From a candidate division WOR-3 bacterium (GTDB lineage Bacteria > Hydrothermota > Tepidihabitantia > SM23-42 > JAOAFX01): a stretch of 35,530 bases of DNA. Made by a program: the position numbers and the translations under genes. Positions 1-35,530 of the stretch are shown here, piece after piece. The notes under the pieces were generated by a model. It saw only the letters and a program-made list of their open reading frames with translations, was not told the DNA's origin and made no database searches. The stretch is from positions 1 to 35,530 of the forward strand of contig JBDRWD010000020.1 of the NCBI GenBank assembly GCA_039802205.1. Reading direction: 5' to 3'. Every line of letters begins with the position of its first letter. The first letter of the stretch is position 1.

Positions 1-1515
1 AATCGCACCAAGCGAATTCAATGCCGATGCCTTTAAGAGAGGAAGTCGTTGGGGACAGATTTTTATAAGTCTTTTAAGCCCTTGGATTGCCTTCGCTAAA
101 TGGCCCTCATTGATGAGCACACCGGCATAGGTGTAGAGCAGTTCTGCAGTAATCTCCGCCGAGCTTCCTTTTATGCGCAATGCCCGCTTGAGAATCTCCC
201 GGGCATTTGTCGGGTCGCCCAGGCAGTTCAATGCGACGCCGTAGTGTTTTAAAATCAATGGATTACCTTTGAAGAATCTCTCCGGAATTTTCTTTAGTGC
301 CGAGAGCAGGGTGGAATATTTACCATGTTGTATTAATTGTGTGCCGAGAAACTCTATCATCCTCAGGGCAGCAGGATAATCACCGGCGAGAAGATAATAT
401 TTCAAGGATTCTTCCCCATTTCTTTTTTCATTATATAATCCAACTAACCGATATATCTCCCGCTTGCGTCTCTCATCCCGAAATTGACTTTTTAAAAATT
501 CCCGGAACAGGGAATGAAACCAATAACTGCCATTGGGGAGGGGCTGAATGAAGGCATTGCGCCGTGCGAGGTCTTCAAGAAGCACTGAGGCATCGATGCG
601 TCCGGTTATAACCCGACAGATTTCAGGATTCAAACAATCAAGGAGGGAACAGGTAATAAGAAATTGCTGGATTTCTGGTAATTCATTTTTAAATATTTCT
701 CGGGAGAAATATTCAAAAATATCCTGACTGATCTTTTGATAATCGGTGCGCAGGCGGTTTAAGAAAACCTGCGGTTCAAGTCCGGGATTGAGTTCGTAGG
801 CCTGGGCAATCAATCTTAAACAGGCAGGCCAGCCTTCTGAATATTCGTATAGCCATTCAATCTCCTGGGAGTTTAATTTCCAATTAAAAAGCGTGAGAAA
901 CAATGCCCCGATTTCTTCCCGGGAAAAACGGAAATGCTCGGGCGTTATTTCAAAGAATTCATCCTTTGATTTTAATTGGGCGAGAAAAGGAAAAGCAAGG
1001 CGGTGACGGGAAATAAGGACAATATGGAGTTTTGAAGGCATATTGTTCAAAAGATAGGATAGCACATTCTCGATCGCTGTCGTTTCTTCCAACGCATGAT
1101 AATCATCGAAGATAAACAATGTATCATGGTCAATATTTTGTATCATTTCATTCACGAAAGTTCCCAAGACGATATCAGCCATGGGGGGCGGCAAGTTAAA
1201 AAACTGGCGGAGTTGGGCAATATTATTGCCAAATCGAGGGTAGAGGTGCTGTATTCCTGCATTAAGATGATGCAGAAAAATTGCAGGGTCAGCATCCTCC
1301 CTTCTTAACTGGTAATAGACACAGGCGATTTTTGCTTCGTGCACGAATTGGGTAATCAATGTGGTCTTGCCGTATCCAGCTCCGGCCCAGAGGACGATAA
1401 GCTTTTTATGGCGGTTCTGAAATAAAAGATTGAGCAGGCGCTCGCGGTAAAGAAGCCGGGAATATATCTTAGGCATTTGGAGTTTACTCAAAAGAATAAA
1501 TTCGCTTTTTTCCAC
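1..1515 (-). CDS. MalT/LAL-type STAND ATPase regulator, 3' end outside window
   Basis: The frame is open from a GTG at 1515 to the window edge, about 505 codons, so the C-terminus is missing. It has a Walker A motif GAGYGKTT (residues 45-52) and a Walker B-like LFIFDDYH (133-140), followed by a helical region and TPR-like helices. This is the layout of large ATP-binding regulators of the MalT/LuxR (LAL) or SARP-related type, which couple ligand sensing to transcription. The DNA-binding domain that would decide the subfamily would lie beyond position 1. The GTG start is chosen because a TTGAAA-N16-TATACT promoter ends only six bases before it, which implies a leaderless mRNA, and a TGA lies in frame upstream. 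An ATG at 1476 is the alternative. Its target genes cannot be inferred. Confidence 0.75.
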   Translation of the reverse strand, partial: MEKSEFILLSKLQMPKIYSRLLYRERLLNLLFQNRHKKLIVLWAGAGYGKTTLITQFVHEAKIACVYYQLRREDADPAIFLHHLNAGIQHLYPRFGNNIAQLRQFFNLPPPMADIVLGTFVNEMIQNIDHDTLFIFDDYHALEETTAIENVLSYLLNNMPSKLHIVLISRHRLAFPFLAQLKSKDEFFEITPEHFRFSREEIGALFLTLFNWKLNSQEIEWLYEYSEGWPACLRLIAQAYELNPGLEPQVFLNRLRTDYQKISQDIFEYFSREIFKNELPEIQQFLITCSLLDCLNPEICRVITGRIDASVLLEDLARRNAFIQPLPNGSYWFHSLFREFLKSQFRDERRKREIYRLVGLYNEKRNGEESLKYYLLAGDYPAALRMIEFLGTQLIQHGKYSTLLSALKKIPERFFKGNPLILKHYGVALNCLGDPTNAREILKRALRIKGSSAEITAELLYTYAGVLINEGHLAKAIQGLKRLIKICPQRLPLLKASALNSLGAI

Positions 1516-1521
1516 AATATA

Positions 1522-1549
1522 AGTATAAACAATCCTGCTCAATTTTCAA
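1522..1549 (-). promoter_or_regulatory. Promoter of the LAL regulator gene
   Basis: Reading the minus strand, TTGAAA (1549-1544), 16 bases, then TATACT (1527-1522). Six bases separate the -10 box from the GTG at 1515, so transcription should begin at or next to the start codon. The promoter lies directly after the diguanylate cyclase stop at 1554. Confidence 0.6.
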
Positions 1550-1553
1550 GATT

Positions 1554-3491
1554 TTATCTAAAAAGCTGCTGATTCAAATCTCCTTTTTTGTGCTTCAATT
1601 TTTCTTCATACATCCGAGTATCGGCGATCTTTATTAAATCCTCAAGGGACTGCGAATCCTCGGGGGTGTAGTATGCGTAACCAATGCTCAGTGATATTGA
1701 CGGACCGGATTTTGTGTGGTTATACTCTTTAATATTCTTATTTAATCGCTCAAGCATCACATTGATACTTTCAGGTGTGGATTCAGGTGCAAGTATGATA
1801 AACTCATCTCCGCCCACCCGGGCAATGAGATCGGACTTACGAAAACTTCTTTTTAATACCTGCGCCGTCTCCTTTAAGGCAATATCTCCGGTCGCATGCC
1901 CGAAACGATCGTTGATCTGTTTCATATTGTTTACATCACAGTAAAATAAGTAAAAGCCTTTTCGGCTCTTTTGGGAAAGATCAATCTGATGTTGGGCTAA
2001 GGCATTAAACCCCCGGCGATTGAGAAGTCCAGTGAGTTCATCGGTCATGGACTCTGCAGTCAGTCTCTCTTCTATCTTTTTGCGCGCGGTGATATCAATG
2101 AGATAACACCGGGTCCCTACAATCTGTCCGTGTTTGCGTAAAACCTCGACACTGACTTCCAGATAGATAATACTTCCATCTTTATGGAGCCCTTTTATTT
2201 CATAAACGCGTGGGGCATCTTCACCCCGGATGCGCTGGTAGTGATAGGTCCGCACAAGTTTTAAATCCTCAGGATGGATGTAATCCTCCAGTTTTAATCT
2301 GGTAAATTCCTCAGGGGTGTATCCAAATAAACTGGCCATTTTTTCATTAAAATAAATGACATTGCCATCGACATCATCAATAATTATCCCGACTTCAGCA
2401 CTCTCCACCAGTTCCCGATATCGCTTTTCATTCTCGGCAAGCTCCTCTTTCTGCCGTTCAATAGTGGCAAGCATCTGGTTGATAGCTTCGGTAAGGAGAT
2501 TAAATTCGCGGCTGGAGGAATCCACCCAGATTTTTCCCTTAATATTTTTTAAGTCCATTCCGATCAGCTGGGTAGCAATATCAACAATTGGCTTGATGAT
2601 TGAGTTATCCAGGAGCACTATAATGATAAAAAAGATAATGAGGCTGGAAATCAAAATAGCGGCGATGATATAGAAGACAGTGTATCGTCCCTGACGCAAG
2701 ATTTCATTGATTTCCCAAAGATTCACCACATTCATTCTTTCATTTATTACATCATAAAATTTTTGTTGGGCAGCAATTTTATCTTCCTCCTCCCAGATCA
2801 GGTGCGTTTTCTTGTCCAGATGAGATTCTAAGATACAGATCTGGGCATCATCTGCCTGTTTAATTTCAATCGTCATCCCAATCAAATCCATTAATGGTTT
2901 TAAATCCAGTCTCCGCACCATCAAAAGCCAGCCCCGGTATGGCCCCTTATGTTGACTGGTCAGAATCGATTCGGCGGAGACTAAATAAGGCTCATCATTG
3001 ATCAATGACAAAGCTCCGGAAATCAAATTTTTTCTCAGTTCTGCGTTAGTAATAACTGGAGCTATTTTTTGGAGGAATTGACTATCTGGGTTCATTACCC
3101 TCTGGGTTGCTGGGTCATACGAAGCGGCATAAAAAAGATTTCCTTTCTGGTCAAAGTAAGCGAGCAAATGAAGGTCAAGGGTCGCAAAAGAAGATGGGTT
3201 AATATTGTTTGTGATATATTGGGGATTTTCACCCTGCACAAACTGGTAGGTCTCATCCCAGGCACCCCAATCGGCATTGAGCTCTACAAGGCGCTCTATC
3301 TCGGCCTGGATTAGTTTATAAACCATCTCCATCTTATCCCGGATTTGTGCCCGAGCAAGGCGCCGGAATTGGTGTTGCAAAATGGTCAATGCAAAGAAAC
3401 CAGCGGTGAGGATCAGCAGCAGTGCCGCGCTACCCAGACTATGAAAAACCATGGATTTCAAGGACAACACATTCTTTCTCATGAGCTTCAT
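1554..3491 (-). CDS. Membrane diguanylate cyclase, CHASE4-HAMP-PAS-GGDEF
   Basis: Predicted to make cyclic di-GMP from two GTP in response to an extracytoplasmic signal. An N-terminal membrane helix (about residues 13-37) is followed by a CHASE4-like sensor with the typical DWGAWDETYQF segment, a second helix (about 270-295), a HAMP-like linker, a PAS domain (about 365-475) and a GGDEF domain to the C-terminus. The active-site motif is intact (RVGGDEF, near 560), and an RxxD sequence (RKSD) sits five residues before it, as in a product-inhibition I-site. ATG at 3491 is preferred to the in-frame TTG at 3494. A weak TATAGG box lies seven bases before this ATG but has no good -35. The gene stands alone after the MFS gene. 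No phosphodiesterase (EAL or HD-GYP) partner is in the window. Confidence 0.9.
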   Translation of the reverse strand: MKLMRKNVLSLKSMVFHSLGSAALLLILTAGFFALTILQHQFRRLARAQIRDKMEMVYKLIQAEIERLVELNADWGAWDETYQFVQGENPQYITNNINPSSFATLDLHLLAYFDQKGNLFYAASYDPATQRVMNPDSQFLQKIAPVITNAELRKNLISGALSLINDEPYLVSAESILTSQHKGPYRGWLLMVRRLDLKPLMDLIGMTIEIKQADDAQICILESHLDKKTHLIWEEEDKIAAQQKFYDVINERMNVVNLWEINEILRQGRYTVFYIIAAILISSLIIFFIIIVLLDNSIIKPIVDIATQLIGMDLKNIKGKIWVDSSSREFNLLTEAINQMLATIERQKEELAENEKRYRELVESAEVGIIIDDVDGNVIYFNEKMASLFGYTPEEFTRLKLEDYIHPEDLKLVRTYHYQRIRGEDAPRVYEIKGLHKDGSIIYLEVSVEVLRKHGQIVGTRCYLIDITARKKIEERLTAESMTDELTGLLNRRGFNALAQHQIDLSQKSRKGFYLFYCDVNNMKQINDRFGHATGDIALKETAQVLKRSFRKSDLIARVGGDEFIILAPESTPESINVMLERLNKNIKEYNHTKSGPSISLSIGYAYYTPEDSQSLEDLIKIADTRMYEEKLKHKKGDLNQQLFR

Positions 3492-3597
3492 CAATTATCC
3501 TATATGCAAAATCCGTGCCCGTTAAACTCCCCAAAAATTGAGCATTTTTTAGTGTTAACTGCCAATAGACTTGACAGATGTGAAAAAGATGAACGAT

Positions 3598-4659
3598 TCA
3601 GGAACAGTTCGTCAGCTGGTATTTTATAAAAAAGGCCAAACCGCAGAGTATTGCCGAAATAAATAAGAGTGGTCTGATGCCGTGCAGGAGAACGATCCCT
3701 CCGAATAACGGTCCAATTATTCCGGAAAGACCGATGATAGAGCTTAAAAACCCAGATGCGGTCGCCTGTTCCAGATTATTCCTAAGTAAATATTTGATAG
3801 CACCCAAATAGAGTGTGGCCCAGGAAAGTCCCAGAAGAGTTTGGAAGAATATCAACCACCGCCAATCAGGAGTAATCCCGTAGCCGAGGAAGGTTACTCC
3901 CGAGCAGATGAGGCCGGTGCGCATCAACCTCTCTGAATCCTGTTTTTCTAAAAGAATCATGAAGATAAACTGGGATAGGGGATTGAGCGCATACAATAAA
4001 CCGATATGGAATTTATCAGCCCCAAGTTCGGCAAGGTAGATTGGAAATATTGCCCAGATTGCTTGGGCTGCGCTATGACGGATGAAGAACGGTAGGTAAA
4101 CACCGAGATTCTTTTTAATTATGTGATAAGGAAACAGGGGCACAGAAATTCTTTCGCTCCTCTCTCTGATAAAAAAACTTAGCAAAAAACCCAAAAGACA
4201 GAAACCCGAGGCCGTAGTAAAAATCAAAAAGTTATGTTTGAGCACGCCCGGCAAAAAATTACCTACTGTATAACCAAGGGACCCAAATCCGGAAAACCAA
4301 CCCAGAGAACTTCCCTGAGCAAGGGCAACCATTGCCCCGGGAATCATTGCGATGCTCAGCCCAGCCAGTGCCCGGAATAAAAAGACGGTCTGAAGATTGG
4401 ATATAAAATTGTGAAGAAAAAGAACAATGCCCGAGATGAGAAATCCCCATCTCACGATCTCCTTTCTTCCATACATATCACCGAGCCGACCAAAGAAAAA
4501 AGAAGAAAAGAAAAGTGTCCCATTGTATAACACCAAGACCAGGGATATCAAAAAGAGATTATCAGTATAATCCCGGGCAATCAGGGGTATAAAGATGGAG
4601 GCAGTGATCCAGGCTGCTGAATAAAAGAAATTGAGGAGATTGAAGGTATTCAGGTTCAA
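3598..4659 (-). CDS. Major facilitator superfamily transporter
   Basis: A polytopic inner-membrane protein of about 353 residues with roughly eleven or twelve hydrophobic segments. The loop motif GRLGDMYGRKE after the second segment is the classic MFS motif A. The substrate is unknown; as the last gene of the pyr cluster it could export or import a nucleobase or an unrelated small molecule. The start is unclear. An ATG at 4707 would overlap pyrE by 52 bases and has no good ribosome site. A GGAGG inside the last codons of pyrE precedes a TTG at 4659, which overlaps the pyrE stop as TTGA but at very short spacing, and a CTG at 4653 at nine-base spacing. Coupling to pyrE translation is likely in either case. 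Confidence 0.8.
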   Translation of the reverse strand: MNLNTFNLLNFFYSAAWITASIFIPLIARDYTDNLFLISLVLVLYNGTLFFSSFFFGRLGDMYGRKEIVRWGFLISGIVLFLHNFISNLQTVFLFRALAGLSIAMIPGAMVALAQGSSLGWFSGFGSLGYTVGNFLPGVLKHNFLIFTTASGFCLLGFLLSFFIRERSERISVPLFPYHIIKKNLGVYLPFFIRHSAAQAIWAIFPIYLAELGADKFHIGLLYALNPLSQFIFMILLEKQDSERLMRTGLICSGVTFLGYGITPDWRWLIFFQTLLGLSWATLYLGAIKYLLRNNLEQATASGFLSSIIGLSGIIGPLFGGIVLLHGIRPLLFISAILCGLAFFIKYQLTNCS

Positions 4660-5204
4660 ACACCTCCGGGTTTGTGTAGGGGAATGTGGGCTTTGCACAG
4701 CGGACATTCTGCAGGATTGAAATTCTCCACTTCTTTTTTATAAAGTGCCTCGTAGCTAAAAGGTAGCGGCGCGCTACTCCGGTCAATCAATACCACAATC
4801 CCGGCGATTCGGGCATTCTTCTCTTTTACCGCGGTGATGGTCTCACCCAGCGATTTGCCGGTGGTAAGAACATCATCCACAATCAGGACATTTTTCTGGG
4901 CTATATTAAAACCCCTTCCCACTACCCTTTTTCCCTCGCGCTCTTCGGCAAATCCAGCATTGCATTGTAACTGGCGGGCGGTTTCAAAGGCAATGATGAT
5001 ACCCCCGGTCGTAGGTCCGATGACCCATTCGATATTTTTGCCTTTATACCGTTCGGCGATCATTGCACACAGCTGGCTGGTGGCTTGGGGATTTTCCAGA
5101 ATCCGGAATTTTTCAAAATAATATTGGCTGTGCAAACCCGAGTTTAATACAAAATGGCCTTCCACGAGCACCTGATATTTTTTTAAAATCTCTTCAACCT
5201 GCAT
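4656..5204 (-). CDS. pyrE: Orotate phosphoribosyltransferase
   Basis: Transfers phosphoribose from PRPP to orotate to give OMP, the fifth step of UMP synthesis, in the cytoplasm. The PRPP-binding loop is clear (VLIVDDVLTTGKS, residues 106-118). At 182 residues it has the length of the short bacterial/archaeal type. The C-terminal CPLCKAHIPLHKPG tail resembles that of Thermus-like PyrE proteins and may bind a metal. The ATG at 5204 overlaps the end of pyrF by 11 bases, and the stop overlaps the start region of the MFS gene. It belongs to the pyrK-pyrD-pyrF-pyrE run. Confidence 0.95.
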   Translation of the reverse strand: MQVEEILKKYQVLVEGHFVLNSGLHSQYYFEKFRILENPQATSQLCAMIAERYKGKNIEWVIGPTTGGIIIAFETARQLQCNAGFAEEREGKRVVGRGFNIAQKNVLIVDDVLTTGKSLGETITAVKEKNARIAGIVVLIDRSSAPLPFSYEALYKKEVENFNPAECPLCKAHIPLHKPGGV

Positions 5205-5913
5205 CTTCCATCTCCTTGATTATCTGTTTTGCTGCCCGGACCGGATCCGTGGCCGCGATAATCGGCCGGCCAACAACGATATAATCAGCACCGGCGCGGA
5301 TTGCTTGACCCGCGGTCATGGTCCGTACTTGGTCATCGACCATCTCGTTCGGAGACCGAATCCCAGGCGTGATGACCAGAAAATCCTTACCGCAATTTTC
5401 TTTTATCCTTGATATCTCCTGGGGCGAGGCAACAACTCCATCCAGACCCGCACTCTGGGCAAGACGGGCAAGGAAGATAACCTGCTCTTCAATCGTTCTT
5501 TTTACCTCGCCGAATAAATCCTTAAAATATGCCTCATCGATGCTGGTCAAGACCGTTATCCCTAAAAGTTTGGGGCGGGGAATTTTTTTGATATCCGAGA
5601 CGATCGAAACCGCCTTTACCGCCTCTTCCATCATCCCGAATCCGCCGCTGGTATGCATGGTCAACATATCCACTCCCAGTTCCATCGCCCCTTCGCAGGC
5701 CCGGGCAACGGTATTGGGAATATCGTGATACTTTAAATCGAGCATTACCTTCAAACGCCGGCTTTTTAAAAACCGGACCAGTTCCGGACCAAAGCAGGTA
5801 AAAGGGATCGCCCCGACCTTGAAATATTCAACCAATCCCTGTAATTTATCAACGAGCAGTTTGATTTTGTTCAGATCATTGGAATCCAATGCCACAATCA
5901 ACCTTTCCTTCAT
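5194..5913 (-). CDS. pyrF: Orotidine 5'-phosphate decarboxylase
   Basis: Decarboxylates OMP to UMP, the last step of the pathway. The catalytic residues of the family are visible: D10 (VALDSND), K33 (YFKVG), and D59-x-K61-x-x-D64 in DLKYHDIPNTV. TPGIR and VVGRPI near the C-terminus form the phosphate-binding end of the barrel. At 239 residues it has the normal length for group I enzymes. The gene lies 15 bases after pyrD and overlaps pyrE, so the two final enzymes are translated together. Confidence 0.96.
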   Translation of the reverse strand: MKERLIVALDSNDLNKIKLLVDKLQGLVEYFKVGAIPFTCFGPELVRFLKSRRLKVMLDLKYHDIPNTVARACEGAMELGVDMLTMHTSGGFGMMEEAVKAVSIVSDIKKIPRPKLLGITVLTSIDEAYFKDLFGEVKRTIEEQVIFLARLAQSAGLDGVVASPQEISRIKENCGKDFLVITPGIRSPNEMVDDQVRTMTAGQAIRAGADYIVVGRPIIAATDPVRAAKQIIKEMEDAG

Positions 5914-5928
5914 AAATCCCCCTTTAAA

Positions 5929-6768
5929 TCAAACACTCTTATTTTGCAACAAAACTTCAAGTTCTTTAATAATCTGCAAGGGCGCATAGGGGTCGCGTAA
6001 TAGTGCGGTGCCCACTGCCACAGCCGAGGCCCCGGCAAGTAAGAACTCATAAGCATCCCGGCCGGTCATGATCCCACCCATTCCAATGAGCGGAACCTTT
6101 AAATCTTTCAGGCGATGGAGACAGTACAATGCGAAAGGTTTGATCGCAGGTCCAGAGAGACCTCCGGTGATTATCGGTTTTTTTCTCTTGATGTCAAATG
6201 CCATGCCAAATATGGTATTGATTAACGAAAGGCCATCGGCACCCGCATCCACACAGGCTTTACCGATTTTCAGTGGGTCACAGAAGTTGGCAGTGAGTTT
6301 AACGATTATTGGCCGGCGGGTCCGTTTGCGCACCATCCGGACGATCTTACCTACCATCTTGGGATCCTGTCCGAATAATACCCCTCCTTCCTTGACATTC
6401 GGGCATGAGACATTCAACTCAAAACCGGTCACACCCTCGCCAATCTCTTCCACAATCTGGGCATACTCATCAATAGTAAATCCAGCCACATTCACAAATA
6501 TTCGGTTGTTTAACTTTTTCAAACGGGGGAGGATGGAATTACAGAATTCTTTTACGCCTGGATTTTCCAGTCCCACCGAATTGATAATGCCTGCGGGTGT
6601 CTCGTAAATCCGAGGTGGGGGATTACCGACGCGGGGTTTCAGGGTGATCCCTTTGGTGAATATTGCTCCCACCCCACGGGTGACGCTCTTGTATTTCAAA
6701 CCAAAGCCAAAAACGCCCGAGGCAATAAAGACCGGATTTTTAAACTTAATATCAAATATCTCCACCAT
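5929..6768 (-). CDS. pyrD: Dihydroorotate dehydrogenase, class 1B catalytic subunit
   Basis: Oxidises dihydroorotate to orotate with FMN. The motif NVSCPN carries the catalytic cysteine (C122), which marks class 1 enzymes, and GMGGIMTG and VGTALL form the phosphate-binding part of the barrel. Adjacent pyrK makes it class 1B, passing electrons through an FAD and a [2Fe-2S] cluster to NAD+. ATG at 6768 (MVEIFDIKF) has an AAGGGGA ribosome site at suitable spacing and is preferred to an in-frame TTG at 6777; it overlaps the end of pyrK by 17 bases. The protein is 279 residues. Confidence 0.95.
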   Translation of the reverse strand: MVEIFDIKFKNPVFIASGVFGFGLKYKSVTRGVGAIFTKGITLKPRVGNPPPRIYETPAGIINSVGLENPGVKEFCNSILPRLKKLNNRIFVNVAGFTIDEYAQIVEEIGEGVTGFELNVSCPNVKEGGVLFGQDPKMVGKIVRMVRKRTRRPIIVKLTANFCDPLKIGKACVDAGADGLSLINTIFGMAFDIKRKKPIITGGLSGPAIKPFALYCLHRLKDLKVPLIGMGGIMTGRDAYEFLLAGASAVAVGTALLRDPYAPLQIIKELEVLLQNKSV

Positions 6769-7507
6769 CAAACTCAATCCCCTTCAGTTCAAATACCGGT
6801 CCATCCTCACAGATTCTTTGGTATCGGCCATAATACTTTATTGCACAGCCCAGACATAGGCCACAGCCGCAACCCAAAAAATCCTCACAGAAGGCATAAA
6901 TCGGAAATCCCAAATTTAACTTCTGCAATTCCTTAAGCATTGCCTTAGGTCCGCAGGCATATCCTATTTCATACACTGTTAGATTAAGCTCCGACAGCAC
7001 CGATAGTGCTGTCCCGCTTTTTTTGCCCCCGGTTTCGGTGATGAATATTACATTAGAAGTTAATTTTTCGATTTCATCCTTTAACACAAGTGCTGAGGGA
7101 TTTCGGGCACCATAGACAAAGGTAAAATCAATCCATGCACGCTTTAACCTTTTCGCCAAAAAGAACAACGGTGCTACTCCGATGCCCCCGGCAATGAGCA
7201 GACTATTTTTATTCTCTATCTTTAAACGCCGTCCCAAAGGACCGTAGACGATAAGTTCTTCTCCAACTTTCTTTTTGCTCAGCAGTTCTGTTCCTTTGCC
7301 CACCACTTTTATCACCATCGATACCCGTGTTTTTTCATAGTCCGCAATGCTGATGGGACGATTCAAAAGCGGATCAAAGGTCTCGTTTATGCGCACCTGA
7401 AAAAACTGTCCAGGTGTTGGATGCAATCCCGGGAGATTAAACTCCAAAGAAAAAATATCCGCGCTCAACCATTCTTTTTTTAAAATTTTAACCGTGTGCT
7501 TGATCAT
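6752..7507 (-). CDS. pyrK: Dihydroorotate dehydrogenase electron-transfer subunit
   Basis: An iron-sulfur flavoprotein of the ferredoxin reductase superfamily that carries electrons from PyrD to NAD+. RPISI is the FAD-binding motif and GGIGVAPL the nucleotide-binding loop. A C-terminal cluster with cysteines near 213, 218, 221 and 233 (spacing x4, x2, x11) matches the PyrK [2Fe-2S] site. The start shares one base with the stop of the TPR lipoprotein (TAATG), and the end overlaps pyrD. The length of 251 residues is typical. Confidence 0.94.
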   Translation of the reverse strand: MIKHTVKILKKEWLSADIFSLEFNLPGLHPTPGQFFQVRINETFDPLLNRPISIADYEKTRVSMVIKVVGKGTELLSKKKVGEELIVYGPLGRRLKIENKNSLLIAGGIGVAPLFFLAKRLKRAWIDFTFVYGARNPSALVLKDEIEKLTSNVIFITETGGKKSGTALSVLSELNLTVYEIGYACGPKAMLKELQKLNLGFPIYAFCEDFLGCGCGLCLGCAIKYYGRYQRICEDGPVFELKGIEFDGGDI

Positions 7508-8775
7508 TATTTATTCAATAGATTTTGCACCGCCCTGGCATATTCGGTCTCGGGGTAACGTTTTAAAAGTTCGTCCCCAAGCATCTGTGCCTGCTGGGCG
7601 TCTTTGAGCATCATTTTGGTGATCCAGAAATGGGCATAAAGGGCTTTGGGTGCCCATTGACTCTTCGGGTATTTCCTGTAAACATTCTCATAGTACAACA
7701 GTGCCTTGGGGATATCTTTTACCTCTACAAAATACAATTCAGCCAAGGCAAACTGCGCCTTATCAAGATCTGTAGTCTGATTCCTTAATTCTCTTATCTT
7801 TTTTAAAATCTCCGATTTCTTCTTAGCGTTATTAAACAGTTCTCCGGTTGCTTTGGGAAGAAGTGAATCATAATAAGCAATTGCCAATTCCAGGCTATCT
7901 TCTTTTTCTGCAAGTTCTGCTAAGGCTGAATAGGCTTTCGCCACGTACTCGGATTGGGGTAGCTCTCGGACCTCCAAATACACCTGCTTTGCATTGGATA
8001 TCTCTCCAATCCGTTTATACAAATCTGCTAAGAGCAAACGGAATTCTGGATCAGTTTCGGCTTCCAGAAAATTTCTCAACTCTTCATACTGTCCCATTTC
8101 TAAGTAGATCCGGGCAATCTTCAATTTTATCAACCTTCTTTGTTCTGGTGTCGGCTCAATATTCTCCATCTCCCGAAAAGTCTTTAATGCCGATTCGTAT
8201 TCTTTGAGCTGGTATTCACATTCCCCCAGTATATTCAGAATCATCAGGCGTTCCCGGCGCACCATCTTTTCCTCTTTCAATTTCCGTGCGACATTGATTA
8301 AATCCCGGTAATTTCCATCGCGATAATAGGCATAACAGAGCATCACCGCTGCTTTCTTACGATAACTTTTGTAATTTCCTGCTTCTTTCAAAGCGATGAT
8401 GGCCTTGCTCAACTCTTCTTTTTTATAATAGGAAAGTCCGATGTAGTACATAGCATCGTCATAAAATTTAGAACGGGGGAAATTGTTCGTGAGAAACTCC
8501 AGCTTTTCCAATGCCCGGTTATAATCGCCTTTGAAATAGTAGGCAACGCCCATCATAAAAAGGGCATCATCTACATACTGGGATTCGGGATATTTCACAA
8601 TCACCGCCGCACACTTCTCAATCGCCTTATCAAAAGGCTCAATATCATATTTCAGCGTATCATCCTTGACGACCTTCATCCCCTGCTGGAAATAGTTCTG
8701 GGCATTGTAGAAGGTATTAAAATAGGCACAACCGATGAACAGGAAAAGAATGAATACTACTGATTTTTTCTCCAT
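7507..8775 (-). CDS. TPR-repeat lipoprotein
   Basis: Begins with a lipoprotein signal (hydrophobic FILFLFIGC with the lipidated cysteine at residue 16), followed by CAYFNTFYNAQNYF and then at least eight tetratricopeptide-like helical pairs to the end (422 residues). The repeats near residues 57-130 (YPESQYVDDALFMMG, FPRSKFYDDAMYYIG) resemble the BamD/YbgF outer-membrane assembly type. It probably acts as a periplasmic scaffold anchored in the outer membrane; its partners are unknown. It sits between tldD and pyrK, 22 bases after tldD, and shares one base with pyrK. A link with pyrimidine synthesis is not obvious, so co-transcription may be incidental. Confidence 0.85.
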   Translation of the reverse strand: MEKKSVVFILFLFIGCAYFNTFYNAQNYFQQGMKVVKDDTLKYDIEPFDKAIEKCAAVIVKYPESQYVDDALFMMGVAYYFKGDYNRALEKLEFLTNNFPRSKFYDDAMYYIGLSYYKKEELSKAIIALKEAGNYKSYRKKAAVMLCYAYYRDGNYRDLINVARKLKEEKMVRRERLMILNILGECEYQLKEYESALKTFREMENIEPTPEQRRLIKLKIARIYLEMGQYEELRNFLEAETDPEFRLLLADLYKRIGEISNAKQVYLEVRELPQSEYVAKAYSALAELAEKEDSLELAIAYYDSLLPKATGELFNNAKKKSEILKKIRELRNQTTDLDKAQFALAELYFVEVKDIPKALLYYENVYRKYPKSQWAPKALYAHFWITKMMLKDAQQAQMLGDELLKRYPETEYARAVQNLLNK

Positions 8776-8797
8776 TCTGAGATTCGATCAGGAAAAA

Positions 8798-10225
8798 TTA
8801 GCGGGCAATTCCTACTTGGACATCCCGGAACCGGGCTGGCGCCGTAGCATGTCCGACGAACATCGTCTGCCCGGGCTCGCCTTTACCACAATTGGGCACA
8901 CCATAAAGATGCCAGTAATTCTTGTTGGCAATTGCATCACATTTATTCCAGAACTGCGGGGTGATATCCGCATAAGTCGGATTTTTATAAACCTCGGTCA
9001 ATTTTCCATGTTCAATTTTTCGGGCAAGTTCACAGCCAAACTGGAAGTTCAATCTTTTATCATCTATCGACCAGGATTTATTGGTGGTCATAAAAATGCC
9101 TTCTTCGGTATCAGCAATCATATCCTCAAGTTTCCATTCCCCGGGTAAAAGATTGATGTTGGTCATCCGAATTAACGGTATTCTATTCCAACCATCGGCC
9201 CGCATATTACCACTTGATTGGGCATTGATCACTGTTGCAGTCTCCCGGGAACTCTGATAACCAACGAATATTCCATTTTTTATCAGATAGACTTTCTGTG
9301 CCGGGACGCCTTCATCATCCCAGCCAAAGGTACCCAACCCTCCAGGAATTGTGGCATCAGCCACGATGTTCACGATCTCCGAACCATATTTCAAGTTATT
9401 TAATTTTTCTGGGGTCATAAAAGAAGTCCCGGCATAAGAAGCCTCGGTGCCCAAGACCCGGTCCAATTCCGTGGGATGTCCACAGGATTCGTGCACCTGG
9501 AGTACCATCTGATTAGAATCGAGAATCACAGTCGTGCGCATCGCTGGACAGGGTGGGGCACTTAATAACATTACCGCCTCTTCTCGCACTCGTTCGGAAT
9601 TCTCAACCAGTTTCAGGTTCTTTATGAATTCATAGCCCGCCTGACCATAGTCATCATAAGAGCGGATCTGCAATTCATCCTGGTCCTGAGCAAATGCTTT
9701 GATACCTCCGCCCACATAGGTGAATTCTTGGACGATCTTAGAACCTTCGGTGGAAAAGAAACGAACCTTTACCCGGCGGCAGGAGAGAAAAGAAGTCCGA
9801 TTTTTGATCTTTGCATTTGCACCGAGTATCTTATCACATTTTAACAAAAGGTCGATCTTCTCCTGTAACGAAACTTTGAATGGATCAATCTTCAGCTCAG
9901 TCCGATATGTCCCTTTTTGGGGTTCAAGGGGACTTAATCTTACAGGTGCACCCTTTACCCGGGCAGAGGCCTCGGCAATCCGGATTGCATCCCGGGTAAC
10001 CCGCTGTGCCTCGGCTTTGTTCAAAAGATTTGAAGAGGCAAAACCCCAGGCATTATCCTTGAGCACGCGCACACCAAAACCCATATCAAAGGTGTGGGTC
10101 AGAGCTTCGATTATACCATTCTTTACCATGATACTTTCGGTCTCCTCTTCCACCAGCCGGACATCACCATAAGTTACTTTTTTCAGTTTCAAAATATCTA
10201 TGATATCTTTCAGTAACTTTTCCAT
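8798..10225 (-). CDS. tldD: TldD-type metalloprotease
   Basis: A 475-residue protein of the TldD/PmbA family, zinc peptidases that in Escherichia coli work as a TldD-TldE pair to process peptides such as microcin B17 precursor. The zinc-binding HExxxH motif is intact (HESCGH, residues 245-250), so it is the catalytic TldD side. The usual tldE/pmbA partner is not next to it in this window. It is the first gene of the apparent operon leading into pyr, with its own promoter at 10247-10274 and a ribosome site (ATAGGAG) before the ATG. Confidence 0.9.
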   Translation of the reverse strand: MEKLLKDIIDILKLKKVTYGDVRLVEEETESIMVKNGIIEALTHTFDMGFGVRVLKDNAWGFASSNLLNKAEAQRVTRDAIRIAEASARVKGAPVRLSPLEPQKGTYRTELKIDPFKVSLQEKIDLLLKCDKILGANAKIKNRTSFLSCRRVKVRFFSTEGSKIVQEFTYVGGGIKAFAQDQDELQIRSYDDYGQAGYEFIKNLKLVENSERVREEAVMLLSAPPCPAMRTTVILDSNQMVLQVHESCGHPTELDRVLGTEASYAGTSFMTPEKLNNLKYGSEIVNIVADATIPGGLGTFGWDDEGVPAQKVYLIKNGIFVGYQSSRETATVINAQSSGNMRADGWNRIPLIRMTNINLLPGEWKLEDMIADTEEGIFMTTNKSWSIDDKRLNFQFGCELARKIEHGKLTEVYKNPTYADITPQFWNKCDAIANKNYWHLYGVPNCGKGEPGQTMFVGHATAPARFRDVQVGIAR

Positions 10226-10246
10226 TTTCTACTCCTATGCTACTTA

Positions 10247-10274
10247 ACTATAACCAATTTTTCTCCATCGTCAA
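10247..10274 (-). promoter_or_regulatory. Promoter of tldD-pyr operon
   Basis: On the minus strand TTGACG (10274-10269), 16 bases, TATAGT (10252-10247), about 22 bases before the tldD ATG. It is back to back with the promoter of the divergent lipoprotein gene. Confidence 0.7.
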
Positions 10275-10306
10275 GGGTGCGTTTGAATTAAAAAACACCC
10301 GCACTA

Positions 10307-10334
10307 TTGACATTTTTTTAATTTTGGATATAAT
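10307..10334 (+). promoter_or_regulatory. Promoter of lipoprotein gene
   Basis: Perfect consensus TTGACA (10307-10312) and TATAAT (10329-10334) with a 16-base spacer. The likely start of transcription near 10341 leaves only about 12 bases of leader, consisting of the ribosome site AAAGGAGA. Confidence 0.8.
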
Positions 10335-10352
10335 TTGGCGAAAGGAGAGATT

Positions 10353-10952
10353 ATGAAAAAATTACTCGTGGTTGTGCCCTTTCTTCTTTTGTTGATCGGT
10401 TGCGGGGGCGGTGAAAAGGATTATTGGCCCCTGAGCGTAGGTAATGTCTGGGAGTATCAAGCCCAGATCACAATCACCACCCCGGATACCAATTTCACGA
10501 ACACCGACACTCTGAAGATTGAGATCACCCAGGAAACAACCTTGGACAATGGCAAAAAGGTCTTTGAATCCATCACGTCCAATGGAAGCAGCGATACCAC
10601 TTATCTGGAGAAAACCGATGACTACCTTTTTAGCTATGAAAATAAGGCCGATACCGAACCCGATACGATGCTCGCTTTTCCACTGGAAGAAGGCAAAACC
10701 TGGACGGTTCGTAAGGATTCTTTATTTACCGAAACGGTCAAGGTGCTGGGCAAAGAATCGGTCACCGTACCGGCTGGCACCTACGATGACTGCTGGAAAG
10801 GTATGGTAATCACCACCGGTACGACGATAGCAGAAACCTCTTATGTCTGGCTCGCACCGGATATCGGACAGGTAAAGATGACGATGGTCGAACAGGATTC
10901 ATCGTATAAATTAGAGATGAAGATGGAACTGATCAATGTGACGATAAAGTAA
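10353..10952 (+). CDS. Predicted lipoprotein of unknown function
   Basis: ATG at 10353 follows AAAGGAGA; an in-frame TTG at 10335 overlaps the promoter and is rejected. The 199-residue product has a clear lipoprotein signal (MKKLLVVVPFLLLLIGC, cysteine 17) followed by GGGEKDYWPLSVGNVWEY. The rest is rich in Thr, Glu and beta-strand pattern and looks like a compact periplasmic or surface beta domain. The WPLxVGNxWEY stretch recurs, from memory, in secreted proteins of uncultured bacteria, but no function is known to me. It is a single-gene unit between its own promoter and a terminator. Confidence 0.8.
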   Translation: MKKLLVVVPFLLLLIGCGGGEKDYWPLSVGNVWEYQAQITITTPDTNFTNTDTLKIEITQETTLDNGKKVFESITSNGSSDTTYLEKTDDYLFSYENKADTEPDTMLAFPLEEGKTWTVRKDSLFTETVKVLGKESVTVPAGTYDDCWKGMVITTGTTIAETSYVWLAPDIGQVKMTMVEQDSSYKLEMKMELINVTIK

Positions 10953-10966
10953 AGAATAAGGAAAGT

Positions 10967-10998
10967 AAAAAAGGGCTGGTATAACCAGCCCTTTTTTA
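10967..10998. terminator. Bidirectional intrinsic terminator
   Basis: Stem GGGCTGGT / ACCAGCCC around the loop ATA, with an A-run before and a T-run after it, so it can terminate transcription from both sides. It ends the lipoprotein gene and overlaps the rarA stop codon. Confidence 0.9.
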
Positions 10999-12207
10999 TT
11001 CTTGTTTTTTTAAATACTTCCGACCCTTTAAATTTTCAGGTAGATAATCCTGTTCTACTTTAGCATCAGGATAATCATGGGGATATTTGTACCCCTTACC
11101 ATAGCCGAGTTTTTTCATCAATAGGGTCGGAGCATTCCGGATATGTAGCGGCACGGGTTGGGCTAAGGTCTTTAACGCATCCTCTTTCGCCTCTGCATAA
11201 GCCAGGTATAATTCATTGCTCTTTTTTGCTCGCGCCAGATAAACGACACATTCAGCAAGAGCCAAGTCACCCTCGGGCCGGCCGATGAATTCCACCGCCT
11301 CTTTTGCCGCTACTGCAATCACCAGTGCCTGAGGGTCGGCAAGTCCGATATCTTCCACCGCAAACCGGACCAGACGCCGGGCGATATATAATGGGTCTTC
11401 ACCCGCCTCCAGCATCCTTGCCAGCCAGTATAATCCTGCATCTGGGTCAGAACCCCTTAATGATTTATGTAATGCCGAGATAAGATTATAATGTTCTTCA
11501 CCCGCTTTGTCATATCTCAAAGCCTTTTTCTGCACAATCTCCTCAGCAAGTTTTAAATCAATCTTTTTCTCTTTGGCAGCAAAGGCACATAACTCTAAGG
11601 CATTTAAAGCAACCCGCGCATCACCATCTGAAATATTAGCAAGGAAATTGAGCGCCTCCTCGGTGATTTCATATTTGTTATCGAGCCCCTTGGGTGAAGA
11701 TAAAGCCCGTTGAATAATTTTTTTGATATCTTCAAATGAGAGAGGCTGGAGCATATATACCTTCATCCTTGAAAGCAGACTGGAATTGAGTTCAAAAGAA
11801 GGGTTCTCGGTCGTAGCTCCAATAAGGGTAATCGTCCCCTTCTCCAGATAGGGCAAAAAGGCATCCTGCTGGGCTTTATTAAAGCGGTGAATTTCGTCAA
11901 TAAAAATTATCGTATCCTGATTGAATAAACTCTTTTTCTTCTCCACCTCTTCCATAAATTTTTTAATCTCCACGATCCCACTGGTCGCAGCAGAGAAAGA
12001 GACAAAATCTGCAGAAAATTTTTTTGCAAAAAGCCGGGCGATTGTCGTCTTACCACTGCCCGGTGGCCCGAATAATACCATGGAGAACAATCTTCCCTGC
12101 TCAATCTGTTTCCTTATTGGACCATTCGGTCCCAGAAGATGCGTCTGACCTAAAACCTCATCAAAATTCTCAGGTCTAACCCGTTCCGCAAGGGGTGTTT
12201 TATCCAT
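10996..12207 (-). CDS. rarA: Replication-associated recombination ATPase RarA (MgsA)
   Basis: A 403-residue AAA+ ATPase of the RarA/MgsA/WRNIP1 family that acts at stalled replication forks. Walker A is GPPGSGKTT (residues 47-55) and Walker B IIFIDEIHRF (100-109); the sensor segment GATTENPSFELNSSLLSR and the C-terminal tetramerisation part (ALHKSLRGSDPDAGLYWLARM) are all present. ATG at 12207 overlaps the end of cdsA by 8 bases. It is the last gene of uppS-cdsA-rarA. Confidence 0.95.
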   Translation of the reverse strand: MDKTPLAERVRPENFDEVLGQTHLLGPNGPIRKQIEQGRLFSMVLFGPPGSGKTTIARLFAKKFSADFVSFSAATSGIVEIKKFMEEVEKKKSLFNQDTIIFIDEIHRFNKAQQDAFLPYLEKGTITLIGATTENPSFELNSSLLSRMKVYMLQPLSFEDIKKIIQRALSSPKGLDNKYEITEEALNFLANISDGDARVALNALELCAFAAKEKKIDLKLAEEIVQKKALRYDKAGEEHYNLISALHKSLRGSDPDAGLYWLARMLEAGEDPLYIARRLVRFAVEDIGLADPQALVIAVAAKEAVEFIGRPEGDLALAECVVYLARAKKSNELYLAYAEAKEDALKTLAQPVPLHIRNAPTLLMKKLGYGKGYKYPHDYPDAKVEQDYLPENLKGRKYLKKQE

Positions 12208-13006
12208 GGGTGATAAAATATAAATAGAAAAAAGGGATATTAAAAATCAATGAATCCAGACGGTCCAAAAATCCACCGTGACCAGGAAAAACATTGGAGG
12301 CATCCTTTAGCCCTACTTCGCGTTTCATCCCGGATTCCAGAAGATCGCCAACGGTGCCCAGAATACCTATCCCAAGGGTAATCCAAATACTATCCAGCAA
12401 AGTAAATTCTTTTACCCACAAAGAATTCAACCACCAGGCAAAAGGAAATGTGAGAAAGAATGCGCTGATCGTCCCTTCCCAAGTTTTCTTAGGACTCAAG
12501 CGTTCGGCAAGTCGTCTTTTCCCGAAGAGTGTTCCTACCAGATAAGCAAATGTATCATATATCCAGGTGAGAAGAAGCGGCAGCAGACTGATGTTAAAGC
12601 CGTATTTTCTTAAAAGGATAATCGTGGAAGGAAGGATTGCAATATAAAAAACTCCAAAAAAATTGGCACTTACTTCGGCAAGAAAATTGGGGTTGCGCCG
12701 GCTTCCGGGAAAACGCATCACCGATAAAAGGGCGATGAAAAAAAATAGAATAAAACCAGGAAGGAGTGGGGGTATTTCAAAGTAAAATAATAACGGAATT
12801 GTATAACCCGGAAACAAAACCGCTAAGGTATGGGGATAGATATTCTTGCGGTGCCAGAACCGGAAATATTCATTGGTTGCAAAGGTGATAAAAAATAAGA
12901 GTAATAATGGTAAAAGAATATTATCTATCCACAAGGTGATAACCACCACCGCCACCAATATAGCGCCGGTCTTTATCCGTCTTAATATATCATTAAACCC
13001 CACCAA
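12200..13006 (-). CDS. cdsA: Phosphatidate cytidylyltransferase
   Basis: An inner-membrane enzyme that makes CDP-diacylglycerol from CTP and phosphatidic acid for phospholipid synthesis. It has many membrane helices and the CDS signature near the C-terminus (KREVGLKDASNVFPGHGG then DRLDS). The 268-residue length is typical. The start is TTG at 13006 with GGGAG seven bases upstream, or GTG at 13003. It overlaps uppS by 14 bases, the common uppS-cdsA pairing. Confidence 0.93.
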   Translation of the reverse strand: MVGFNDILRRIKTGAILVAVVVITLWIDNILLPLLLLFFITFATNEYFRFWHRKNIYPHTLAVLFPGYTIPLLFYFEIPPLLPGFILFFFIALLSVMRFPGSRRNPNFLAEVSANFFGVFYIAILPSTIILLRKYGFNISLLPLLLTWIYDTFAYLVGTLFGKRRLAERLSPKKTWEGTISAFFLTFPFAWWLNSLWVKEFTLLDSIWITLGIGILGTVGDLLESGMKREVGLKDASNVFPGHGGFLDRLDSLIFNIPFFYLYFITHG

Positions 13007-13697
13007 ACAGTCGCTCCCGGTTTTTAAAATCCTCTATCGCCTTTAAAAATTCCCTCTTCCGAAAATCGGGCCAAAGGGTCTTGGTAAAATAGATTTCAGC
13101 ATAGGCGATCTGATACAGCAAGAAATTAGAGATGCGTTCCCTTCTTTCTGCACCCGTCCTTATCAACAGATCGGGTGGCGGTAATTCTGGGTCGTATAAA
13201 TACTTGGCAAATCTTTTTTCGTCTAATTCTTCAAGGTTTATTGGCTTCTGGCGGTCTTCAAGAACGATCTTCTTTACCGCATCCACAATTTCGCTCTGCC
13301 CACCGTAATTCAGACAGAGCGTAAGAATTAGTTCGGTATTGTCCTTGGTTAGTGCTCGGGCCTCTTCCAGAGCCTGGCGCGCATTGGGATAGAGACCATC
13401 CAGCCGGCCAATCGCATTTATCCGGACTTTATTTTTATGTAATTCCGGGGTCTCTTTTTTAAGAAGCTCCTCAAGCATATTCATCAGGGTCTGCACTTCC
13501 TCTGCAGGCCTTTTCCAGTTTTCGGTGGAAAAAGTATAAAGGGTGAGATATTTTATTCCCAATTCCCGGGCGGCCTTGACGATCGTTCTCACCGATTCCA
13601 CACCCACACGATGGCCAACAACCCGGGGTAGACCGCGCTTTCTCGCCCAGCGGCCATTGCCATCCATAATTATCGCCACATGATTGAGTTCCGCCAC
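12993..13697 (-). CDS. uppS: Isoprenyl transferase (undecaprenyl diphosphate synthase)
   Basis: Cis-prenyltransferase that builds the polyprenyl carrier for cell-wall and surface glycans. MDGNGRWARKRG is the substrate-binding signature with the catalytic Asp, and RTGAERRERISNFLLYQIAYAE plus the downstream LWPDF are the usual C-terminal signatures. The insertion ER in RTGAERRERISNF is slightly unusual. The start is GTG at 13697, only five bases after a perfect TATAAT, so the message is probably leaderless. It is the first gene of uppS-cdsA-rarA. Confidence 0.94.
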   Translation of the reverse strand: MAELNHVAIIMDGNGRWARKRGLPRVVGHRVGVESVRTIVKAARELGIKYLTLYTFSTENWKRPAEEVQTLMNMLEELLKKETPELHKNKVRINAIGRLDGLYPNARQALEEARALTKDNTELILTLCLNYGGQSEIVDAVKKIVLEDRQKPINLEELDEKRFAKYLYDPELPPPDLLIRTGAERRERISNFLLYQIAYAEIYFTKTLWPDFRKREFLKAIEDFKNRERLFGGV

Positions 13698-13702
13698 CGA
13701 AA

Positions 13703-13730
13703 ATTATAACCCAATCCCCGGTTTTGTCAA
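13703..13730 (-). promoter_or_regulatory. Promoter of uppS-cdsA-rarA
   Basis: Minus strand TTGACA (13730-13725), 16 bases, TATAAT (13708-13703); five bases separate it from the GTG start, implying a leaderless transcript. Confidence 0.8.
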
Positions 13731-13818
13731 CAAATCGATTTACTGTGTTCTCTCCATTTTTTATTCTTTATCAAAAGTAGGGAGTGATAGAAATTTGATT
13801 CCAGCACACCAGTCCACA

Positions 13819-13859
13819 ATTGAAAACAATCTATCAAATCGCGAAAAACCGTTTTCAAT
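13819..13859. repeat. Inverted repeat in intergenic region
   Basis: Perfect 9-base arms ATTGAAAAC (13819-13827) and GTTTTCAAT (13851-13859) separated by 23 bases. It could be an operator pair or a weak hairpin. It occurs once, so it is not a CRISPR array. Confidence 0.5.
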
Positions 13860-14058
13860 CAATATCATCTGACCGCAGATTTCCGATACTCACTCTGAAT
13901 AAGATAGATTGTTCATACATTCCTTTCATATTTTTTAAGCAATCTTAAGCCAATACCATTACGACATTCCATCTGCTGAGGAAAGAATTCTGCAAATCTA
14001 CCATTGATAATCTTGATTATATGGAAAAATTAAAAATGCTTTTGGTTTAATCGAACTA

Positions 14059-14086
14059 TTGAAATATCTTTTATTTTGGATAAAAT
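14059..14086 (+). promoter_or_regulatory. Promoter of larC-sigma-anti-sigma operon
   Basis: TTGAAA (14059-14064), 16 bases, TAAAAT (14081-14086). The ATG at 14093 begins seven bases after the -10 box and has no ribosome site, so a leaderless mRNA is expected. Confidence 0.65.
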
Positions 14087-14092
14087 TGATTG

Positions 14093-15244
14093 ATGAGGGT
14101 ATTATATTTTGACCCTATTCTGGGGGCGAGTGGTGATATGATTCTGGCGAGTTTGATTGACCTCGGTATAGATACCACATATCTAAAAAATGCATTAAAG
14201 TTTATCCCGGATTTAAAAATTAAAATCGAATCTGTCTCCCATCGGGGGATTAAAGCAAAAAGACTTACATTCTGCACAAAAAAAACCATAAAAGAAAAAG
14301 ACTTCATCCCGTTAATAAAAAGAAGCCACCTGAAAGATTCGATTAAAAGTGCGGCATTAAAAATCATCGACCGGATCTTTGAAGCAGAAAAAAAGGTCCA
14401 CGGCACCGCCCATCTTCACCTGCATGAATTGGCTGATGTGGATACCATTTTGGATATTACCGGTTCTCTTGTAGCATTTGATTATTTACAGGTGGAGAGG
14501 ATATATTCTAAACCATTGAAGGCGGGGATGGGGTTAATTGATACCGTGGAAGGGAAAATGCCTGCCTTCAATTTCGCCACTGCGGAATTGCTAAAAAATG
14601 TCCCGGTGGAGTTTATTCCCGTAGCATTTGAATTTACTACCCCGACGGCCGCAGCAATACTGAGCACGGTTGCCGAGTTTACAAATCAGTGTGCGTTTAG
14701 CCGTATTGAAAAGATCGGTTTGGGGAGCGGCACGAAGGTGCTTAAAGACTATCCCAATCTCTTGCGTGTCTTTCTGGGTGAAATAAATTGCCGATTAACC
14801 GATGAATGCCTCGTCATTGAAACCAATATTGATGACCAGAATCCCCAGGATTTTGACTGGATCATGGAAAAACTTTACGAAGCAGGTGCTCTTGAGGTTT
14901 ACTACACCCCTGTGATGATGAAACATTCCCGTCCTGGTATCTTATTGACTGTGATTGCCGATGGCTATAATCAACGGCTGATTGATACGCTTTTTAATGA
15001 AACAACCACCATCGGGATCAGAATGGACTATAAACAGAGAATTAAATTAAAAAGGGAAATAAAGAAAATCAAAACCCCCTGGGGAAGAGTGCGCATCAAG
15101 GTGATTTACCATAATCATAATAAAAAGAGATTTACGGTTGAATATCAAGATTTAAAATTGCTTGCCCAAAAGAGCAAGACACCTTTGAATGAGTTGCGCG
15201 AAAAAATTAGGGACTATGTCCGAGAAGAAGGTTTCTGTGATTAA
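14093..15244 (+). CDS. larC: LarC-like nickel insertion protein (DUF111)
   Basis: Family member of LarC, the CTP-dependent cyclometallase that inserts nickel into the pyridinium dinucleotide (NPN) cofactor of lactate racemase. The N-terminus FDPILGASGDMILASLIDLG is the family signature, followed by HLHLHELADVDTILDITG and the C-terminal half with ETNIDDQNP. It forms one continuous protein of 383 residues rather than the frameshifted LarC1/LarC2 pair. No larA, larB or larE lies nearby, so the cofactor user is elsewhere. Its 3' end overlaps the sigma factor start by 29 bases. Confidence 0.9.
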   Translation: MRVLYFDPILGASGDMILASLIDLGIDTTYLKNALKFIPDLKIKIESVSHRGIKAKRLTFCTKKTIKEKDFIPLIKRSHLKDSIKSAALKIIDRIFEAEKKVHGTAHLHLHELADVDTILDITGSLVAFDYLQVERIYSKPLKAGMGLIDTVEGKMPAFNFATAELLKNVPVEFIPVAFEFTTPTAAAILSTVAEFTNQCAFSRIEKIGLGSGTKVLKDYPNLLRVFLGEINCRLTDECLVIETNIDDQNPQDFDWIMEKLYEAGALEVYYTPVMMKHSRPGILLTVIADGYNQRLIDTLFNETTTIGIRMDYKQRIKLKREIKKIKTPWGRVRIKVIYHNHNKKRFTVEYQDLKLLAQKSKTPLNELREKIRDYVREEGFCD

Positions 15245-15815
15245 AGAGGTAAACGAATTAAAAACCCGGCTGTCTAAATATAAAGAGTTAAGCGATGAGG
15301 AGCTCGTTCAACTTGTCAAGATGGGTGAGGTTGAACCGTTTGATGAACTGGTGCGACGGCATGAGGTTAAGGTTCATAACCTTTGTTATAAGATGCTCAA
15401 GAACTACGACGATGCAAAGGATATGGCACAGGAAACTTTTTTAAAAGCCTATCGGAACATTAAAAATTTTGATGGGCGTTCAAAATTCACGACTTGGTTA
15501 TATAGGATTGCAGTCAATAATTGCATTAATTTTATGAAGAAAGAACAACCTTCCGGCGAAATAAAAGATGAAATCCTGGAAATCCCCAAGGATGATCCTG
15601 TGGAACATTACCGCAAGAAGAAGATGAAAGAAATGATATATAACGCAATCTCCAGATTACCAGAGGTGCAGAAAAGCGTTTTCACCCTCCGGGCACTTGA
15701 AGAATTGCCCTATCAGGAGATCAGCACCATTTTGAAAAAACCCATCAATACGGTTAAGGTCAATTACCACCTGGCGGTAAAAAATTTGAAGAACTATCTA
15801 AAAGGCAAACTATGA
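15216..15815 (+). CDS. ECF-like sigma-70 family RNA polymerase sigma factor
   Basis: A 199-residue sigma factor with region 2 (DEELVQLVKMGEVEPFDELVRRH, then DAKDMAQETFLKAYRNIKNFDGRSKFTTWLYRIAVN) and region 4 (LPEVQKSVFTLRALEELPYQEISTIL with a helix-turn-helix). The RpoE-like layout without regions 1 and 3 marks an ECF type. ATG at 15216 is preferred to an in-frame ATG at 15189 deeper in larC. The stop overlaps the anti-sigma start by four bases (ATGA), the classic sigma/anti-sigma coupling. Confidence 0.92.
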   Translation: MSEKKVSVIKEVNELKTRLSKYKELSDEELVQLVKMGEVEPFDELVRRHEVKVHNLCYKMLKNYDDAKDMAQETFLKAYRNIKNFDGRSKFTTWLYRIAVNNCINFMKKEQPSGEIKDEILEIPKDDPVEHYRKKKMKEMIYNAISRLPEVQKSVFTLRALEELPYQEISTILKKPINTVKVNYHLAVKNLKNYLKGKL

Positions 15816-16273
15816 ATTGCTTTGAAATTCAGGAACGGCTTGTGGATTTAATAATCGGGGATGTTGAACCCGAGGAGAAAGCCCAACTTTTAGAACATAT
15901 CAACCGTTGTCCACTTTGTGCCGAGGATTTTTATTTTATCCGTCAATGTATAGATATTTGCTGTTCCTGTCCGGATTTTGAAGAAGACGATACATACTGG
16001 GAGGAGTTTTTAGTCACAGTCCACGAAAAAATCTCACTCACCAAACCTAAAAATCCCTTTCCCTACAGAATTGTCATTCCGATCACTGCCGGTGTCTTGG
16101 GCGCACTGGGTTTGATTTATTTTCTTTTCTTCCGTCCCGCACCAAAGGAGATTGCCCGATCAAGGATGCCTGATATGAATGTACGGGATCCAATCCAGGA
16201 AGTTTATGAATTAACACCTGAAGAACAGCAAGAATTTATTAAAATGGTAAACCAAAGGTATTTTGGCGAGTAA
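15812..16273 (+). CDS. Zinc-finger anti-sigma factor, membrane anchored
   Basis: A 153-residue protein with the ZAS signature H29-x3-C33-x2-C36 (EHINRCPLC), then a cysteine-rich CIDICCSC stretch, one membrane helix (about 85-105) and a short extracytoplasmic tail. It should hold the sigma factor encoded just upstream at the membrane until a signal releases it. The extra cysteines after the zinc motif could make it redox sensitive. The regulon is not visible here. Confidence 0.88.
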   Translation: MNCFEIQERLVDLIIGDVEPEEKAQLLEHINRCPLCAEDFYFIRQCIDICCSCPDFEEDDTYWEEFLVTVHEKISLTKPKNPFPYRIVIPITAGVLGALGLIYFLFFRPAPKEIARSRMPDMNVRDPIQEVYELTPEEQQEFIKMVNQRYFGE

Positions 16274-16274
16274 A

Positions 16275-16757
16275 TCACAATTTGTAACCGATTTTTCTCA
16301 AAAATTCATGACGTTCTTTTTTTGCCTGCTCATCCTCAATGCCCTTTGCCGCATAACCATCAATAACGCCGATAATCCCTCTACCCTGTTCATCTTCAAC
16401 ATATAAAATTTCCACGGGATTTGCCGTGGCGCAGAAAATATTCAAAACTTCCGGACAATTTTTTATTTTATCCAGGACATTGATGGGAAAGGCGTTCCTG
16501 ATGAAGATGATAAAAAAATGGCCCGCCCCGATTTTATAGGCATGATCCCGGGCAAGGGCGGTCAGTTCTGGATCATTGCCATCATAACGCACCAGGCAGG
16601 GACCCGATGCTTCACAGAAGGCGATACCGAATTTTATATTGGGGACCGCATTGATCAATCCCTCATATAAATCCTCAACGGTTTTGATAAAATGGGTTTG
16701 CCCACAGATTAGATTGGTACCTTCTGGAGGAACGATTTTAATCTTTTTTATTTCCAT
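16275..16757 (-). CDS. Adenosine-specific kinase family protein (PF04008-like)
   Basis: A 160-residue protein with the conserved core [31 protein letters not shown] and [13 protein letters not shown], recognised as the adenosine-specific kinase family known from the Pyrobaculum structure; the biochemical role in bacteria is poorly established. It probably works in the cytoplasm. It lies 41 bases after era and is likely transcribed with it. It ends one base from the anti-sigma gene on the other strand, with no clear terminator between them. Confidence 0.85.
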
Positions 16758-16798
16758 AAAACCCCCATGATTAATTTTAGAAAATTAACTTTGAAATC

Positions 16799-17665
16799 TT
16801 AAAACCCCAGTTCTTTTAAGAAAATAGGGTCTTTACGCCATTTTTCTTTTACCTTTACCCATAGGTCAAGGTAAACATCTCTCCCTAAAAAGTTCTCAAT
16901 ATCCTTTCTTGCCTGGGTTCCGATCTTCTTCAACAAATTGCCGTCTTTTCCAATGAGGATTCTTTTCTGGGTATCGCGTTCCACATATATCGTTGCCCGG
17001 ATGTAGATCTTTCTTCCTTCCTGCTCACGGAATTCTTCGATCAGCACACAGGTTGCGTAAGGCACTTCTTTTTTCAGATTGAGGAACAACTTTTCACGGA
17101 TTATTTCGCTCACAAAAAAACGTTCTGGCTGGTCAGAAATCTGTTCAGGGTCGTATAAAAAAGGACCTTCCGGGAGTCTTGCGAATATTGCCTTTTTGAG
17201 GTCCTCCACCCCATCCCCATTTAGGGCAGAAATCAGAAATATTTCCTCAGGATTGTATACCTTTAACTTCTCAATAACCGGCAGCAAATCATTCTTTTTG
17301 ACGAGATCAATTTTATTGATCGCCATAACCAGCTTCTTATCTTCAAAGAATTTAAGAAACTTGACCGGAAATTTCTCCGGCTTAAAGAATGGATCCACAA
17401 GCCAGACCAGAAGATCCGCATCATTAATCGCCTCCCGGGCTTCGGCTATCATCCGCTCCTGGAGCTCATAGGTCGGCTCAAAGATCCCGGGGGTATCGAT
17501 GAATATACACTGATAATCGTCTTCGGTCAGGATCCCGAGAATTTTATTTCTTGTCGTCTGGGGTTTATCACTTACGATTGATAGTTTAGTATTTATAAAA
17601 CGGTTAAGCAGCGTTGATTTTCCAACATTTGGTTCGCCGATTATTGCTACATAGCCACTTCTCAT
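16799..17665 (-). CDS. era: GTPase Era
   Basis: Ribosome-assembly GTPase that binds the 3' end of 16S rRNA. G1 GEPNVGKS (residues 10-17), G3 DTPG, G4 NKID and the C-terminal KH domain with LIGKDGNLLKKIGTQARKDIE are all present. The 288-residue length is typical. The start ATG at 17665 lies shortly after a strong hairpin that separates it from the membrane protein gene. Confidence 0.96.
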   Translation of the reverse strand: MRSGYVAIIGEPNVGKSTLLNRFINTKLSIVSDKPQTTRNKILGILTEDDYQCIFIDTPGIFEPTYELQERMIAEAREAINDADLLVWLVDPFFKPEKFPVKFLKFFEDKKLVMAINKIDLVKKNDLLPVIEKLKVYNPEEIFLISALNGDGVEDLKKAIFARLPEGPFLYDPEQISDQPERFFVSEIIREKLFLNLKKEVPYATCVLIEEFREQEGRKIYIRATIYVERDTQKRILIGKDGNLLKKIGTQARKDIENFLGRDVYLDLWVKVKEKWRKDPIFLKELGF

Positions 17666-17683
17666 GACCCTATCTTTAAATGG

Positions 17684-17719
17684 GAGGGTAGTGGATATGA
17701 ATAAATAGCCACTACCCTC
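17684..17719. repeat. Hairpin between membrane protein gene and era
   Basis: Perfect 11-base arms GAGGGTAGTGG (17684-17694) and CCACTACCCTC (17709-17719) with a 14-base loop that can pair further. On the minus strand no T-run follows, so it is not a standard intrinsic terminator. It may protect the upstream transcript or shield the era leader. Confidence 0.75.
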
Positions 17720-17739
17720 TTAAAAAACTTTTTAAAGGT

Positions 17740-18993
17740 TTATCCCTTTTTTTCTTCTTCGGTCTGGGGCTTTTCGGCTGTCTCTTCTTCTTTTTTCCGC
17801 TTCTTTGCTTTTTTATCTTCATCTTTTTCTTCTGGCTTTTCTTCAACCTTCTCTTCTTTCTTTTCTTCCACTTTCTCTTCAAAGACCTCTTCTTTTATCT
17901 CCAAGAGATTTTTATCATCTTTCTTCTTTACCAGCACGGTAAATATCAGGGTGTTTCCTGCCCAGTAGATTGCACATCCCAACGAGAGGACACCCGCGAT
18001 GATGAGATAGTAAATTATTCCGAGCACAAAGGAAGATATGGCGCCTGCCCAGCTTTCATATGCCGGAGCATACTCAGGAGGGAATAGCAGATTGGACATA
18101 CCAATCCAATCCAAATAGCCGGTTATAAAATTCTTTAGCGTCTCCGGATAAAAATCAGGGATTACGATCTTTACATAATAAGCGGCATTGGTAAAAAGAT
18201 TGCTCAATTTCTCACCGGGAACAATGATACCAATGACCGCATAACATAGATAAATTGCCTTTGCCGCGAAGAAACCCAGAATGATTATTCCCAGGATCAT
18301 CACCAACTTTAATAAGAACTCATAGGTGATGAAACGCCAGGGCTGGTCGTTGATGACTGAGAACGACTCAAAGAGTGTATCAAATGTATCATTGCCGGTG
18401 GTACCAACAATTGCAGGCCCGATAGCGAGCGCAACGAGAGTTACGATTGCCAGATAAAGAATAAAGATACAGACAAAGAATGCTGGAATCGCCATCAGGG
18501 TGAAAAAGAGTTGTCCGAAATAGGGAATCCAAGTGATGAGTGCCAGAATTATACCCATAACGATGAGGGAGGCAATAAAGACAATTAATACAAACGGTGC
18601 CAAAATTGCTGATTTGCCATTCTTCAGTGCAAATTTGAAAGCCTCTTTTATTTCGTAGAATTCATCGCCTTTTAGTTGTTCATAGGTAACCTTGGAGACC
18701 GCTACGCCGGTGATCAAAAAGACGCAGACCCACCAAATAATACCGGCAATCCACAAAACCCAGGAATACCAGGGAAAGCTGATTTCGGGTACCAGAAACG
18801 GCATCAGCCGATAACTGGACCAAACCTCGCCTATATCAATCCCCGCGGTCAGAAAGGCAATGTAGGAAAGGATGGTGTAACCAATACCACCTATAATTAA
18901 ACCGAGAAAACTTATCCACATTTTTTTGGCACTGAAACCGAGTCGACCTGCCCGAAAAACATCTTTGAAGTTAAAATGTAAATTTGTCACCAT
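17740..18993 (-). CDS. Polytopic membrane protein with Lys/Glu-rich tail, unknown function
   Basis: About 365 residues contain seven or eight hydrophobic helices, several in long Ile/Val/Phe runs, followed by a 50-residue C-terminal tail made almost only of Lys and Glu (with Asp, Pro, Ala). The pattern suggests a cytoplasmic charged tail. The family is not recognised. ATG at 18993 directly follows AGGAGGT; the next codon, GTG at 18990, has better ribosome spacing and may be the real start. It has its own strong promoter (19015-19042). Confidence 0.8.
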   Translation of the reverse strand: MVTNLHFNFKDVFRAGRLGFSAKKMWISFLGLIIGGIGYTILSYIAFLTAGIDIGEVWSSYRLMPFLVPEISFPWYSWVLWIAGIIWWVCVFLITGVAVSKVTYEQLKGDEFYEIKEAFKFALKNGKSAILAPFVLIVFIASLIVMGIILALITWIPYFGQLFFTLMAIPAFFVCIFILYLAIVTLVALAIGPAIVGTTGNDTFDTLFESFSVINDQPWRFITYEFLLKLVMILGIIILGFFAAKAIYLCYAVIGIIVPGEKLSNLFTNAAYYVKIVIPDFYPETLKNFITGYLDWIGMSNLLFPPEYAPAYESWAGAISSFVLGIIYYLIIAGVLSLGCAIYWAGNTLIFTVLVKKKDDKNLLEIKEEVFEEKVEEKKEEKVEEKPEEKDEDKKAKKRKKEEETAEKPQTEEEKKG

Positions 18994-19014
18994 ACCTCCT
19001 TTTTAGAATAGGCA

Positions 19015-19042
19015 ATTATATCCATATATGCTCGGTTGTCAA
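19015..19042 (-). promoter_or_regulatory. Promoter of membrane protein gene
   Basis: Minus strand TTGACA (19042-19037), 16 bases, TATAAT (19020-19015), followed by a short leader ending in AAAAAGGAGGT. Confidence 0.8.
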
Positions 19043-19048
19043 TAGAAA

Positions 19049-20680
19049 TTATCTTACGAAAACAATCTTTCCCAATTCCTTATTACCTTTCGATCCATCA
19101 AAAAGATAAAAGTAAACACCTACCGGCAAGTATGCTGTTTCCCAGTCATATTCGCCAGGTATTAACCTGCCGGTCTGAAAGACCATTCGCCCCTGAACAT
19201 CATAAAATTTCACAACTCCTGGTTCCTTCAGAAAAAAGCGTAAGGAGTGCCGGTAAATAGGAGTTATCCAAAACACCTTTCTATTTTTGATGGTATCCTC
19301 ATGCACCACTCCACCTGAGGTATATTCAAAGGCTCCGATATCCAATACACCATCGTAAGGTCTATTTTCAATCTGCCGATGTTTTACATACTGATATACC
19401 ACATTGTGGTGGGGTAAAACCTGGGGCGCCAGGAAGGTTCCAGCATCACGACATGGGGCAGTAGCGGAAAGGTGAAAATCTTCATTGTTGAAATCCACAA
19501 AGCCCGGCTCGTTACCGGTGATTATGCCTCCTGAATCAACAAAAGTCCCCTGAAAGGTGCTGTGAGAGATAACCCAGTTGGGTTTTAACCAGTTATGCCG
19601 GCTCACCAATAAACCATATTCAGCAAGCATCGCCAGTCTGTTGCCCGAGGCGGTGACGTAAAAAATATTATTACGCGCATCACAGGATTCTAAATTGGTT
19701 GATAACCGGAAAAGGGTTGTATTACCCGTGCGTTTAGAGATAACGGTATTGTTATAGAAATATAATCGGCCGTGACGATAATGAGTGGTATCCCCGCTGT
19801 CACCTCCATAATGGACGATCTGGCTGTTCCCTTCATCGGTCTGCTCAATCAACACATTTCCGTAGACGAATGTCTTCCGATAGGATGTATCATTATAAAT
19901 CTCGGGATAGTCTGAGTCCACCAGATCTAACTGTCTATTACCATATTCAATCCAGTTATATTTGATTACACATCCTGATGAACGATCTTTAAGGTTATTG
20001 CCAAGACACCCGCTGCGCAGACGGCTAAAATAATTATATTGAAAAGTTATTCCCTGGGCTTCGGTATAATTATTGTGTTCGTAGATGCTATTTTCCATTC
20101 CATTGTCATAGATAAAACAACCTTCGACAATAATATTTTTACCCTGGTAGGCGACAAAAAATCCATTCCCGCAGTCATGTAATATACAGTTACGGACGGT
20201 GATATTGCTTCCGGCTACAATGTAGATTGTTGCGGCATTGCTTGCATAGTTTTGGAGTTGCCCCTGGTCATCATAAAAGGTATAAGGAGGACGAGCACTT
20301 TTGATATCAAGATTCTCAATAATGATGTAATTGGGAGTCTGATTGGGTATGCTGGAGCCACCAATATTTATTATTCCCCGATTCTCTGACCAGTAATCAA
20401 GTTGCAAACGCGTGACCGCATCCCTACCGTCAATCACCGGTAGCTCACCATTGGGTGAAGGGACACCCTGGAAAACGATGGGTGCATTTATCGTCCCGGT
20501 GCGGGCAATGACCCATTTTTCACGATAGGGGATTGAACGATAATGTATTTTTACTGTATCTCCGGGATTTAACGATTCCAAAGGAACAGCACCAATGCTG
20601 TCATAGGGCATCCCTGGTCCTACATTATAGGTATAACCTAATATCAATAATGGGATTAATATTTGGGGTACATATTTCAT
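19049..20680 (-). CDS. Secreted parallel beta-helix protein with T9SS-like C-terminus
   Basis: ATG at 20680 (after GGGAGAG) gives a signal peptide and 543 residues; the in-frame TTG at 20695 is rejected. The middle contains repeating short strands with Asn/Ile ladders (NITVRNCILHDCGNGFFV, NIIVEGCFIYDNG) typical of right-handed beta-helix or pectate-lyase-like folds, which bind or cleave polysaccharides. The last 80 residues (VKFYDVQGRMVFQTGRL to LPVGVYFYLFDG and KIVFVR) match a Por/T9SS type A sorting tail. Substrate and catalytic residues are not identified. It is a single gene behind its own promoter. Confidence 0.85.
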   Translation of the reverse strand: MKYVPQILIPLLILGYTYNVGPGMPYDSIGAVPLESLNPGDTVKIHYRSIPYREKWVIARTGTINAPIVFQGVPSPNGELPVIDGRDAVTRLQLDYWSENRGIINIGGSSIPNQTPNYIIIENLDIKSARPPYTFYDDQGQLQNYASNAATIYIVAGSNITVRNCILHDCGNGFFVAYQGKNIIVEGCFIYDNGMENSIYEHNNYTEAQGITFQYNYFSRLRSGCLGNNLKDRSSGCVIKYNWIEYGNRQLDLVDSDYPEIYNDTSYRKTFVYGNVLIEQTDEGNSQIVHYGGDSGDTTHYRHGRLYFYNNTVISKRTGNTTLFRLSTNLESCDARNNIFYVTASGNRLAMLAEYGLLVSRHNWLKPNWVISHSTFQGTFVDSGGIITGNEPGFVDFNNEDFHLSATAPCRDAGTFLAPQVLPHHNVVYQYVKHRQIENRPYDGVLDIGAFEYTSGGVVHEDTIKNRKVFWITPIYRHSLRFFLKEPGVVKFYDVQGRMVFQTGRLIPGEYDWETAYLPVGVYFYLFDGSKGNKELGKIVFVR

Positions 20681-20699
20681 AAGCTCTCCCTTCAAAAAA

Positions 20700-20727
20700 A
20701 TTATAATTGATATTCAGCTTAAGTCAA
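20700..20727 (-). promoter_or_regulatory. Promoter of beta-helix protein gene
   Basis: Minus strand TTGACT (20727-20722), 16 bases, TATAAT (20705-20700), 20 bases before the ATG at 20680. Confidence 0.75.
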
Positions 20728-20827
20728 TGGTTCATATAACATCGATCGCCCAAATTTTGAAAGTCTAATAATATTCCTATTGAACAACAGATTATTGCCA
20801 GTGGAGTGCGTAAATTAAACGATTTCC

Positions 20828-21877
20828 CTATTCTTTCTTTTTAATATTGGCAAATCCGATTATCAATAATATCACAATTGATACCAAAACACCTAACATT
20901 GCCGGGATAGGGACACTTTTGGGAGATGCTACAATGTTGAAATTGTGCCCAATGGCAAATCCCACAAACATTCCCAAAATTGCGATTAAAGAGTCAAGGT
21001 TTCCCCGGCTTGCCATTACCGTCTGCTTAAAAGGACAGCCACCAAGCATTATTGAACCCAATCCAATCACAAACATAGAAAGTAAATTCCATAAATTAGC
21101 AGTATGGGCAATCGGGTGGGCACCGGATTTGAATTGACCAAATGCCAGATTCGCAATAAAGGCAACTATCAAAAAGGCAATCGTCCCCTGGACTCTATGA
21201 AAACTTTTTATTATAACCAGATCAAGTGTTCCACCCAGGGAGCAGAAAGAAGACCATTGACCGAGAATGCCTAATAAGATACCCGCACCGAGTGAGATCA
21301 GAATTGGTGCATGGGCAGTATGCTTTTTGTTTATCCCTGTGGGATCTAAAATCAACAAAATCAAAAAGATTACTCCAATTAACGGTGTTAACCAAGCTAA
21401 GACTTGCCCATTTTTCACTTCTAAGGACCTTCCCATAGATAATCCACTTTTGACAAAGTAGTTAAATATCAGCACTGCAAGAATAATACCCAATAAACCA
21501 AAGAGTGCGGTCCAGTCCCCCGCAGAAATTCTGCCAAACATTCTTATCGGACAACCCAAAAATATCAAGGCATTATAACCGACAAGAATGCCTATGATAA
21601 ATCTCAATATCGGTTTTGCACCCCAGGTTGCACGCATCTGTTTGGTAAAGAGTGCAAATATCGTTGCACCCAGGATAAATCCGATTATTTCGGGTCTTAT
21701 ATAACTGACCGCAGTAATCTTATGCAAACCTATGGCACCAGCGATATCACGATAAAAACATAAAACACAAATCCCCATATTTGCTGGATTTCCCATTTTT
21801 CCTAAAAATGCAAATAGAAAGCCCATTACTCCACCGGTTATTATTAAACCTGGTGACAAAGATAATTTCTTTTCCAT
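20828..21877 (-). CDS. yedE: YedE/YeeE-type sulfur/selenium transport membrane protein
   Basis: A 349-residue inner-membrane protein with about ten helices. It carries the repeated cysteine motifs of the YeeE/YedE family: GICVLCFYRDI, LGCPIRMFGRISAGDW, SSFCSLGGTLDL and GGCPFKQTVMASRGNLDS. In YeeE these cysteines guide thiosulfate through the channel, and the YedE/FdhT branch is associated with selenium metabolism; the CPxRxxGRxxAGDW form fits the YedE branch best. Which element is moved here is inference. It is the last gene of the long 31.4-20.8 kb operon, 13 bases after the barrel gene. Confidence 0.85.
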   Translation of the reverse strand: MEKKLSLSPGLIITGGVMGFLFAFLGKMGNPANMGICVLCFYRDIAGAIGLHKITAVSYIRPEIIGFILGATIFALFTKQMRATWGAKPILRFIIGILVGYNALIFLGCPIRMFGRISAGDWTALFGLLGIILAVLIFNYFVKSGLSMGRSLEVKNGQVLAWLTPLIGVIFLILLILDPTGINKKHTAHAPILISLGAGILLGILGQWSSFCSLGGTLDLVIIKSFHRVQGTIAFLIVAFIANLAFGQFKSGAHPIAHTANLWNLLSMFVIGLGSIMLGGCPFKQTVMASRGNLDSLIAILGMFVGFAIGHNFNIVASPKSVPIPAMLGVLVSIVILLIIGFANIKKKE

Positions 21878-21890
21878 TTTATTCTCCTAT

Positions 21891-22883
21891 CTATTTTGGG
21901 ATTATATAAGTCAATTCTATCCCTGTTGTATTTGCCCAGATATTTGTATTACTTTTCAAAAAGGTATTATACGCACTAAGCGAAATGTTTTTTAATCTCT
22001 CCCCTGATGATAATGGCTTACGCATAAGTCTTAATTCCAAACTTGCTGAATTGTATTTGTTTGTTAATGTATCTCTTGGTGGTCTTGAATAAATTCTTAT
22101 GCGTATCCATAAGAAGTTATTTTTTTTAAATTGCTGGACAAATTGTGACCAGATTGTATATGATACTGAACCAACAAAATTGTTAAACTGCCGGTAACCT
22201 AAATGTATTGCATTTTTTTCTGTTATACGATGAGCAATAAAGGGTTCAAATGAATTCGTCCAGGTAACTTCTTGAGCAGTTGTAGAAAAATTTGGAAAAA
22301 TAAAGGTATTTTTGAACATCAGGTAGGTGCGGGGCGTAATAATCTGCTGCCAGCGCAAGACTATAGAATGAAAAATACTACCATTGTTGAGCATCATTGA
22401 ATATGTTGGTTCAAACATTGATGCTAAACCGATGTTGATCCGTGCACCAAAGATACCTGAGTGGCTCTCGCTATTATTCAGAGAACGGAGATATTCATAG
22501 AAAAAATAAGGAAAAACCTGGGGGGAAGATGCATAACCTGCACCAAACTTAACCCGGTGGTCAAATTCATAGGTTATCGGCTCAATAAATCTCCGATATG
22601 AATTTTCTTTCAACCTGTATTCGCGAAATTCGTATCTAAGAACAAAGACATCCTTTGGTGTAAAGCGCTTACGTAAACGAAACATACTCTTATGAGTGGG
22701 AATCAGAAAATCGGCAGTGTCTGGCTCATCTTCTTCAGGTACTGGAGTGTTACATATACCAAATTGATAATTAAAATCCACACGCGCCTTCAAAGCTGGA
22801 TCAAGGGTTGGTCCTGCAGTAAAAACCAAAGATGAGGGCATCGTTAACAACATAAAAGTTAGAAGAAGTTTCTTGTGTAGCAT
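21891..22883 (-). CDS. Predicted outer-membrane beta-barrel protein
   Basis: A 330-residue protein with a signal peptide (LLLTFMLLTMPSSLVFTAG) and alternating aromatic/polar strands throughout, as in outer-membrane barrels. Its place directly after a DUF4266-like mini-lipoprotein recalls DUF4266-DUF3570 gene pairs, so it may be a distant DUF3570-type barrel; this is inference from layout, not from a confident motif. The ribosome site GAGGAGATAGGCA overlaps a small hairpin just after the preceding gene. Confidence 0.7.
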   Translation of the reverse strand: MLHKKLLLTFMLLTMPSSLVFTAGPTLDPALKARVDFNYQFGICNTPVPEEDEPDTADFLIPTHKSMFRLRKRFTPKDVFVLRYEFREYRLKENSYRRFIEPITYEFDHRVKFGAGYASSPQVFPYFFYEYLRSLNNSESHSGIFGARINIGLASMFEPTYSMMLNNGSIFHSIVLRWQQIITPRTYLMFKNTFIFPNFSTTAQEVTWTNSFEPFIAHRITEKNAIHLGYRQFNNFVGSVSYTIWSQFVQQFKKNNFLWIRIRIYSRPPRDTLTNKYNSASLELRLMRKPLSSGERLKNISLSAYNTFLKSNTNIWANTTGIELTYIIPK

Positions 22884-22894
22884 TGCCTATCTCC

Positions 22895-22910
22895 TCTCAG
22901 AACTCTGAGA
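22895..22910. repeat. Hairpin between mini-lipoprotein and barrel genes
   Basis: Arms CTCAGA / TCTGAG (22896-22901, 22904-22909) extended by one pair. It directly follows the TGA stop region of the mini-lipoprotein and borders the ribosome site of the barrel gene, so it could tune its translation. Confidence 0.5.
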
Positions 22911-22921
22911 AGAAATCACGG

Positions 22922-23113
22922 TCAAGTTGGGCAGCCTGAATGACTGCCCCCTTCGGTAACGGTTTCTTCAGCGCGGATAAAATCAATATCTTTATCTTCG
23001 TCAACGAACATCATATCACCCTTGGTGAGCGGTGAAGGCTTTTTGAAGACTGACGAGCAGGAGTTTATGATTATTGCTAAAAGTATCAACAGATATAAAA
23101 CAAATCTTTTCAT
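22922..23113 (-). CDS. DUF4266-like mini-lipoprotein
   Basis: Only 63 residues: a lipoprotein signal ending in INSC (cysteine 19), then SSVFKKPSPL, the segment KGDMMFVDED and a Gly/Ser/Cys C-terminus GGSHSGCPT. The order short lipoprotein, DMxF segment, Gly-Cys tail is that of DUF4266 proteins, which are found beside DUF3570 barrels and redox genes. The stop is a TGA directly after CPT, and a second in-frame TGA follows two codons later. It lies four bases after the YdjY-like gene. Confidence 0.65.
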   Translation of the reverse strand: MKRFVLYLLILLAIIINSCSSVFKKPSPLTKGDMMFVDEDKDIDFIRAEETVTEGGSHSGCPT

Positions 23114-23117
23114 CTAT

Positions 23118-23762
23118 CTATTGGGCAAGTTTAAATGTAACGATCACCAGTGTAGAATCAGCGGGCAAAAGTTCGGCACGCGGTCTAAATGTATAGACCT
23201 GCATCATCTTCTCATACCAGTTATAAGTCGTATTGCTGGTGATACTTATATTACAAGCAGTATAACACATTATACACCCCATATTCGTGTCAATCGCCCT
23301 CTGCTTGCCATTGTGCATTCTTATTTCAAAGCCGCGATTAAGGCTATCCTGCACGAGCTCATTTAAGGTATAAGATTTGGGCGCTCCATCCCAGCGAAAT
23401 GTCACCTCAAATTTGCTACCCGTGGCAACTGCGGCGCTATCCGGGTTATCACCGATATCTATTCCCGGATCAGCACCGATATCAATCAGGGCATCAAAAA
23501 AATCCGCATGATTACAATATGCCTGTAATAAAGCCTTGGGCGCTTTTATTCCGCCTTGATAGACGATACAATTATGTAAAGAAGCTGAATCATCACACCA
23601 GATACGATTCAATCTTGTGGCAATCCGGACTTCCTTATTTTCTATATCAACAACAATCGGTTTTTCTGGTGTCGGATCGGTAATCTCTTCTTTTTTCTTC
23701 GAACAAAGACTAATAGTTAGGATAAAACTGATGAGAATTATTGATATTTTTTTATTAAACAT
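23118..23762 (-). CDS. YdjY-like lipoprotein, copy 2
   Basis: A 214-residue lipoprotein (signal ending in TISLC) with an Asp/Pro linker (EITDPTPEKPIVVD), an EVRIATRLNR strand and the YdjY-family features H-N-C-I-V near residue 66, IGADPG in the middle and a C-terminal GCIMCYTAC motif (CxxCxxxC). The cysteines could bind a metal or haem-like group or form disulfides; the family's function is unknown to me. It is clearly paralogous to the gene at 24866-25525 over its whole length. Ribosome site AAAGGAGG. Confidence 0.8.
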   Translation of the reverse strand: MFNKKISIILISFILTISLCSKKKEEITDPTPEKPIVVDIENKEVRIATRLNRIWCDDSASLHNCIVYQGGIKAPKALLQAYCNHADFFDALIDIGADPGIDIGDNPDSAAVATGSKFEVTFRWDGAPKSYTLNELVQDSLNRGFEIRMHNGKQRAIDTNMGCIMCYTACNISITSNTTYNWYEKMMQVYTFRPRAELLPADSTLVIVTFKLAQ

Positions 23763-23775
23763 CCGACCTCCTTTT

Positions 23776-24813
23776 TTACTCTCTTTTGTACAAATAATTC
23801 AAATACCGAAGCATCAGTTCATTTTTATTATTAAGACTATCAACTAACGCCCCAAAGATTATTGTGGAGCATATTGCCCGATAGTTATTGGAGTTGCCAG
23901 ACCAACAAGCAACCCGGACGATGCTGTCTTGATCTTTAAATAAAACCGTTCCCTCCTGGGGGATTAATTTATCCACTAAATGATCTGGTCCCTGTCTGTA
24001 TAAATAGCCAAAAGAGAATGAATCCACTATCGATGCCGACTGTCCGATTAGAAGTTTTACATTACCACTATCCATAGGCAATCCATCGCCTCCAAACACA
24101 CAACCAAAGCGTCTAAGCAACTGAGTCGTATCACTTAGCCCCACAAAATCACATCCTTCAATATATAATCCTTTTCCTGAATCAAGAAATTCGGTCAATC
24201 TTTGTCGCTCAGCCTGAGCGATGATTGATAGATCCCCTCAAGTTCTTTCCCAGCCGAAGGTGATAAAACCAACCTTGTAAGAACTCAAATCCGGTGGTAA
24301 AAAAGTCAGTTTATCACAACTGTAACCATTGACAATTATTGTCTGTTCAAGCCAGTAACTGCAATCAATAGATTTATTGATGTTTGAATCATAAAATACA
24401 TCATTCTGGTCAAAGAGCCAGATAAAAATCTCCGTGTTATCAAGGTTGTTGAAAGCAGTCACATTCAATATATCTGAAGTACCTTCATTATCTTCGAGGT
24501 CATATGCCTTGGCATAGATTGAATGCCTTGAATTATCAGGCACATTTCTTGTATCCCACTGATACATACATATAGAGTCATCGGCAGTCTGAACCAGATG
24601 ATTATCAAGATATATTTCTATCCTTGAGATACCACTTCTGTCGTATGCAGCGACTTTTATAGAACAGACATTTGCAACCACAGCACTTTGGGGACTTAAA
24701 ATTTCTACTTCCGGCGGTTCGGTATCAGGTTCTATCTTTGATTTGCAGGAGAAGAAAATCACTATTCCAAGAGATAAGATTAGGATTGATTTGAATTTAG
24801 GTGAACGAGAAAT
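23776..24813 (-). CDS. Ig-like lipoprotein with in-frame TGA (Sec candidate or pseudogene)
   Basis: One reading frame runs from 24813 to a normal stop at 23776 and is broken only by TGA at 24238-24240 (codon 192). Before it are a lipoprotein signal (FKSILILSLGIVIFFSC), an Ig-like domain (PPEVEILSPQSAVV to LNVTAFNN) and the first half of an alpha/beta domain. After it the domain continues without a frame change (GDLSIIAQAERQRLTEFLDSGKGLYIEGCD, to LRYLNYLYKRE), so this is a stop, not a frameshift. A 7-bp hairpin begins 17 bases after the TGA. The start is also odd: GGAGG precedes an ATT at 24813 by five bases, while a TTG at 24858 sits in a hairpin. These signs fit either selenocysteine recoding or early gene decay. 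TTG 24825 is a further start option. Confidence 0.65.
24205..24221 (-). other. SECIS-like hairpin downstream of in-frame TGA
   Basis: On the minus strand TCGCTCA-GGC-TGAGCGA, a perfect 7-bp stem, starts 17 bases after the TGA. Opening the last pair gives a 6-bp stem and the loop AGGCT, with G in its second position, 22 bases from the TGA. This matches the general bacterial SECIS description (short stem, small loop with an early G, loop about 16-37 bases from UGA), but such hairpins also occur by chance. Confidence 0.4.
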
Positions 24814-24828
24814 GTCGACCTCCAATTC

Positions 24829-24859
24829 ACTTGGGGGGATGCTTATGCACCCCCCCAAA
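24829..24859. repeat. Strong GC hairpin before Ig-like lipoprotein gene
   Basis: Nearly perfect arms, TTGGGGGGGTGC and GCATCCCCCCAA on the minus strand, with the loop ATAA and one G-T pair. It begins seven bases after the stop of YdjY copy 1 and lies just before the ribosome site of the next gene. No T-run follows, so it is not a standard terminator. It may reduce expression of the next gene or stabilise the upstream message. Confidence 0.75.
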
Positions 24860-24865
24860 CGGTTT

Positions 24866-25525
24866 CTATTGTACCTTCCTGAAAATCACAACCGCATGAG
24901 TGCCTTCAGCAGGCCATTTTTCCTTGATCGGTCTGAAGGGCCATTTTACACCGCTGTAGTAAAAATCATATGCAGTATAGGATGGGTTGCTCGTAATTGA
25001 AGTCTTGCAAGTGGTATAACACCAGATGCAACCTTTGTTCAATGCTTCGGCACGCGCATAACTGTTATGCATTCGGCATTTGAATTCTCTGCCTAAAGAA
25101 TCTTCAACAAGTTCGTTAATATCATATATCGTAGTATCGCCATCAAACTTTACCAATACCTTGAATTCAGTTCCCGTAGGAACTCCATTGGTATCAGGGG
25201 GGTCACCAATGTCAACACCGGGATCGGCGCCGACAGCGAGTAACGCAAAATAAAAATCGGAATGATGGACATTAGCGACCAGCACTGCCTTGCCACCATT
25301 GGTGCCGTATTTCGAAACAATGCAATTATGATTTGATACAGAATCATCTACCCACATCCTGTTTACTACGCAGGATATCTTCACTTCATTATTAGCAGTA
25401 TCAATGACTATTGGATTCAATGGTGTCGGATCAGTTATTTTTTCTTCCTCTTCTTTTCCGCAAAAGATAGTGAGGGATGCAATTATTATGCATCCAAGGA
25501 TGATTAGGGTTTTTAGTTGTTTCAT
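24866..25525 (-). CDS. YdjY-like lipoprotein, copy 1
   Basis: A 219-residue lipoprotein (signal ending in SLTIFC) paralogous to the gene at 23118-23762. The shared features are the linker KITDPTPLNPIVID, HNCIV, GADPGVDIGDPPD, LNELV/INELV with DSL, the segment RMHN, and GCIWCYTTCKTSITSNPSY near the C-terminus with CxxCxxxC. Periplasmic and membrane-anchored. The two copies flank the Ig-like lipoprotein gene. A good ribosome site (AAAGGAGGTAAA) precedes the ATG. Confidence 0.8.
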   Translation of the reverse strand: MKQLKTLIILGCIIIASLTIFCGKEEEEKITDPTPLNPIVIDTANNEVKISCVVNRMWVDDSVSNHNCIVSKYGTNGGKAVLVANVHHSDFYFALLAVGADPGVDIGDPPDTNGVPTGTEFKVLVKFDGDTTIYDINELVEDSLGREFKCRMHNSYARAEALNKGCIWCYTTCKTSITSNPSYTAYDFYYSGVKWPFRPIKEKWPAEGTHAVVIFRKVQ

Positions 25526-25537
25526 TTTACCTCCTTT

Positions 25538-26335
25538 TTATGGTTTTTGTCCGATAAATAAGCCGCTGCCGACCTTGTGCTCATGGGCAGCCTTGCGCCA
25601 GATGGTGACAAGATTTTCTGCAAAATTATATAAGTCTTGACCAAAGTTCTTTAGAATCTCGGGCTTTAATTTACCTGTAACCATATTATAGTATTCATCG
25701 AAGTGTCGGGCAAATGCCTCGGTATTATCAATCGCCTCAAGAACCTTAAAGCCAACCTTCTTCATAAGCTCCTGATACCCTTCAAATGACTCCATATATG
25801 GAAATGCCATAGAGTCGTAGAGTGGCTCAAGTTCCTGGGGCGTGATTTTCCCGGTAATAATCCAGTCAGTAAATCCAATCTTGCCCCCAGGTTTCAATAC
25901 CCGATATGCCTCTCTTAATAGTCTTTCTTTGTCCGTTACATAGCACCAGGCCTCCTGTCCCCAGACGATATCTATTGAATTAGACTTAAATGGTAGGTCT
26001 AATACATTCCCTTCATAGTATTCAATCATATGGTCAAGTTTCGCTGCTTTGGTTCTTTCTATTGCCTTTTTGAGCATCGTCTTTGTCGCATCCACACCCT
26101 TCACATACACCCCGTACTTACTCGCCAGATGCCTTGCTGGCCCACCGAGCGCACTGCAAAGGTCAGCAACGACCATTCCTGGTTTTAAACCCAGTTTTTG
26201 TGCCAGGACATCGGTCGCTTCTGGTCCGCCGGAGTGAATCTGCTCCCCCATCACTGCCTCCCAGAGGAGACCGCCAGGACCATCATAGACATCCTGGACA
26301 TCTTTTATGGTATAGTCTTTTTTATAGATCTCCAT
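25538..26335 (-). CDS. SAM-dependent class I methyltransferase
   Basis: A 265-residue protein with motif I in the form VADLCSALGGPARHLA, KGVDAT as motif II and NVLDLPFKSNSIDIVWGQEAW as motif III, then LREAYRVLKPGGKIGFTD. It resembles small-molecule N- or S-methyltransferases of the sarcosine/dimethylglycine type; MGEQIHSGG near residue 30 is also typical of that group. The substrate is unknown. ATG at 26335 has AAAGGGGG before it; the ATG at 26350 overlaps the symporter stop (ATGA) and lacks a ribosome site. The position right after a symporter suggests it acts on the imported solute. Confidence 0.85.
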   Translation of the reverse strand: MEIYKKDYTIKDVQDVYDGPGGLLWEAVMGEQIHSGGPEATDVLAQKLGLKPGMVVADLCSALGGPARHLASKYGVYVKGVDATKTMLKKAIERTKAAKLDHMIEYYEGNVLDLPFKSNSIDIVWGQEAWCYVTDKERLLREAYRVLKPGGKIGFTDWIITGKITPQELEPLYDSMAFPYMESFEGYQELMKKVGFKVLEAIDNTEAFARHFDEYYNMVTGKLKPEILKNFGQDLYNFAENLVTIWRKAAHEHKVGSGLFIGQKP

Positions 26336-26346
26336 AATGCCCCCTT

Positions 26347-27909
26347 TCATTCTTTTGCAATATCAAATATTTCAACTCCTTCAAGTGGTTGAGGTGCTAC
26401 TACCTTTATTTCTTCGGGAGTTGAAGGTTTTCCTATCAAAGAGCCAACAATTAAACCAATGATCGAACCAACAAGTCCAATGATAATATAACCTAAATAT
26501 GTATCTGCAAGCCACTTTGGCGAATAATTGTGCTTCCAGATATGATATTCGAGAATATAGAATGCAACATTTCCGACAAATCCAAGGATTGAGCTTAATA
26601 TAATGCCTAAACGGTTAGCTTTTTTCCAAAATATTGCAAAAGCAGGTATTGCGATTGACGCAGTAAGAACACCAGATGAGAGGATATAAACATCCATTAA
26701 AGAAGTAGCATTGATAGCATAGACAAGCGCAAGCCCAATTGCAAATATTGATAACACTCTTGACCACCGGACAATTTTTTCGCGCGAAAGCCCTTTCATG
26801 AAATTTGGTTGAATTATGTCATAAGTAAGTGGAAGTGCAGTAACATTAGCAAAGGTATCTACCGTGGACATCTGGGCAGAGAGCAATCCCACGAGCATAA
26901 GAATCTGTGCCCAGAATGGAAAATATTGCAAAATGATAGCGGAGATGATGCCCGTCGCATCAGCACCGATTGCACTAGCACTTGACTCCAACCCTGGAGG
27001 AAAGAGAATGAGTGCACAAAAAGCAATGATTGTGGGGATTGTTATAACAAAGACAGTGATCAAAACAAGCGCAAGCCAGGCACCCTTCTTTGCTTCTTTT
27101 AAACTATTTGCCCCCTGAATTCTCAATAATAGATCTTGTTCAATCATCCACCCTGGAAGATATGCAAATAAAAGAATTATGGGCATCGCAATGCCACAGG
27201 CAAAAAGATTGAACATGGTATCTTTTCCATAATAAGGAGTGGGTGTATTCTTCAAAGTGCTGATAATATCTCCGTTTGTAATTGCCAAAGCTGCGTTAAT
27301 ACTAACTATACCCAATACCGTTATAAATATTGCCATAAATACGAATTGTAAAAAATCAGTAATCACTACCGCCCTGAATCCACCGAAATAGGTGTAGATC
27401 ATTATTGGAATTGCCACAATAATCATTGTCATTACTGGGGTTACCTTCAAAAACGGCGCCCCCAAATGCCCGACCATAAATAACTCCGCACCCGTCCAGG
27501 AAGTGAAGACGAAAATTGAACATAAACCGATTATTAAACGCGTTGGCCCCCCAAATCTTTTCTGAATAGCCTCGGGTAGAGAAATTGCTGGTAATCTACG
27601 CACAAAGGGAACCATTAAGATTATGATAAAACATAAAATAAACCACGGTAAGGGCAGTATCCATAAACCTGATAATCCCATCTGATATATCATAGACATT
27701 CCGTATCCCAACCAACCTAACATTAACCAACCTGCGGTTAAAGATATTGCTAAACGCCAGCCCGGAAAGCGTCTGCTTGCAATCCAGAAATCAAGGATTT
27801 GATGGGTAGCAGTATCTTTATGGATTTTCCGCCATATTACATAACCAATGATTATCACGAATAAAAAGTAGGCTATCGCTGCGAGCCAGAAATAAAAGCT
27901 CGCTGGCAC
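26347..27909 (-). CDS. Sodium:solute symporter (SSS family)
   Basis: A 520-residue inner-membrane protein with about 13 hydrophobic helices and SSS-family features: GWLMLGWLGYGMSMIYQMGLSG in the first core helix, SWTGAELFMVGHLGAP, the GGFRAVVITDFLQFVFM segment and LLSAQMSTVDTFANVTA with the Ser/Thr of the sodium site. It should drive uptake of an organic solute with Na+; the substrate is not predictable. The GTG start shares one base with the TAG of the barrel gene (TAGTG), with GGAGGTGAATA as ribosome site. Confidence 0.9.
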   Translation of the reverse strand: MPASFYFWLAAIAYFLFVIIIGYVIWRKIHKDTATHQILDFWIASRRFPGWRLAISLTAGWLMLGWLGYGMSMIYQMGLSGLWILPLPWFILCFIIILMVPFVRRLPAISLPEAIQKRFGGPTRLIIGLCSIFVFTSWTGAELFMVGHLGAPFLKVTPVMTMIIVAIPIMIYTYFGGFRAVVITDFLQFVFMAIFITVLGIVSINAALAITNGDIISTLKNTPTPYYGKDTMFNLFACGIAMPIILLFAYLPGWMIEQDLLLRIQGANSLKEAKKGAWLALVLITVFVITIPTIIAFCALILFPPGLESSASAIGADATGIISAIILQYFPFWAQILMLVGLLSAQMSTVDTFANVTALPLTYDIIQPNFMKGLSREKIVRWSRVLSIFAIGLALVYAINATSLMDVYILSSGVLTASIAIPAFAIFWKKANRLGIILSSILGFVGNVAFYILEYHIWKHNYSPKWLADTYLGYIIIGLVGSIIGLIVGSLIGKPSTPEEIKVVAPQPLEGVEIFDIAKE

Positions 27910-28685
27910 TATTCACCTCCGAATGAATACACGATACTCAGTCCGAACCCACCATGCAAGTTCTGGGTATTTGTAGAACTCTGGATATACTCTTTGAGTT
28001 CGGAATCAACAATTGCAGCAAAATTTATGTCTCCGGTAATGGTTAGGTATTTTGATAGATTCCCGGGTGGTATATAATTAATTTTTAACGTTGCTCCAAA
28101 ATCGGTTAGGCAGAACTTGTCCAGTCCGTAGTAGTAGGCATTATGTTTGCCATCTGCTAAACCGAGTGCCAGCGCAAGATTTGCACCAAGTGGGCCTAAA
28201 GAGAACCCTTTTGAAATAGAGGGAGAAATATATAACCCCTTTGCTTCTTTTATATCATAATTTAAAGTAAGGAGTCCTTGAACATAATTCAAATTGCCGT
28301 TAATTTTAAGATAAACTTCGCCCGTGGTTGGAAATGCTGAACCATAAGCAGACCCAGGATATGTATACAAAACAAAGCCTATAGTCGGCGTGACAGGACC
28401 TATAGCACGTGTATAATCAAGATAGAATGCCAAGTCGGTAATTTGAAATTGTTTTTGCTTTGTGTCCGTCAAATCAAGGGATCCCCAAGTGCAAAATGTA
28501 ATACCAGACCAGTTTATCCATAAGTCAGGCCAGAGCACGGGCTCGGTATTAAATACTGCCCCGCGCCATACATATTTGTTTCTCATCTGAAGATCTATCC
28601 CGATCATTGGCAGAACTGAAGAACTGCTCATGCCTGCCAATGTTAACAAGATAGCGATTGTATAGAGGGGTTTAATTCGGTTCAT
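27909..28685 (-). CDS. Outer-membrane porin-like protein (TorF-like)
   Basis: A 258-residue protein with a signal peptide and regular amphipathic strands ending in an aromatic strand (FGLSIVYSFGG). The start of the mature part, LQMRNKYVWRGAVFNTEPVLWPDL, resembles the xxNYVWRG segment of TorF/gcw_chp putative porins. It could be the outer-membrane entry for the solute taken up by the adjacent symporter. It lies two bases after the activator gene. Confidence 0.75.
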   Translation of the reverse strand: MNRIKPLYTIAILLTLAGMSSSSVLPMIGIDLQMRNKYVWRGAVFNTEPVLWPDLWINWSGITFCTWGSLDLTDTKQKQFQITDLAFYLDYTRAIGPVTPTIGFVLYTYPGSAYGSAFPTTGEVYLKINGNLNYVQGLLTLNYDIKEAKGLYISPSISKGFSLGPLGANLALALGLADGKHNAYYYGLDKFCLTDFGATLKINYIPPGNLSKYLTITGDINFAAIVDSELKEYIQSSTNTQNLHGGFGLSIVYSFGGE

Positions 28686-28687
28686 AT

Positions 28688-29458
28688 TTATCTCCTTTCT
28701 TTTATTGTCATTATTTCAAAATTTTTACCTGCAATTATTGCCGCGCCCAAGGCGCCGATTATCTGGGGCTCTTCAGGAACTAATATATCCCCCAGTTTTT
28801 TCTTCAGCAATTCAACCATACATTTATTCTTTGCCACACCACCGGCAAAGACAATCTTTTCTTCGGGATTCATTCTTGAAACCATGGTCATTACCCGGTT
28901 AATGATGGAATAGTGCAAACTCAACGCAATATCCTTCTTATCCTCGCCCCGAGCAATAAGAGATATTACTTCTGATTCTGCGAAGACCGTACACATTGAA
29001 TTTATTGGTATAGAGTTTCTGCCTTTCAGTGCTTCGCTACCAAAATCTTCTATTTTGTAGCCGAGTGTTTGTGCCATTACTTCAAGAAATTTGCCTGTTC
29101 CTGCTGCACAGCGGTCATTCATTTCAAAGTCTGCAACATTACCCTCTTTCACTTTTATCACCTTTGTATCCTGCCCCCCAATATCAATGATTGTCCGGCA
29201 ATCTGGGTAGAGAAAATAAGCACCAGTAGCATATGCCTTTATCTCGGTAACAATCGGACAATTATAATTTTCCTGCATCAGATATCTTCCATAACCAGTT
29301 GCAACAAGATGGTCAAATTTTTTCTCTTTTAATATTTCTTCAACTCTTTTTATTGGTTCCACAGTCGTATCGGTGATATGGTAATCCAAAATCTTATTAT
29401 TCTCAAGTGTCACCAATTTGATCGTCCTTGACCCGATATCAATCCCTGCAGCAACCAT
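28688..29458 (-). CDS. ASKHA-type activator (HgdC/BadF family, DCCP reductase)
   Basis: An ATP-hydrolysing iron-sulfur activator that injects one low-potential electron into a partner reductase. GIDIGSRTIKLV and IDIGGQDTKV are the phosphate-binding motifs of the ASKHA fold. C117 (DRCAAGTGKFLEV) and C156 (SMCTVFAESEVI) are 39 residues apart as in HgdC and would bind the [4Fe-4S] cluster bridging the homodimer. ATG at 29458 (MVAAGID) is preferred to TTG at 29467. It directly follows its predicted partner (29504-30781). Confidence 0.92.
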   Translation of the reverse strand: MVAAGIDIGSRTIKLVTLENNKILDYHITDTTVEPIKRVEEILKEKKFDHLVATGYGRYLMQENYNCPIVTEIKAYATGAYFLYPDCRTIIDIGGQDTKVIKVKEGNVADFEMNDRCAAGTGKFLEVMAQTLGYKIEDFGSEALKGRNSIPINSMCTVFAESEVISLIARGEDKKDIALSLHYSIINRVMTMVSRMNPEEKIVFAGGVAKNKCMVELLKKKLGDILVPEEPQIIGALGAAIIAGKNFEIMTIKERR

Positions 29459-29503
29459 TATCTTCAATCACCATTGTTGCCCTTAATTGCCTTTTATTAC
29501 CCA

Positions 29504-30781
29504 TTATTTCAATGTCTCTAAGAACGCCTCAATCCTCGTTCGTAGTTGTGCAGTATCTTCTTCTGAATAGTCCGTAACAATCTTCAAACTCGGAATATTA
29601 TCCTGTTTTAATGCGCCTTCAATTCTTATTGCTTCTATGTTATAGGTGTGGCAATACTGAAGTATGTATTGAACGACTCCTTTTACATTGCCTTCTTTTG
29701 CAAGACTTCTTGCCATATCAAGGCGGTCGTTATTCGGTGTAAAGCAGGAACAGTTTATCTTTAGGTAACGGTCAGCTATTGCACCAAGGAGTCCATCAAC
29801 ATCATTCGCCTTTGTATCAACAAGGTCCTTGAAATATTTCACACCGGTGCAGGTCTCATCAACTACTACCGCACCCCCTGAAGTTTCTATTAAAGAATGG
29901 ATCTTCCAGTTACCCATAACCGACGGGCAGCCAGAGACCATAATTCGTTTTGCCTTGTCTGAAAATGGTGAAATTCCTTTTTTGATTCTGTCCTCAAGTT
30001 CATCACACAATTCTTCAACCTTTTTCGTGAAACGCACCGGTTCATCATTCAATGCTGCCTGCATTACAACCAATGTATCAAGACCACTGATTGGTATCGG
30101 TTCTTTTATTCTCAATTTAGCTAACCGCTGGAGCGCCTTTCTCTTGTTATTCATTATTTCAATTTTTTCCTTTAGGACAGATGGATTTAGTTTCCTTTCT
30201 GCAAGTCTCTCGAGGTTCTCGGCCAATGAGTGGATCTCATTATCCCAGAGATGGAGATCGATCGCATTCTTTTTCTGGGGTAATTCCATAATATGGAAGT
30301 TTACCTTTTGCGCTAAAATATCCCAGACCTTCTTCTTCGCATCGCAGGTCGTCTCACCAACGGCAAGGCTCTTAATTGGTGCATAAGGGCAGGTTTTGGA
30401 GAATGCAAGTCCCAGAGTAGATTTCACAAGTGGACAGATATCCCTGGGTAGCATTTTTTCAGCATAAGGGACAGAAAAATTTGTGCCACCGCATAATGCA
30501 ATTGGCACTAAATCCAAAGCCATTATTACCTCTTCAGGAACATAGATACAGAAAAATCCGACAATCTTTTTGCCCTTGGATTTTTCTTCAATCAATTCTG
30601 CAATCCTGCCACCATGCGATTCGTGGAGCACATTGTCAAAATATTCCATTGTCTTGGGACGATTTTTTTGTTTGCCAACGGTATTTTGAAATCCTTTGTT
30701 AATATAGTCCAGCACCTCGTTGTGCAAATTTACATCAAGTCCTAATTCCTGCCACATTTTTTCGTAATTATTAACAGACAT
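29504..30781 (-). CDS. Double-cubane-cluster-type reductase (HgdB/BcrC family)
   Basis: A 425-residue single-subunit member of the 2-hydroxyacyl-CoA dehydratase/benzoyl-CoA reductase family. Conserved cysteines include C97 (IALCGG), C116 (DICPLVKS), C131 (KTCPYAP), C146 (GETTCDAKKK), a later SGCPSVMGNWK, DETCTG and INCSC. A lone subunit of this length next to an activator is the pattern of the double-cubane cluster protein, an ATP-driven reductase of small molecules with an [8Fe-9S] cluster. The physiological substrate of that family is unknown. ATG at 30781 with GAAAGGA is used rather than GTG at 30796. Confidence 0.88.
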   Translation of the reverse strand: MSVNNYEKMWQELGLDVNLHNEVLDYINKGFQNTVGKQKNRPKTMEYFDNVLHESHGGRIAELIEEKSKGKKIVGFFCIYVPEEVIMALDLVPIALCGGTNFSVPYAEKMLPRDICPLVKSTLGLAFSKTCPYAPIKSLAVGETTCDAKKKVWDILAQKVNFHIMELPQKKNAIDLHLWDNEIHSLAENLERLAERKLNPSVLKEKIEIMNNKRKALQRLAKLRIKEPIPISGLDTLVVMQAALNDEPVRFTKKVEELCDELEDRIKKGISPFSDKAKRIMVSGCPSVMGNWKIHSLIETSGGAVVVDETCTGVKYFKDLVDTKANDVDGLLGAIADRYLKINCSCFTPNNDRLDMARSLAKEGNVKGVVQYILQYCHTYNIEAIRIEGALKQDNIPSLKIVTDYSEEDTAQLRTRIEAFLETLK

Positions 30782-30805
30782 AAAAATTCCTTTCACCCTT
30801 ACCTA

Positions 30806-30832
30806 TATCCTCTCACTTAAAGGGAGAGGATA
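30806..30832. repeat. Hairpin between FTR-like and DCCP-type genes
   Basis: Perfect 9-base arms TATCCTCTC (30806-30814) and GAGAGGATA (30824-30832), loop of nine. No T-run follows on the minus strand. It lies between the two genes, before the ribosome site of the reductase gene. Confidence 0.7.
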
Positions 30833-30845
30833 GATGTAAAGGATT

Positions 30846-31148
30846 TCATTTTTTCTCCTTCTTAAAAAACAATTCGCAGAAACAATGTCCGTCCTTTTCC
30901 ACTTCTTCATCCAAAGTTGGGCAGGGGCAGAGCACATCATTTTTTAAATCAGGGGGGTCACTCTGTTTGCAGGGGCAATAGTATTTTCCATATTCAAGAT
31001 AATTCATGGTCATCAGACCGATCACCTTTTTTACCCGGCTTATCTTTTTATTAAAGACATAGCCTTTTTGACGGGCAACCTTGATTAGTCTTTCGTAGTT
31101 CTTATTATATTCTTTTGTTCCCACTATTTTATCCCATGGATTGGGCAT
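30846..31148 (-). CDS. Ferredoxin:thioredoxin reductase catalytic-chain-like protein
   Basis: A 100-residue protein with paired cysteines CPC (58-60), CPC (74-76) and CFC (89-91), the layout of the FTR catalytic chain, which uses a [4Fe-4S] cluster and a nearby disulfide to pass ferredoxin electrons to thioredoxin. The last pair is C-F-C preceded by His instead of the plant-type C-H-C, as in several anaerobe homologues. Its place right before the double-cubane-type reductase suggests electron delivery or thiol reduction for the same process. The start overlaps the leader ORF by 20 bases. Confidence 0.85.
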   Translation of the reverse strand: MPNPWDKIVGTKEYNKNYERLIKVARQKGYVFNKKISRVKKVIGLMTMNYLEYGKYYCPCKQSDPPDLKNDVLCPCPTLDEEVEKDGHCFCELFFKKEKK

Positions 31149-31377
31149 ATCGCCTCCTTGAAATATGATTATTGAGTTGTTGTTTAGAAAATGGTCTTGT
31201 TAAATAGTTAAATATGACCAATGTCCTAACCAAAATCCTTAGACTATGTTTCGCGATATATGAAACTGTGTAAGATAATTGGGAATTGTAAACTATCTGA
31301 TTGTTGTGAGATAAAACAGCGGTTAGTGGTTCTGCATTTTCATAGACCCGACCGGGTCTAAATACCCGGCGAGTCAT
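31129..31377 (-). CDS. Leader ORF A, MTRRxxRPGRV N-terminus, unknown function
   Basis: An 82-codon frame at the head of the 13-gene operon, starting with MTRRVFRPGRV and ending inside the FTR-like gene. AGGAGG lies six bases before the ATG at 31377, so translation is likely; the upstream ATG at 31383 has no spacing to that site. The first 33 bases match the starts of two ORFs at 35140 and 35250. The rest of the sequence is not similar to them and looks little like a folded protein. It may be a leader peptide or a by-product of a conserved RNA element. Confidence 0.5.
   Translation of the reverse strand: MTRRVFRPGRVYENAEPLTAVLSHNNQIVYNSQLSYTVSYIAKHSLRILVRTLVIFNYLTRPFSKQQLNNHISRRRYAQSMG
31345..31377 (-). 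repeat. 33-base leader repeat, copy A
   Basis: On the minus strand it starts at the ATG and contains two overlapping stems: CCGGGT/ACCCGG around ATTTAG, and GACCCG/CGGGTC around GT. They share ACCCG and so exclude each other. Copies B and C differ at a few positions. Confidence 0.8.
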
Positions 31378-31429
31378 TTCCATCCTCCTTTACGGAACCG
31401 GAAAAGGCAAGACATAAAAATCATACTTA

Positions 31430-31457
31430 AATATAAATAAAAAATTTTGTTTGTCAA
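31430..31457 (-). promoter_or_regulatory. Promoter of the 13-gene redox operon
   Basis: Minus strand TTGACA (31457-31452), 16 bases, TATATT (31435-31430). The predicted leader is about 45 bases to the ATG of leader ORF A. This is the only strong promoter seen for genes from 31377 to 20828. Confidence 0.75.
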
Positions 31458-31467
31458 CTATGTGACA
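31452..31467. promoter_or_regulatory. Candidate operator overlapping the -35 box
   Basis: Imperfect palindrome TGTCA-N6-TGACA, resembling CRP/FNR-type or other dimeric regulator sites, overlapping the TTGACA box of the redox operon promoter. A 12-base perfect palindrome, AGACTTAAGTCT, lies just upstream at 31483-31494. Confidence 0.4.
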
Positions 31468-31552
31468 GGGAGTTTAAATCAAAGACTTAAGTCTAAAAAC
31501 GAAAACATATCACATCTACTTTATCTCTTTACAGCCGTTCTACATAATTGCC

Positions 31553-32299
31553 CTAATTATTCAATTTTACTACGATAGCCTGAACTACCTCCTTATTTAC
31601 TAAATTCTGAACAAAGGCGACTATATTTAATTTATTTGCATTCCAATTTGATTGCAAAACAAAATTTGTTTCTTTTATTATCGAATCCGGATATACAGGA
31701 TTGATTTCGATACCTTTTTCATCGGGGATCATCTTACGCATAACAAAATGAAATATTGAATCGGGCGCACCGGTCTGTTTAAAATAGACGCTATCTTCGG
31801 TAAGTGCTATATATAATTTGTAATCAGATGAGAAAATTGAATCAACCGGAACAATTTTAACCTTAAGCGAGACCGTATTTCCTTCTATTTCCTTTGCAAG
31901 ACCCAGACGTAAACAAGTTTTCTTACCTCTTTCACTTGTGATATAATTTTTATAGGTTGGGTAATCATCTTCAGGTTTCTCAGTCTGGACATTGTAAAGA
32001 CCATCAAATACCACAATCGGAGATGTTTGGATTGAATATAACGATTCTCTCACAGCCACATAGGCAGGACTTAGAGTATCACCCAACAGTCGCCGATGGT
32101 AGGCAATGACCGCTATACTGTCCTTGAATTCTTTCGCTAAACTATCCAAGGCTTCTTCCGCATAAGGACAATAAGTGCAGCGGGCAAAGGTAAAAAATTC
32201 GGCAAGGACAATTCTATTTGCCGGTTCAATTTTAATCTGAGGGGATTCTGAACATAGGGTAAATAATAGTATACTACTTAATATGATTATTCTTTTCAT
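31553..32299 (-). CDS. Omp28/thioredoxin-fold lipoprotein
   Basis: A 248-residue lipoprotein (cysteine 16 in FTLC) with a thioredoxin-like start VLAEFFTFARCTYCPYAEEALDSL, giving a C41-x-x-C44 redox motif, and VIAYHRRL and PIVVFDGL as further fold elements. It matches Omp28-related proteins of Bacteroidetes-like bacteria. It is paralogous to the N-terminal part of the 596-residue protein encoded two genes upstream. The start overlaps the preceding stop by four bases. Probably a periplasmic or surface thiol-disulfide protein. Confidence 0.8.
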   Translation of the reverse strand: MKRIIILSSILLFTLCSESPQIKIEPANRIVLAEFFTFARCTYCPYAEEALDSLAKEFKDSIAVIAYHRRLLGDTLSPAYVAVRESLYSIQTSPIVVFDGLYNVQTEKPEDDYPTYKNYITSERGKKTCLRLGLAKEIEGNTVSLKVKIVPVDSIFSSDYKLYIALTEDSVYFKQTGAPDSIFHFVMRKMIPDEKGIEINPVYPDSIIKETNFVLQSNWNANKLNIVAFVQNLVNKEVVQAIVVKLNN

Positions 32300-33033
32300 T
32301 TTACCTTAACCACCTTTCGGCAAATTTTATTTTCGCCGTTTTTTACTTCAATAAAGTAAATCCCTTCAGGAACCGATCGATCAAAATTATCATCTCCTGA
32401 CCAGATGATACATGATTCACGGTTCACGATACCCGATACCGGAATAAAAGATTTCACAACTCGACCGGAAATGTCATACACCGTTAATGAAACTTCGGAT
32501 TTCGGATTTAGAAATGCGGATTTGTTTAGATTTTTTAATTTAATTAAACATTGATCACGGAATGGATTGGGGGACACTTCAAATTTAAAGGGTTGACTTA
32601 TGAGTTTCTCTCCCTGGATTCCCTGTTCCATTGCCGCATAGACATTTATAGAGTCTCTTAAATCTGGATTGTGAATTGACCAGACTTTCAGATTCACGAC
32701 CTCTGTTCCCCATACATTGGGCATTGTATATATTGATATATCAATTCCAGTATCAACTGCTCCAGGGGTTAGATAATCATAAAGTATTATCCCAGGCTCT
32801 GCGCACTGTCCACCTGCGCAGTATATTTCAAACCATCCCGGCACACTATCAATTACGCGACAATCAAAGGCATAACTATCAGGCTGGGAGCCGGTATTAG
32901 TGAGACGGAAATAATAGACAAAATAATCAGTACCGGTCTGGAATGTATCGCTTGTGCAGACAAAATTAAAATTATATTGAGCAGATAATGGAAAAGTGAC
33001 CATCAATGATAAAATCAAAATTTTTATTCGCAT
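32296..33033 (-). CDS. Secreted protein with T9SS type A-like C-terminus
   Basis: A 245-residue protein with a signal peptide (ILILSLMVTFPLSAQ), a beta-sandwich-like middle (YYFRLTNTGSQPDSYAFDCRV) and a Por-type sorting tail: FEVSPNPFRDQCLI, LTVYDISGRVVKSF, SVPEGIYFIEV and CRKVVKVK. The middle resembles domains that describe intact polypeptide backbones in secreted proteins; no catalytic motif is seen. It is co-transcribed with the two Omp28-like genes. Confidence 0.8.
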   Translation of the reverse strand: MRIKILILSLMVTFPLSAQYNFNFVCTSDTFQTGTDYFVYYFRLTNTGSQPDSYAFDCRVIDSVPGWFEIYCAGGQCAEPGIILYDYLTPGAVDTGIDISIYTMPNVWGTEVVNLKVWSIHNPDLRDSINVYAAMEQGIQGEKLISQPFKFEVSPNPFRDQCLIKLKNLNKSAFLNPKSEVSLTVYDISGRVVKSFIPVSGIVNRESCIIWSGDDNFDRSVPEGIYFIEVKNGENKICRKVVKVK

Positions 33034-33046
33034 ACTTTCTCCTTTT

Positions 33047-33078
33047 TAACGGGGGAGGATAGAATTCCTCCCCCGTTA
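33047..33078. repeat. 13-bp GC hairpin after Omp28-T9SS gene
   Basis: Perfect arms TAACGGGGGAGGA and TCCTCCCCCGTTA with a 6-base loop. In the transcription direction (minus) it is followed by AAAAAGGAG, not by T, so it is an intercistronic hairpin next to the ribosome site of the following gene rather than a terminator for this operon. Confidence 0.85.
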
Positions 33079-33090
33079 TTTATAATGCAG

Positions 33091-34881
33091 TTAACGGACG
33101 ATGATGACTTTCTGTATAATCTTCGTATTTTCACTTTCCGATTTCGCAAAGTATATCCCGGAGGGCAAAAGTTTACCATCGTTATCGTCGCCAATCCAGA
33201 AATTGGTCGATTTTAAATCCAGTGATTTGACTAAGCGACCAGAGGCGTCATAAATATTGAGCGTCGTTGATTTATTGGGAGATTCTTGGGATTTGTATTC
33301 AATTATTGTCCGATCGCAGAAAGGATTAGGATTGATACTCAATATCACCGGCTTTCCACTATCTTTTACTTCATTAATGCCAACCGGAGTCGGAATATTC
33401 ACATCATCAATATACCAGCCTTCGTCAACAACACTCCCATCGCTTAAGAATCTAAACCTCAATCTTATCGTCTGACCGGCAAATTGTTGTAAGGAATAGG
33501 TATATTGAGTCCAAGAAGCCTGGTTACCGGTGAATACACCGATTGTCTTCCAGAAACCTGATCCATTATCAATATCTAAGTGTCCATAATCCCAGCCCTG
33601 CTCCATACGATATTGATGCCAGAAATACAGATTGCTATCCGGGGTTGCAACAAAATATGGGCTTACCAATGATGCATCGTTTTCATTTGTATACTGCCAT
33701 GAATTTTCTACTCCACAGTACCAGGAATGGGTTGGTGAATGACTCTTATAAGTTGTGATATGCCAATTATCGTTGATACCCGAATGTATCCAGTTCCCTT
33801 GTCCGGATTCAATATTATCTGAGAAACCCGGGGTTCTTGTTACTATAAACGGGAAGGTATCTGAATGAGTTCCAAAATTCACAATGAATGATACCTGTCT
33901 TGGAGACGGGCAAGTCGAACTAATTGTGAAATTGCAGATATTAACCGTATCCACATCACCCGGACCAATCGCGACCGATTGAGGTGTTGCACTGCTGATC
34001 GTAATATAAGGATCAGAGCAGGTGACATTTGCGCTGCCTGAGTAAATACCGTTACCCTGATTCTTACCAAAGACATACATCCTTATTGCTTCACCGGGTT
34101 CTGCCCAGCGATTATTATTCCCGCTTGTCTCTTGATATTTTAATCCATAATACTCCATATCCGGTATCGGCACTATCCCAATCTCTGCGCCCTGATATAT
34201 TTCTCTTGTTGAAGATTGGACAAAGACGACAATCTTGCAATCCTTTTCTTTCCAAGAAGTGGCAATTGTGAAATTCCTTGAGCGGGTGATGCTACTATTT
34301 GCCGGAATTGTCACTCCTTCACCATTCTGGTCGGGTAGCATATCCCTCATTACAAAATCAAGTTTGGTCATTCCCTGCCAGTTATAAGGAATATTATTTT
34401 CAACAATGACAAAATGTAGTGTCCCGCTGATTGCACTTGAGGTTGTATTCTGGATTGTAGCATTAACGGTTCCGGTGTTTGCAACTGTATCATAAGAACA
34501 GGTAAGGTCAATAACGAGCGGACTTGCTACAGTTAGGCGATACTTAACGGTATCGAGGAAACAGGCATAAAGTGTGCCGGTATGGATGCCCCCCACGACT
34601 CTTTTTACACCATCAAATATCGTCGTGGGATAACCTGAGACACTGTAGTAACTTAACCGTGCTGCAGCCTCAGATGAATAAAATGGATCGCTTGTTGAGG
34701 GATGGTATGCTATCACAACAACTGAATCATAACTCCTTTCATATATTTCGTCCAGCGCACGCGCTGCCCCTGGACAATATGTACACCAGGTTGCGGTAAA
34801 CTCTTCACAAACCACAACCCGCTGGGCAGCAAAGGACAATATTCCTACGCTTATCCCAATTAATAGCGCTAGTTTTTTCAT
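33091..34881 (-). CDS. Secreted Omp28-like protein with jelly-roll domain and T9SS tail
   Basis: A 596-residue protein with a signal peptide (LALLIGISVGILSFAAQ), a thioredoxin-like Omp28 domain with C33-x-x-C36 (TATWCTYCPGA) and FDGVKRVVGG, an Ig/CARDB-like linker (EPGEAIRMYVFGKNQGNG), a MAM/jelly-roll-like module (GHLDIDNGSGFWKTIG to EGWYIDDVNIP) and a Por sorting tail (LSINPNPFCDRTIIEY, LNIYDASGRLVKSL, LPSGIYFAKS, QKVIIVR). It should be exported and anchored at the surface. It heads the structural genes of its operon; its start lies inside leader ORF B. Confidence 0.85.
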   Translation of the reverse strand: MKKLALLIGISVGILSFAAQRVVVCEEFTATWCTYCPGAARALDEIYERSYDSVVVIAYHPSTSDPFYSSEAAARLSYYSVSGYPTTIFDGVKRVVGGIHTGTLYACFLDTVKYRLTVASPLVIDLTCSYDTVANTGTVNATIQNTTSSAISGTLHFVIVENNIPYNWQGMTKLDFVMRDMLPDQNGEGVTIPANSSITRSRNFTIATSWKEKDCKIVVFVQSSTREIYQGAEIGIVPIPDMEYYGLKYQETSGNNNRWAEPGEAIRMYVFGKNQGNGIYSGSANVTCSDPYITISSATPQSVAIGPGDVDTVNICNFTISSTCPSPRQVSFIVNFGTHSDTFPFIVTRTPGFSDNIESGQGNWIHSGINDNWHITTYKSHSPTHSWYCGVENSWQYTNENDASLVSPYFVATPDSNLYFWHQYRMEQGWDYGHLDIDNGSGFWKTIGVFTGNQASWTQYTYSLQQFAGQTIRLRFRFLSDGSVVDEGWYIDDVNIPTPVGINEVKDSGKPVILSINPNPFCDRTIIEYKSQESPNKSTTLNIYDASGRLVKSLDLKSTNFWIGDDNDGKLLPSGIYFAKSESENTKIIQKVIIVR

Positions 34882-35140
34882 TTTGACCCCCTTTCATTTC
34901 TATTAGCGCTTTTAGCAATAATATTTTCCTCCTCTTCTCACCTCCTTTCGGCATTTTTTCTTTTTGATGATTGGAATATTCAACAATTTTCCAGATTGCC
35001 TTATTATTTCTTGAATATTCTCTAAGGAGATTCGCAAAAACTTCCTTTAAGGTGTGCTCTGTAATTATCGGGGTTTGAATTGAATGAAATTTGAGGAATT
35101 CTTCTCGGACCCGACCGGGTCTCCAAGTCCGGCGAGTCAT
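34805..35140 (-). CDS. Leader ORF B, MTRRTWRPGRV N-terminus, unknown function
   Basis: A 111-codon frame that starts with MTRRTWRPGRV behind GGGAGGGGTCAA, overlaps leader ORF C by four bases (ATGA) and runs 77 bases into the Omp28-like gene. The product is basic and helical in pattern. The coupling and good ribosome site suggest it is translated; whether the protein has a function is unknown. Confidence 0.5.
   Translation of the reverse strand: MTRRTWRPGRVREEFLKFHSIQTPIITEHTLKEVFANLLREYSRNNKAIWKIVEYSNHQKEKMPKGGEKRRKILLLKALIEMKGGQNEKTSAINWDKRRNIVLCCPAGCGL
35108..35140 (-). repeat. 33-base leader repeat, copy B
   Basis: Same element as at 31345-31377, with ACTTGG in place of GTATTT, so the first stem is weaker while GACCCG/CGGGTC is kept. 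Confidence 0.8.
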
Positions 35141-35250
35141 TTGACCCCTCCCTGAAAATCATTTGCCAAAAAGTGGTTGATTATTGTGTTAAAATGAGCA
35201 ACGGAATATTGTTTCTGGACCCGACCGGGCCTAAATACCCGGCGCGTCAT
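35137..35250 (-). CDS. Leader ORF C, MTRRVFRPGRV N-terminus, 37 residues
   Basis: A 37-residue frame too short for most gene finders. ATG at 35250 follows AGGGGGTAGAAA, and the TGA overlaps the ATG of leader ORF B. It is the first frame behind the promoter at 35298-35325. After MTRRVFRPGRV the peptide shows no known motif. Confidence 0.5.
   Translation of the reverse strand: MTRRVFRPGRVQKQYSVAHFNTIINHFLANDFQGGVK
35218..35250 (-). repeat. 33-base leader repeat, copy C
   Basis: Third copy. Compared with copy A it differs only at ACT/ACG and AGA/AGG, both synonymous, and keeps both stems (one pair becomes G-T). Confidence 0.8.
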
Positions 35251-35297
35251 TTTCTACCCCCTGGGTAATTGACTACAACAGGCTTGAGCATATTCTA

Positions 35298-35325
35298 ATT
35301 ATACTTATTCTATTGAAAATGTCAA
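35298..35325 (-). promoter_or_regulatory. Promoter of Omp28/T9SS operon
   Basis: Perfect TTGACA (35325-35320), 16 bases, TATAAT (35303-35298) on the minus strand, about 48 bases before leader ORF C. Confidence 0.8.
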
Positions 35326-35400
35326 GAGTGCGATTTGAATCAAAAATAATCTTACCGAAGTGGGGTTATTTAATCAAAATAAAATATCTTACCCAAATAC

Positions 35401-35429
35401 TTGAAAACATAGGCACCCCTGGATATATT
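35401..35429 (+). promoter_or_regulatory. Promoter of right-edge gene
   Basis: TTGAAA (35401-35406), 17 bases, TATATT (35424-35429). An imperfect inverted repeat TAGGCACCCCT / AGGAGTGCCTA with an inner GGATA/TATCC covers 35410-35450 and overlaps the promoter; it may be part of an element end. Confidence 0.5.
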
Positions 35430-35448
35430 CTATCCGAAAGGAGTGCCT

Positions 35449-35530
35449 ATGATTTGCATAGACATTCCGGAGGAAGTATATACCATGAAAGCCAAAAGGT
35501 CAATAATTAAATCAAATGCCGAGCGCTATC
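35449..35530 (+). CDS. Start of a probable transposase/integrase gene, partial
   Basis: ATG at 35449 follows GAAAGGAG and opens a frame running off the window (MICIDIPEEVYTMKAKRSII, then KSNAERY). The KAKRSIIKxNAxRY segment recalls the N-terminus of DDE integrase-type transposases (IS481/ISNCY-like), but only 27 residues are visible, so this is a weak call. The inverted repeat just upstream is consistent with an insertion-sequence edge. Confidence 0.4.
   Translation, partial: MICIDIPEEVYTMKAKRSIIKSNAERY

Follow-up and report, generated by a model that had tools for sequence, protein, structure and literature searches.

What function is served by a short element that recurs at the heads of two operons in a candidate division WOR-3 genome? 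The window, which is the whole 35,530-nucleotide stretch of DNA analysed here, contains three copies of this element, at 31345-31377, 35108-35140 and 35218-35250, all of them on the minus strand and with 78-87% identity to the reference copy over 45 nt. The first-pass annotation described them as three real copies placed at operon heads, and this description is borne out since they are present, non-random and divided between two operons, those of Omp28 and of the ferredoxin-thioredoxin reductase catalytic chain (FTR). It also took the ORF opened by the ATG of each copy as the main reading frame and thereby overlooked a UGA codon in the frame one base over. It is proposed here, with a probability of roughly 0.78, that the element belongs to a leader switch in which selenocysteine (Sec) would gate termination and restart of translation, and which would control a selenium-starvation regulon. 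This reading draws on the anatomy of a UGA with its SECIS hairpin, on covariation, on the arrangement of reading frames, on the Sec machinery of most carriers and on the distribution of Cys and Sec isoforms, all of them features read from sequence.

The conserved core of the element consists of a TGA, 16 nt and a hairpin with a GGTC loop. An alignment of 39 copies is gapless, and both the TGA and the CGGTCG that forms the loop and its closing pair are invariant. The letters of the stem vary between genomes with the pairing kept, as in GGACAC-GGTC-GTGTCC, CGGGCTC-GGTC-GAGCCCG and GAGGTT-GGGTC-AACCTC. Over the 39 copies 95% of cells in the five upper stem pairs are paired, as against 14-51% in slid versions, and both sides of the stem have changed in 22 cells as against 6.6 in shuffles, figures which are not independent as the counts treat related genomes as separate. 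The frame that contains the UGA, referred to here as the Sec frame, stays open across the hairpin for at least 11 codons past the UGA in 29/29 leaders. Bacterial SECIS elements are laid out in this way, with a GGUC hairpin at a set distance behind a TGA. The identification of the element as a predicted selenocysteine-coding UGA with a bacterial SECIS hairpin is well supported, and in the frame shifted by one base from the ORFs of the first-pass annotation the leader UGA very probably encodes selenocysteine. Like the SECIS of Escherichia coli fdhF, in which a UGA is followed about 20 nt downstream by a GGUC-loop hairpin, the leaders have the GGUC close behind the UGA, starting after 21 nt as compared with 19 nt in fdhF. 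SECIS elements of the fdhF type recruit SelB together with Sec-tRNA, a binding known for E. coli (PMC4513850), and a conserved guanosine in the loop is a feature of bacterial SECIS elements (PMC2398784). Unlike the fdhF SECIS, which is located within the gene of an enzyme, the WOR-3 element lies in a very short ORF of a leader and its UGA is overlapped by an RTG codon.

The claim that the conserved part of the element is the peptide MTRRxxRPGRV does not survive this comparison. When covariation is set against synonymous change it is the hairpin that is found to covary; the peptide of the MTRRxxRPGRV frame is a by-product that varies with the hairpin, the same place encoding LGRV, HGRV, LGRA or LGQP elsewhere, and its conservation is ruled out.

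The element is sparse and tied to particular genes. In the whole 2.65-Mb genome a search that allowed up to 3 mismatches returned the three window copies and no others, with 0 matches for a reversed control pattern. The two genomes of the same genus hold 3 copies each and the one genome of the same family holds 2, upstream of related genes, namely FTR, Omp28 and, in genome G003, a double-cubane reductase operon; the reductase is located behind FTR in the window and has a leader-headed operon of its own in G003. With the FTR gene as an anchor for comparing leaders in 65 genomes of the class, most of the order is found to have the 100-aa FTR preceded by one or two short ORFs, each composed of an RTG, about 17 nt and a hairpin. 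A covariance-model search, in which a clear score gap separates good copies from noise, adds further copies, including ones before Omp28, double-cubane and methyltransferase/corrinoid operons. The arrangement of the leader is kept across one order of candidate division WOR-3, and the named carrier organisms are candidate division WOR-3 genomes. A scan of 84,980 species with a pattern limited to the CCC-type stem, which stems of other types in other phyla could escape, gave one match outside WOR-3, in a marine Oceanicola contig, and this match is probably due to chance. The viral contigs searched contained no match, and a comparison with Rfam gave no family above the gathering threshold and, with the threshold relaxed, no SECIS. 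Taken over this genome and its relatives, with the downstream genes listed, the copies are situated at corresponding operon heads and are not randomly scattered. Their low number (3 per genome) and fixed placement rule out a dispersed mobile or REP-like palindrome, and the suggestion of a mobile palindrome that supplies start codons falls with it.

The leader of the Omp28 operon contains two of the window copies; all coordinates that follow are on the minus strand. Its promoter is composed of a -35 box TTGACA (35320-35325) and a -10 box TATAAT (35298-35303), which together match the consensus at 12/12 positions with a spacer of 16. Six nucleotides further on begins a short ORF, termed ORF1 (35181-35291), with 14 codons before its UGA, which with UGA as Sec would read MLKPVVVNYPGGRK-U-RAGYLGPVGSRNNIPLLILTQ. 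The first predicted selenocysteine codon (35247-35249) is overlapped by an ATG at 35248-35250 and followed by the covarying SECIS stem-loop GGCCCGGTCGGGTC (35218-35231). From this ATG a restart ORF of 37 aa (MTRRVFRPGRV..., 35137-35250) runs to a second UGA, the second predicted selenocysteine codon (35137-35139), which is in turn overlapped by an ATG at 35138-35140 and followed by a second covarying SECIS stem-loop, GACCCGGTCGGGTC (35108-35121). A second restart ORF of 111 aa (34805-35140) extends past the Omp28 start to a stop 74 nt within the gene. The target Omp28 (33091-34881, PF11551) is the Sec-free form with a Cys in its CxYC motif, and paralogs elsewhere carry a UGA. The second gene of the operon encodes a Por_Secre_tail protein (32296-33033) and the third a second Omp28 (31553-32299), which is also a Cys form.

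The leader of the FTR operon has a single element. A -35 box TTGACA (31452-31457) and a -10 box TATATT (31430-31435) precede ORF1 (31323-31424), which would read (MIF)MSCLFRFRKGGWK-U-LAGYLDPVGSMKMQNH and may start either at the ATG 16 codons before the UGA, 5 nt past the -10 box, or 13 codons before it (31415). The predicted selenocysteine codon (31374-31376) is overlapped by an ATG at 31375-31377, and the covarying SECIS stem-loop GACCCGGTCGGGTC follows at 31345-31358. The restart ORF of 82 aa (31129-31377) overlaps the start codon of FTR by 20 nt. FTR (30846-31148, PF02943) is followed by the double-cubane-cluster reductase (HGD-D; 29504-30796; PF06050, NF040772), and the rest of the operon (25538-29467) encodes a BadF-type activase, Gcw_chp, an SSF transporter and a methyltransferase.

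The start codon that overlaps the UGA is a constant part of the leader. The base before the UGA is A or G in 38 of the 39 copies and T in the remaining one, which gives ATG, GTG or TTG; in SelD and the Omp28 selenoproteins this base is mostly T or C. The restart (+1) frame has a median open length of 48 codons, the Sec frame of 21 and the third frame of 4. In two-element leaders the restart frame runs to the second UGA, and the last restart ORF ends within 30 nt of the target start in 23/28 leaders, often in the form TAATG or ATGA, while the Sec frame always ends 11-28 codons past the UGA, about 90-400 nt upstream of the target start. The RTG is probably a real restart codon because its frame continues up to either the following UGA or the start of the gene, and we infer that ribosomes would restart there. 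The earlier view that these are regulatory leaders at operon heads is upheld. Some chains are imperfect: besides the overshoot into Omp28 in the window, the chain ends 144 nt short in G016 and is broken in G019. G017 has a TAA in place of the second UGA and a decayed hairpin behind it, with the overlapping ATG and the frame coupled to FTR kept, which reads as the loss of a checkpoint with the hand-over to FTR retained.

The targets of the leaders are FTR, Omp28 and corrinoid/URO-D/double-cubane operons that end in selA-selB. In G012 the leader-headed operon encodes FTR, HGD-D, BadF, a methyltransferase, a B12-binding protein and URO-D, and continues with two HGD-D-like proteins, URO-D, BadF, SelA and SelB. 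The corresponding operon of G016 encodes a double-cubane reductase, BadF, SelA and SelB, with SelD just upstream; selA-selB are under the leader in these two genomes and not in the window. Within the same genomes an in-frame UGA is present in 0/8 leader-controlled Omp28 genes versus 29/31 other copies (Fisher p 7e-7, with related genomes counted separately). An alignment of eight UGA-bearing Omp28 loci with the leader-controlled form puts the UGA opposite the first Cys of the CxYC motif or directly beside it, and in most of these loci a SECIS-like hairpin lies downstream. The analysis of the leaders has thus brought to light a putative Omp28 selenoprotein family, one that is not named as such in the literature searched. 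A search for Sec paralogs of the double-cubane reductase found no UGA among its close relatives and one distant match with a UGA (27% identity, G001:C11).

ORF1 contains one UGA, which is reached after 12-17 codons and in most leaders after 13. Its start lies in most leaders 6-7 nt past a TTGACA-16-TATAAT-like promoter, and the leader transcript is therefore probably leaderless or nearly so. The good ribosome site of the first-pass annotation is present as GGNGG but doubles as a pair of Gly-Gly codons in the frame of ORF1. Codons 5-13 of ORF1 differ within one genus by 54 synonymous versus 18 nonsynonymous changes, the other frames giving 6:59 and 6:65. Such purifying selection on the codons before the UGA, together with a GGxKU-like motif that recurs in ORF1, would be expected if the ORF1s encoded true small selenoproteins (about 30-40 aa, GG-x-K-U motif) that partner the downstream enzymes and if the overlaps were ordinary operon packing. 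This explanation is unlikely, as the peptide after the U follows the hairpin and is not conserved (DPVGS, GSVES, DTVVS), the part before the U differs between genera, and the overlapping RTG, the coupled +1 frames and the Sec/Cys split of the targets are left unexplained.

Most carriers possess the machinery that a Sec-gated leader would employ. SelB is found above the cut-off in the genome of the window and in every carrier except two incomplete ones, G019 and G022. Searches for tRNA-Sec score 57-80 bits in the genome of the window and in most carriers but gave no hit in five of them (G016, G017, G019, G021 and G022). SelD is above the family cut-off in 23/27 genomes of the order and nearly always contains an in-frame TGA, which in most UGA-bearing SelD genes is followed at nt 23 by a hairpin whose loop is AGUU. 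Several genomes have the same loop type in their second leader element, and a hairpin common to SelD and these elements gives internal support for a SECIS role of such hairpins.

It is proposed that a ribosome enters ORF1 at or near the 5' end of the mRNA and arrives at the UGA after 12-17 codons. If Sec-tRNA and SelB are available, the UGA would be decoded as Sec and the ribosome would keep to frame 1, stopping 11-28 codons on and far from the gene, so that the target would not be reached. If Sec is lacking, the ribosome would terminate at the UGA and restart at the overlapping RTG, one base back and in the +1 frame, with the SD-like GGNGG close upstream. It would then pass the hairpin in that frame to reach either a second UGA/SECIS checkpoint or the start of the target, which would be translated by coupling to the last restart ORF; two checkpoints in series would sharpen the response. 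For E. coli it is documented that a SECIS directs recoding in a selenium-dependent manner and that RF2 ends translation on ribosomes where Sec insertion fails (PMC4513850). We infer that Sec would be inserted at the leader UGAs and that the switch would be on in the absence of selenium, so that selenium starvation would turn on the Sec-free Omp28, FTR, the corrinoid/URO-D methyl-transfer genes and selA-selB. It is rather likely that the leaders represent a new class of cis-regulator, in which charged Sec-tRNA would be measured by the fate of the ribosome at one or two UGAs with an overlapping start codon, and successive restarts would route non-decoding ribosomes to Sec-free isoenzymes, selenium-scavenging genes and the Sec machinery. 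The open-access literature searched contains no description of such a switch.

The same anatomy could act mainly by the binding of SelB with Sec-tRNA to the hairpin, which would block ribosomes or the restart sterically and make decoding of the UGA secondary. The E. coli selAB element binds SelB without a decoded UGA, and Thanbichler and Boeck reportedly described in 2002 the autoregulation of selAB by SelB through this SECIS RNA. Both the leaders before selA-selB and the E. coli system, as the latter is cited in PMC8124441, have a SECIS RNA at the head of selA-selB, which in WOR-3 too would give feedback on the Sec machinery. The WOR-3 leaders, unlike that of E. coli, keep the UGA, a restart codon and coupled frames and also precede targets other than sel genes. 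Binding alone would require neither the invariant UGA nor a Sec frame that is open in every leader, and a mainly steric action has a low probability.

The Sec-gated restart proposed here shares parts with several known systems. In the attenuation of trpL and hisL the supply of charged tRNA is gauged by the ribosome that translates the leader ORF, and the WOR-3 leader would be read in the same manner. It differs in that the choice would be between decoding and termination-restart at a single stop codon, with no terminator hairpin found, and in that ORF1 has one UGA where amino-acid attenuators have several regulatory codons in a row. In the autoregulation of prfB (RF2) the fate of the ribosome at an early UGA sets expression, as is proposed for the leader. 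Coupling from a short upstream ORF likewise sets the expression of iraD (PMC5574718), but neither prfB nor iraD involves selenocysteine or a SECIS.

It is not settled by what means cells sense selenium, and the best-studied Sec/Cys isoenzyme switch is that of Methanococcus. Upon selenium depletion in Methanococcus maripaludis the Cys isoforms rise together with an SdmABC-like corrinoid methyltransfer locus annotated as uroporphyrinogen decarboxylases, a response that is transcriptional and mediated by the LysR-type repressor HrsM, with the sensing step stated as unknown (PMC11097638). The proposed WOR-3 regulon resembles this switch in that Cys isoforms and corrinoid methyltransfer genes would go up without selenium, whereas the WOR-3 sensor would act in cis and translationally. 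If this is true the leader is a direct genetic selenium sensor in which the sensor is the decoding event itself, readable from sequence, and its pattern could be used to find selenium-responsive operons in other genomes. The UGA, the SD-like codons and the overlapping frames are all features that can lead standard gene calling astray.

The two mutually exclusive stems reported by the first-pass annotation hold for the window's family, where 5-6 of 6 pairs are formed, and are only partial in most other genomes (2-5 of 6). Folding predictions for the window's family give the longer stem, which hides the GGUC loop, as the structure of minimum energy; a ribosome standing at the UGA would occupy the 5' arm of this stem and so free the SECIS. 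As an attenuator the exclusive stems are rejected, being mostly not kept outside this family, and the minus strand of the leader region has no terminator-like site. That the hairpin has nothing to do with selenium and serves as a DNA operator or as an attenuator controlled by a protein or an RNA, with the RTG uORFs as regulatory leader peptides as first proposed, fits the palindromic core and the exclusive stems of the window's family but is very improbable given the missing terminator, exclusive stems that are for the most part not kept elsewhere, a stem that covaries while the UGA and loop stay constant, and the Sec/Cys split of Omp28. A transcription-factor palindrome is ruled out by the covariation of the stem letters and their fixed position relative to the UGA. 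This last reading had been prompted by an Rrf2-like gene that is present upstream in G013.

Omp28-like proteins carry an in-frame UGA codon adjoining a conserved cysteine (U-x-x-C) at loci L210-L217, examples being the genes at 182290-182991 on contig C2 of genome G012 and at 9298-9969 on contig C7 of genome G000. The sequences thus marked apparently constitute a selenoprotein family, with many copies of the UGA-bearing form in each genome. The words Omp28 and selenoprotein occur together in none of the papers searched.

Judged from its sequence, SelD in this WOR-3 order is a selenoprotein, in which the selenocysteine site lies within the motif CAGUASK or CPGUASK, and a second form of the protein displays the motif AAGUAAK (loci L176-L198). 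At these loci, selD is directly preceded on its upstream side in several genomes by a second FTR gene of 100 aa.

In genome G013, the FTR leader is immediately preceded by a minus-strand gene (L023:1828-2232) that is predicted from its sequence to encode an Rrf2-type regulator. In genome G018 (L088), the leader region that precedes the FTR gene consists of consecutive N in the database entry, and therefore the presence or absence of the element there is unreadable.

Near the end of the window, a 17-nt inverted repeat with 88% complementarity (35404-35455) flanks both sides of the start of a divergent ORF, which is truncated by the contig end.
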